Below are positions 1 to 64,000 of a DNA stretch of 64,000 bases, piece after piece. The stretch is from Myrmaecium sp. VS I D KN 1 (lineage: Eukaryota; Ascomycota; Dothideomycetes; Valsariales; Valsariaceae). The notes beneath the pieces are model-generated. The model was given only the letters and a program-made list of their open reading frames with translations, searched no databases and was not told where the DNA came from. Location of the stretch: the NCBI GenBank assembly GCA_019775845.1, contig JADQAV010000009.1, positions 1,634,247 through 1,698,246 on the forward strand, read 5' to 3'. Within the stretch, counting starts at the first letter, position 1, and each line of letters opens with the position of its first letter. The translations under genes and the position numbers were made by a program.

Positions 1-3000
1 ACGCCTCACCCTATTCCCTCCTGGAACATGGAGGGTGGACAGGGCCCATACTGCAGACGCGGCGAAAGTCAAGCAACGCATCACCGAGCGCATCGCCACC
101 GCTGCCGTCCTTCATCCGCGCGAATGAATCGGCACGCCTGAGCGCGTCTTCCACGCCCGGCCGAGACCGAGTCAGCGAGTATGAGCAGGCACTCTCGCCT
201 ACTCCGAAGAAGAGACTGGAAGATCTTGAGTTCCAGGTAATCAAGAAGAAGCGGAACCCCGGAGACACTAGCTCGCCTATCGCAAATCTCCCTAACGGTG
301 GGTAGTCCGGGTGGCGAACCCTCTCGTCCCCATGATAGGGCTGACCGTTGCTTTCCAGAGATCTTGACGCATGCCCTGTCGCATCTACCGCCCAATGACC
401 TGTCCGCGGTTGCCCTGGTCTCGCGCCGATTCCACAGCCTCGTCACCACGCCGCATGCTTGGAGAGTCGCGTTCTCCCGCTACTTCCTCGGACCCGAATC
501 GCTTCTGCAGACGGCAGACTCGTCGGTGGAGGATGAAGGCGAGACCTTTCGGACACAGCGGCGGGCCTACACAAGACTCACTGCGCTGTCTTCGTGGAAG
601 AGCGAATACATCATGCGCACGCGGCTGCTGCGGTCACTGGCCCGCGGAAAGCCGATGCAGGCCATCGCCTCTCCTGCGGTTGCGCGTGCGGGCCACAGTC
701 ACATAGCGAATGCTATCGTCATGTACAATTCGCAGCTGTTCACCACCATCAACCACCTGCACGCCAACTTCGGTTCCGGTTTGAACAAGCGTCCGCCTCG
801 TTTCATCCACGGCGCCGACGACGTTGGGGCTGCCTCCAGCAGCGACCCGATTGCCGGCAAGGTCGACAGCTGGGGCGTGACGGATCCGCACCTGTTCTAC
901 CAATTTGCGGAGCGCTTTCCCGGCGATGCGCAGTGGGGATTGGGGCCAGGGGAGATTGTAGGATGTCCCAATGTGATGGACGTCAGCCAGCCGTACGGGA
1001 TGATTCATGGAGAAGGCTCTCCCGGTGGCACCCTGTACTTCCGTCACGTGGAGGAGATGCGCGGCCGATTCCTGGCTCTGACCGATCCGGAATTCGCAGA
1101 CCATACTCTAGGCATCCCGAGGTATCTACGGCTGGTTGAATCTTTCCCTTCGGTATGGATCGCGAAGTCAAATGTTGTTCCATCGCTTTCCGACGGCCTC
1201 CTCGGCATCCTTGCTGGATCGTCGACCGGAATCCTGTCCGCTTACAGTCTGGGATCTGATGGCCTGGGAGAGCGACGTATTGGCCGTGGTGAGCTGACTG
1301 CTCGCTGGGTTCTCAGTCCGGGGGTGCCGATTATCGCCATCGCTGTCGACGAAGCATATTCGATCACGCGGCAAGCTCAGAAACGGGTCTGGGCTGTTGC
1401 GCTCAATGCTCTCGGCGAGGTCTATTATCTCACCAAGTTCCCGAAGCGGCCGGGTGGCACGCGGCTGCCCGGCGAAGAAGCGACCGAGCATCTGGCCTGG
1501 AAGACGGGACGCAGCGTGTACTGGAGCCTTGCCGGCCCGAGCAGGCGTACTGCTCGTGTCAATCCGTACACCGACATAGTTGACGTTGACGGTCGCTACT
1601 CGCCGCGGTCTTCATGGGATGGCATGGGATTGAGCGACGAGGAGATACAGACTGAGACGAGAGAGATCGAAACCTTCATCCGGAAGCAGCCCAAGGACTT
1701 TCAAAAGGCATGCAATGGCTGGGATATGAGGCGCCGACTCGAGGTAGACTTTGCGGGCGACGACGGTCACAACGCTGGGGAATCTATCGTGGTGTTCCGG
1801 TGCGGGCTCGATGAAGGAAGTGTTGCAGAGGTCAAGCGATACACGCGATGCAAGGTATCGCCGCAGGAGAACCTGGACTCTGTCACAGTTTCGAAAGCTG
1901 CCACGCCACCTTTGCCCGCGCCGGGCGCTTCGCTGTTCGGTGGAGCTGTCGCATCGGGTTCTTCGACTCCTAGCGACGTTGTCAGCGAACGTGGTCGCAG
2001 CTCGTCTCGTATTTCCGCTAGCACCCCTGAGAACGTCGAGCTCGTGGATGAGTGGCGGACGTCCGAACTCTCTTTCGGCGGGAACAAGTCCGTCCAGATC
2101 ACCACCACCGCTATCGATTCGTCGTCTTACGCCACACTGACCGTCTCTGAAGACCCCAATCTGGGGTTTTCGTCGAGCACCGCCTCCTCACCGTTTGCCT
2201 CACCTCCATACCCTTCACATCAACCAGCCACGTCTTGGGACATTCCAGGACAGCGCGCACGGTTTGTGGCTGCCGGTACGAAGAACGGCAACGTCATTCT
2301 TTGGGACATCCGCGCCCCTGTTGCGAAGTCTGCGGACTGGACCAACACCATCGAACCGCTCCGGATTATCTACACGGACTCCCCGGAAATCTCCTGCCTC
2401 GCTCTCACCGCCCTCTACGTTGTCCATGGCGGCAACGACGGACTTGTGCAAGCGTGGGATCCTCTGGCCTCGACCATGTCTCCGATCCGCACCCTCAACT
2501 CGCGCTTCTCCTCCCGTGCTCGACGTCGGCTCGTGCAAGCAGAGGCCTCCGCGCAAGGTGTCGGCATCAACCTGTTCGCCGCCGGTGCGATCTGCCTCGA
2601 CCCCGATCCGACCGCTCTTCGCGGGATGGTTTCCCTTGGCACCCACCTGCGTTACTGGGCCTACAGCTCCTCCGCGGCCGACGCGTACAAGAGCAACAAG
2701 CGCCGGCTCCGTCGCTCCGAGCGCGGAAGCAACAACCACGGCGGCGAGAAGTTCGTGGCTCCCAGCCGCGGCAACCTCAAGCATTACATCGCCAAAGAAC
2801 AGATGGAGATGGAGCGCGACGAGCGGGAGCGGGAACGCGAGGCGAACCGTCTTGCTGGCCGTTTTGGAGTGGATCTCCTCGACGACGAGGAGACGGCGTT
2901 GGCGTACGCGGCGTTCCTGTCACAGGAGGCGCTGCAGAACGAGCAGAAGAAGCGGCGGGAGAGCGAGAGCACCGCCAGCGAGGGCACGCAATCTCTCAGC

Positions 3001-3510
3001 GTCGAGACGCACAGCGAGGGTACCGTCACTCCGGACAGCAGCGTGCCAGCATCCGGCGTGGATTCCGTCGATCCTCAGCCTGCGCCCATCAAGACGGACG
3101 AAGAACTCGACGCCGAGATCGCCGAGGCCATCCGGCTTAGTCTGCAGCTGCAGGAGCAGGACTCCGTGCCCGACCACGCTGCCTCATCTGTGCCTGTTGA
3201 CTTCCCATCCGTCGCCGAGCCTGTGGATCCTCCGGCGCCGGCCTTTGAAATCCCCATCCGCTACGCCAGCAAGAAGCAGCGCTCTCCGACGCGACGGACG
3301 AGCTCACACACCGCTGCCTTTGAGGATGCGGCGGCCAGCAGCAGCAAGCAGCAGCAGCTGGATGAGGATTTGGAGTATGCATTGCAGCTGAGTTTGGCGG
3401 AGGAGGCGAGTCGGCATGCCGCGGCGGCGACGGCTGCGGAGGAGGAGTGGGAGGAGTTCCCTGTCCTGCCGGCGCCGGTGGTGAAGGGGAAGGGGAAGGG
3501 TAGGGCTTGA
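1..3510 (+). CDS. F-box/WD40/UIM protein, Ufo1-like SCF substrate receptor (5' partial)
   Basis: Exons <1..297 (reading from base 3) and 359..3510. The frame is open from the left edge; a 61-nt intron (GTGGGT...CAG, branch CTGAC near 343) joins it in phase to the F-box. The splice creates LPNEILTHALSHLPPNDL..LVSRRF, the classic F-box core, which neither exon encodes alone. So the GTG at 298 is not a start, and the real start lies outside the window. After the F-box come degenerate WD40 blades (for example GTKNGNVILWDIR and GGNDGLVQAWD, about 2270-2500), a basic/charged coiled segment (2680-2960), and two C-terminal ubiquitin-interacting motifs (AEAIRLSLQLQEQ, LEYALQLSLAEE). F-box plus WD40 plus UIM is the layout of yeast Ufo1, an SCF ubiquitin-ligase receptor that binds phosphorylated substrates. 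The Ufo1 orthology is inferred from architecture only. Confidence 0.85.
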
Positions 3511-4446
3511 TGGGCTTGATTCGGGGAGATGTGGCTACGTAGGGATTGAGAGGGCGCGGGAGCTGGGGCTGTGTGTGTTGCTTTTTTTGTGGTTTCATAT
3601 CTATTGTACTTTTGTTATCTACATATTATTTATTTTTATATCAAATCGCCGCATGGCTGTTCTTTGTCTCAGCCCTTTTTTCTGTTGCGGCGGGTGCATT
3701 TCTGGGTATGATTCCTTTTGGGTTGAAATGCAGATTTGTTTGACTGTGATCATGAGTCCTTCACCGGATCTTGACCTAGATCTTGACCACGAGCAGTTGG
3801 GTTGAAGTTGTAAGCAATCCAAGCGTGAAGCCAGGAAAAAGGGGAACGTTCGATAGTTTGGTTTGATTGGTCGGAAGACGCCTCCCGATCTTCCGACCTT
3901 CACAAAAAGTCCATGACGGTTCCATAACGTCACGATTTCCCCCCGTTCAATGGCCAGGCAACATCACTTACACACTCATGACCTCAACGATTTCTACACG
4001 TCAGGCTTAAGGAGAAAGGGTGGGACGCGGATCGCGCACGCGTTCTTATGTGGGAACCTATTACTTCTCTGTTTTGGGGATAGTGCTTGGTGGGGAAGCG
4101 TGCCATCTTCTTCTTCCCTTGACGGTGTCTTTCCGTGTGGGGAAGGCTGGTTTGCGTGATTGTGATCGTTGCCTGGTGAATATGATGGGAGGCGTTCGAT
4201 CAGGATCGATCATTGGGTTTCTTGGTTGTTCGGAGGGATCGGTGGATGCAGTGGGAGATGCTTACGGTTTTACATCACAGGCACAGACACGACCCCCGTT
4301 TGGAGGTGAGGTCCAGCCTTACCTACTGTATTCTTTCACTGCGTGGTTTGCTTCTTTTCTTTTTCTTCGTCTGCTCCTTCTTCCTCCTCTTCTGGGGGAA
4401 AAGGTTGATCCCCTTGCTGCATTGGGGATGTAGCCATCATCACGTA

Positions 4447-4478
4447 GACGTCATGCATCCGCGCCCGGTCGACGTCAC
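4447..4478 (+). promoter_or_regulatory. Paired CRE-like sites (GACGTCAT, GACGTCAC)
   Basis: Two GACGTCA motifs 24 bp apart (4447-4454 and 4471-4478), about 60 bp upstream of the TATA box of the con-10 gene. They match the cAMP-response-element core bound by fungal bZIP factors of the Atf1/AtfA type. Regulation by AtfA is inference. Confidence 0.5.
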
Positions 4479-4537
4479 GGCTACGAGAGGTTGACTTGGC
4501 TCATCGTCGTGCTGCGTTGTGGTGAGGGAGAGCTGTG

Positions 4538-4545
4538 TATATAAG
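4538..4545 (+). promoter_or_regulatory. TATA box of con-10 (TATATAAG)
   Basis: Strong TATA element 127 bp upstream of the con-10 ATG, followed by a pyrimidine-rich leader. It is consistent with a highly induced, sporulation or stress-type promoter. Confidence 0.55.
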
Positions 4546-4671
4546 GACGTCTGGTTGCTCGTCTTCTGCCTTCTTCATTCCATCAACAGACAAAAGTCTC
4601 TACTTATCCAAGCCTCACACGCACTTCCTCAACGCAAAACCCGCAAGAAACTCTTTACATCAACCTTCATC

Positions 4672-4975
4672 ATGACTGACAACAACAACCCCGGAAACTT
4701 CGCCAACCGCCCCAAGGACGAGGTCCGCGAGATCGCTTCCAAGGGCGGCCAGAGCTCCCACTCGGGTGGCTTCGCCTCGATGGATCCCCAGAAGCAGGTA
4801 CGTACTGCCCTCTCGTCATGTCATGTCTTTGGACATAAGTGCTGATGACTCGCGTCTCTTGCAGCACGACATCGCCTCCAAGGGTGGTCAGGCTAGCAGC
4901 GGTTCTTTTGAGCCTGGCAGCGAGAAGGCCCGCGAGGCTGGTCGCAAGGGCGGCCATGCCAGTGGCACTCAGTAG
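4672..4975 (+). CDS. con-10: Conidiation-specific protein 10 family (KGG-repeat, stress-related)
   Basis: Exons 4672..4797 and 4865..4975; the 67-nt intron has GTACGT donor and TTGCAG acceptor and joins in phase 0 to give 78 aa. The protein is tiny, hydrophilic and Gly/Ser/Lys-rich, with three KGG motifs (ASKGGQSSHSGG, ASKGGQASSGS, AGRKGGHASG). This is the signature of the con-10/GsiB-type 'stress-induced KGG repeat' family. Members accumulate in conidia and under desiccation or light; the molecular function is thought to be protective and is not catalytic. The intron lies exactly between repeats, as expected in this family. The promoter carries CRE-like sites and a TATA box. Confidence 0.9.
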
Positions 4976-5604
4976 ATCTGACGGCTAACGGCTTCGTCAT
5001 GACTACTGTTGGGCTTGCGTGATATGAGCGATATGCGTTTGCCCTTTTTCTTTTGCTCTTTACTTCATGATGAGGAATGATGGATGGAATACCCAGGAAG
5101 GGATATGTACTTCTAGCTTGAAGATCTGAAGTAGCCTGGCCTAATGACTGACGGGTGGTCTGAAGGGTTCCAGGTGAAAAAAAGTAATGAATGGACAACG
5201 AATTGCTTCAAAGACTAACGCCATGTTTACTTTGCTTCGAAACTTCGAGAGTAGCGCACATAGATTGTGGAGAGTCAAGGAAACTGCTGCGATTTCATCG
5301 CATTGCCGTCGATTTTGTTGCCATCCGTGATCTTGAACGGTGGAGAAGTTGTGGGGAAATTGGCACAGGATCCTCATTGATACAGACTGCTCACGGCTTC
5401 ATCAAGTTCATCACAGAAATTTGTGGGCATCGCCATTCCGGCCTATGCATGTCGTTGATGTTGGAGTTGAGCCCCGCTGGTAGGCGGTGAGGCGGGCGGA
5501 GCAGCCAACATCGGCAGAAATTATTCACCGGAGCTTGAACCCTCTGAAAGCGAACCGTCCAGGTCGAAGTTCACCAGTTGTCTTACACCGAACACACGCT
5601 CACA
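4976..5604. other. Intergenic spacer con-10 / URB1
   Basis: 3' flank of con-10 and 5' flank of URB1. No coding sequence, RNA gene or repeat is supported. Confidence 0.5.
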
Positions 5605-8600
5605 ATGGCGATCAAACGGTTCAGCCAGGAGCCCGAAGGCGCGCCGACTGACCAGACACGACATACCAAGCGCCAGAAGGTGGAAGCCTCCGCGAAAACC
5701 GGACCAAAAAACCCATCGCTGAAGGTCGAGACGATTGAGTCGGCTCGCCAGCTTCAGAATCTACTGACGTTCCACCAAGGATCTGTGCCAGCGTTACGAA
5801 ATGGTGTGTTGGCTACTATCTGCCTTCTACTACAATGTATGCGTACTGACCTTATTTGCGCAAAGGCATCCACAGCTTCAAGCTCTTCCTCGAGAGCATC
5901 CTGTATCCCGCCGACGAGGGCGACCAGGTCGGCCGCCAGCTCTCCATCCTGCGCGAGTACCTGCAAACGCAGCGGCCAAAGGACGAGACGGACGCGCATG
6001 GCGTGTTTATGCCGCACCTCTTCCAGGCCCTCGCCTTCGCCGCCGAAACTCAGAACGACCACCTCTTCTCCGCGCTGGTGGCGGTGCTGGCCCTGCTGCT
6101 GAAGACGCTGTCGAGCCGCCTCGACTTTCGCGATTTCGGCCTGGCCCTCGGCCGCACGGTGCTGCAGGTGCCGCACGCGAAGCTGCTGGGGAGGGGCCTG
6201 TCGGCGCCGCGGCACAAGGAGTATGTCATCTCGCCGTGCCTGCGGCTGCTGACTGAAGTCGTCTCGCTCGACGGCGGCGCGCTGGCCCGGCAGGTGTACG
6301 CGAAGCGGGACTATACGTTCGAGGTCAAGATCATGGCGAGGAATCTGGGGCTTCGGCATACGGGAGCGGAGGAGGACGAGGCGCAGCGGCGCAAGCCTTC
6401 CGTGCGATCGAATGCGGTGCGGTACCTGCTGGCACACTTGAAGTTTCAGGCGGAGGGGGGCAAGGTGGATATCTTGAAGCAGGGCGTGGTGATGCGGGCG
6501 TTGTTCGACTACATTCGCGACGACCACCCGCAGCTGGCGACCGACATCCTGGAGACGGTGAAAACGCACGTCATTCTGGACAGCGAGGTGCCTCGAGCGA
6601 GCAAAACCTATCTCCTCACCGACCGCACACTCGCCCACATTGCGAGCCTCTACAAAGCCGAGCCGGTCGAACAATCAAAAGACGCTACGGAGCGGTTCAA
6701 GCCCATCGATGAGGTCGCCCACGACTTCCTCCTGCTCGTCTGCACGCGGCCGGGCCTCGGCGTGCTCGCTCCATCCTCAGGCTGGTACCCCCCGGGCACA
6801 GAACGGGAGGCTGATCACGCAGATGCGGCGGCGGAGCACGAAGACCCCGACCGCGACGCCATCGATCTGGGTCTCGACAGCGTGGAGTGGTACCACGGCT
6901 TCCGGGAGCGGGTGCCGGTGCGCAACGGCACGCTGGCCGCGTTCGCGCAGCACATGCGGCCCTACGCCAGTCTAAAAGAGCAGGAGCTCCTCCTCGCCAT
7001 CTTCGACGCCTGTCCGGAGCTGGTGGCGGACTACTGGTGCCGGAAGGCGACGTTCGGGTTCGAGCCCAAGCTGACGGCGACGTGGATCGGCTACGCGGCG
7101 GTGGTGTACGGGAGCGTGGCGCTGCCGGTGCCGAACCACTTGGGGGCGAAGGGGAGCGCGTGGCGCGACGTGCCGCCGCCGCTCGCGGTGGTGCTGGAGA
7201 ATCTGCTGCCGCGGCCGCTGACGCAGAAGGTGCTGACGCGCTGCCTGCACCAGAGCGCGGACCTGATCACCTTCTTCGCCCTGCGCATCCTCGTCGTGGC
7301 GTTGGGCAAGCTGCGGGACGTGCTGCGGGTGTTCCGCGAGGCGGAAACGGCCACGGGCAGCCCGCTCTGGGCGGAGGCCGGCCGGCGGCTGCTGGCGGAG
7401 TTCGGCACCCGTTGCCCGCGGGTGCGCGACGTGATCGCGGTGTTCCGCAACGTGGCGGGCGCGGAGGGCAAGTGGATGCAGCGGGAGGCGGCGACGCGGG
7501 TGCTGGCGCTGTATCACGAGGTGGCGCCGGCGCTGGCGCTGGAGGAGCGGTTCGAGGTCGCGGTTCCGCTGACGGGGGCGCTGTCCGCGGTTGTTGGCGT
7601 CGAGACGGGCGCGCTATCGGCGGATGAGAGGGAGTGGCGGATGCTCGAGCTGGGTCACCTGTTGCGTGTGGCTCGGCATAGTCCTGGCATGAACTGGTGG
7701 GGGACGCCGAAGGGGTTGCGACATTCTCCTTTCGCGACGCTGGTGCGGCTGCTGGCGGGCGGGGAGGTCGCGGTGGGCTCGACGACGGCGGAGGCCATTT
7801 GGGGCTTGCTGCTGGGCATCGTGAGGGAGCAGGGGTTCTTCTGGGAAGGGGAAAAGGGGCTGCGGGCTCTGGTGGGCAGTCTGGCGGCTGTGGGTGAGGG
7901 CGAGGAGGCGGTGTGGGGGCTGGTGGATGAGTGTATTGGCCGGTGCGTGCGGAGGGGGATCAAGTACGAGGATGATTTGGAGGTCCTGGCGGGGAATCAG
8001 AAGGGAGAGAAGAATGTGAGTCGGTTTGTGATGGTTGTGAGAGAGCAGTGGGTGCATGCGGTGAAGAAGGAGGGGAAGGAGAGTGTTGTGAGGTGGGTTG
8101 GAGGGTTTCTCTACCTGCTGAAGGTTGCGGGGGAGAATGAGGAGGTGCTGGAGAAGGTGGTGGAGGAGATGAAGGGGGTTGCTGGGGACACTGAGGTCAA
8201 GAGCGCGCTCAAGAAGGCGTGGAGAGGTGAGGGTGTGGTCGTTCCGGAGGAGTTGCAGCGGCGGGATGAAGCGCTCGAGAAGGAGAAGAACAACGTGAGC
8301 AAAGAGGAAGATGCAAAGCAAGAGGAGGATGATCTCGCCGATGTCGACCTGGAGATCCCACCCGTCGAGGACACCCGACACACCGGCCTGACGCGGTGGA
8401 TGAACAAGGAAGCCGACGAGGTGGTGGAAGAAGGCCACGCCGGCGCCCTCGTCCTCTGCCTCTGCTCCCGGGACGCCAGCATCCGCCGCCAAGCACTGGT
8501 GAACATCCGCAAGCTCGTAGCGACGGTGGAGAACTCGACGTACGAGGAGTGGCAGCAAGTCGACCTGCTGCTGGGCGAGCTGCTCGAGACGGCGCGCACG

Positions 8601-9185
8601 CACGCGGTCGCCGACGCTGACCGACCGCTGCCCTACCTGGCCGGCACCTTCGCCGCCCGCGCCCTCGCCGTCCTCGCCGACCCCACCCACTTCCTCTACC
8701 CCAAGCTCAACGCCTTCCTCAACCGCGGCCCCGGCTGGCGCGTCGCTCGCTTGCCGGGCTACTGGGCCGAGAAGGTCTTCCTCAACCCGCCCGAGGAGCT
8801 GGACGGCTGGCATAAGGAGGTCGGCTGGGTGCTGGAGTGGTGGCTCGATGGCCTGCGGAGCCCGGCGGATTTGGAGCTGCTGCGGCAGCGGGGTGTGTTG
8901 GAGCGCGTGCTGGCGCTTTATGAGGCGCCGTGTTCGGGCACGAGGGTCCGCGGGTTGGTTGAAAGGCTGCTGATGCGCGCGGTGAGTGTGGGTGGTGGCC
9001 GCACATTGGTGACGAGGTTCGGTGTTGTGAGCTGGATTGGGGTGATGCTGCATCGGGGGGTGGGTGATCGGAGGGTGCTGCGCCGGTTGTTGCGGAGGCT
9101 GGTGGAGGAGGGAGAGAGAGAGGTTGTTGAGCGGTGGAGTGCGGGTGGAGTGGGTAGGGCGGTGGAGGGGTTGGTGAAGGTGTGA
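5605..9185 (+). CDS. URB1: URB1/Npa1-like nucleolar pre-60S ribosome biogenesis protein
   Basis: Exons 5605..5803 and 5866..9185; the 62-nt intron (GTGTGT...AAAG, branch TACTGAC near 5844) rejoins in phase as RN|GIHSFKLFLES. About 1,172 aa. The N-terminal ~60 residues are basic and nuclear-localisation-like (KRQKVE). Then follows the conserved Npa1 N-terminal block (SARQLQNLLTF, HSFKLFLESILYP, a helical-repeat array) and a later C-terminal domain starting near ADVDLEIPPVED and containing HTGLTRWM. URB1 acts in the nucleolus in early 60S assembly (27S pre-rRNA processing with Dbp6, Npa2, Rsa3, Nop8). It is shorter than yeast Urb1 (about 1,760 aa) but in the range I expect of filamentous fungi. 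Glu/Lys-rich low complexity occurs around 8270-8340. Confidence 0.85.
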
Positions 9186-10132
9186 GGGTGTGAGGATGTT
9201 GTGGAGGATGTTGCGATGGGGGATGGGGGGGGAGTTTGGATGTGAGTGTGAGTTGCGAATGCTCTATGCGTTTTGAACGTGTATATATGTATATCTTTAA
9301 GCCGATATTGAAAGGATTTCAACGAGATGTCTGGCTTGATCTTGTATATTCTCTCCAAGCGTCTGCTATAAACTGGTGATCTTCGCCGCTCCGTATCGAG
9401 CCAGCCTTGCCGGGTGGATGTGACGTTGCTGCCTTTCTGCCTTGCAGCCTGGAGGTTCCTGGAGAAACGACGTCTTGGCGGGGTCCACGACAGCCTGAGG
9501 CATCCGTCATCTCGCATGCCAATACTAACAGCTCATGCGCCATGCACCACCGTCCACCATCCACCGACTCTCTCCCTCTCTCAATCTCCAAACCGCCTCC
9601 ACCAGCACCCAAAGTCCAATTGTTCCTACTGCCACCGTTGCCACGTATCACATCGTCATCCTTAGCTCCCTTCCTGGCGCTGGCCGTGTCCCGTCCGACT
9701 GCCGCCCTGAACTGATTGCTCTCTCTGCACCGCCGTCGTTGAAACGCCGCAAAGGGTATGTTGTGAACGTCGGGCAGGTCCCGGTTGCAGTTGACGTCCT
9801 CGCTCGCTCTCCGTTTATACTACTTGGCAGAACTGACGGATAGCACAGCAGCGGCAGACCTTTACGCCAACACCTCACCCTTTCGTCGCTCGTCACATCA
9901 CACACACGCCCCTTCGCCAACCCGACGTCGAGCGTGGGCAGCACGTCCGTCGACACTGGCAGCGTTCGGGGCCAGCCCGATTAGTTCTTTGCCTTTTGAT
10001 TGCACACCGTTCGAGGGATTCCCCCGACTGTTCGCATCACCAGCGTTGCCTTCCTCGCTGGTTTCCATTTGGAAACCGCCCAGTCAGCTGTTGCCTGTTC
10101 TATCGCATACCTATCGGTCTCCGCAGCCGAGC
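9186..10132. other. Intergenic region, likely long 5' leader of the 4E-T-like gene
   Basis: About 950 bp without a supportable gene. Pyrimidine-rich and CT-rich stretches dominate the second half, typical of fungal promoters and leaders. Overlapping short ORFs on both strands show no domain signal. Confidence 0.5.
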
Positions 10133-12851
10133 ATGGCCAACCTCACAGTGATTCGATATACGGTCGAGGAGCTGCATCATCTGCGGGAGTCGCCGCTGTG
10201 CGTGAAGCCAGCCGGCCTGCCCGAGATCACGAAATGGATGGAGTGAGCCTGGATCCCGTCTGATGGAGAGATATCCGAGCGAATGCTGACCTGAGCCCCG
10301 CCAGATCGTCTGTCGACGTCCGCGCGCAACACAAGCCTCGCACCGCTTCCCATCGCGAGAGCAGCGAGACTGCCGAGAACGGTGGACGGCCTACGCTGGT
10401 CGGCACCCGCCATTTCTCGCGCAATTCTACGACGTGTATGTGCGGAGATATTGTGGTTCGTGAGCATGACTGACGTGGTCTACAGCGCCGGAAGATATCA
10501 TTCTCGGACCGCCTAAGGCCGCCTTCGGTTCGGCGTCCTCCATTCGCACCCTTAAGAACAATGACAGCTCCGAGAAGCGGACATTGACCACCTACGACGA
10601 TGATTCTACCTCCAACATTCGCGATCGCTTCTTCCGTAGCCGTGAGAACGAGCGTGACTCGGACCGACGAGATAAGTCCGGTATGCTGAACGGCCGCCGC
10701 CGACCGCAGGACGAGGGCGAGACGTGGGCCAACTTGCGGTCGCGGAAGAGCTTCGGCCAGGAGGACAGCGAGCGTCCTCACCGGAATGGCGACCGCGATC
10801 GCCGCCAGCGCGACGACGAGGGCGACGAGACCCCGCAGCGCCGTAGCACCGGTCGCGGCCGCTTTGAGCAGCTCTGGTCTCGGGGCGAGGACAGCGGCGT
10901 CAGCCTCCGCGAGCCGGAGGGCGTCCGACTCACGCCCAAGACGCAGGGCGGCTGGCGCGACCGCGAGCAGCAGAAGCGTGAGACCCGCGACGAGCGGGGA
11001 TGGGGCCGCCAGCAGGCACAGGAGGAGGATCCCGAATGGATGGACACGCCCGTGAAGCCTGAGAAGAAGACCGTCCGCACGCAGGAAGACTTTCAGCGGT
11101 GGAAGGAGCGCATGAAAGCTGGTGCGACGCCGGCCGAGGAGAAGGAGCCTGAGCAAGCTGTGCCTCCGCCGCCGAAGACAACCACGCCCTCCGCGCTGGG
11201 CTCCGGCCCGACCTCAAAACCAGCGACGCCGCTGGCGGTCGAGGAGGGCGCCGTCAAGAACATGTTCACGCTGTGGGGAGGCAGCAAGCTGGCTGATCCC
11301 GACACGTCCACGCTGTCCAAGTCTACACCGGCCAAGCCGAAGTCATCTCGGTTCGCCAGTCTGTTCTCGGCCCCGGAGCCGCAGGAAAAGCCGCCATCAC
11401 AACCGCCCATGCCGGCGCCAGCCCCGGTCGAAGCCGAGGCCGGCCCCGGAGCGGGCGCTAGCGAGGAGGACAAGGAAGGGTTTGCTCGTGTGCTGCAGAT
11501 GCTGAACAAGTCCAGCATCGAGGCGAGTCCGTCTCCGCAGCATCTCCAAGGACAGTTCGCCTCGCCTAGCGTGGAAAAGCCGAACCCGCTTGCCGGCCTC
11601 TTTGGCCCGCCACCGATGCAGTCTCCCGAAGAGCGCTTCCAGTCCCCTCCTGGCACAATACGTTTGCGCGAGGAGCAGCGCACCGTCCTCCTTGAGACCG
11701 TCCTCAGCCAACGTCCGCCCTCGGTGGAGAAGAAGGGGATGGGATTCCCGCCCATGTCTCCCACGTTTGACGCCGGTATGGACCGTTTCCGATCGCCCGT
11801 GCAGAGCGATCGTGATGCGTTCTCGCCTCTGCAAGGCCCCCCTCGCACCGGCAGTCAGCCGTCGGACTCCTTGGCTGCTCTCATCGGCGGTCGTCCTCAG
11901 GAACATCAGCAAGGACTCAGCCGCGACCGCGAGTTCCTGCTGAACCTGATGCAAGGCTCGTCGCGCGGCGGCACTCCGCAGTCACAGCAGCAGCAGAATG
12001 GGCCGCGTGCTCCCGCTGGACCTCCGAACGAACGCAACATGCAGATGTTCTTCGACCAGAAAGCTCAGCAGCAGCAGCAGCCACAGCAACCGCAACAGAT
12101 GTCCAAGCCGCGCGTGCCGCCAGGCTTCTTCGATGAGCGCGCATTCCTCGAAGCGGAACTTCAGGCCCATGCGCAAGCCGAAGCCATGCGCAAGCCGCGC
12201 AACATGTCCCAGGCGCAGCAAGGACGCGGACCGCCACCCGGCCTCTACGACGACCCGTCCATCGCCGCCATCTCGCGCCGCAGCATCTCCGACGCCCCCA
12301 GCGGCGGCCCTCCGCTCCGCCAGCCGACGAACATGGGTATTCCGCAGCAGCCCGTGCCCGGCCCCGATAGCATGTGGATCAAGCCGATGGGCGTCAACGA
12401 CCGCGGCAGCATCATCCCGCCGCCCCCGGGCTTCGGCGGCAATGCCGCTTCCTCCAACGGCCCGCAGAGCGCGGGACCTCGCCAAGGCCCGCCTCCGGGC
12501 TTCCAGTTCGGCGGCCCTGGCTCCGCGGGCAATACGCCTCTCGGTCCTCCTGGCATGAACGTCGGCGGACCGCGCATGCCCCCTCCGCCTGGCATGATGG
12601 GACCGGTCATGGGCCCTGCCGGTCCGGCTGGCTATCCCTTCGCTGGACCGCCGCCAGGCTTTCCGCCGATGGATTTGATGATGGGACCTGGTGGGCCGGT
12701 GCCGCCGCATGCGCAGGGACAGCGGAGGAGCGCGGGACCGAATGGGATGGCGGGACCGGGTGGACCGGGTGGACCGCCGCCGCCGTCGATGGGTCAGATG
12801 CCGCCGCCGCCGCCGCCGGGGATGGAGGCGTTTTATGGTGGACGGTATTGA
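10133..12851 (+). CDS. eIF4E-transporter (4E-T)-like translational repressor with GYF-ligand motifs
   Basis: Exons 10133..10242, 10305..10435 and 10486..12851; introns of 62 and 50 nt (GTGAGC..CCAG, GTATGT..ACAG), both in phase; 868 aa. The N-terminus YTVEELHHLRESPL resembles the eIF4E-binding region of animal 4E-T (YTKEELLDIKELP). Downstream are arginine/acidic tracts (GRGRFEQLW, EEDPEWMD) and a KSSRFASLF segment, in the order seen in the 4E-T family. The C-terminal third is Gln-, Pro- and Gly-rich and disordered, with many PPG-hydrophobic motifs (PPGFF, PPGLY, PPGFG, PPGFQ, PPGMM), the consensus ligand of Smy2/GIGYF-type GYF domains. Expected role: cytoplasmic mRNP or P-body factor linking eIF4E to decay and repression. 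Family assignment is moderate. The canonical YxxxxL-phi motif has His at phi. Confidence 0.65.
12067..12098 (+). repeat. CAG/CAA polyglutamine tract in the 4E-T-like gene
   Basis: Run of CAG/CAA-type codons interrupted by Pro, inside the disordered C-terminal half of the 4E-T-like protein. Likely length-polymorphic. Confidence 0.6.
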
Positions 12852-14769
12852 TGGAGATAAGACATGCATCTGCGTTTGCAATCACTCGGGAGGGGAAGAG
12901 AGATGTGCGAGGAATCATTGATTGCACGTGGAGGCGGAGACGATATCGATTTCTATCGCTCCAGGGGACTGGGAAGCGGGAAGAGTGTGAACAAGAGGAT
13001 CTTTTATTGTTTTGATTAGGGTGAGGTGAGGTGATGAAAGGGGTTCAGGGCTGCTTTTTCCTTTTCTTCTTTTTTTTCTCTCTTCTCTTTTTTCTTTTCT
13101 CCTTTTTTTTCTGGTTTACTTTTTTCATCCTTTTTTCTTTCTTTCTCGTGTTCTTTTCCTTCTTCTTCTTCTTCTTCTTCTATGACTGCTGCCCTGCTTT
13201 CTTAAGCTGCTCTTCTGAAACTCCCCCCTTCCTCCGGTTTATCTATCCTTCTTACTTCCCTCCTCTTTCCTCCTCTGAGATTCCTTTACCCCCTCCCTCT
13301 TTCCCCTTCTCCTTCTGCCGCCTCTTCTCAGAGCGAGCTTGCCAGTCTGTACTCGGGTTTTCCTCTCTTCTGAATATCGGGGTCAGGAGACCTGAGTTGA
13401 ACGGCCGAGGGAAGAATTGCAGTTGGCTCCGAAAACAAAAAAATATGAATGGAATGTGAATGTGAATGTGAAATAGGAATCGATGTGATTTGATATGGAT
13501 TGTGATATACACTCCTTTGCTTTCAAGCTCAGGTTCCTCCACCGCCTTGACCTGATATACGTACATACGGTGGGGGAGGGAGGAAGGGATCGATATCTTG
13601 ATTGGCCCCTCCCTCTCACAAGCTGCTAGTCAATTCATAGCCTAGCGACACGGCAAGATCCGCGATAGGGGAGAAGGAAGGAAGGACTCCACTCTCCACC
13701 ATCATCACATAAGCAGAATTTGTGGGTTTTGGAAAAGCTTTTTTTTTTCAGTGTGGCGCCACGTTCGCGGACTTCCTCCCGCGCCGCCGTTCGTGAACTT
13801 CGTCGGCTGGCCTAGGCCCTTCTTCCCAACTGATGTTGGGGTGGTTTCACATCCAACCCTGCAATGTATGTGGTGTTTTGGTTAGATAGACGGGGAGGGA
13901 GGGAGGGACTGTATGGGTATGAGGACGAAGTAGAGGTGTGAAATAGATACCATTTAAACTCGACAGGAGAGTTTATCTTTAGTGGTTTAGTGAATATACG
14001 GAGTAGGAGTAGGGGGAAGCTAAAGTCGAACCCACCTCTCCATATCTCCTATCGATGGACGATCCATCACAACCGCATCTCTGGCGCGGAGTCTCTCAAC
14101 ACGCGTTTACCATTCACTCCATTCACTCTCCCCAGCGCAGCGGACACGGTCTCCACCCCCTTCCTCCCTCCTCCCTCCTTCCGCTCCCCCTCCACCTCCG
14201 CTCACCTCCCCCACCCCTCCCTCTCCGCTGCTAGGAGATCTCTTGGCTTGGGACTCCAGTCCCCTGATCTTGTATCTACCTGCTCACTTACATCCAACAC
14301 GTCACATCATCACGTGTCATCCTCCGCTCTCCTCGAAATCTCCTATCTCCTCTTTCTTCCGGAGTTGACACATATCCCCGCCCGTGTATCCGCGCACGCG
14401 GCGATCCTGACTCGCGCGAGATATCCATCCACCCATCTCAACGTTCTTCCATCATCGGTTCATCACATCCCATACCATCCCACCGCGCCTATCTCTTCTT
14501 CCCGCTCTCTCTCCGCGCCCACCCCCGGGCTCCTCCCCGCCTCCGCTCTCCGCTCCGCCCTCTCGGTGAATCCGCGCGCTCTCTCTCATCCTCTGCCGGT
14601 GTTGGTTCATTCCGGATCGGGGCCTTTTGCGGGGGAGGTTGTGTGTCTGTGCGTGCGTGCGTGCGTGACTGGGCACGCGCGTGTGTGCTGCGTTTGCCCA
14701 CCAAGTCGTACCGTAAGACAGAGGGAAGGAAAGGGAAAAGAGAGGGAAAGGAAAGGAAAGGTAGCAAAG
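12852..14769. other. Long intergenic region/5' leader upstream of the Zn2Cys6 regulator
   Basis: About 1.9 kb without a supportable gene. It contains a T/C-rich tract with (TTC)n at about 13058-13190, short GAATGT repeats near 13446-13476, a (TGCG)n/GT-rich stretch at 14641-14690, and GA-rich sequence just before the ATG (14718-14765). From 13990 the frame of the regulator is open with no in-frame ATG; see findings. Confidence 0.5.
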
Positions 14770-17444
14770 ATGTTCGCGATCATGGAGCCGTCGGCGGTCA
14801 CGGGCACGTACCGCACCATCGGCCCGACGGCGAAGGCGGGCGCGTGCGATCAGTGTCGGCATCGGAAGGTTAGGGTATGTCTTTTGTTTTTTCTTCTTCT
14901 GATTCTCTTCTTCCCCTCGTTAACCAATGGCCTCCTCCTTCCGGCCGGGCGGCCCTGCAGTGCGACATGGGCAAACCCTGCTCGACCTGCCGCGAGCGCG
15001 GGTTCAGCTGCACGTACGACAAGATCCGGAAGAAGCGCGGACCGGCTGGGAAGCGGGTGACGGAGATCCGCCGAAACCAGGCGGGCGGACCGACGGGGAC
15101 GACGACCACGACGAGCGTGCCTCCGGATATCATCCAGCAGCACCAGCAACATTCCTCACATCCGCCGCCCCTCGACCATGCCAGTTCGCACTCGGACCAG
15201 ACGACGCCGAGCGGTGAGCAGACGCCCTCCCCCGCCACGTCTTCCTTCACCCATCACTACGTCCCCCACCGGCAGGACGTGTATCCACTCCCGCCCGATC
15301 CCGCCGGCCAGTACGTGAGCCAGTCGCCGCTGGCGCCGATGCTGCCCGGCGGCGGGTACATGCCGAGCCCGTGGGATCAGGCGGTCGAGGCGGCGGCGGT
15401 AACGGGTGGTGGTGGTGGCGGCGGTCCCGGCGGTCCCGGCGACGGGGTGTGGAGTCCGGCGACGTCGGCGATCGACCCGCTGCTGGCCAACGCGCCGGGC
15501 GGGTTCAAAATCCCGAGCTTCCCGGTGGAGTCGGAGTCGCCGTCGGAGGCGGCGGCGGCGCAGGCGTTCGCGGCGCTGCCGGAGCAGTTCGTGACGGCGA
15601 CGGAGGCGGAGGCGGAAGCGGAAGCGGGGGCGGGAGCGGAGGCGGACGTCTGGCCGCGGCTGATCAACGAGGCTAGCCTGCTGCCCTGGATCGACGTCTG
15701 GTTCAAGCGGCTGCACCCGACGCTGCCGATCCTGGACCGGGTGTCGCTGTACCACGACATGCTGCTGCGCCAGCACCGCGCCGACCGCCAGTACGGCGCC
15801 ATGCTGCTCGCCCTCTGCGCCTTCGCCATGACTCAGCCCGTCCGCATGGAGGAGCGCGCCTCCCTGCCCTCCCGCGCCGTCCAGGCCCGCATGCTGCTCG
15901 AGGAGGCCGCCCGCATGCGCTGCGCCGCTGATTTCGGCGAGCATCCCACCTTGCCCGCCGTCCTCACTAGCTTTTTCCTGTTTGCGTGCCTCTTCGGCGC
16001 GAATCAGCATCGTGCTGCCTGGCATCGTCTGCGGGAGGCTGTCGACCTGGCTTTCTCCCTCGGCCTGCATGATCCGCGCGCCTACCGCGACTTAACCGCC
16101 GAGCAGCGTGAGCAGTGGCTGCGGACCTATCTGGTCCTGTCCGTGACAGAGAGGTGAGTGTTGTTGTGAATCCGATGACTAAGCCTACATGAGTGAATGC
16201 TGATCCTACTCCTCTTCCTGTCCCCACAGAGCATACGCCCTCCAACGCCAACACTCGATCGGCTTCCGCGGCCGCCCCAGCGCCAACGCCCGCTTCATGC
16301 AAAACTTCGACCTCTCGCGCCCCCAGGAGGAGGAAGAAGCCGGGCGAATCATGTCCGGCCTGCTCGCCCACGACCGCGCCGACGCCATCCCCGTCACCGG
16401 CCTCCTCTACCTCATGGAATCCTTCGACGCCATCGACGAAGGCATCGTCGGGTGTTGGAACGGGCACTGCGCGCCCGCGGACGGCCTGAACGGGGGAGGA
16501 AACGAAGCCGGAGCCGCAGGAGAACAGGGAGGAGGAATTGGCACGGAAGGACCACCGTCCCGACGTAGAGGTTGCAGCCGCTTCGACGGCGCCCCGGCCC
16601 TCCTGCGCGTCTTCGCCGCCCTCCGCGCCGCCCGTCGCGCCTCCTACGCCGGCGCCTCCGCTTTCGCCCCGGGAACCCGCTCCATCCCCCTGGCCGCGTT
16701 GGCGGAGAGCCAGCGCGCGGACATCGCGCTCACGCAGACCTGGCTCGTGAATCGCGTCTGGAGCCTCGGCCGGTCGCACGGCTTGATCCAGAATGGCGGC
16801 GGAGGGGGATCCGACGGCGGAGGTGCAGCGGATGGCGGACTGGTGACGTGCTCCCTTGATGCAAGACGACACCCCGAACTCCGCACCGCCTTCGCCTTTC
16901 ACATCGGTCTCGCCGCCGTGCTGCAGGCGCGCAGCCTCGAGCGTCGCGCGCTGGAGGTGCATGGCGTGGGTTTGGTACGTGTCGTAACTCACAATTCCCC
17001 CCCCCCCCCTCTCCCTCACCCAACTAACCCCCCCTTAAGATCGAAAAACTCTACGACATCGCCCACGGCGTCCTCACCGCGTTGCGCGAGGAATCCAGCA
17101 CCCCCAATCCTCCAACGTCCCTGAACACCCTCCTCCACGCCCCCCTCTCCACTGAACTCCTCGATGACCTCGCGCTGCTGGATCCGAGTTTGCTTTCCCT
17201 GCCCTCGCGCGCCGCACCGCGTGCGCCGCTGCCGCACACGGTTCGTGCGGTGCTGGATGCGCTTGCCGCGCTGATTTTGGAGCTCCGGTCCGGTGAGACG
17301 GTGTTTGCGAGGAGGTTTGTGGGGGAGATGGAGGGCTTGTTGGGGTCTGCGGGGCTGGGGCTGGGGGAGGGGGTGGGTGCTGGTGCTGCCGCTGGTGCTG
17401 GCGCACCGTCGACCGGGGGGTGGAGGGGGTTTGGGGTTGGTTGA
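14770..17444 (+). CDS. Zn2Cys6 binuclear-cluster transcription factor
   Basis: Exons 14770..14874, 14961..16153, 16230..16974 and 17040..17444; introns of 86, 76 and 65 nt, all canonical GT-AG and in phase; 815 aa. The first intron splits the zinc cluster: CDQCRHRKVR joins CDMGKPCSTCRERGFSC, giving the six-cysteine CxxCx6Cx6CxxCx6C pattern, followed by a basic linker (KIRKKRGPAGKR). The middle is Gln/His/Pro/Gly-rich. The fungal-specific TF domain (PF04082-type) starts near 15650 (LPWIDVWFKRLHPTLPILD) and includes FGANQHRAAWHRLREAVDLAFSLGLH. I cannot name the target pathway. Neighbours are housekeeping genes, so context gives no hint. A second Met four codons in is an alternative start. Confidence 0.9.
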
Positions 17445-18118
17445 TTGGTTTGGTTTGGTTGGGCTGGATTTGAGTGATAGGGAGGGGGATGGTGGTGGGG
17501 GTGGAGGTGGAGGTGGAGGTGAGGTGCTTTGTATATGTATTGTATATATGTACGTTGTGCTGTATGTATGTATGTCTGGCGGACGAGAAGGGATGATCAT
17601 GATGGATGGGGATGGAATATCTGATATGAGTTGACATGGCAGACTGGCTGGCTGGCTGGCATAGCATCAGAAGGCATTGCATGGCATTTTGGAAATACCG
17701 GAGATTTTTCACATTTTCATTTCTTTTTTTTTTTCCCCTCTTCGCTTCTCCTCTTCAAGTTCATTGTTGATGGGAAGGGACAGCGATATCACCATTTCTT
17801 TTTCTCTCTACTGTTTCTTAGCATAATAATCACTCAGCATCCAAACGACGCAGCCAGCGATGGAATCAGCGTGTGAGCAAGCACGGTAACCATCCATTCC
17901 ATCGGTATACCCATACACCACCACACCCATATTACACACATGTTTCATACCCGCCATCATCCGTATCCATAGCCATCCATTCATACGTAAAGCCCCCTTC
18001 ACGAAGAAGAGAAGCACGAAACCAAAACAAAAAACCGAACGTAAAACCCGCCCCAAAACGCCTCCAACCCCCCCATCCCAAAAGACGCCCTCCTCTCCCC
18101 CCTTTCCATTCACACAAA
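17445..18118. other. Convergent 3' intergenic region
   Basis: Spacer between the 3' ends of the Zn2Cys6 regulator (+) and MCM6 (-). It contains GGTGGA-type short repeats at 17490-17522, TGTATG repeats near 17540-17575, GGCT repeats near 17645, and a T tract near 17725. No gene seen. Confidence 0.5.
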
Positions 18119-21100
18119 TCAAACATCATCCAACGCACAATTCGGATGCATAACATACACCACCTTTCCCCTCTGCCCCCCAGCCCCACTGCCCCCATCC
18201 CCCTGTCCCTCCACCAACCCCTCCCCCCTAATCGGCATCACAATCCGATCCCGCACCATGCGTCGCAGCACCTTGCGCGCCAGCCGCCGCTCCTCCTCCA
18301 AATCCGCCTGGCTCTCCAGCTCCCCCTCCCGCTGCTCCAGATACCAGATCAACAGCTCGTCTTCTTCGACGCCGTCGCTGGTAGCGGCGGCGGCGGCGCC
18401 TGCGGCTGCGGCCGAGGCCGAGGCCTGGTCGGCCTCGGAGGCTTGATGTTCGCGCTCCGCGCTCACGACCCGTTTCACCAGCAGGTTGAGGATTTGCATG
18501 TACTTGTCGTAGCTGATCTTGGTCTTTTCCTTGTGCGACGGCGGCTGGGATTGCGCATGCTGCGCATGCTGCTGCTCATCCACATCCATCGCGGCGGCAG
18601 CCTCGGCGTCCTCAGCCGCCTTGCGGAACGCCGCCTCGACTTCCGCCGTCTCCTCCTCCTCCTCGTCCTCATCCTCGACCTCGACGTCATCCTTGTCGAC
18701 GCTAATGATGCTCTGCCGCAGCAGATTGTACGCCTCCCGGACGAACTCCGGGGTGACCTCGAGCACGCAGTTCGCCTTGGCGATCGCCTCGGAGAGCCGG
18801 ATCATGCTCTCGAGCTGGCGGACCGTGATCCGGTAGCTGTTGCGGCCGATGCCGCCCTGGGCGTCGTCGGCGCGGAGCTCGCGATACTTCTCCACCAGGG
18901 TGAGCCGCGCCTCCGCCGTGAACTCCGGCTGGAACGTCCGGGCGAACCGGATGTACCGCTGCAGCTGCTCCGTGCTGAACTCCGGCCGCACCGCCTCGTC
19001 CCGCAGCCGGTGGATCCCCACGATGTGCCGGGCCAGGTGCCGGTCCACCCGCTCCTCGCACTCGTCCAGCACCACGAAGAACAGGTCGAACCGCGACATG
19101 ATGGGCGCGCTCATGTTGATGTTCGCCCGCAGCGTCGTCTTCCGGTTGTACCGCCCGCCCACCGGGTTCGCCGCCGCCAGGATCGAGGTGCGCGCGTTCA
19201 GCGTGGCGTGGATGCCCGCCTTCGCGATCGAGATGGTCTGCTGCTCCATCGCCTCGTGGATGGCGACCTGGTCGGCCACGTCCATCTTGTCGAACTCGTC
19301 GATCGCGCAGATGCCGTTGTCCGCCAGCATCAGCGCGCCCGCCTCGATCGTGAACTCGCCCGTCTCCTCGTCCTTCACCACCGCCGCCGTCAGACCGGCC
19401 GCCGAGGAGGCCTTGCCGGACGTGTACACCGCCCGCGGCAGGAAGCTGCAGATGTACTTGAGGAACTGCGACTTGCTGGTGGACGGGTCGCCGACGATGC
19501 AGATGTTGATGTCGCCACGCAGGGCCATGCCCTCAGGCGTCACCTTGGACACGCCGCCGAGCAGCTGCAGGAGCAGACCCTTCTTGATCACCTGGTGGCC
19601 GTACACCATCGGCGCGATCGAGTCGACCAGGCGCATGAAGATGTTGGGCTTGTGCACCATCTCGCGCAGGTCCTCGATCTCGGCCGGGCTCAGCGTCGCC
19701 AGGAACTCCGCCTGGGCCTTCTCGCCTGTCGCCGCCGCCGACTCGAGCGGGGCGATCTGGTTGAGCGACTGGAGGATGTTGTCGGCCTGGCCGACGAGGT
19801 GCTGGTTCGCGCTCTGGCCCGCCGTCGACGTGTCCGGCGTCACCATGCACGCCAGGAAGGCCATCCGGTAGGTCAGGTCGCGCACGCCGAGCGCCTTGAG
19901 CCCGCTCACGCCGCTGCCGCCCACGTCGCTGCCCCGGGGCGCGTTGCCCGTGTCGCGCATCGCCTGCGGCCGCACCCCCGGCACCCGGAACTGGCTCACG
20001 TCCGGGATGACGATGACGGTGCCGGTGAAGATGCACTTCTCGCCCGCCTTGGCCCGGTCGACCATCTCGCCGCGCAGGATGACGTCCATGGTCCGGGGCA
20101 TGCTGCCCGTCGGGATCTCCGAGCTGTTCTCCTGGATCCGCACCTTCTGCCAGTCGACGAAGGTGCTCTGCCGGATGTCCAGCCGCCAGCCCTCGCGGTT
20201 GCCGCACGTCATGTTCGGGCACTGCGTCGGCTCCGTGTACTTGAACGTCTGCTCGATGTTGGGCACGACCGAGTTGCACACCTCGCACACGAACGTGGCC
20301 AGCGAGAGCTCCGGCCGCACCTCCGACGTCCGCGTCACCGTGCCGGAGATGGAGAGCAGCTTGCCGATGGAGGAGGTGCGGAGCTGGCGGACGCGGGTAA
20401 CGAGCGGGAGGTTGTAGAACGCGAGCGTGAAGAGCTTGTCCGTCTGCTGATTGGGCGTCTTCTCCGCGAGCTCGGGGTCGGCCTCGCTGGTGCCCGCGAC
20501 GGACGAGCCAGTGACGGTGGAGGTGGCCTGGCGATGCTGGCGGTAGTACAACGGCTCGTACTTGGCGATCAGGTGGTGCAGCGCCCGGTTCATGTAGGGG
20601 AGGAAACGGTAGTAGGCGTTGGCAATAGCGTCCGCCATGATGCCCTCTTGGAAGCCGAGGAGATGCTTGTAGTCGACGTAGAGGGTGGAGAGGTTGTTTT
20701 CCCGCAGGCCATGCACCTGGGCGACGTAGTATTTTTCGGAGTCAGGCAGCTGCGAGGGAGGGGTGTTGGCGTAGGCCGGGTTGTCCGTGAAGCTGTTGAT
20801 GTCAGAATCAGTCTATCCCGCCTCCAGTAAAGTCATGGTGCATCCCTACCTCTCCAAAAACTCTTGAAACCGCTGCGACAGCGCCTCCGCCGTCAAATCC
20901 ACCACGCGAGGGATCTCCGGCCGCGGGCCGATGGTTTTGCGGATGGTGCTTCGCGCGTTGACCAGCTCGTCGTCCGGGTCGATGTTGAGTTCGCTGTGCA
21001 GGTTCGTGCTCTCGGACGGCGGCCCTCGCGGTCGCGAGGAGGAGCGGTTGTGGCGTGTGCGAGAGGAGGGAGCGTCGCTGTGCGGGACCGCCTGCGGCGT

Positions 21101-21151
21101 CGACGGATCGAAACCGCCGGAACTCATGACGGCATCCACCATGGATGACAT
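18119..21151 (-). CDS. MCM6: MCM6 replicative helicase subunit
   Basis: Exons 21151..20850 and 20792..18119 (minus); one 57-nt intron (GTAGGG..ACAG) joins FLE to SFTDNPAYAN in phase; 991 aa. It has an N-terminal A domain, a zinc ribbon (CEVC ... CPNMTC, about residues 270-297), Walker A GDPSTSKSQ (about 535), Walker B CAIDEFDKMD (about 598) and arginine finger SRFDLFF (about 667). The RTMDVILRGEMVDRAKAGE segment and a long acidic C-terminal stretch plus winged-helix-like tail identify the MCM6 paralogue of the MCM2-7 hexamer, which licenses origins and unwinds DNA in S phase. I chose the ATG at 21151 because the 30 upstream in-frame residues are Ser/Thr low complexity. A G1/S-type motif sits about 200 bp upstream. 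Confidence 0.95.
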
Positions 21152-21886
21152 TGTGGAGGACGCTGGGGTATATGAGAAGTGAAGGGTATGGAGGGAGGTG
21201 GAGGAGGAGGAGGTGGAGGTGGTGGAAGTGGTGAAGGGCAAAGTTTGGATAGCGAGCGATGGTGTTGAGTTCCAGTTGAGCGGGGACCACCAAGCCGGTT
21301 GACGGGGAGATTTTGCGGCCGTCAGGGGTGGCGCGTGGGCGCGATGGTGGACGCGACGCGAAAATCAATTTAGCTGCCGTTTTGGGTTAGTGTAGATGAC
21401 ATCTGGTCTTCATCGACAAATGATAATAAACATCGTCAACACCACTGTTTCCACCGTGGATGAGGAACTTCTGGTAAATATCAAGAGAGGTAGTTACCGC
21501 ATGGAGGTGGACAATCGCTGTAACAACTTCAGAACATCATGAAATCTTGGAGTGGTTAGCAGGAAGAGAGGAACAGAGGAGCGACTCTCTCCGGGATGTT
21601 CACTACATGGCGAACGATCTTCCCTTCTGCTACTGCTCCTCCACCTTTCTCCCTCAGACCCGAGAGAAAGAAAGCAGGAAAGGAAAGCAGGAGAGGATGA
21701 AGGTGATACAGGAAGCGATAGGCGCCAAGGTCATCTCGTCAGTTCATACATTATATATTAATTCGCTTCAACACAAATCTCACATGGAAGAGCAAGTAGG
21801 CAAAAGAAAAGAATAAATCATCATTATCGTTCCTACATCATCAGTAAAAAAAAGCATGAAATCATCTGCCAACCTCCCCAGCCAGC
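21152..21886. other. MCM6 promoter region and 3' flank of the 6PGDH-like gene
   Basis: 735 bp with no supportable gene. It contains the ACGCG-type element at 21351-21364 and an A+T-rich, AAAG-rich part beyond 21650. Confidence 0.5.
21351..21364. promoter_or_regulatory. MBF/SBF-type G1/S element (ACGCGACGCGAAAA)
   Basis: Tandem ACGCG cores fused to CGCGAAA, about 200 bp upstream of the MCM6 ATG. MCB (ACGCGT) and SCB (CRCGAAA) boxes bound by Mbp1/Swi4-Swi6-type complexes are known to drive MCM genes at G1/S in fungi. Function here is inferred from sequence and position. Confidence 0.5.
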
Positions 21887-23545
21887 TCACGCCGGCCTCC
21901 ACTCATAATGTCTCGCCCCCTTGCTCGTTTTCCCAGGATCCTCCCCCTCCACACCAACACGATCATACGCATGCGCCCCAAACAAATCCAACTCCGCCTC
22001 CATAAACTGCGTCGGCAGCATCACATCCCCATCATACTTGAGATACTCCAAGCTCGCGCCAAACGCCGGCGCCACCGCATCCCACTCCGTCGCCTTGAGC
22101 ACGACTTCCTTGAGGGCGGGGTACGTCCGCCGCAGATCCGCCGCCACCTCGTCGACGAGCTTGACGTTGAAGATGTGCGGCGCCGCGTCCGAGGCCAGCG
22201 CGGGCGCGAGCCGGTCCGCCAGCGCGTCCGCCTGGATGATGCACCCAGCCCGCCAGATGCGCAGGCAATCCGCCAGGCGAACCCCCCAGCCTTCGTCCTT
22301 GGACGTGCGCGCGATCAGCTCAAGCCCTTGGGCGAAGGAGGCCAGGAAGCCGGCGTAGACGGCCTTGCGGACGACCTCGACGAAGGCGTCGCGGTTGAGG
22401 TCGGGAGAGGCCTTCTGCACCTGCGGCAGCGCGAGCTTCTCGGCCACCTTGAGCCGCTGGGCGCGGTTGCCGCTGGCGATGCGGAGGGCGTGCGCGGCCG
22501 CGATGGTGGGCGCGGACACGTGCCGCTGCGCCGTCTCCGCCACCGTCCAGTAGCCCGTCCCCTCGCTGCTGTCGTCGTCCTGCACGACCTTGTCGAGCAC
22601 GTCGTCGAGCACGTACCCGGCCCGGCCCTTGCCCTCGCCCTTCTCGTCGCCTTCGGGCGTCTTCTTGCGCTGGCAGATCTCCGCGCCGATCTCGATGAGG
22701 TACGTGCCCCGCAGCTCGCCCGAGGCGTTCCACTTGGCGAAGATCTTGCCGATCTCGTCGTTTTCCAGGCAGAGGCTCTTGCGCAGGAGCGCCCAGGCCT
22801 CGCAGACGATGGCGAGCATGCCTTGCTCGATGCCTAGGAAGGAGAGTTAGTGGTAACAAAGGCAACTACGTTTGGGGTTGTGGGTGCTCACCATTATGGA
22901 CCATCTTCACGTAGTGTCCCGCACCCCCCGGTCCGATGTAAGTGACGCAAGGCTTGCCCGACTTGGGGTCTTTCGCGGCGAACGCCTCAAGGACGGGCAA
23001 GGCAAGCTCAACAGCTTCCCGGTCACCGCCGGGAGACAGACTGGGACCGTGTCTGAGAGGGGGTCAGCATTGCAAGGAGTGAAACAGGAGAAAATGGGTT
23101 CTCTAACGTACCGTGCCGACTGATACCCGCCAGAAACACCCATGCCCACCCAGCGAACGCCCTTCTTCGCGCACTCCTTCTGCCGCCGCTCCGTGTTGCG
23201 ATAATGCTCATTTCCACCATCAAGAATAATATCGCCCTCGCCGAGCTCGTCCCAAATCTTCTCGAGGACCGAGTCGGCCGCGGGCCCGTGCGTGATGGAG
23301 AAGACCAGCAGCTTCGTCTTCTCGCCCGCCAGGCTGCCCATGAACTTCTTCACGTCGTGGAAGCCCTCGACGGTGCCCTGCAGCGTTGATGTCTCCTTCG
23401 CCATCCGTGCGGCTGCGTCGACGTTTTCGGTCTTGATGTCCCAGAGGCTGACGTCTAGCCCCTTTTCGGCGAAGCCGAGCGACATCATCGTGCCCATGCT
23501 GCCGGCGCCGACGATGCCGATGCGGGAGAATTGCCCGATGGCCAT
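21887..23545 (-). CDS. 6-phosphogluconate dehydrogenase-like oxidoreductase, divergent active site
   Basis: Exons 23545..23112, 23052..22892 and 22833..21887 (minus); introns of 59 and 58 nt rejoin in phase at [11 protein letters not shown] and HNG|IEQG; 513 aa. It has an N-terminal Rossmann fold (GIVGAGSMG), the SGG loop ([12 protein letters not shown]), catalytic Lys and Asn in [10 protein letters not shown], and the all-helical 6PGDH domain with C-terminal FGAHAYDRV. Compared with classical 6PGDH, the usual IEYGD is IEQGM, GTGKWT is GTGYWT, and R-D-YFGAH is L-D-LFGAH. Three phosphate-binding residues (sheep numbering Y191, K260, R446) are therefore replaced. The catalytic core is kept, so a related but different acid may be the substrate, or activity is altered. 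The alternative start at 23572 would add 9 residues. Confidence 0.85.
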
Positions 23546-24300
23546 GGTTGTGGTGGGGAGATGCGGTTTCACTCAGTCGGTGTGTTTTTTTTTTTTTTTT
23601 TTTTCTTTCTTTTTTCAGTCGGGAGAGGGCGTGGTTTGCTTGTGGTTTATGGAGGATGATGTAGGCTGGAGGTGAGGTCGAAGAGAGGTGCGTATTGAGG
23701 TATTCGAGGAGGAAGAACGGAGGGGAGTAGGTAGGTACCGAAGTGATGGCATGTTGGCAGCGATGATATAACCTGCCAGACAAGGTGGGTGACTTGACGA
23801 TGACTTCATCGGCAGCTCATCTTCCCAGAGCGGGGAACAGATAAATACCTGAGTGATTTACTCCGGACGTAAATTATCCCCGAGGCATCCGCAGTCCGCA
23901 TGACATGCAAGTGTGATCCACATGGTTGAGGAGATGTAGATGGAGCAGTGCAGCACTGTGATCAAGTAACTTTCTGGTGTTGAGCTCGTCGCAAACCAAC
24001 CGTTGCGCCCGTCCGAAAGCCCGTCACCCGTCGCCCGTCGCCCGTCAAGACATCCGCGCCCGCGGGAAGCGGGACGGGAGCTTGGGCCAACCGACCTTGG
24101 CGTGCCTGCCTGAGGCAGGAGGATGGACTCTCGATTTCAGCCTCGTCCTTTCTTCCCTTTGATCTGGTCTGATACTCTTATGGATATTTCTACGTCGACG
24201 GAGGGTGTGGATGTGATTACTTATCGCGATCACTGAAATGTTATATTTGATAAATATAATTTAAGAAGTAATTCGTATCAGCACCGTATGCTAAAACAAA

Positions 24301-24356
<56 letters not shown>

Positions 24357-24396
24357 AAACAACCCCGTCATCCAAACTAAACCTAATACCCTACTT
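23546..24396. other. Intergenic region, 6PGDH-like promoter and pectinesterase 3' flank
   Basis: No gene supported. Holds a T tract (23586-23606) just upstream of the 6PGDH-like start and a tetranucleotide microsatellite at 24298-24358. Confidence 0.5.
24298..24358. repeat. (GAAA)n microsatellite
   Basis: About 15 uninterrupted copies of a GAAA/AAAG tetranucleotide, 38 bp beyond the stop codon of the pectin methylesterase gene. Confidence 0.9.
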
Positions 24397-25604
24397 CTAA
24401 TAACTCCCATCCAACCACGCATACCCACTCGGCCACAACTCCTTCTTCGACACCGCCGCCGTCGCCGTCGTCTCATACTCCCGCGCACTCGTGTCCGCGC
24501 CCGCGCCCGTGTTCGCCCACTCCTCGAACGTCGGCGTGGCGCCGTCGGCCATGGGCGCCCAGCCCGCCGGCGCCACCACGTCCGTCAGCACGGAATCCTG
24601 GTAGATGACCCGCGCGTCGACGCGCCAGGGGCGGCCGAGGTAGACCTTTCCTGTGACTGCCGACGCCACGGACGCTGCCGCGGTGATGGTGCTGTGGTCG
24701 ATGACGTACCAGCTGGTGTCGCTGGTGGAGGAGCGGGAGTTGGCGGTGATGTAGCCGGCGCCCGAGGCGGCGATGGTGCCTGGGGGGTTTGGGGGGTTAG
24801 TGGAGTGGGTGGGTGTGGAGGGGGAAAGGGGGAAAGGGGAGGGAGGGAGGGAGTGTGTAAGGTACTTACATTCGCCGAACCAGGCGCTTGCGGCACCGAA
24901 GATGAAGTCGACTGCCCCTTCGATGTAGCAGTTGGAATAGTATTGATACCCCGCTTTGGCGTACAACGTGTCTTGGTAGCCGTAGAAGCCGCAACCGTAG
25001 AAGCCTTGACGGTCGCCGTTGGCGGTGACGGCGACGGCCTAGGGGGGTCGTGAGTAAGTTGACCAGGGAGAGGTGGGTGATGAGGAGGAGAGGACAGACC
25101 TGACTACCTGATCCGTAACTGTTCACGAAATCGATGTTGTAGGCGGCGAAGTCGTCCGAGACGATGTTAGCGGTCGAGGACTCGTCCAGGGAGCCGGCGG
25201 CGGTGGAGGTTTCGGAGTGGGTGATGGTCACGGTGTTGTCCTTGTAGGAGGAGACGCTGGAGGTAGTCAGTAAAGAGAAGGAGAGAACAGGAAAAAAGCA
25301 AAAGGAAAAGGACATACTCCTCCGTATAACCATAAAGCGTCAGATTCCCCGCATAATCGATCCTAAACTGCTCCTCATACGTGCCGCTGTAGATGAAGAT
25401 GCAAGCGGCGTCGGTGCTTGACTCCAACGCATCCAGCGCGGCTGCGATGGTGCTGTACTCGCCCGACGCCGCATCCGAGCCGCGAACGGTCAGGCAGCCG
25501 CTGGGGGTGGAAGTACGACCAGTGGCGCGCTTGCTCACGGGGAAGGCCACGGCGGTGGAAGAGAAGAACAGCGCAAGGCTACCTATTGCGGAGTGGAGGA
25601 ACAT
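24397..25604 (-). CDS. Secreted pectin methylesterase (carbohydrate esterase family 8)
   Basis: Exons 25604..25318, 25256..25100, 25038..24870 and 24779..24397 (minus); introns of 61, 61 and 90 nt; 331 aa, the usual fungal length. The second intron uses a weaker GTCTGT donor but closes the frame as GSQ|AVAVTANGD. A signal peptide is visible (MFLHSAIGSLALFFSSTAVAF, probably with a KR-type propeptide site). CE8 motifs: GSQAVAV, the active-site region GYQDTLYA, catalytic Asp in DFIFGAASAWFGEC, and LGRPWR with the substrate-contact Arg/Trp. The enzyme de-methylesterifies homogalacturonan outside the cell, making it available to polygalacturonase, which is encoded by the divergent neighbour. Confidence 0.93.
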
Positions 25605-26343
25605 CTCGATGATGACTGCTGTCGGAGAATGATAGGATCGTCTGCCAGAAGATGCTGGGGGACATGAGGCCCTTTTGATAGCGGCGAGACGGCGGACATG
25701 GAGGACGGATGAAGAGGAGGCCGAGATGAGAGAGGAATAAAGCCGAGTAGACGAGGGATATAGATTAATTGAGGGGTAAGGGTGAGGAGCGAGGAGCGAG
25801 GAGCGTGAGGACTGTGAGAGGTTGTACTGTATGTACCGTACAGTACATACATAGTAGCTCGGGAGTGAGTCGGAACTGATTTGATTGATTGATGGATGGA
25901 TGGATTGGGTGATTTGTGAATCGGATTTAGCATGAAACATGACGAAACGGAGTTGGTTTCCACCAGTGGACGGGCACTGCCTTCTGCACTACTGCCTCCC
26001 CCCCTCACCTCCTTCCGCCCTCTCTCCGCATCTATCCCCGTGCAGATCTACTTCTTCATTCCCCGCCCACTCTACTCTATTCTCGGACATCCTCCCGATT
26101 CCCGGCTGTCGGTCGTTTTCCCTAGATTGATGCGCGCGTTTCAGCCGCCGCCGCCATGCCCGTCTCAGCAACGTTTCTCTCTCCGCACCCGGCCGACGGA
26201 ACCGAAGACGGATAAAACTGCCGTCAGTGCACGTCTCTCGCAAGCTTGACCATTCCTGGATCTCTCCAGATCATCATAAAAAGAAATATCGCGCTCTGCG
26301 ATACCAGCTCTTTCCTCCTCACACAACTCATCCATCGTCCACC
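25605..26343. promoter_or_regulatory. Bidirectional promoter between pectin methylesterase and polygalacturonase
   Basis: 739 bp separate the two start codons. CreA-like SYGGRG sites are visible on both sides (CTGGGG at 25655-25660; CCCCGC at 26061-26066), plus C-rich CCTCCCCCCCTC near 25993. A TATA-like CATAAAA lies near 26275 for the + gene. Shared carbon-catabolite and inducer control is inference. Confidence 0.45.
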
Positions 26344-27573
26344 ATGACGGCCTCTCTCACCATCCTGCTTCTCGCCCTCACCGCGGGCCTGACGACCGCC
26401 TCGCCCACTCGCAGCATCGCTCACCCGGCCAACCGCATCGTACAGCGCGCGGCCTGCACGCCCACCTCAGCCGGCGACGCCTCCGTCGACGACGTGCCCG
26501 CCATCACGGCCGCTTTACAGGAGTGCGGCGACGGCGGCACCATTGTCATCCCCGCCGGCACGACGTACATGCTCCGCACCACCCTCGACTTCGACGGGTG
26601 CACCGGCTGCGACGTTCAGATCGAGGGCACGCTCAAGGCGTCCGACGACCTCGACTACTGGGAGGGCCGAACCGCGATCATCAACATGGACGGCATCCAG
26701 GGCGCCACCATCCGCTCCCTCACCGGCGCCGGCCTCATCGACGGCAACGGGCAGGCGGCCTACGACGAGTTCGCCAGCAACTCAAGCTACGAGCGGCCGA
26801 CACTGCACTACATCAGCGGCGGCAGCAGCGACATCACCATCGCCAACCTCACGATCAAAAACCCGCCCAACGTCTTCTTCTCCGTCAAAGGCGACAGCAC
26901 CCGCATCACGTACTCCGCCCTCACCATGTCCTCCAAATCCAAGTCCGACAACGCCGCCAAAAACACCGACGGCTTCGACATCGGCGCCTCCACCTACGTC
27001 ACCCTGTCCTCCATCACCGTCTCCAACCAAGACGACTGCGTCGCCTTCAAGCCCGGCGCCCGCTACACCACCGTCACCGACATCACCTGCACCGGCAGCC
27101 ACGGGCTGTCGGTCGGGAGCCTCGGCAAGACCACCGACGACGTCGTCCACGACATCCACGTCGCCCGCGCCACCATGATCAACAGCACCAAAGCCGTCGG
27201 CATCAAGCTGTACCCGGGCGGCTCCGCGCACGGCTCCCCCCGCGTCCGCAACGTCACCTGGGACGGCGTGACGGTCGCGGGCTGCGACTACGCGGCGCAG
27301 ATCCAGAGCTGCTACGGCGAGGACGAGGACTACTGCGCGGACTACCCGAGCACGGCGGAGCTGACGGAGGTTTACTTTAAGGATTTCTCTGGCACCACGA
27401 GTGGGAAGTATGACCCTGTTATCGCCAACATTGACTGTCCTGGTGCTGGCACTTGCGAGGTTTATTTTGAGGATTGGACGGTGGAGGCGCCTAGTAGTGA
27501 GGGGGAGGTGCTCTGCGCGAATATCGATAACAGCAATCCTGGCGTGACGTGCACGAGTGGTGCGTCGGGTTGA
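26344..27573 (+). CDS. Secreted GH28 polygalacturonase-family pectinase
   Basis: Intronless, 409 aa, starting with a signal peptide (MTASLTILLLALTAGLTTAS). Glycoside hydrolase 28 signatures appear in order: NTDGFD, QDDCVAFKPG (catalytic Asp pair), GSHGLSVGSLG (catalytic His), then KAVGIKLYPGG where endo-polygalacturonases have RIK. The missing Arg suggests an exo-acting or xylogalacturonan-type member rather than a classical endo-polygalacturonase; this is inference. Several N-glycosylation sequons occur. Divergently paired with a CE8 pectin methylesterase, a sensible functional partner for degrading esterified pectin. Confidence 0.92.
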   Translation: MTASLTILLLALTAGLTTASPTRSIAHPANRIVQRAACTPTSAGDASVDDVPAITAALQECGDGGTIVIPAGTTYMLRTTLDFDGCTGCDVQIEGTLKASDDLDYWEGRTAIINMDGIQGATIRSLTGAGLIDGNGQAAYDEFASNSSYERPTLHYISGGSSDITIANLTIKNPPNVFFSVKGDSTRITYSALTMSSKSKSDNAAKNTDGFDIGASTYVTLSSITVSNQDDCVAFKPGARYTTVTDITCTGSHGLSVGSLGKTTDDVVHDIHVARATMINSTKAVGIKLYPGGSAHGSPRVRNVTWDGVTVAGCDYAAQIQSCYGEDEDYCADYPSTAELTEVYFKDFSGTTSGKYDPVIANIDCPGAGTCEVYFEDWTVEAPSSEGEVLCANIDNSNPGVTCTSGASG

Positions 27574-28369
27574 GGGGGCTGTAGGGGAGAGAGGTTGATT
27601 GATTTTTATTCTTCTTTGCCTTTGTTGTATTTGATTTCAGCTTCCTTTTCTTTTCTGTGTCATAGAAGGATTTATTAGACGTGGTCTGATCCGATTTTAG
27701 TACCCATGCATTCGGGTTACTGCTCTGTCGAGTACGTCGTATGTCGGACATAGGCGTAGCTGAAGTCTGATTTACAGTATCGTCTTATTCTACTTAGACA
27801 CCATGTTTCCGATATGCTCGGGCTGACACGGACAGAAGAAGAAGAAGAGGAAGGAGAAGAAGGAGAAGAAGAAGAAGGAGAGGAACCGGAAACACCCACA
27901 CAACAGACAGGATAGTGAAGAGGCGGCATAGAATCCTTTCCGCTTTTATGCTTTCTTGCGGAAGTTACAGTACCTACGTTCCCGCACTCTCGCCATCCAT
28001 CGAAGCGCGTATCACACACCTCCAGAGCACGGTAAGGCGAAAAGAAGCAGACGGAGCTGAACTGTATATAATATCCTATAATCCGGGGCGCTTCCAATTC
28101 GGCATAAGGGGGAACGGATCGGTGTGACGTGGAAGGGGAATGTGTGGTGGTATGCGCTAGAGCTTGCGTTTTAGAAGGCGGTCGTCTTATCCTGCTATAT
28201 ACATTCTGATACTAGTGAGCGGAGAAATGATAGGGCAGCGGTAAAGGTACACGTAGAAACGCAACGTGGTCCCCTATTTCCAGCTCCGATATTCTCACCT
28301 ATCCCCCTTGGTGTACAGACAGTTGCAGGCCGCGAGGTGAGATCAGGTATAGCTGGCGGACATGGACCT
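27574..28369. other. Intergenic spacer with GAA-rich tract
   Basis: No gene supported. A (GAA)n-like purine tract lies at 27836-27885. Confidence 0.5.
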
Positions 28370-29796
28370 TGGGCAAGGTTCTTGAGCTTCTTCTCCAAGG
28401 GGGACTGCAATCCCTATCTTTTCTCCCTGACGGCAGCGTCACGCACGTTCGCCATCTCGGCCAACTCGAATTGAAAGGTGGATGACCCTGCCGGCGGGGA
28501 CTTGTGGAAGTCGGCGGTCCCTGTCGTGCTGGAGTTCGACTTTCAGATCTGCCTGGGTCTTTTTGCAGGTAGCTAAGGGATGAGTGCCTCGGCAGCGCTG
28601 TCCAGGCTTTCCGGCCTGCGTGGCCGCTTCGGCACGTCAGCTTCTCTAACTCCGCCTCCGTCGTCGTCAGCTTCGCCTTGTTCTCGGCCAGGTCCAGCTG
28701 CTTGATATTGAAAGTGGATGGGGGAGAGCTAACTAATACTCTTCCGGAGGGTTTCGAGGTCGGATTTGGACTGGCTGGCGTTGCGACGTGCGCTACCCTT
28801 TCTCAAGCGCCGCTGTCAGTGGCTCCTGCTGTGGGTTCTCAAACGCCTCCTTGTGAATAGCAGTGGCGTAGCGCGCGACGGTTTGCTTGTTGGTTCACTC
28901 TGCTGCTCTCTCCTCGGCCAGCCGGGCGGTTTACTCCATCTCTCTCAGCTTCTCCGATAACCTGTTGTTCTCTCGGTCAAGCGTCCGCTCCGTCCTCCGC
29001 CCATTCCTCCTGGGCCGCCTGGTGCTTTTCCGTGGCATCGTCAACGTCCTTGCGTGCCGCCCTGAGCTTGGCCTTGAGCGCTGCGATGTCCGCCTTGTTA
29101 AGCTCGAGCTGCCGGGCAGACGCGTCCACGGCCTTGGCGTGCTCCTTCTGCTTCTCCTCCAACTGTTCCTGTACGTTTATTTCAGGGATGCCGTCTTGGC
29201 CTTCGAATGCTGCTCCAGCTCACTCACCTTGCCTTGCGATTTCGACAAGTCAAACTTGCAGCACTCGTACTTATCGTCCACAGGGTTCTCCTCGTTCTCC
29301 TTCTCGCGCAATTTCCAACGGAGGTCATCCGGCTCGAGTTGCAATCTCGTGATCTCTACTCCCTGGCCCCGGTTGGCTTTGCGCAAGTCAAAGATCTCGG
29401 TTTGCTTTGCAGCTAGTTCATCCTGATGCTGATATCTCGCGTTCTCGGAGTCTGCACGATGAGTAGACCTGATGTGCGATGCGAGAGCTCTTTGTTCAAT
29501 CCATCCACTCTTAACTCGGTTGATTTGGATTGTTGCTGGGCAATGTCGAGCTCAGTGGCCAGCACCGCGTTACTGGATGAACGAGCTGCGTCCGTGAGGA
29601 GCCGAGTGAGTCGTTCAATCGCGGTCTTGCTGGCGGCGCGGGCGTCGGTGAGCTCCTGCTCGAGCTTCGTCGTAGCTGCAGCGACCCCCGCCTTCCGAGT
29701 TTGCCTCTCCGTCTCCAGCTGTTCCTGCAGCTCGGCGATTTCCGTAATTTTGACCTCCATGTCCTCGGGTGAAGATGCAGGGCGTGCGGTAGACAT
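28370..29796 (-). pseudogene. Decayed coiled-coil protein gene
   Basis: The minus strand reads as heptad-like, Glu/Lys/Leu-rich coiled coil for about 1.4 kb, but in alternating frames. An intact 5' part starts at 29796 (MSTARPASSPEDMEVKITE). A frame change follows near 29450-29467. One plausible real intron (GTGAGT..TACAG, about 29165-29225) joins SKSQGK to EQLEEKQKEH. Then there is a TGA at 28977, a frame change (LDRENNRLSEKLREME then stop), further stops after AEERAAE and LTAALEKG, and more coiled-coil remnants (LDLAENKAKLTTTEAELEKL near 28660-28720; FELAEMANVRDAAVREKR then TAG near 28420-28465). Base composition is normal, so decay is by indels and stops rather than heavy RIP. Original function unknown. 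Confidence 0.7.
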
Positions 29797-31123
29797 GATG
29801 ACTGAATGATACGGAGTGATGTTATGCTGTGACTGGGAATACTGGAAGCAGAACGAGAGGGTCCGGGAGCTGTGTGACGGGTTCTGCCAGCGCCCAGAGC
29901 AGAGGGAAGCGATGCGCTTTAATCTCGTTGCCGATATTAAGGAGAGTCATCCACGTCCGACGGTGGATGTAGATGGGCACGCAGACGAATCGGGTCACCG
30001 GTCCGACGGTGGATGTGGGCACACAGACGAACCCAATCACTTATCCGACTGTAGACGAGGGTACCCTGACGGATCCGACGATGACTTTTCCGGCGCAACG
30101 AGCTACGGCTGAGCGAGAAGCTCCTGTTGCACCCCATGCCTAGAAGGCCTTTGGCGAACAGGATGAAGCAGAAGAACCCGCTGGTAAACGACGTCGAGTC
30201 TCATCAGGAAGGGATTCCGCCGTCGACGGATGCGTCCATCGCGACGACCACTGATACGAAGCCCATCATGGCTCTTGATCAGGACTAAGAGATGAGGCCG
30301 ACAACGCTTGCAACATAGATCCCACGCGTGGAGGTTACGTCGGATAGAAGAGGGATCTGGAAAGGAGACTAAATTCGAGAAAGATGACGGAAAGAGAAGG
30401 CGAATGGAACAGAAGCCGAATTGAAGAACGAAACGAAGAGGAAAAGAGGATGGAATAGAGTAGCAGTGAACTGAGGCTTAATGCACGACAACAGAAGCTG
30501 TCCAACCTCTGGAGTCTTACTTTCCCCACCTTGATCTCTACCTGGCTGCATGAATCCGACACGTTTATCGTGAAATGGTGAGGAAGAAGGGAGCCAGGAC
30601 GAGAGTGCGAGGTGGACATGAATCAAACCCGCGGCGATAACCTGATCTCGTACCTATGACGGAGAATGATACGTGGAGCGTGAAACGTGAAACACGCTGG
30701 CAATCAGTCGAAAGACAGAGATCGAACCAATCTCCCCAGCTACGGTTGTGATCACATGTACGGAAAATAATCACACAAACCATCTTATTCACGTCTCTCC
30801 CTCCCCCAAACTCTCTGGACCATACCCGGAAGCGAAGGTGATACAGGCGGAGTGAAGACGGCAATCTGATTCGCATCCATCACCATCATCGCGATCCACG
30901 ACGGCCCAATGATGACTGATGGATGTGATGCATGCAACCTGATTCAGCCTCGTCGATTGGCGGGAGATAGGATGCTGCAGGGTGGCGTCGGCGTTGCGTC
31001 ATTGGCGAAACCGGACCGCTCGCGTACTTGAACCCTGCCAGTCCCTGCCATTCCCTTCCTCACCCACTCGTTCGTTTCCCCACATCTTGCCCTCCCGTTC
31101 TCCACCTCCACATTTTTGCGTCC
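29797..31123. other. Intergenic region with an imperfect tandem repeat
   Basis: No supportable gene over 1.3 kb. It contains the tandem repeat at 29955-30058 and a 50-codon open frame at 30136-30288 (+) of unknown status. The right end is the promoter of the PQ-loop gene. Confidence 0.45.
29955..30058. repeat. Imperfect tandem repeat, about 43-46 bp units
   Basis: Two clear copies (starting GTCCGACGGTGGATGT and ending ACAGACGAA.../GCAGACGAA...) and a degenerate third copy (TATCCGACTGTAGACGAG). Confidence 0.6.
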
Positions 31124-32481
31124 ATGGATATTCTCCGAGGAGGTTTCACGTCCACCACGGCTCCATCGTCCAGCTCGCTGCCCGCCATGGACCTCTTCGA
31201 CGCCCCGGACGAGCGATGCAAGGAGCTCGCAGCACCCTCGATGGCTCAATTCGTCGTGTCGTGGTACGTCAACAATAAAAGACACCACACTCCCTTCACT
31301 CTCGCGCGACGTGAACGCTGACTCGCCAACTCCTACAGCACCCTCATGGCCTGGCTGCTGGTCTGCAACATCCCGCAATGGGCCCGCATCATCTCCCGCC
31401 AGTCCGCCGAAGGCCTGTCGACGCTATACATCCTGCTCGGCTCGCTCTCCGGCGTCTGCGCGGTCGGCAACATCATGGTGCTCCCGTCGAGCCAGGTGGA
31501 GATTGGCTGCTGCCGGGAGAACACCCGGTTCGCGTGCGTGAGCGGGCTGCTGGGGATGGTGCAGGTCATCGCGGGCATCGCCTGCTTTTGGATCGTGTGA
31601 GTGTTGCCCGTTCGTTGCCCGCCCTCGCGATGGGCGATTGGCTGACCACCGTAGCATGTTCCTCTACGTCTACTACTCCGAGGAGGAGGCTGACGCGGAG
31701 ATTCACGGCCGCCGCCATTCCATCTCTGGCCCGGACCGCACGTTCCGACGGGCGCGACGCGCGTGGATCGTCCTGCTCGTCGCGTGTGCCTTTGCCTTCA
31801 GCATCATGCTGGTCTCCGCCGTCATCCTCCACCGCTTCCCCTGGTTCGCGCAGAACTGGGCGGACACGCTCGGTGTGGCGGTGGCCTGCTTCGCGTGCGT
31901 GCAGTGGGTGCCGCAGGTCATGACGACCTGGCACCTGGGACATTTGGGGAGCTTGAGTTTGACTTCAATCTGTCTGAGTGCGCCGGTAGGTCATGCTCCC
32001 ACCTTCGCAAAGTCTCAACTGACTCCGCTAGTACACCTGGATCTTCGCCATCAACATGATGATCCGTGTCGGTCTGCAGGGCTGGTCCGCCTGGATCGTC
32101 TACGTCCTCGTCGGCACCATGCAACTTCTGCTGATCGTCTTCGCCATCATCTTCGCCGTCCGCGACCGCCGTGACCCGGAGGCGGCCGCCCGCCGCGAGC
32201 AGCAGGACAAGCGTCGTGATAGCTTTGTGCCCCGCCATTCCTCCATCGGCAGCGCCCGCGGCCATTCGGCCTCCTTCACCGGATGGAACTACGGCCGGCC
32301 GCGCGCGGGCAGCAGCGTGACGTGGGCAAGCGGACTGGCACCGGACGAGCGTAGTCCGCTGTTGCAAGCGTCGAGCCCGCATTACCACCACCTGGGGTTA
32401 GAGCGGCAGATTTCTGGGGGTTCGGGACGTTCGGGACGTAGCGACAGAGAAAGGAGTCCATTGCCGCCGTTGCCGTCGTAG
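31124..32481 (+). CDS. PQ-loop repeat seven-helix membrane protein
   Basis: Exons 31124..31263, 31339..31596, 31655..31985 and 32032..32481; introns of 75, 58 and 46 nt, all in phase; 392 aa. Two PQ-loop repeats are visible: NIPQWARIISRQSAEGLS and VQWVPQVMTTWHLGHLGS. Around them are about seven hydrophobic helices, an Arg/Asp/Glu-rich loop (EEEADAEIHGRRHS) and a long hydrophilic C-tail ending RSPLPPLPS. PQ-loop proteins include lysosomal/vacuolar amino-acid exporters (Ypq, cystinosin) and Any1-type endomembrane regulators; I cannot assign this member to a subfamily. A membrane-proximal ERSPLLQ in the tail could act as a sorting signal. Confidence 0.88.
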
Positions 32482-33191
32482 ATGTTGCCAGTTTCTTGGG
32501 CGGGATCGTGGAGAAATTTCCCGTACCCATGCTAGACACGAGACATGCAGAGGAGATTAAAAGTGGTTCGGATTAAACAGGCAGGACATTTGGTTTAGCT
32601 GTTCCTGGAGGCGTCATGCTTGAACTTTTGCATTGCATATATTTAGACGAGATGGATGAGAAATTCCTTTCGTGATAACTTGCAGGATGCCTTTCAGCAT
32701 GCATTCACAGCTTTTATAAAATCCATGTGGAAGTGAATCGTCTCCCGGCGCTCCCTGAACTTTCCGGGCACGGATGGGGTTTCGCTTACCTAGCGATCCG
32801 GATCGGCCCGGTTAGGTAGTTGGTGACCTCGGGATCATCCCGTTGGGCCCCACGGGCTCCGCGCTCTCCCGGATGTCGTTTGCCGACCGTCGCTGTACCA
32901 ACGTCTGTGGCGTTTTCTACACGCTTCGATCCATCCAACATATCTCCAACATGGAGCAAACAAGGCTGACAGGACCAACATCCATCCTGCCATCCATCCA
33001 TCCATGGCCAGCCTGATTACCCGGTTTCCGCCGCGGTTGCGAAGGCCCTCTCCCCCACCTCGTATTCGGCAACGAGCGCCGTGATTATATATCGCTGCGT
33101 TGTGAGTCGTCGTCGTCGTCGTCGTCCTCACAACTAGCATCCACCCAGCATCCACCCCTTCAATTCACAGCCCATTACTCACTCAAGAAAC
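32482..33191. other. Intergenic region, P450 promoter
   Basis: No gene seen. It holds (CCAT)n at 32990-33005, a (GTC)n run at 33107-33125, and a TATA-like ATTATATATC at 33084-33093 about 100 bp before the P450 ATG. Confidence 0.5.
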
Positions 33192-34984
33192 ATGCACGGC
33201 TACAACATCCTCTACACCGTCGCCCTCGCCATCCTCCTCTACCAGACCCTCACCTGGCTCCTCCGGCGCGCGCGCCGCGCCCGTCTCGCCCGCCAGCTGG
33301 GCTGCGCGCCCGCGCCCCGCGAGCGCGGCACCGCCTACGCCGACGTTCTCGGCATCCGCCGCATGGCCGCGATCCTCGACGCGAATCGCCACCATCGGTT
33401 CCTGGACCTGCTGGTGGAGGACTGGGCGCGGCATGCGGGCGACGACGTGCTCACGATGCGTCAGCGCCTCCTCTGGAACGACGGCCTCGTCACCGTCGAC
33501 CCGGAGAACATCCAGGCCATGCTGGCGACGCGCTTTGAGGATTGGCGGGTCGGGGATACGCGACGGGGGGTGCTGCGGCCGTTGTTGGGGGAGGGGATTG
33601 TACGATTTTTTTTTTTCTTCCTTTTCTTTCTTTACTTTATTTTTTTTTTCTCTTATTTCTTGCTGGAGGTTCTTTCCAGACTGACGAAAGATGAGATCAG
33701 TTCAATGCGAATGGCGCCGCATGGCATACCGCTCGCTCCCTTCTCCGGCCGCAGTTCGCCCGCGCCCAGATCGCGGACCTCGCGCTTGAGGAGCGGCATC
33801 TGCAGGTGCTGTTCAGCGTCCTCCCGCTCTCGACCACCGACGCGGACGGATGGACGCCCGCCGTCAACGTCGTCCCCTTGCTCCTCCGCTTCACGATGGA
33901 CACAGCAACCGAGTTTCTCTTCGGGGAGTCGGTGCACAGCCAAACGGCGGCAGCGGCTGGACGGGGAGAGACGGAGGAGGGAAAGCAGCAGCAGCAAGTA
34001 CAACAAGGCAGGGTGGTGAGCGCGCGCGAGTTCACCGACGCCTTCAACGTCGTGCAGCGCCGGCTGGCCGGCATGTTTCAGTTCGGGGGGCTGTATCGGC
34101 TTGCGCGCACGCCCGGGTTCCTTCGACGGTGTCGGGTCTGCCACGCGTACATTGACTTTTTCGTCCGACGCGCGCTGGACGAGAAGGCCGCGGCGGCGGC
34201 GGGCGAGGAGGGGAGGACGAAGGAAGAGGAAGAGGGAAAGAAAAAGGAAGGGCGGTACGTGTTCCTGGACGCCATTGCGCACGCGACCGACGACCCCATC
34301 CTGCTCCGGGACTCCCTCCTCAGCATCCTCATCGCCGGCCGCGACACGACCGCCACCCTGCTCAGCTGGACGCTGCTCCTGCTCTCCCGGCGCCCCGACA
34401 TCTGGCAGCGGCTGCGCGAAGACGTCCTCGCGCACTTCGGCCCCTACTACGGCGACCCGTCGCGCGGCGAGACGATGACGTTCGCCGGCCTCAAGGCCTG
34501 CGCCTACCTCCAGTGGGTCCTGCAGGAGACCCTCCGCCTCCACCCCGTCGTCCCGCTCAACACCCGCCAGGCCAACCGGGACACCGTCCTGCCCCGGGGC
34601 GGCGGGCCGGACGGCACCCGCCCCGTCCTCGTCGCCGAGGGGGAAGAGGTCCTGTATTCCGTCCACATCATGCATCGGCTGCCGCGCTTCTGGGGCGCGG
34701 AGGACGCGGAGGCGTTCCGCCCGGAGCGCTGGCGCGGTCGCAAGATGGGCTGGGAGTACCTCCCCTTCAACGGCGGACCGCGGGTCTGCATCGGCCAGCA
34801 GTTCGCGCTGACGGAGGCCGGGTACGTGCTGGCGCGGTTGGCGCAGCGGTTTGTGGCGGTCGAGGAGGAGTTGCCGGCGCAGGCGCGCGTGCAGATGCAG
34901 CGTGGATATGGCGAGTACGCGGTGAGTTTGACGGCGACGCCGGCGTGGGGGGTGAACTTACGGTTCAAGGAGGAGACTACCTAA
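33192..34984 (+). CDS. Cytochrome P450 monooxygenase, CYP52-like (alkane/fatty-acid hydroxylase type)
   Basis: Exons 33192..33599 and 33701..34984. The 101-nt intron (GTACGA, long T tract, branch ACTGACG, ATCAG) rejoins in phase as EGI|FNANGAAWHTARSLLRPQFAR; 563 aa. It has an N-terminal membrane anchor. Key P450 motifs: helix I AGRDTTA, ExxR in QETLRLHPVV, FRPERW, and heme loop FNGGPRVCIGQQFAL with the Cys ligand. The RSLLRPQFARAQIADL and PFNGGPR..CIGQQFAL blocks are typical of CYP52 and related fungal families that omega-hydroxylate alkanes and fatty acids; substrate here is inferred. It carries a Glu/Lys/Ala low-complexity insertion (about 34185-34255) not typical of the family. ER membrane, needs P450 reductase. 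Confidence 0.88.
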
Positions 34985-35103
34985 GTTGTGATCATGCGTT
35001 TTCGCGAGTTTGTATTACTATATATCCCGTTTCTCCACTCGCTCGCTGTGATGAATCAGACTTCATCTCTACCTACTCGATTCGAAACGATATACAACAA
35101 TCT

Positions 35104-35466
35104 TCAGAAATCACAGCATCCGGTTACCGTCCCCCCATCCGGTGTCACCTTGTCCCCTCCCACCCACCCGGCTGTCCCTCCCCCCTCAAAACCCATCACC
35201 CAGACGTCCCCGAAACGAAGAACACCACCATAACGCTTGACTTGGAAAAGTCCCCTTCCATCCTTCCCATTCGCAACCGTCGTCTGCGCCGAATCAGCAT
35301 GAATGAATGAAGCCGTGGCCCAGCAAGCCCATATAGGAAAACACGCACACGCACGTACCGAAGGAGAACGAGGCGAGCCGGGGCGGCTCGCGAAGGGAGT
35401 TGGCCCCAGCTTCTTCTCCATGAATTTCTCCATGTTGAAGGTGGAGCGGCGGAAAGGGATCTCCAA
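35104..35466 (-). other. Possible coding remnant or short gene (uncertain)
   Basis: An open frame whose first part (MEIPFRRSTFNMEKFMEKKL) looks protein-like, followed by a GTACGT donor and, 72 nt later, a GCTGATTCGGCGCAG branch/acceptor that would keep the frame. Upstream on the same strand, two other frames carry peptide-like stretches (VTSTGIPRTYPDKAVAKIQPRE; KSVQKIIRTGNKGA). A small multi-exon gene or a frame-damaged relic could explain this. I recognise no family. Confidence 0.2.
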
Positions 35467-36298
35467 GAGGACGGGACCTTGTGTGTCGGGGCCCCTTCCT
35501 TGTGCCCCGGGCGTGCCCCCTTGTTGCCGGTCCGGATGATCTTCTGGACCGACTTCGCCGTTGCGGACTTGCGCATTCCCGCGGCTGTATCTTGGCGACT
35601 GCCTTGTCCGGGTAGGTCCTTGGGATCCCGGTGGACGTCACCTCACATCGGAGGTTTTTGGTTGTGATGACCGTCTTTCGTCAGGACGCGGGCTGGGTGA
35701 AGGCTGCGGGACCACGCTTCCCGCACCGCGGAGAAGAACTCCATGATCACCTTGAGTTCCTTCCGATCATGGTAGAAGGATAACGAATGACATGATGGTA
35801 TGAACGAACGAACGAATGCAACGGAAAGCTATCAATCCCGTGAAGGGTGGAATTTGAATGCGATGATACAGGATTTGGTTCCCACGGGTGGAGACGATTG
35901 GATTTTAAACCACTTGCCATGTCGTCGACGGCACGTCTTCGTGCCTTTCTTCCATCATGACCAGCGAACCCAACCCAACCCGGACACCTTTCCTTCCTTC
36001 CTTCCTCCCATCCTGCTCTTTCTTTCTTTCTTCCTTTCATCAGTACTTACTGTATGTACCAACAACTTCCTTACGCGCTTTCCTTTCCCACACCCCCCCT
36101 TTCGCTCACTTTTCGATCGTACCTAAACCGGCAGCTTCACGCGACTTCCTTCCGCCTGTTCTTCCTGCTTTCCGTAGACACCGGGGCGGAGAGACGGATA
36201 CGAGTGAGCGTGAGTACCTACTCGATGGCGGCAGTACCTAAATGCAGAAGGAGCTGTGAGCGAGTGAGTATGTACATATAGGTGGGTTGGAGGGAAGG

Positions 36299-36363
36299 AG
36301 GGCAGGAGGGGAGGGCAGGAGGGCAGGAGGGCAGGAGGGCAGGAGGGCAGGAGGGCAGGAGGG
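36299..36363. repeat. GGGCAGGA minisatellite
   Basis: About eight tandem copies of an 8-bp G-rich unit (GGGCAGGA), in a purine-rich context. Potentially G-quadruplex forming. Confidence 0.85.
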
Positions 36364-36731
36364 AAGGGGACTTACCTACTTACTAGATAGGTAGTTTCAA
36401 GTTGCTTGAGACGGAGGTATGATTACTAGTACTTGCCATCTTTCCTTCTTTTCTTTCCCTTTTCCTCAGCGAGAGGGGATCTCTGTCTGTGCCTTCCGCT
36501 CTCCCGTTCGATTTGTATCGCATCCCTAAGACACTCCTAAGGTACTAGGAGGTACTTACTTACTAGACTTCCTTCCCTCGGCCCACTTTTGGAAAGAGAT
36601 CCGTCTGTGAACTCGGCACCCAGTCAATATTGCAGCCGCGCCCTCCGTGCCGGTAGGCAAGAGCGTCCATGGGCGAGGTCCCGTCATTCGCTCCCCCTGA
36701 TCAGATCCCTATGAGGAAACGGGCGCCGAGA

Positions 36732-36757
36732 TAGGTACCTACAGTAGTAGGTACCTA
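36732..36757. repeat. Perfect 11-bp inverted repeat, TAGGTACCTAC hairpin
   Basis: TAGGTACCTAC, a 4-base AGTA spacer, then GTAGGTACCTA, an exact reverse complement. Each arm contains the self-complementary TAGGTACCTA. Confidence 0.7.
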
Positions 36758-37025
36758 CTGTGATTTATGTCACGTACCAGAACCAGATCAAGAGGCGGAC
36801 AGGACGAGGCTGAGGCCAAGAGGGGGCTCTCCTGCCCCGGGCAGATACGCTAAGCCAAGCTAAACCCGCCCTTCGAGCTCCTTCACATTTGAAAGAGCGA
36901 TGACGTGTTCAGCCGGAGTGATTGTATCAATCTAGGACCTGACATACTGTATCTATGTACGGTTTATAAGTATCCGACTACATCCATCCTTGATCGAGAT
37001 CGCTGCGACGTTCTCTCATCGCTTA

Positions 37026-39169
37026 CTACTCTCCATCGGCCATATCGTCGTACGGCCAGACCTTGGAGAACCGTTCCCGCTCCTGCTCGTTCTCAGCTGC
37101 GTCCAGGATGATTCGCTTGGCCGTGCGGCAGGCCTCCACCGCCTCCGAGAAGTCCTCCGGGGACGTTATTCCACTTTCTGACCAGAGGCATCCTCGACGA
37201 AATACCGAGACAATCTGCTCCACTTTCACCACGTTCCGATCTTCTCGCGCATGCTGCCGGAGTTCTTCGTCGGAAAACGTGATCGGGCACGGCGTCTCTA
37301 CGCCGAAGAACCACTCCTACTCTCGGGCGAAGAGGACGACGAGTGCATCGCGCAGGTAAAATAGCTGGCGGTTTTCCCATACGTCCGTCACGATCCAGAG
37401 CGGCTTCCGGAACTCCAGCATAATAGGGTCTCGGAGATACTCTCCGTGACGTAGTGCCCGCTCCAACGTCCGGCCCTCGTAGTATTTATGAACGAGTTCG
37501 CCGTCGAGGTCCGTCTGCACCTGTTCTTGTTCCTCGAGAGGCAGGTCGTCGAAGTCGTCCGGCTTCTCGGGCACGTACAAGCCCGGTCGGACTTTCTTAT
37601 AATGCCGGAACGCTCGATAAACACCCGCATAGTGGAAGAGCGGGGCTGCCCTCGCACCCTGCCAGTCCACGATCGCTGTGATCTGGTGCGAGACCGGATC
37701 GATCAGGATGTTTCCCGCATGGAGATCGACACGCCACAAGACGTTCGCCGCGGCTGGTGTATTAGGAAGGCGAACCATGGACTTACACGTACTTCTCGAG
37801 GACGTCGAGTGCTTGATCGGGCGTTTCCGGCTCGTCGAGCGACCGGAAATAGTTCATTCGACGTCGGGCAAATCTTCGGATCCACGCCATCTCGTTAAGG
37901 CCAAGTGCTTTCGCGTACGCCTCCGGATGCGTCCCTACGCTTCCGTCAACATGCATATCATCCTGCATCCACGAACCATCTACCTACACGGCCCGCGGTC
38001 GAGGTCCATCTGCTCCCGGCCACTGATCCAGAGCCGGGGATCGGTCAGCGGTCCGATGGCACACTGGTCCAGGCTCAGGTCCCAGTCGGCGTTGAACTGC
38101 AGCGCGTCCGCGTGGCCGGCGAATCGGCGGAGATCCTCTTTGAAGTAGATGCAGCCCTGCGCGTGAAACTGCACGGTGGTCAAGGAGTGGTCGAAGTCGA
38201 TGACCTGGTCCATGACGGCCATCTTGGTCCTCCCGGGCAAGCTCGGCCAGATCGTATAGAGGGGGACACCGGGGGCCTTTTCTTCGAGGACGTACTCAGC
38301 CTGGACGGGAGTGCTTGCCGCATTGCTCGACCATGAAAGCACCCGGGGCGCCGGGATCGAAAAGACGTCCCGAAGCTATTTTCACCCATCAGTCGTTCGT
38401 TCGTTCGTGTGTGCAGTTTCAGTCCGAAAGGGGATGCATCAGCTACCATTTGCCGGGTGGCGACCTCGGACGCGGTCAGGTATCGGGCTGGCCCGGCATT
38501 GGGGTGCGGAAGCTTCGCCACCACCTCCGTCCCGTTGTCCATCGTCAGGACGAAGACCTTGTTGTGCATGCCTTCCGCCAGCTTGACGACTTTGGTACCT
38601 TTGTTTCGCGCTCAGCGCGTGTCGATACCTATGCTCGGGATGAAGGGGACACGACTTACAGCGTTGAGCCCCCTCGCAAACGCCAACGGCCGCTTCCAAG
38701 AGATCGGGCAGGCTGAACCGCAGATACCGTTGAGCCAGTTCGTTTTCCTCGTTCATCCTCGAGGAGGGGTGAGTATAACTTGGCACGCTTGGCTGGCCGG
38801 CCGGCGTTGGAACCAGGGAAGGGACGGGAGAGTCTTACAGCCATCGGTAGCTGGTGTAGCAGTACAAGTCCGCTTCCGCGATCCTCTCTGGTCGAAGTGC
38901 TTCAGTTTGTGGAACCGTTCCGCGAAGGCCGCATCGAACCATGTTCTCTCGAGATCCTTACCTTCTCCGCGCCGGGTTTGCGCAAACAGAGGCGGTGTCG
39001 ACGGCGTCGTCGTCTTCCCGGGATGCATGATGAACGACAGGACGCTCCGGTTGCGCGAACCTCGGGGGCTTTGACTTTGACTTTGACGGGCGAAAGGCGG
39101 CAGCAGCACCTTGCTCACGCGCGGCCGAGGGCTGGATCGTCTCAGCAGCAGCAGTGCCATGGCGCACAC
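37026..39169 (-). pseudogene. Phosphotransferase (APH / AIM9-like) pseudogene
   Basis: Homologous sequence runs in order on the minus strand: exons 39169..38839, 38757..38660, 38589..38448, 38375..37988 and 37934..37026. Four normal introns give sensible joins (RWL|MNEENEL, QRF|VKLAEGMHNKVF, RQM|LRDVFSIPAPRVL, DRGPW|THPEAY). Family motifs: an ATP-site AKLPHPNAG lysine, EEKAPGVPL, VDLHAGNILID, and IVDWQGARAAPLF. Lesions: a reading-frame change at an AGAGAG run (38884-38889); a one-base frame change near 37783-37790; an in-frame TAG at 37317-37319, after which about 97 more codons of family-like sequence run to TAG at 37026. The catalytic HxD-type motif reads WRVDLH, with His lost. An Arg-rich N-terminus would fit mitochondrial import, as in yeast Aim9. 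Confidence 0.75.
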
Positions 39170-39780
39170 TCGATGGGAAAAATCGGCGTGAGGGGGAACG
39201 TCCTAGAAAGGTGTGCTTGGATGCGGGGGAAGGGTTGGAGTGGAGAGAGGTGGCTCTTTCATAGGCGCATGGAGGGGGATACGGGATGGGGGTGTGACAA
39301 AGCGCGAGCGCGTTGTGCTTGTGGCCCGTCGAAGGAATCCGTGCCGCATTAGATAACGCAGGGCGAACTTCGGATAAGGCTGCGAGGCTGCGAGGCTGCG
39401 AGACTGCCAAGCATCAATATCTAAATCCCTTAATCCCTCTGAAAGATATCCTCAATAATAATAGAAAAAACAAAATATTCAGAAAGGTGTTTTTACTAGT
39501 ATTAGGGGCATGCGGTCGATAGATACAGGCCCCTATACTACTACCAGATTTTCGCGGGTCATTTCCTCAAAATTCTCGATAACAGGGCGATCTCGTTTCG
39601 ACAGTAGTTTGGAGGGGAATAAAAGACGATGGTTTAAGGATGAGAAATGATATACTAATGAATGAACTACCTACCTTATCTACCCTAAAAGAACAAAAGG
39701 GGGGAAGGGAGAATGAGAAGTCGAAAAGACTGAACACAACGACAAAAGGAAAGTGCTCCCAAAAAACCAGCGAAATCTAA
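39170..39780. other. Intergenic spacer
   Basis: No gene seen. A+T-rich between 39410 and 39760, with the 3' flank of the P450 gene at the right. Confidence 0.5.
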
Positions 39781-41745
39781 CTACATCTCCCCCCTTCGGG
39801 TAAACCTCAGCTGCAACGGCGGCAGCGTCGTGGTAAACGTATCCAGCGCATCCTTGTCGAACTTCTCACCCGTCTCGCCGGGCGCGAAGGCGACGTCGAA
39901 CTCCTGCGCGATCCGCGACAGCGCGATCCGCAAGCTGAGCATGGCCAGGTTTTTCCCCGGGCAGCTGTACGCACCTAGTATCATTGTTAGCAAGTAATTA
40001 CTTCTTCTCTCGCCCTCTTTAGGTCGAATCGCGAATGTCTACACATACCCAAACTAAACGGCAAATACGGCGCCTTCTCCGTGCCCAACTCCTCCTTCCG
40101 CTCCCCCCACCGCTCGGGCAGGAAGCGTGTCGGCTCTGGGTAGTACCGCGCGTCCGTCTGGATCCGCTGCACGGGCACGAACACGTTGACGTCGCCCGGG
40201 ATGAAGGTCCCGTCCACGCGCAAGCCGTGCGGCGGCGTGACGCGGTACCCCCCCGTGAGTAAAGCGGGCTTGAGACGCAGCGTTTCGTGGATGATGTCGT
40301 CGATGTAGGAGACCGTTTTGACGGCGTCGTAGGACCAGTCTCCGCGTCCGCGACCGGGCATGGCGGCGTCGAGGTGGGCTTGCAGTTTTTGCTGCACGTG
40401 TGGGTACTTGGCGAGGTAGTAGAGGATGGTGGCGAGGGTGGTGGCGGTGGTTTCGCTGTGGGAGGGTTAGGATTTGTGGGTTGATGGGTGGAAAAGTTGG
40501 CTCACCTCCCCGCGATGATGACGACGCGGGAGTCTTCGTGCAGGGATTCTTCGGAGGGTGTGGCCGAGGCGTCTTTGTCCATGAAGGCTTTGAGGAGCCA
40601 GGCTACGATGTCGCTCGGTGTTTGCTCCGGGTCGTAGGTCTGCTTGGAGTCAGTCGAATTCCAACCATGCAGATGGATACGGAGTCACTCGCCTTCTGCT
40701 TGCTCACAATCTCGCTAGCGCACCAGCCGAAGAAGCTCGAGTACGGCGCGGCGGCGCCCGGGATGCGACTCGCCAGGTTCAGCAACCAAGGCACGTTCGC
40801 CAGGACACCGAGAATCGCCATGTGCGCGTGGATGCCTTGGATGGCCGGATGCTCTTCGCCCGTGGTCAGGTTATTGAAGTCCTTGCTGAAGCCGACCGCG
40901 CCCATCACGTCGAAGCTGAAGAACATCGACCATGCTGTGCCGTCGATGGATTGCGAGCCGCGTTCGCCGAGCTGGGCGACCAGTGTGTCGGCTTTGGCTT
41001 TGATACGGGGCTCGTAGGATGCGAGAGCTGGTTTTTTTTGGTTAGAGGTTCGTTCGTATGTATACGCAGAGATCCTCCTCCACTCACCCTTGATGCTGAA
41101 GCCCTTGTCCCAGGCCTTCCTTCGCTTACGGTGGTCATCAAAGTCGCGCGTCATGTGGATGGAGCATTTGGTGTGATCGGTGGAGACCTGGCTGTACCAC
41201 GTCGTCTTCAGGCATTCCGACTTGGGTCCATAGATGAGCGGTACGGCAGACTCCCGAACGATGCAGAGTTCTCTGGGGCCTGTGGTCGTGAGCGTTGATC
41301 ACATCTCCTGGGCAGAAAGGGGCTTACCAGTCCGGATAAAGTCACCATACTGCTCGTGCAGCTTTTCAATCTCGCGGTAGTACTTGACCTCCTTGCCAGC
41401 CCGGTACGCAGCCCAGAAGCGAGTGACCTTTGCCCCAACCGGGCCGGGGAACTGACGCAGACGATGGAAGAACAGTCGGTACACGACCATGCTGACGAGG
41501 AGTCCGGCATCGAACGCGACGGCGATGCTGGTCACTCGTGCGAGCGACTGCAGCACCGACAGATCGGTCAAGGCCAAGAAGGCGTACAGGAGCCCGACAA
41601 CCAGGGCGACGGACGAGGCGAGCAGGTTGTACTGGTACTGCTCGACCTCGATGGTGCGGAAGACGGTGACATGTGAGACGACGCCGATGGCGGCGGCCGT
41701 CACCACCAGCGGTGTTAGAGGGCCTGCCAGAACGCCTTCCATCAT
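39781..41745 (-). CDS. Cytochrome P450 monooxygenase (tryprostatin 6-hydroxylase-like fungal family)
   Basis: Six exons on the minus strand: 41745..41328, 41279..41088, 41027..40693, 40639..40506, 40455..40049 and 39974..39781; 559 aa. All phases close. Intron 3 (40692..40640) starts GCGAGT and ends CAG, a GC-AG intron. The N-terminus has three predicted membrane helices, a feature of a large ascomycete P450 group that includes secondary-metabolite hydroxylases. Motifs: RQFPGPVGAKVTRF linker, helix I IIAGSETTATT (created by splicing), ExxR in HETLRLKPALL, FLPERWGE, and heme loop FSLGAYSCPGKNLA with the Cys ligand. Substrate unknown. The nearest genes are a P450 and a pseudogene; no PKS or NRPS backbone gene is in the window, so cluster membership is not supported. 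Confidence 0.9.
40640..40692 (-). other. GC-AG intron in the P450 gene
   Basis: Non-canonical donor GCGAGT with otherwise standard branch (GACTGACT) and CAG acceptor; 53 nt. The donor differs from the consensus GTGAGT by one base and phase is kept. Confidence 0.75.
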
Positions 41746-42616
41746 GGTGGTCGGCTCTGCAGGGGAATGAAGACGAAGAAGATACGCAGGAAAAAGAAAT
41801 AAGAAAAAGAAAAAACAGCTGGCAAAGGAGTGGATGACAAGTGAAGTCTCCCCTCGGTCCAGGGCACATATATAAATTCACGAATCCCGGGCTCTGAGAT
41901 TACACCTTGTACATACCCACCCAGCTAGGTAGAACACTCCGCCTCCCCTCCCCTCACCTCCCCCTGTTCACAACTACCGTAGCTACCGTACCGCGTCTCC
42001 TGCAAATGGCGGGCGGGGAGGGGGGAAGGGGTTGGCTTGTGCTCGGCCCGCCACCGCGGCACCCACTTTCCGCATTTCCGCACTGCCGGCAGACGACGCT
42101 GGTCGAGTGTGTGTGTGTGTGTGTGTGAAGGATCTCGAATGGGTCCGTGGGGTGGGATTTGTTCTCCCATCCCCAAGTTCACTCCGGTGTGGAAGACCCT
42201 TGTGCTGCACTCGGCACCGCTGGGACAGAGCGGTGGCCCGGAGATGGACATGAAGGCCCGCAGATGTGTGAATGTGCGCCGCACATGGTGGCATTGGTTG
42301 TTGCTGTCCATCAGGGGATATGCGGATATGCAATGGCCGCCCGCTCATCACCCACAATCAGGGGAATTCCAATGCACCAGTTCACCAGACGTTCGCTTCC
42401 CTCCCCCCTGACTCGTGCCCCCGAACCAAACAGGGTCCGCTCGAGCGGGGAATACAGCCGGCAGCAGCAAAAGGGGGTCAGGGTGGCCAGGCCCACTCAC
42501 ACACTAATCGCTGCGGGTCTGCGGCCCAGCGGCGGCCAACGCCCGGCACGCCCGGCTACCTAACTAACAGCTGCGGCCCCACCGACGTTATATCGGCCCG
42601 TTTTACTAGCTATCCG
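41746..42616. other. P450 promoter and left flank of the hAT element
   Basis: Divergence zone without a gene. A TATA-like element for the minus-strand P450 lies at 41867-41876 (TTTATATATG on the minus strand). A (GT)n run lies at 42107-42126. The last 60 bp become A+T-richer next to the element. Confidence 0.5.
42609..42616. repeat. Left target-site duplication (GCTATCCG)
   Basis: Eight bases flanking the left inverted repeat. They match the right flank GCTGTCCG (56380-56387) at 7 of 8; the single difference is a G/A transition, the kind RIP makes. Confidence 0.6.
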
Positions 42617-42694
42617 GGACGAGCCTAAGGAGCACCCTACCTGCGGCTAGGGAGTACCCCTATAGGCTAGGCTTTCCCTTCTTTAAATAGTAGC
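42617..42694 (+). repeat. Left terminal inverted repeat of the hAT element
   Basis: Begins GGACGAGCCTAAGGAGCACC. The first 32 bp equal the reverse complement of the right end; later differences are mainly C/T and G/A transitions with the left copy carrying the T/A. It ends TTTAAATAGTAGC. Weaker similarity may extend about 25 bp further inward. Confidence 0.85.
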
Positions 42695-42701
42695 GTTAAG
42701 C

Positions 42702-42720
42702 AGCGCGTTAGAAACGCGCT
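42702..42720. repeat. Subterminal hairpin AGCGCGTT-AGA-AACGCGCT
   Basis: Perfect 8-bp inverted repeat with a 3-base loop just inside the left terminal repeat. It could be a transposase-binding or structural element; purely positional inference. Confidence 0.5.
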
Positions 42721-45085
42721 ACGGCGTAATCTTAGCGCTTAGTATTATCCGGTACGTTATTTATAAGAATTACTAGAGTATTAAAAACTCTTCTAGTTTA
42801 CTATAGTACGTCCTTCTAGCTTATTTCTAAAGTACTACTCTTACTTATTACTTATTATATATAATATTTACTTCTACTATTATAACTATTACTACCGCTA
42901 CTACTACTACTACTATCCTTTCTACTAATACTTCCGACTAATACGCTTTAGATAAACTAATTAAATTAAGCTTAAATAAAGAGTTTACTTTTAAGTTATT
43001 ATTATTATTACCTTTAGAAGTAGAGTTAGATATAAGTTATTTTAAATATTCCTTCTCGACGTACTTCCTAAGGCTATATACTTATTATATACTAATATAT
43101 TAAGTATAATATATACCTTTACGCGAGGCTTTAAATATAAGCTTAATATATTATTAAGGGCTAGAAAAGTAGGGATAATATACTTTATAAGAAGTTTCTT
43201 TATTATATAGAAGCTAGTACGCTAAAGAATACGCGAAAGCTTACTAATAGTAATTATATATATATATAATATAGTTTAAAAAGAGATAGCTATTTAATAG
43301 GTATCTTCCTTATTATAAATATAACTAACTTTTCTAAGAGGCTTTAAAGGATTTAATACTAGTTAGGAAATACTAACCGTAAGTATAACTATACTTTAAT
43401 AGCCGCGATTATACTACTTAGCTATAAATAGCGAACTTATATTAAATAAGTATATTAAATAATTATATATTAGAATTATATAGGAATTAACTATACCTAA
43501 GCGATTAAATTATTATAAAGCTCTTATTTAAAGCTTCTAACTACCCTTAAGGACGTTTTAAATAAGCGATTATATACTTACTATAATTAACTTTAGATAT
43601 AAACTATCTCTAAAGTATTTTTAAAAGATATATAGTAATAGGATTTTTAGTACTTATATATACTTCTAATACTACTATAAGTAATCGGCTATCTTAGAAG
43701 GATACTATAAGTCCTCCTACTTAATTATATATATATAAAATAAATAAATACTACTATTTTATTTTTAATATTACCGCTATCTCTAGCATAAATTAAATAA
43801 TCTAAGTTAGTATTACTTTCTTACTAGATAAGTAAGAAGCTATATATACTTAGGTACTTAAGTAATATCCTTAGATACTTTATTAAGAACGAATTACTCT
43901 ACTAAATATAATTATCTCTAACTATAAAAAAGCCCTTCTTAATATTATTAATTATATCCTCCCTAAGGTAGCCTTACTCGTTTATTACTAGTATTAGAAT
44001 AAGGATATTACCGCTTATATATATTATTTTATCTAACCTTAGATTATTAATAATAAAAGTAATACTTTTATTAACTATTAAATAACGTAATAATAGCTTA
44101 ATACGTACTATAAATACGTAAATACTAAGACTAAGGTAGCTTTTAAAGAGGCGCGCTAGGAAGCTACTTAATTATACTATTATAGTAGGTAGTATTTTAA
44201 GAGGGAGTAGTAGATTTATAAGGAAAGATATATTATATTTTAAATAAATTAATACGCCTATTTTAGCTACTAAGTATCCTCTCGTCTAAAAGCCTTATAT
44301 ATAAAGCTTAAAAAGATACTTAAGAATTTACGCTCTAATATCTAAATATTTATATAACGGCTTTAACTATTCTAGCGATAGCTATTTTAGAGGCTTAATT
44401 TTACTAAGAATATAAATAACTAGCTTATTATTTCTTAGGAAATTAAGAACTTATTTTATATAGAAGTTATTTATATTATCTACTACTATATCTTATAACT
44501 AGTAAATTAGGAGCGTATATATACTACTAAGAAGTTTAAGAAGTAGAGAGAGGTAAGCGTTCATCTTAAATACTTTATATTAAGCTCTTACTTATTAGTA
44601 AAGTAACGGGTTTATAGCTATTTATATAGGTATATTATTATTACTTTTCTTAAATAAGGGGAAGTTCTTTTAGCTTAGTACTTTAACCCTAACTCTAACT
44701 ACTTATATAGTAGTAGCTACTTACTTAAGATATACCTTTCTTTTAGTATTTTACTACTTTATTATTCTCTTAAATACTACTTCTACTACCTTCTTAAATA
44801 TTACTTCTACTACTTTTTTAGCTACTCTCTTAGCTACTCTTTTAAATACTTCTACTACTATCTTAAGTATTTAAGTTTATTAATAATAAGCTATTTACCT
44901 TCTAAGCTTAGAAACTACTACGCCTATAGAGCTATACTCCCTATATTTTATTTAATACGTATTAGTAATAAATAGTAGGCTGTAATTTATTAATAATACT
45001 ACTATAATAGCTACTAGCTAAGTACTAGTAAGCTATAGCTTATAACTTAAGCCTTCTTAGTTAATAAAGTACTATTAGTAGGCTG

Positions 45086-45310
45086 TAGCTTATTAATAAC
45101 GCTGCTATAACTACTACTAGTAGAGCTTTTAGCTTAAAAAGTAATATAGCTTATTACTAATACTACTATAACTACTACTAGTAGAGCTTTTAATTTTAAG
45201 AGTAATATAACTTACTACTAATACTGCCGCGACCGCTACTAGTAGGGTTTTTAACTTAAAGAATAATATAACTTATTACTAATACTACTATAACCGCTCT
45301 ACTAGAGCTA
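45086..45310 (+). repeat. 61-bp tandem repeat array inside the hAT element
   Basis: Copies start at 45086, 45147, 45208 and 45269 with an exact 61-bp period; the last is partial. Unit begins TAGCTTATTA and contains CTACTACTAGTAGAGCTTTT. The third copy keeps GC-rich CTGCCGCGACCGCT where others have TA-rich bases. Confidence 0.8.
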
Positions 45311-46488
45311 CTACTATTTATTACTTTATTAAAGTTCTTAAATAAAAGTACTTATACTTACTTAATACTATAACTATCTATTACTAACTATTAACTATTT
45401 ACTACTATTATTTACTATTTATCGTCCTTCCTACTCCCTCCCCTCTATAAAATCCCTCCTTATTTAAAACGCTTTAATATATAGCCCGCGCCCGCTAAAA
45501 CTAGAGTAGCCTATTTAGTTCTATATACTAACTAAATAAGGTTCCTACTAATTAAAAAAAAACCCTAGCTAAAAATTAGGAGCTTCTACTAACTTAAAAC
45601 TAGCTAAACTTAAACCTTAGAACTTATAAAAAACCCGAAAAACCTAAAAATTTAATTTATAGTAAATTATTTTCCTGCAAATTTATATATAAACTAAAAT
45701 AACTCTTAAACTTAAAACTTAAAATTTTACTTTATTAAATTAGCTAGCTATACTATCTAATATTTCTTTTATTTTTTACCCCTCTTAGTCTTATTTAGGG
45801 TCTTAGCCTTACTACTCCGGGATAGCTTTACTATCTAACCTACTTTTAAAGTTTTTAGTATACTTAAAGCTTCTTCTTATTTTAGTAGTCTAAGAGCTAT
45901 AATTATTAGTATATTATTCTAATATTCTAATCCGAAGTAACTTAAATAACTTATATTACCTTATTACTCTAGTATACTTACTAAAAGTAGTAGTAGCTAT
46001 TATAGCTATAAGATACTTTATCTTATTAAAAGTTAAAGTATAAGTATTAAACTAACCCCGGGCTAGAAATATATTAGTAGACTATTATAAGTATTATAAA
46101 AATAAGAAGAACTATACTATATAGTAAGTTAAGTATAAAGGCCTCTGCTATAAGCTTAAGGATATTAAAACCTTTTTTTATAATAAGTTTTTCTTTAAGC
46201 TAATCCCCGCTAGTCTTACTAATTATATTAAGTATTATAGCTTAAAAAACTATTTCTTTTTACTAGAAGTTTTAGTAAGAATAGTAATTAGTTTATACTT
46301 ATCTATAGTATATTAAATTACTTATTATAGTAAGGAGGGAGTTATACTTACTATTTATATTATCCTTCTTAAGGATAAACTTATAGGGATCCTTAATCTT
46401 AGTAGGCTCGGATTTTACTAGATCTTTATAAAGATCCTTTAAAAGGTTTATTAGAGTCTTATAACCTTATATAAAAACCTTATATATA

Positions 46489-46590
46489 GTTATTATATAG
46501 TATATTTAGTTCTTATATAGTAGCGGGTTCTTATATAGTAGTAGGTCTTTATATAGTTATAGGCCCTTATATAGTAGAAGGATCTTATAA
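46489..46590 (+). repeat. Short TTATATAGTAG-type tandem repeat
   Basis: About five imperfect copies of a roughly 22-bp unit, TTATATAGTAGxxGGTCT, within the element. Confidence 0.5.
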
Positions 46591-47340
46591 AGTAGTTAGT
46601 TTTATAGTAGTTAGTTAGTATCTAATAGTCTTATATATAAGTAAGGTATACTTTAATTTTAATCTTATTAAAGCTCTTTATAGATTAGCCTTTAGCGTCT
46701 CTACTAGTATCTTAATATATAAGTAAGTAAAAGTTAGTAAGGGGGGTAAAATACTAGGAACGTATTATTAGTCCCTTACGTAGCTTATAGCTAGTTTAGA
46801 TATAAGTTCTTTTATTCCTTTATAAATATACTATTATGGAATATTAATAAGTAAGTATTCCTAGCTAGATATAAATATATAAATATTTATATACTTATAA
46901 GGAAAAGAAGCGTAACCTTATAATATTATAGATAGTATAGTAGTTAATAGCTAGTATATTATAATATATAGTAGAAAATTTTAGTATAAATAATAGTATA
47001 TACGCGCTTACGTAATTACGTATATTTATTAATATATAGTACTAGGAATAATAATAATAATAAATACTATATATATAGCTTATATATATAATCTATATAT
47101 ATATAGTCTACCCTCTAATATACGTAAGGTCTACGAGATATTAGCTACTACTAGAACTAATAAAGCTTATATCTCTCTACTAATAATATTAAAAGAAGAA
47201 CTAATACCTCTTAAGAAGAAGGCTACTATAGCTAAGAATTCTAAAGTAAGTATAATTTATTAACTAAGAACCTACTTACTAAGTTAGTATTTACTTCTTA
47301 GCTAGTATAGATTTTTAAGTTAAAAAAGCGAGCTAATAAG

Positions 47341-47688
47341 GATATAACTATTACTTTATTTAAGAAGAAAAGGCTTAGCTCTAGCCCTACTACCCCTATA
47401 TAATCTTATAATAAAACTTTAATACCCGCTAGTAAGGAGCCTAAGGAGGCTAAAAAGCTCCTTATTAAGGAGGAAGTTACTATATATAATTATATTTATT
47501 AAAAAGATAGTAAAGTTAATTATAATCTATACCTTACTATAGATAAACGGCTAAAGAATAAATAGAATAAATTTAAGAAGAGTTATAATATAACTACTAA
47601 GCAGGCTATATTAGCGTAGCTATTATATAAAAAAAGTAATTTTTATTATAGTATTTCCGGTAAGTTATATTTAGAAGCTAGCTCTTAA
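47341..47688 (+). pseudogene. RIP-mutated exon relic (cargo or transposon gene)
   Basis: One frame reads for about 116 codons with Lys-, Glu- and Ser-rich, protein-like composition (KKKRLSSSPTTPI; PASKEPKEAKKLLIKEEV). It is broken by only a few stops, all TAA or TAG, and no indels are apparent. No family recognised. Confidence 0.45.
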
Positions 47689-50600
47689 TATTTTTTACTT
47701 ATATTATAAAGGTAACTTTATTACCGCTTAGACCCCTATTTTTATCGACTTATTAATTAATAAGATTAATAATATATATCTAGCTATCTTAGAGGAGAGG
47801 TATAAGATAGCGCTAAATAATATAGATTAAGCCGCGAAAGTACTTTAAACCTAGTAATACTTTAAGATAAGTCTAGGTTTATTATTATTCTATATACTAT
47901 TACTAATATTTTATTTACCTTAGTATATTAATTCTAATTTAATTATATCGGCCTATAATAGCGCGCTATATAGGGCGCGAGCTATATAATATTATATAGC
48001 TATTCTAAAAAATTATAACTATAAACTAGACCGGGTACTCGAGGCTAAAGGTATTAAATAAAATAAACGGATAAATATTATTAGTAGGGAGATTAAAGAC
48101 CTTAATAACTATTTAAGTAAGAATTAGAAAAGTACTAAGGTAGATCTACTCTCTAATTATATATAAGATAAAGTAAGTAAGGATCTTATTATAAATAAGA
48201 AGCTAGCGGCTAAAGAAGTTTATAAGTAACTATTATAAATTATCTAGTAGATAAGATACTAAGGTATATATATACTAGTATAGAGGCTTAAATATAAAAT
48301 CCTAAGCTTTAATATTCGCCTAAGACCACAGCTTATAATCTTATATAAAAGTCTTATATACTAGTAGTACTACTTAATAGAAGAAGTACTATAGCCTTTT
48401 TATAATCTATAAGCCCTACTACTACTTATATAATACTAGCCCCTTATATTTTATAGTTTTACTAAGTTATTTAGCCCTAATATTTTATATTATCTGTAAT
48501 TAAATCTGATCCCGTTAACTAGAGTTTATAACCTTATATATAAACCTTATTATCCTAAGATAAATACTTAAATCTACCTATCTTATTAATACTCTTATTT
48601 CTTCTAGTAAAGGTCTTTAAATACTCTTTCTTATAATTTCTATCTAATACGTCTATATAGCTAGAGGTATTAAATAGCCTTATACTACTAATTAATCTTT
48701 TCTAAACTTTAGAATTATCTCTCTAAAATAGCTAGCCGGCCCCGGTCTTTAAATATTTTCTTTTACTCCCGGATTATTATATTTAGAGACTAGGTTAAAA
48801 AGGATAATAATATCCCTTACTATCTTATAAATTATAATATATCTTCTTATAATACCCTTTCTATCTTCTTATAGGCCCCTTAGAGAGATTATTAACTTAA
48901 GATTAGGTTCTTTTATACGCCTTTAGCCAGCTAAGTTATAATTACTAGTACTTAATAAAAGGATATTCTATTCTATATATAAGCTTATATTATTACTCGC
49001 TTACTAAGAAACTAGTAAGGACTTAAGAATAGTTAAAGAATTCTTATCTAGGATTATAATACGCCTATAGCTATTTAAGATAATATCCTCTAATATAAGG
49101 ATAAGATATTTATATCTAAGTAGCGCTAGCTAGTAGATTTATTTTAAAAATATACTACTTAGATTTTATCCTTTTAGATAGGTAGGTCCGGAAATTACTT
49201 AAATTAATATATCTTACTTACTATAAACTAGTTAGAGTAGTTCCTTTTTAAATATTTAGGGTTACTTAGTAATCTTATAGAAGAATAGTTTTATTAATTA
49301 AAATAGTATTTAAGCTACCTTATTATACTTAAAGGAAAATCTTAAGCTAGCCGCGCTTAGTTTTTTTTTAAAAAAAAATAAGTAATACCTATAGCCTTAT
49401 TCTTTAATATACTCGATTTATATATTTACCGCGTAAGGTTATAGTATCTTATTACGTTTTAATATTTCTAGGGTAGATTAAAGATACGGGGTATAAGAAA
49501 AACTTAGAAATCTTAAGATAGCCGCGCTTAATCTTTTTTAAAATTTAATATATAATATCTATAGCTTTATTTTCTAATATACTTAATTTATATATCTACC
49601 GCGTGAGGTTGTAGTATATAGGTTAATTTTAAAGGATATTTTTAATATTTAATCTTAAAATACGTATATATAATATTAATATATACTAGTTAGGGTGCGC
49701 TTCCTACTTATCTACTATATTATAAATTTAGAAGGATATATAATTCTATTCCTTACTATATACCTTAACTACCTTAGAGTAAACTAGCTAATATATCTCT
49801 ACTTATTACTAATAATACTCTCCCGTAGCCTTCTAGCTAAGTTTATATCCTTATTTTAAATAGTTAATTTCTTAGCGTAGATAGTATATAAGCTTATATC
49901 TAAATATTATATTAGTATAAATACGTTTCCTTATCTTAAATAAATAAATATACCTTTAAATAAGATATTAGATACGCCTCTGCGGCCTCTTAAAGTACTA
50001 TAAGTATACTAGCTTAAAAGCGGAGATTTACTTTATATATATATATAATTTCCTAGACTAGCTTTATAAATAGAATCTTATAGATTAGGAGCTTTATTAA
50101 TTACTAGTATCTTCGGATTTTTTTAAGAGCTAGTACTAGTAATATATTAGTATAAAACTAGTAAGTAATTATAAGAAACTTATAAGTTACTTACTACTAA
50201 GTCTATAGTAGTATTTATACTTAGATAGTAGGAGTACTTTACTATAGTCGGCCGGAGCCTTATACGGAGCTTTATAACTAGGTCCTATTATAAATTATAT
50301 AGTTTTACCTTCGCTCTTACCTTTCTCTTAACTAGTACCGCTTCTTACCTTTATTCGTACTATATTAAGTAAGGTAATAAAGTATAAGTAAGAGTTAAAG
50401 TAATAGTATAAGTAATATTTATAGAAATATATAAATATATTAGTACTAAGTATAGCTAGCGTATTAGTATATATAGACTTAAATAATACTATACTAGAAA
50501 TAAAGTATTTATTATAATATAATATTAATATTTAACTTTATCAGAGCTATAGTAAGCGGATATAAGGCTTTTATATAAGGTTTATAGGCTAATTTATATA

Positions 50601-50720
50601 TCTAGTATTTATAATAGATATATCCGGACGTAAAGTTAAGGCTAGAAGGCTAGTAATACTAATTATATTACTATATACTGTACGCGTAAGGAGTTTATAA
50701 GTTTTACTATATTTATATAA

Positions 50721-51038
50721 GAAGTAATTACCGAAGGTACTTTATACGAAGAATTTAAGTAGAAAGAGTACTATAAAAAACTTCCTAAGGTAAGAAAATT
50801 AATATTTTAGGATTTAGTATTAAAATAGTTACGGGGAGATAGTAAGGTTAAAAAAAGCTTTAAAAAGAAAGTATTTAAGTAGGCCTTAGAGGAAAGGGTA
50901 TAGAGTAGGCTAGGGTATAAAGCTTTAGAGGTTTATATAAGTATAAAGTAGAAGAGGACCTTAGAGTATAAATAAGCTAAGGTCTAATAAGTATTAAATA
51001 AAGAGGTGAAAAAGTCTTATAAGAATCTAATCCTTAAG
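50721..51038 (+). pseudogene. RIP-mutated exon relic ending at a GTAAGT donor
   Basis: A 106-codon stretch in one frame with charged, helical composition (GTLYEEFK; KEYYKKLPKVRKLIF; KKSYKNLILK). It has only TAG/TAA interruptions and ends exactly at a consensus GTAAGT splice donor at 51039. Preservation of frame and splice site argues for a former gene silenced by point mutation alone. No family recognised. Confidence 0.5.
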
Positions 51039-53559
51039 GTAAGTTACTCCGGTTTATTTATTTTAGCTTTTATTAATTTTACTTAGTTCCTATTATTCTC
51101 TATCTAGCTATAAAAGTATAACTTAGAGCTCTATAACCTTAAGAACTACTAAAACCTTAAAGATAACTAGAAGCTTTAAATATACCTTCTAGTTATATAT
51201 TATATAGTTTACTAATATATATTAATATATTAAGTAGATATACCTTACTAATAAGGTTATAGACTTTATTAGTACTAAAGTAATCTCTTACTAAAGTAGT
51301 AGAGGAGATAGAGAGATTTATTAAAGAGGATAAAAAAGAAAAATAGTACTAATAGCGGAATAAAGTAACTATTAATATATATAACTATAATTATAGCTTA
51401 TAATTTAATAAAAATAAGGCGCTTAAGCTAAAGTAGTAAGATACTTAGGGGGAAGTAGTTACTGTTTATAATAATAGCTTAAGTAGCTCGTAGGATATAT
51501 ATACTATTACTATAAATAAGTTAGAACTTATAAAGCTAAGTATTTTTATAGAGGGCCTATCGGCCGATTTAGGGGCTAAGATAAGTAAGTATAAGCTAGG
51601 TATATTTAAGAAGAAGGAGTATTACTCTGCTATTAATATTCGTTAGATAGAATATTACGCTAGAAGAGTATAATATTAAGGCTATATTAAAGGCTGTACT
51701 TTTACTAAGTTTACGGTTAAAGATAGTAGGGTAATAAGGATACTAGTATTTTACTAGAGATATTAAAAGTACTAATAAACTCTTTACTACTTAAGAAAAG
51801 TTAGGGAAAAGTTAGATAAACTCGTAGGATTAAGTTTATAAAATATAGAATAGAATTAAATCTAATTAAGTAATTCGTACTTTAGAACCTTATATAAAAG
51901 TCTTATATCCGGTTTATATATTTAGATTTTATCGGATTTTATTAGTTTAATCGCCTACTCTAAGGGAACAGAGTCTAGTCTACCCTCCCTACGCTTAGAA
52001 CCTTATATAAAATCCTTATATCCGCTTATAGGTAGTCTTTATTACTTAATATATCTTAAATATCCTTATAGTCTTTTTTCCTACCTTTATTACCTTTATT
52101 ATTATCTAATATAGCTAGTCCCTTATAATTATTATCTAAGTTATAGTCGCTCTATAATCTTAATAAAAACTATAATAAATTATAAGTAATAGAGTATACT
52201 TCTAGATTTATCTATTTCTCTATACTAGAAGAAGTATCTATCTCTTAGAATCGTAACTATATTATATATAAAATCGTATATAATTAGGTATTCCGTATAT
52301 AGTAGCGTAGTACCTCCTTCTTTTAATATATTAGAATATATACCTAAGCGGGTAAGGTATATAAAGCGAAGATTAATTACTCGGATTAAGAGAAGCTCCT
52401 ATTATTAAAATATTTAAGATTTTAAAAAGCGGTACGACTATTTAATCGGATACCTATTAAGCTATATAAAAAGTATTTAACTAGCCTCTTATATATAAAG
52501 GTATTTAACTCTAGTACTAATATTATTATATAGTATTAAAGTTATTATCGCGGTAATACTTCTATCTTAATTAAATACTTTATCTAAAATAACCGGCCCC
52601 GATAGATATAGTACTTAATTCTCTACGTATTAATTCTAGGAGCTTATTCTTCTCTTTATTATAGAGAATAACCTTCCTTTCCACGTTATAAAGTCCCCTA
52701 TATTCTAGGAAATATTTTACTTATTCTATTAGGATTTAAAGCTACTTAGTTATAGTAAGCTATATCTCTTCTACTACTTAAGCTTAATACTAATCCTATC
52801 TAGTATTACTCTATCGCTTACTTACTTCTCTATTAAATAAAGTAGATAGCTATATTCTAGAGAACTTAGGCGAGGGGACTAAGATTAGCTTAACCTTAGA
52901 TTATTAAATAAGCTTAAATAATATCTCCTTCCTTACTATCTTAAGGTCCTTTATTATAAAATAATAGGACCTTAAGGAGGTTATAATTAGCTTTAAGGAG
53001 GTAATCGGCCCTTATACTAGTAATAACCTTAGAGGAATAGTTTACTAGGTACTATAATAATAAGGATTATAAAATAAAGTTTCTTACCTAACTATAAATA
53101 ATACTTTAAATAATAAGATGTTACGTAACACCTTAAATAGCTTAATATAAAAATATATAAGAGAAAACCTAGTATTTAATAGTATAATAAGAGTATATTA
53201 TATATTATATATTATTTAGTTATATATAAAGGTATTCCTATAAGTCCTCTCTATTAACCTTATAACTAAACAGGGGCGTAATTAGGAAGAGGAATATAAT
53301 AGTCTTCCTTATACTACTATAGTTTTATATAAGATTATATATAGAAAGGTACGTAAAGGAAATATATAAAGTACTAAGTCCTAACTTTAATCTAGCTTTA
53401 TAAACTCGTTATTTATATATATAGCTTACCGGAACAGGAGAAAGTATTTTTAAATCTCTAAGTAAAGTTTAAATATTAAAAATATACCCTTCTCCGTAAT
53501 ATTAAGATATAATAGTTATCGTTTATTTTAATATATATTAGATATTACCTTCTAAAGGA

Positions 53560-54640
53560 TATTATTACGGAGTATATTTAGTCCCGGGGTAATTCTAACT
53601 TATTAACTCTTTTACTATCTAGTTTTAAGTAGAAGATTATCCGGTATATTATCTCTATCCTTCGGCCCTTTAAATAATAGACTTAGTATATAGGCGAGTA
53701 TTAAGAAGTATTAGTTAATATAGTACTTAAGGTATATAATAACCTCTTTAACTATATTAAGAAATATAAGGAAGAGCTTTTAAAGCGGAATAGTAAATAA
53801 AGTACTTATTTTTAATAGGCTCTATAAGCTATAAAGGTTAAGCTCCGTTACTATTATTCCTAGGCGGATATTTAAAGATTAGTACTACTTTTATTAGGAC
53901 TTATTCTTAACTCTAAGGATAAACTTACGTACTTTTAAGATAACTAATTATTTTAGGATAATAGTATTAACTAAGTATACCTCTACTAGTTATAATTTAT
54001 AGAGTATTATAATTTAAATTACAGGTATCTTAAGCTATAGTATAAGTCTACTATAATAAAACCTATTATAGTAGGTAAGCTAAACCTCTAATTACTTATA
54101 AAGATAAATTCTCCTAGTTTAAAGTAGAATATATAAGGTTTATTAGAAGCTAAACAGTATATTTAAAGCTTTATTTACTATAGTTTTAATATTCTCTAGT
54201 TATAGGCTGAGATTAAACTATAATTTCCTATACTTATAAGAATAGTACGGGATATCTTAGTAATTCTAGCTTTAAGAAACTATATTAATAAAGTATTTAA
54301 TATTAGGAGGGATATCTATAACTATTAGTAAAATAAGCTTTTAGTAACTACTATTATTATACTTATATAGGTTAGATACTACTATATTATAAACCGGAAA
54401 GCTTAGAAAGATATTAAGGTAGAAGAACTAGTAGAGGAGTAAGAAGATAATAATAACTAAAAGACGGAAAATAAGGAGTTAGAAAGTAATAACTTTTACC
54501 TTTCTAATAACTTAGATAAGGAAATAGAGGACTTATAATTATAAGTAGCTAATAAAGTTTAATAGATAGATAGAGTAATAAATATACTTTAGAGTAATAA
54601 GGAAGATAATAATAATATTAATATATTATTTTAGGTATTA
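53560..54640 (+). pseudogene. hAT transposase relic, catalytic C-terminal half and dimerisation domain
   Basis: A single frame (codons starting at positions like 53582, 53828, 54224) carries, in the right order and without indels: SRGNSNLLTLLLSSFK, the position of the hAT RWNSTYLML motif; ILRPFK..Y.GEY.EVLVN.VLKVYNNL, resembling the L.PF...T..S....VLP.Y motif; AIKVKLRYYYS then GLILNSKDKLTYF, the hAT KL.YY ... LDP..KL.YF block; and FPILIRIVRDILVILALRNY with NKVFNIRRDIYNY, the C-terminal hATC dimerisation motif (P.LA..ARDIL.IP.S...VER.FS..R). All stops are TAA or TAG. An acidic tail follows. The N-terminal part is probably upstream but unreadable to me. Confidence 0.75.
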
Positions 54641-54797
54641 GGGAGAAGGAAGAGGGTCTAATAGTAATTACCCCCTCTTTCTTAAGATTATAATAGCTAG
54701 GGATATATAGAGTATAATAAGTTATAAAGGCCCCTTAAATAGTACCGCCTACTATATAACTATTAACTAGGCTCCCTATAAATAGAGATAGGTTAGA

Positions 54798-55011
54798 TAG
54801 TATAAAATTAAATCTAATTAAGTAATTTAAGCTCTAGAACTTTATATAAAAGTCTTATATCCGGTAGGTAGGCTGTAGCGGATAGAATTAAATTTAATTA
54901 AGTATTTTAGGCTCTAGAACCTTATATAAAAGTCTTATATATAATAAGTAGGTTATAGCGGATAGAATTAAATTAAAGTAAGTACTTTAAGCTCTAGAAC
55001 CTAATAATAAT
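54798..55011 (+). repeat. 80-bp tandem repeat with dispersed relatives
   Basis: Two full copies and one partial with an 80-bp period (starts near 54798, 54881, 54961). The unit contains GAATTAAATTTAATTAAGTA and CTCTAGAACCTTATATAAAA. Related single copies occur at 51852-51905, 51996-52030 and 48338-48365. Confidence 0.7.
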
Positions 55012-56300
55012 ATAAAGAAAAACTTTCCTTTTAGATTTAATCTCTTAATTATTTCTAATAAAGTCTTTTATTCTTTAATTATCCTAGTATTTAACCTAGT
55101 AGTTATATTAGCTAGTAAGGTTATTTATATTACTTTCTAGGGTTAGCTATACTCGGTAAATTTAGAGATACTTTAATAAAGTTAGAAATATATTAGAAAA
55201 ATTTTTAGTAGCTAAAACCTAACCTATACTAAAACCTCTTACTAAAACTATACTTAAACTAAAAAATTAGAGTCTCTACTAGCTAAAAAACCCGTCGGGC
55301 TCTAATTATTATTAAGTTTCTAACTAAATAAGCTACCTTAGCTAAGACGCTACCGCCGCCTACTAAAAACTATTAGAAATAGCTTAGTTAGTCTAGATAT
55401 AATATAATAGAATTATAGGAAGCCTACTACTAAAGTAAGCTTAAGAAGGTAGTACTAACTACCTACGTAAATAATAGGAGGTATATAACTATAACTACTT
55501 ATTAAAAGTAAGCTCTTTCTAATAATTAGGAAGAAAATAAGTAGTATATATTACTTATTAAGGCTTTAGTACGTATCCTACTAATCTTATACTAAATATA
55601 AAAGACTTTATTTAGTATTTATTTATTCTTCCTTCCTTCTTAGCGTATTTTAATTAAAGTAGTATACGTTTCTAGAGGAAGTTTTAGGCTATTCTTAAAT
55701 ACTTTAAATACTTCTTATTAAGAGTAATTATACCCTCCTAGGTAAACTACTCCTTTAGTATAAATAAAACTAACCGCCTTCCTTATAGCTACTTATATAA
55801 GTATACTTTTATTAAGTAGTAGGCGGCTAGTATCTATATATAGGAGAAGATAGTAAATAATAGCGCTATAATTATTATATATATTTACCTCCCCCCTCTT
55901 ATTTAAAATAATACTTATATAGTTTAAGTAATAGGAAAAGGTTCTTAAGTTATACTAATTAGTATCTTATAGTATATACTTAATACTATTAAGATTAATT
56001 AGGAAATTATAAACTTACTAATTCTTATTTATTAAAAGGGAGTACTAATTTAATAGTTCTCCTCGTATAAAATACGTGTTAATATTCTTAACTTCGCTAT
56101 AAGTAAGTTAGAATATCCTAATAAGGATATAGTAGAAGAATAGCCCTTATAACTATATATATAGCTCGGTTTAAATAATTAATATACTTACTTTTCTAAG
56201 TTATTTAGTATTCTTTCTAGTAGCACAGTATAGAGATAATAATATTAAATTAAATATAGTAGGCGTTAGCCCCTCCTTCGTCTGAAACGCGCCGTCTAAA

Positions 56301-56379
56301 GCTACTATTTAAAGAAAGTAAGGCGCGGGCCCACAGGGGTGCTCCTCAGCCGCAGGTAGGGTGCTCCTTAGGCTCGTCC
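56301..56379 (-). repeat. Right terminal inverted repeat of the hAT element
   Basis: Reverse complement starts GGACGAGCCTAAGGAGCACC and matches the left end over about 78 bp (first 32 identical). It keeps more GC than the left copy (for example CCCACAGGGG here against CCTATAGGGG). Confidence 0.85.
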
Positions 56380-56387
56380 GCTGTCCG
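56380..56387. repeat. Right target-site duplication (GCTGTCCG)
   Basis: Directly flanks the right inverted repeat and matches the left flank GCTATCCG at 7 of 8 bases. Confidence 0.6.
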
Positions 56388-57246
56388 CCTGGCCAGTAGC
56401 ATGCCACGTAATAGGTAACTTGCGGGGTCGAAGGATGGATGGGAAATCCTTCAGAGACCTCTTTTTATTTTGCGCCCCATTTTGCTACGGTATTTTGTAC
56501 TCCTACCGGCTGCAAACACCTGGATACATACGTTGTTTGCCACGGGAATGCCTCACTTCCTTGTCTTCCCAGGGGCTGGTGCGGTGGACCTCCGCTGCGT
56601 ACGCAGACGCCGAGAGCTCGGGATGGTAATTTCGATCGAGATTTTTGTGGTCGTCTAGAAGGTCTGCTATTTGTTTGTTGTGTCTGTGAGCGGATTCCAT
56701 TTCTCCCAGGTTCTTCTGGTCCTTTTGATCCTGCAGACCTCGGTATGTGAGAGGTTGAGAAGCAGGAATATAGGAGATTCAAAGGATTTCAAGGACTCGA
56801 CAGGAACATCGACGTCGGTACGATAAGCACATCTGTGAATTCTTCGGTAGCATCAACAGGGATACCGGGGAATATCTGCCGGCCCTAGCCTCCACCCCCT
56901 CCCCGGCCCTTTCTTCCCGGTAATATGAAATGAAGAAGGGGGCATGGAAGGATCGCGTCCAAGCCGTGCACGATCTTTTTTGTTTTCTCCACCCCAGCCA
57001 GCCAGCAAGCAAGTTCCACCGCCTCGGCATGGCCCTCTCCCTATTTTCCGCCGCCCTCTTTTTTTTCGTTTCAGCTGCTCGGGAAAGGGTAGGTATTAGT
57101 ATGTAAATATATCATTGCGGTCCGACGACGAGCAGAGGAGAGAAAAAAAAAAAAGAGAGATCTTTTGGTCCCGCTGGTTCTCTCTCTCTCCTCCTCTTCC
57201 TCCGGTTTGGACCTCCCCTCCCCCCGCCCTAAAGACTGCGACAACA
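56388..57246. other. Intergenic region right of the hAT element
   Basis: Normal GC resumes at once. No supportable gene; pyrimidine-rich leader (57165-57235) precedes the next ATG. Confidence 0.5.
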
Positions 57247-58586
57247 ATGACGATTGAGAACTTGCAGCCGGTGACTTATGCCATCATCTCCATCGCGTTT
57301 GTGGTGGGGACATGCTCTTTTCTCCTCCGGCTGTACTCGCGCATGGCGATCATGCATAGCTTTGGCGTTGATGATGTTGGGGCGATTTTTTTGATGGTGA
57401 GTGGGTTGTTGCGGTTTCGCGCTTCTTCTGGTGGTGTTTTGGACGCTAAATAGATTGGTTATATACAGTTTGTGAATGCGGGGCAGCAGGCGGTGCTGTA
57501 TATGTTTCTTCACTACGGTTGTGGAAAGTGAGTCTTTCATCATGAACACGGCGAGAAGAAAAGAGAAACTGACAGAGATCCAACAGACATGCGGCCACGC
57601 TGAGTTCGGAAGAGCTGGAGCAAATCACGAAAGTACATCTCTCCCATCCCATCGCTGCTGCGCCTTGCCTAACCCCCAAGCAGTGGCTGTTCATCGAGGA
57701 AATCTACTACATGTTCACGCACTGGTCGATCAAGATGGGCTTCCTGCTCTTCTACCTTCGTCTCTCGCAGGAGAAAACCTTCCGCCTCGCCGTGTACGGC
57801 ACGATGGCGCTCAACACCATCTTCACCGTTGTCAACTGGATCGTCGCCATCCTGCAGTGCACTCCTTTCGATGCCATCTTCCACCGCGCCCTCTATCCTG
57901 AGGCTAAGTGCATCAACACTTGGTTGACGCTGATGCTGCCGTCTGTTCTGGTAGGCGACCATCCAAGCATTCCTTTCGTCATCCCTCTTCTTCCTCACAG
58001 ACTAACCTCCAACCCCCAGAACATCACCACCGACATCATCATCCTCGCGATCCCCATCCGAACAGTGCTGGGCCTGCAGATGTCGATCCGACGCAAAGTA
58101 GCCGTGCTGGGCGTCATCGGCTTCGGCTTCAGCGCCGTCATCGTCGCCGGCTTCCGCTTCCTCATCCTCTACCAGCTCGGCACCAGCGCCGACACCTCCT
58201 ACGTCCTCGGCGACATGGTCGTCGTCGCCGCCATCGAGATCGAGCTCGCCGTCGTCGCCGTCAACCTCCCCGGCATGAAGGCCCTGTATAACAAGGTCAG
58301 CGGCGGTGGCAGCAGCGCGGATGGCTCGCATGGTAAACCTTCTGGGGGCGTGAGTGCGGAGGGCGCGTATCGGCTGGGAAGCATGAGTGGGACGGGTCGG
58401 TCGGGTCGACGGGCGGGCCCGATTACTATGCAGCTGGATGAGTTGGGGAATGAGAGTGAGGAGGAGCTGTGGAGGAAGCAGAGGGGTGAGATTGAGGTCA
58501 CGACGGAGGTGTCGGTTACGCAGGGCATGGACGCGGATGCTGGGTCGCGCAAGCCGCTTGGGCATATTGAGGGGATCGATGAGTGA
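57247..58586 (+). CDS. Integral membrane protein, fungal rhodopsin-domain (SAT4/PTH11-like)
   Basis: Exons 57247..57396, 57469..57527, 57587..57632, 57681..57950 and 58020..58586; introns of 72, 59, 48 and 69 nt, all in phase; 363 aa. About seven hydrophobic helices, with short conserved segments YGCGKHAATLS, EEIYYMFTHWSIKMGFLLFYLRL, NITTDIIILAIPIRTVLGLQM and LVVVAVNLPGMKAL-like ends, characterise the ascomycete 'rhodopsin domain fungi' family that includes PTH11-type putative receptors. The C-terminal 100 residues are cytosolic, Ser/Gly- and Glu-rich. Intron 3 ends AAGCAG, so either CAG or TGG may begin exon 4. Intron 4 is a multiple of three with no stop and could be retained. Ligand unknown. 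Confidence 0.85.
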
Positions 58587-58750
58587 TGGAGGGAGAGAGA
58601 GAAAGTTGATGATTTATCAGGGATACCCGTACATTGCATTTCTTTTGTCCATTCGTATATTCTACACCGTTTTCTTCTCTTCACTTCTTCCCTTTTCTTC
58701 TCTTCTCCTCTTCTCTTTTCTTCTCCCACATACATCCTCCACCCATCCCC

Positions 58751-60000
58751 TCACGCCCACGCCCACGCCCCCAACAACGCCATAAAAAACGCCCCGGCAA
58801 ACACCAACCCGCACGCCACCACCCGTCGCCGGCCCCGCAGCACCCGCCAGCTCGCATCGCTCAGGAAATCCTCCGCCAGCAGCTCCACCATGCTGGCGTA
58901 CAGCAGCAGGCCCGCCGACACCGCGTTCGCCACCCCGACCACGATCAGCCCCACCTCCGAGTCCGGATCGTACAGCGTGTGCGTGGCGAGCCCGATCGCT
59001 TGGCCCAGCGGCGTCGTGCACCCGTATGCCACCGCCATGAGCCACGGCTGCGCGGCGGTGCGGGACCACCCCACCGTGGCGATGCGTGAGCCGAGGGCGA
59101 GGCCTTCGAAGGCTTCTGTGGGGGGTGTTAGGAAGAGTGCGTGGATGTTAGAGGGTGGTTGTGTTGTGGACTTACGGTGGAAGGATATAGCTACGAGTAG
59201 CGGCCCGAACTCGGCGCCCGCTGTCACGCTCAGCGCCATGCCGATGAAGATGCTGTGCAGGATGATGCCGCCTTCGAGCAGGAGACACTGAGCTTGGTGC
59301 GTTCGGTAGAGGGTCTCTGTCCCTTTACTCCGTCTTCCTCCACATCCGTCACGCTCTCTTGTTCGTCGTATTTGCGCGATGTCGGATCCTCGTTGCCGAC
59401 CTGCGACGTCAGCTGGACGTCGGTCTCCAAGCTTGCGAGCTGCCGGCCGACACTGGTCTGGTGCCCGCTGAGGCGGCTCAGGTCGCGTACGTCGCCTTCG
59501 CCGCCCGCGCAGCGAGCATGCTGTCCAGCATCTTCCGGAGCAGTTGCAACGGAGTCGGGCAAACAGCAGCTCCGGGCAGGCGAACAGAGCATCTCAATCA
59601 CCGCCACAACAAAAACAGCACCCATCGCGATCGCGCCCGGCGTCGGCGGGTACTTCTCGTTCCAGAACGCGGGCAAGCACGCGTTCCCCAGACTCGCGAA
59701 GGCCTCCTGGAGCAGGTGGCAGAAGGCCGTCGCGATTAGCACGCCGGTGCCGAAGTGCCGCGCCACGAAGAGGAAGGCAGAGGGGATGCGCAGGCCGGGG
59801 AAGCGCAGGGCGAGGACGGGAAAGGCGCAGGCGCCGGTGGAGACGCCTAGGATGACGAAGAGGCCCCAGACGTGCTGCGTGACGTTGTAGGTGATGGTGT
59901 CGGTGGAGCTGGAGCTACAGGTTCCGCGGCGGCTGAGGGTGTGAATGCCGGCGGATGGGAGTGCTGCCGCATCGGCATTTTCGAGGGCGGTGGTGAACAT
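58751..60000 (-). pseudogene. ZIP (ZRT/IRT) zinc transporter gene with an apparent frameshift
   Basis: Exons 60000..59176 and 59115..58751 (minus), joined by a 60-nt intron (GTAAGT..ACAG) that recreates the family motif FHQAFEGLALG. The N-terminal half has three membrane helices (HVWGLFVILGVSTGACAFPVLAL, FVARHFGTGVLIATAFCHLL) and a cytosolic loop poor in histidine. The C-terminal half (CLLLEGGIILHSIFIGMALS...AGLLLYASMVELLAEDF) has the zinc-site helices. These halves are in different frames: the upstream frame would read through CLLLE in the wrong phase, and total exon length is two modulo three. The switch must lie between about 59290 and 59349. A one-base loss, sequencing error or an unrecognised intron are the options. 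If expressed it would be a plasma-membrane zinc importer of about 396 aa. Confidence 0.75.
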
Positions 60001-60229
60001 GGCGGCGGGTGAAAGAAGGAGAGGAGAAGCTGGGTGTAACTCTGCCGTTGCGTGTTCCCATGGGGTTTTGTATGCGATGGCACGCCGAACCTACATAGTG
60101 ATACCCTGATGGCCGGCTTACCTCATCAGGGTCAGTCACAAACACGGTACTCTCACCTTGTTTTTCTTTTTTCCCCTCGGTTCCTTGCGCAACCCTAATC
60201 CTAGACCATCGTCGTATTGGACGGGAAGC

Positions 60230-60374
60230 ACAAGGGGGGCCCATGAACGGGTTGGACACCCCTCTCGGATTCTAACAGTATCTAGAAATCTCTTGACTTG
60301 GAATGGTTTAGCGATTATTTAAACAAGTTTAAGATACTCCCTAGATGTCCAACCCGTTTGTGCACCCCCCTTGT
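60230..60374. mobile_element. MITE-like element, about 145 bp with 32-bp terminal inverted repeats
   Basis: Left end ACAAGGGGGG..AACGGGTTGGACA and right end TGTCCAACCCGTTT..CCCCCCTTGT are reverse complements (26 of 32 matching by eye). The interior is A+T-richer and non-coding. If the inverted repeat begins CAAGG, the flanking dinucleotides are CA (left) and TA (right), possibly a decayed TA duplication as in Tc1/mariner elements. Confidence 0.65.
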
Positions 60375-60536
60375 ATGTGAGTACGGCTCCCCGTAAGGCT
60401 GAAGGACCCCGCGTGGCGTCGGCCCGGAAGTCGCGTGGCTGGATGACTAATCGAAGCACTCACACAGGGTTTCACCGCGCTACCTGCGGCGATAAAGCAT
60501 AAAAGCATTCACGGGTGCAGAATTAAATCGCCAGCA

Positions 60537-60690
60537 GTATATAGTAACACCGAAGGGATCGATCAGTATTATGGTGATCACTTTAGAGTGTACTGCACCA
60601 AATATATAGCGTATAATATACCTCCAGCCTTCACTTCCGACCATTCGCAGGCTCAAATTCCTCCCGAAAATTCAGGACCCATCATCTTAT
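60537..60690 (-). repeat. Degenerate duplicate of the isochorismatase gene 3' end
   Basis: The sequence around GTAACACCGAAGG..ATCAGTA and CTTCACTTCCGAC...CTCCCGAAAATTC parallels GTTACACCGAAGG..ATCAATA and TTACTTCCCTCCC...CTCCCGAAATTCC at 60698-60830. This is a tandem partial copy, about 160 bp away, of the intact gene's terminus and 3' flank, now diverged. Confidence 0.45.
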
Positions 60691-60780
60691 CATGAGAAGT
60701 ATAAAGTTACACCGAAGGAACCCATCAATAGGAGGATAGTAAACACGTCGAAGAACACAGCAGGTAGCGTACAATCCTTT

Positions 60781-61407
60781 TTACTTCCCTCCCTGCACCC
60801 CCTCAAACCCCTCCCGAAATTCCTCCGCGCTCATCACATACGCGCGCGACGGCAACACCTTATCGAGCAGCATCTTATGCACCTCCAGATCCCGATCAGC
60901 GCAGCCATCCTTCACAACCGTAACAACAAACGCCGCATCCGTCGCCATAACCGCCGTCCTCATCACGCACCCAGACGTGCTCAACCCTGCCAGCACCAGC
61001 GACGTAATCCCCTGCTCCTTCAAGTGCGCCACCAACCCCGGCGACGACAGCGCGGACACGTACCCCGGCGCGCGGGTGAAGATGCGCTCCCCTTCGCTTT
61101 GCGCTGTCACCTCGGCGGCTTCGAGGTGCCCCCCGCTGGCTAGCAGGCTGGTGGTGAGTTGCTGCAGCCCATCGATGCCTTTGCAGGTTGGGAAGGGTGT
61201 GCTGTGGATGTCGATGAGGCAGTGGATGATGGGGATGCCTTGCGCGTGAGCCCAGGTCTGCAGTTGAAAGGCGATCTTCAGGGCGGATGGGGCGTGGGGC
61301 CCGCCGAATTGCTGGACGAAGGCGTGGTGGAAGTCGAGGAGGAGGAGGGCGGTTTGGGAGGGACTGTAGTGACCGGGGCTGGTGGGGTCGGAGGGGTTGA
61401 TTGCCAT
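60781..61407 (-). CDS. Isochorismatase-family cysteine hydrolase
   Basis: Single exon, 208 aa from the ATG at 61407 (MAINPSDPTSPGHYSPSQ). The frame is open upstream to 61611 but that part reads like leader. Family features: beta-strand plus catalytic Asp in TALLLLDFHHAF; nucleophile Cys in GLSTSGCVMRTAVMATDAAF; cis-peptide-type turn and alpha/beta Rossmann-like layout. The usual catalytic Lys region reads FTRAPGYVSAL, so Lys seems replaced by Arg or shifted. Relatives hydrolyse isochorismate, nicotinamide or other amides; substrate here cannot be read from sequence. It is divergently transcribed from an MFS transporter, which may export or import a related small molecule. TATAAAT on the minus strand at 61571-61578. 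Confidence 0.85.
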   Translation of the reverse strand: MAINPSDPTSPGHYSPSQTALLLLDFHHAFVQQFGGPHAPSALKIAFQLQTWAHAQGIPIIHCLIDIHSTPFPTCKGIDGLQQLTTSLLASGGHLEAAEVTAQSEGERIFTRAPGYVSALSSPGLVAHLKEQGITSLVLAGLSTSGCVMRTAVMATDAAFVVTVVKDGCADRDLEVHKMLLDKVLPSRAYVMSAEEFREGFEGVQGGK

Positions 61408-61965
61408 GGTTTCGGGGTCTTGTGTTGTGCTGAGGAGAGAGGTGTTGTGGTGAAGGTGAATGAGAAGACCTTGAGGAACTCGCACCGGTCTTGGAGAAGG
61501 CAGTCTGAATGAACTCGAGCGGCGGTTGGTAAGTTGCTGGAGTGAACTGAAGAGGGAGGCCTTCCGGCTCAATTTATACTTCTGCCTTCTGCCTTCCTGT
61601 GATCCCGTCAAGCGGCATCGCCAAAAAGCACGAGCATCATATCACCAAGACCGGAGTTTTACTCGCTTCATTTCCGGTGCGGAATCTGTTCTCTATACTG
61701 CGATTGGCTGTCTATTCACTCCACGGGCATCTTGAGTGTACGCTGGTCGTCAAACCTCAAGGCCGGTTCCGGGCCGGTGCCGGTCCCGGCTCGCGTTGCC
61801 ACGGCCGCGTCCCGTTACAGGAGCGGCAGGCTTTTCTCAGGGGAGGCTCAAGCGTCACCCACCCGTGCTCTACGGGTTATAAGAAGAGCATCTCGTCGGC
61901 TTATCCTATTCTCTCCAAGTCCAAGTCCGACCGATATTCCAACCTGCTTTGCATTCACTGATCCC
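61408..61965. promoter_or_regulatory. Divergent promoter, isochorismatase-family gene / MFS transporter
   Basis: 558 bp between start codons. TATA-like elements face both ways: TATAAATT on minus (61571-61578) and TTATAAGA on plus near 61878. A GC-rich repeat CCGGTTCCGGGCCGGTGCCGG lies near 61760-61785. Shared regulation is inferred from arrangement. Confidence 0.4.
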
Positions 61966-63605
61966 ATGGCTGAAGAAGCCGGACCGGAGCGGTCTCAATG
62001 CCAAGACCTCGAGGCTGGAGCTGCGCGTGCAGTTGCCAGTCGAGCAAACGGTGATATGCGGGTGGAGAGTTCACAAAAGCCAGAAGACAGGCCTTTCTCC
62101 ATATTCACTCATAACCAGAAGCGACTCATCATCCTCTGCGCCGGTATCTGCGCCTTCTTCTCACCTGTCTCCGGCCAGATATATTTCCCAGCTTTGAACG
62201 AGATCTCTTCAGACCTCCATGTATCTAACACGCTCGCCAACCTGACCATCACAACCTATCTGGTACGGGCCGCTTTCCTCAAGTTCCACCTCAATAGCAC
62301 ATAGGTACTGACCCCCCACAGATTATGCAAGGCCTCGCACCCACCTTCATCGGCGGCCTCTCCGACGAGTCCGGCAGACGGCCCGCCTACATCATCTGCT
62401 TCGTCCTCTACCTCGCCGCCAACCTCGGCCTCGCTCTACAATCAAGCTACCCGGCCCTGATGGTGCTGCGCTGCCTGCAGAGCGCCGGGAGCAGCGGCAC
62501 CGTCGCCCTGGCCAACGCTGTCGTCGCTGACCTAGTTACCCCCCAGGAGCGCGGCATCTACATCGCCTACATGTCTGTCGCGCCCCAAGCTGGCCCCGCG
62601 CTTGGCCCCATCGTGGGCGGCTTGCTTGCACAGTACCTTGGCTGGCATTCTATCTTCTGGTTCCTCCTGATCGTTGCCGGTGTCGTCTTCGTGCCCATGC
62701 TGCTCTTCTTCCCGGAGACCTGCCGCAAGGTCGTCGATGACGGCTCCGTGCCGCCGCCGCGATGGGACCGCTGCTACACCAACACGCTGATCGAGCGGCA
62801 GGTGCGCCGGGAGGGAGACAAACGGAATTCGTCCGCCCAGGGAGGGCCGCGGTGGAGGCTGCACTTCCCCAACCCCCTCTCCACCATCCGCATCATCCTA
62901 ATGAAAGAAGCCGGCTTCGCACTCATCTACATCGCCATCGTCTGCTGCGGCATGTACGCCACGCTCGCTATGCTGCCCTCGCAGTTCGACACCGTCTACG
63001 GCTTCAACGAGATCCAAATCGGCCTCTGCTACATGCCCCTCGGCGCCGGCTGCATGGCCGCCGCCTTCGTCCGCGGCCGCGTTATCGACTCGCGCTTCCG
63101 CTACCATGCTAAACGCCTTGGTGTCCCTCTCCAGCGTAATCGCGCGGTTGACTTGACGGACTTCCCGATCGAACGCGCTCGCATTGAGGTCGCTTTGCCT
63201 ATGATCGCCCTTGGCACCCTTTGTATCATTGGTTTTGGATGGATGGTCCAGTATCACGTCCATCTCGCTGGCCCCCTGATCTTCCTCTTCGTTATCGGCT
63301 TCTGCGTTAGCACCGCTATGAACACCGTCGCTGTCCTTCTTGTCGACGTCTTCCCTGGTCGTCCCGGCGCCGCTACCGCGGCTAACAACCTCTGCCGCTG
63401 CTGGATTGGCGCCGGAGCGACTAGCGGGGTGGTCCCGATGATTGAGAAGGTTGGTATGGGTTGGACGACGACGTTCTTTGGCGGCTTGATCGCTGGTTGC
63501 AGCCCTGTACTGTGGTATATTATAAGGAATGGCCCGAGGTGGCGGCGGGCGAGGAAGGAGCGTGAAGAGAGGGAGAGAGGGGAGAAGATAAGGGAGGAGA
63601 AGTAG
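61966..63605 (+). CDS. MFS drug:H+ antiporter, DHA1 / QDR-like
   Basis: Exons 61966..62262 and 62322..63605; the 59-nt intron (GTACGG..CACAG) keeps phase; 526 aa. The N-tail is hydrophilic, then twelve hydrophobic helices follow with motifs IYFPALNEISSDLHVSNTLAN (helix 1 exit), GGLSDESGRRPAY (loop 2-3 motif A, G-x-L-x-D-x-x-GRRP), QSAGSSGTVALANAVVADL and GPALGPIVGGLL (motif C, antiporter type). This pattern is that of fungal DHA1 exporters related to Qdr proteins, in the plasma membrane, exporting xenobiotics or metabolites by proton antiport. The C-tail is very basic and acidic (RRARKEREERERGEK). It is the last gene before the telomere, about 300 bp from the repeats. Confidence 0.9.
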
Positions 63606-63912
63606 AGGGAGAATAAGACGGGGGAGGGAAGAAAGATGGATACTCTGGCGAAGAAAATATAGAATAGTTAATTTCCTTCCTTCTTCTTTAATAAGTTACA
63701 GTACGAGCGAAACATAAATACTTATTTAGAGAAAGTATAAAATTTTTAATCTCCTCCCTTCTCTTATTTCTATCTAATATTACTCCTTATACTCCTCTGT
63801 ACTATATACTTCGTTAATTTACTCTTACTTCTAGGAATACTTCCTCCTCCCGACTTCCCTTTCGGAAGCTAACGGCCGTAAACCTTAATTATTCCTCCTT
63901 TCTTTACTCCAC
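63606..63912. other. Subtelomeric A+T-rich spacer
   Basis: About 300 bp rich in TTA/CTT and TA steps between the last gene and the telomere. Composition recalls the RIP block. No gene seen. Confidence 0.6.
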
Positions 63913-64000
63913 AGGGTTAGGGTTAGGGTTAGGGTTAGGGTTAGGGTTAGGGTTAGGGTTAGGGTTAGGGTTAGGGTTAGGGTTAGGGTTTAGGGTTAGG
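63913..64000 (+). repeat. Telomere, (TTAGGG)n
   Basis: About 14 units of TTAGGG to the window edge, in the orientation expected for a right chromosome end (G-rich strand 5' to 3' outward). One seven-base variant TTTAGGG lies at 63989-63995. Confidence 0.97.

Follow-up and report, generated by a model that had tools for sequence, protein, structure and literature searches.

The 13.8-kb interval at positions 42617–56379 of the window, by which we mean the whole 64,000-nucleotide stretch of Myrmaecium sp. DNA analysed here, is best explained as two nested transposons: a Mutator-like element (MULE) of about 3.9 kb, later invaded by a 9.8-kb hAT element carrying a histone H3-like gene, with both degraded by RIP (probability about 0.9). 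A sequence-only reading had taken the interval for one oversized hAT with cargo or nested inserts; the nested insert is borne out, in the form of an inner hAT with an H3 gene, but the outer ends belong to a MULE. Similarly, those ends do, as had been supposed, mark a single insertion, although a second, independent insertion lies between them.

Most of the features on which the single-element interpretation was built are real. The terminal 32 bases are identical as an inverted repeat, and the outer arms 42617–42667 and 56329–56379 are 90% complementary over 51 nt and 78% over the next 46 nt, giving a recognisable terminal inverted repeat (TIR) of ~93–100 bp. The flanking 8-mers, GCTATCCG and GCTGTCCG, are 7/8 identical, a level of agreement (at least 7/8) with a frequency of 0.0006 among random pairs of flank 8-mers; the corresponding 9-mers agree at 1/9. 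Within the interval GC content is 0.255 (flanks 0.60 and 0.57), TpA/ApT is 1.74 (flanks 0.55 and 0.73) and (CpA+TpG)/(ApC+GpT) is 0.04 (flanks 1.13 and 1.17), with a residual CpA+TpG of 49 per 13,763 bp. The matching ends, the 8-bp duplication, the normal GC on both sides and the action of RIP, all proposed at the outset, are upheld by these values, while the supposed lack of any 60-codon ORF is not strictly true, seven stop-to-stop frames of 62–98 codons being present. The MULE and the inner hAT are RIPped to an equal degree in the window, as is the second MULE copy described below. RIP is a process of the sexual cycle. The outer arm has a 61-bp tandem repeat (45089–45309) and the inner element an 80-bp one (54802–55006), and a search of the window against Rfam gave no match. 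The flanking genes (298–34984 and 62325–63605) look ordinary for a filamentous ascomycete; eight of the ten flank ORFs scanned, from 21 listed, gave families (F-box, Npa1/NopRA1, Eap1, Zn2Cys6, MCM6, GH28, P450 and MFS transporter).

When the genome (25.66 Mb in 66 contigs; loci are given below as C numbers) was searched with the interior of the interval, the stretches near its ends matched C25:54962-59101 in order, and the middle matched many other loci, on C29, C5, C19, C11, C9, C18, C7 and others. The alignment of the window with C25 is broken between 45501 and 55341: C25 reads CCGCTAAGACGCTACC uninterrupted, and the window reads GCTAAAAC, then 9,839 bp, then GCTAAGAC. Once the insert and one copy of the duplication are subtracted, 3,916 bp remain for the outer element. 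Because this second MULE copy has an unoccupied inner site, the order of nesting is hAT into MULE. A giant hAT, in which the outer ends and the whole interior moved together as one cargo-bearing unit, would fit the matching ends, the 8-bp duplication and the uniformity of RIP across the interval, but in C25 the outer element lacks the middle and an 8-bp duplication falls precisely at the junction, the inner family is found elsewhere with its own ends, and the trace in the outer arm is of a MULE, not a hAT. The unoccupied C25 site refutes a single giant hAT unless C25 is itself the product of a precise deletion, and we consider that interpretation very improbable. The features of the nested pair are collected in Table 1.

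Table 1. Parts of the nested pair in the window, and short genomic elements sharing the outer ends.
Feature	Position	Strand	Basis or remark
Left target-site duplication (TSD), outer element	42609..42616		GCTATCCG; 7/8 vs right copy
Left TIR, outer MULE	42617..42716	+	pairs with right end; seven short elements have the same ends
Left arm, outer MULE, RIP-destroyed	42617..45493	+	colinear with C25:54962-58127; TpA/ApT 1.9, (CpA+TpG)/(ApC+GpT) 0.03
MULE transposase domain trace (PF10551)	43734..43970	+	profile match below curated cut-off
Left TSD, inner hAT	45494..45501		GCTAAAAC; 7/8 vs GCTAAGAC and vs unoccupied C25 site
Inner hAT, 9,839 bp, RIP-destroyed, multi-copy	45502..55340	+	C25 unoccupied site, TSDs, ends, copies elsewhere
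Left inverted end, hAT	45502..45520	+	TAGAGTAGCCTATTTAGTT; 16/19 vs right end
Histone H3-like gene, last part, different frame	49820..49891	-	weak PF00125, positions 99-122
Histone H3-like gene, first part	49963..50133	-	PF00125, Pfam positions 38-93
Conserved putative hAT transposase stretch	52875..53147	+	alignment with C9, C5, C18; third-position transversion excess
hAT C-terminal dimerisation region, PF05699 trace	54224..54373	+	window below cut-off, C9 above
Right inverted end, hAT	55322..55340	-	16/19 vs left end
Right TSD, inner hAT	55341..55348		GCTAAGAC
Right arm, outer MULE	55341..56379	+	TIR at 56280-56379; C25:58136-59136 match, 76.5%
Right TSD, outer element	56380..56387		GCTGTCCG
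Short elements with outer ends	C54:32714-33207, C8:1269871-1270339, C5:806887-807416, C12:13127-13689
Short elements with outer ends, rest	C10:2289105-2289605, C11:291922-292540, C18:288322-288858

On this evidence the MULE inserted by cut-and-paste, duplicating 8 bp of target, as its anatomy shows, and the hAT later inserted into the MULE, duplicating 8 bp of it, as the unoccupied C25 site shows. RIP converted nearly all CpA/TpG in both elements and killed their genes, as the indices show; both were probably hit because both were repeated. A MULE domain or outer-family end also lies within ~1 kb of inner-family sequence at C13:518293-518462 and C13:519352-519633, and at C9:70255-70281 near C9:65424-69748. 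Given these C13 and C9 neighbours, nesting of MULE and inner family may have occurred more than once.

The outer element is a MULE, as shown by an 8-bp TSD, long TIRs and PF10551, the last exceeding its cut-off only in the C23 relative. In the window frame starting at 42618 the PF10551 match has an E value of 0.0032 for the whole frame and 7.2e-5 when a short piece is scanned, neither of which passes the cut-off. The E value is 3.2e-5 for the C25 copy, which also falls short, and 1.4e-9 for C23, which passes; C23 is among the five places listed for this family in the genome. This holds more widely, in that the window copies of the MULE, hAT and histone domains all score below the Pfam cut-offs and it is the relatives that score clearly. 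Cys and His codons are lost to RIP. No hAT family was found in either outer arm (six frames each) or in the C25 copy (three frames), and the right outer arm, again in six frames, gave no Pfam family at all. Transversions between the window and C25 are unequal among codon positions at 43350–43649 (18/4/2, p=7.5e-5) and 43500–43799 (17/7/4, p=0.007), two of 15 overlapping windows having p<0.01; the excess does not fall on third positions of the frame with the MULE match, so the coding region would lie in another or a shifted frame.

Other copies, sought by the terminal repeats as the sequence-only reading had envisaged, do exist: the outer-end pattern occurs at 19 places in the genome, compared with 0 for a reversed control. 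Seven short elements of 469–619 bp, with a GC content of 0.60–0.67, have the same ends; their TSDs are perfect (8/8) in six cases and 7/8 identical in the seventh (Table 1). Their (CpA+TpG)/(ApC+GpT) of 1.02–1.71 means that CpA/TpG is not depleted in them, unlike the long copies, and TpA/ApT exceeds 1.3 in all seven. The available part of a study of MULEs (PMC6446971) gives their TSDs as 8–11 bp, so that an 8-bp duplication alone cannot tell hAT from MULE.

The inner element is, as judged from its sequence, a hAT with transposase traces on the + strand. Its inverted ends are 19 bp long and match at 16/19, and a degenerate pattern made from them occurs at 34 places in the genome, whereas the reversed control occurs at 1; CAGGG begins two of these ends. 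TSDs of the family match at 8/8 in C7 (8,286 bp between ends) and in C5:71594 (919 bp) and at 7/8 in the window, while a fourth pair of ends, in C19, has flanks that are only 2/8 identical. Two copies have near-identical targets, GCTAAGAT at C7:834528 and GCTAAGAC at window position 45494. The flanks of the 9.8-kb insert would also permit a 5-bp duplication (GCTAA), and numerous short genomic matches to both ends look like solo LTRs, as though the insert were an LTR retrotransposon, but it has no long direct terminal repeat, its six frames hold no reverse transcriptase family, and a hAT region is present. The 8-bp duplications and inverted ends of other copies rule out an LTR element with a 5-bp duplication, and we give that reading next to no weight.

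Evidence that the inner element encoded a hAT transposase comes from two regions. A genome search with the hAT dimerisation profile PF05699 found two places, both inner-family relatives, with C9 above the cut-off and C5 below. When short pieces were scanned, all four members tested matched (window 54164–54403, E 0.0078; C9, 6.8e-5; C5, 3e-4; C18, 0.0049), although only C9 exceeds the cut-off, and C9 drops below it when longer frames are used. Over 50 residues of this region, the window, C5 and C18 are 68–92% identical to C9. Further upstream, at 52852–53151, transversions fall at the three codon positions as 8/4/33, with the third favoured in the frame of the conserved stretch (p=7.1e-8), the strongest signal of its kind. 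That stretch, 52875–53147, resembles what we take to be the hAT catalytic region; it gave no useful Pfam or PDB match. When the inner element of the window was scanned as whole frames, Pfam showed no hAT domain, comparison of the transposase with PDB profiles gave no hAT match (Sestrin-2 chains at E 0.25–0.44 are taken as chance), and a search for DUF659 found nothing, with control genomes equally silent. Further scans of relatives returned only histone and hAT families, or nothing. Codon-position imbalance of transversions also occurs outside the hAT and H3 regions, at C29:83000-83180 and at window 45952–46401 and 51202–51651; these gave no Pfam family, and the imbalance suggests that the inner element has further genes of unknown kind.

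On its - strand, the inner hAT carries a histone H3-like gene broken by RIP. Whole frames of the window gave two weak PF00125 matches (E 0.0029 and 0.28), which stand in order in neighbouring frames, and the piece 49820–50133 gave E 3.1e-5, just under the cut-off; the same gene in C29 scores 3.3e-12, above it. The 60 matches listed, of 175, between the C29 H3 and PDB are all named histone H3 or H3 variant. When the genome was searched with the H3 of C5, five loci within elements came up (C5, C64, C29, C11 and the window), along with the host H3 at C17. Judged by eye, a CENP-A-like H3 gene is present on C7, and in the diagnostic loop the H3 copies of the elements agree with canonical H3. C29 and C5 have in common an in-frame insertion of ~17–18 codons, placed before the segment matching host NLCAIHAKR; the insertion is shorter in C64, C11 has a deletion there, and the window H3 is also out of frame. 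In the C5 relative a single run has the hAT piece on one strand and H3 on the other, the same arrangement as in the window.

RIP makes transitions, not transversions, and for this reason transversions were counted by codon position, in a comparison of two diverged subfamilies that share H3 (window/C29 and C5/C64). In the H3 body, C29 against C5/C64 gave 12/8/24 (44 sites, p=0.009), or 8/7/20 (p=0.011) when the insertion was removed, and the count with window and C29 combined gave 13/6/20 (39 sites, p=0.023); these p-values are uncorrected and based on few sites. Of 23 overlapping 240-bp windows taken upstream along this alignment, 19 are flat (p>0.1), and the first four (p 0.011–0.064) favour a different position, perhaps that of another gene. 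The bias is a hint that the H3 worked inside the element, under selection, rather than as a dead passenger.

There is a somewhat better than even chance that the H3 was a passive passenger, acquired by transduplication and never functional, the bias arising by chance or from changes in the host gene before separate captures. This accords with the small number of sites in both counts and with the comparisons of host H3 and element copies, which show the same codon-position bias, and it is how the elements of Mycosphaerellaceae are viewed in the available part of PMC6710886. Against it, the H3 copies sit in homologous elements with alignable flanking sequence, and the insertion occupies one and the same position in C29 and C5, with a shorter form in C64; taken together, these make separate captures unlikely. 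An acquisition before the subfamilies diverged, with the transposase on one strand and the H3 derivative on the other, would explain the homologous position and the shared insertion. We give only tentative credence to the fuller proposal that the H3 was a working, long-kept part of a large fungal hAT lineage, a diverged H3 with an insertion in its loop region that was selected across subfamilies and perhaps shaped element chromatin or countered silencing until RIP ended it. In such a case the H3 may have been selected while the hAT was active, to which the counts lend weak support, and might conceivably have acted on the element's own chromatin.

The removal of a supposed giant hAT shows that nesting and RIP together can mimic one, and this genome joins the few with H3-carrying hATs. 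Transversions counted by codon position offer a RIP-proof test, in the inner element, of whether a histone is a working part or cargo. Should selection have maintained the H3, counter-silencing by transposons that supply a histone of their own becomes an idea open to testing.

Among published systems, the outer element is like the ascomycete MULEs of the Hop-containing group 35 (PMC6446971), having a MULE domain, an 8-bp TSD and TIRs of ~93–100 bp compared with the 85–99 bp given for an ascomycete sub-group in the available part of that study; the placement is by TIR length only, the outer transposase being too damaged. In the literature searched, H3-carrying hATs were recognised by title only in Dhillon et al. 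(2019; PMC6710886) and Manning et al. (2013; PMC3538342), both seen in part. The former describes Pseudocercospora hATs of 9.5–9.9 kb with TIRs of 18–20 bp, 8-bp TSDs and RIP-broken H3-like genes, and similar H3 events in Cercospora and Sphaerulina; in the sections available, dN/dS is given for the host H3 and the element copies are treated as inactivated captures. There is no single giant hAT here to count as undescribed. By anatomy the inner element, at 9.8 kb, is like the H3-hAT of P. fijiensis as described there in size, 8-bp TSD and similar TIR, and in both the H3 is RIP-broken with a CpA to TpA bias while a single host H3 is intact. A second H3 copy in P. fijiensis has a 16-residue insertion, compared with ~17–18 codons in C29 and C5. 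The same account of P. fijiensis gives 471 H3-bearing elements in one genome, whereas five loci were found here, and DUF659 without the dimerisation domain, whereas the dimerisation region is seen here. The hAT of Pyrenophora tritici-repentis (PMC3538342), compared by its description, likewise has a hAT transposase, an H3-like gene (H3L) between inverted ends and room for a further ORF, but is 5.6 kb long, with an additional 2.3-kb form, and most of its H3L copies are intact. The interval is thus a nested pair of known kinds of transposon with an uncommon but published cargo, and its novelty may lie in the hint of a cargo that once functioned.
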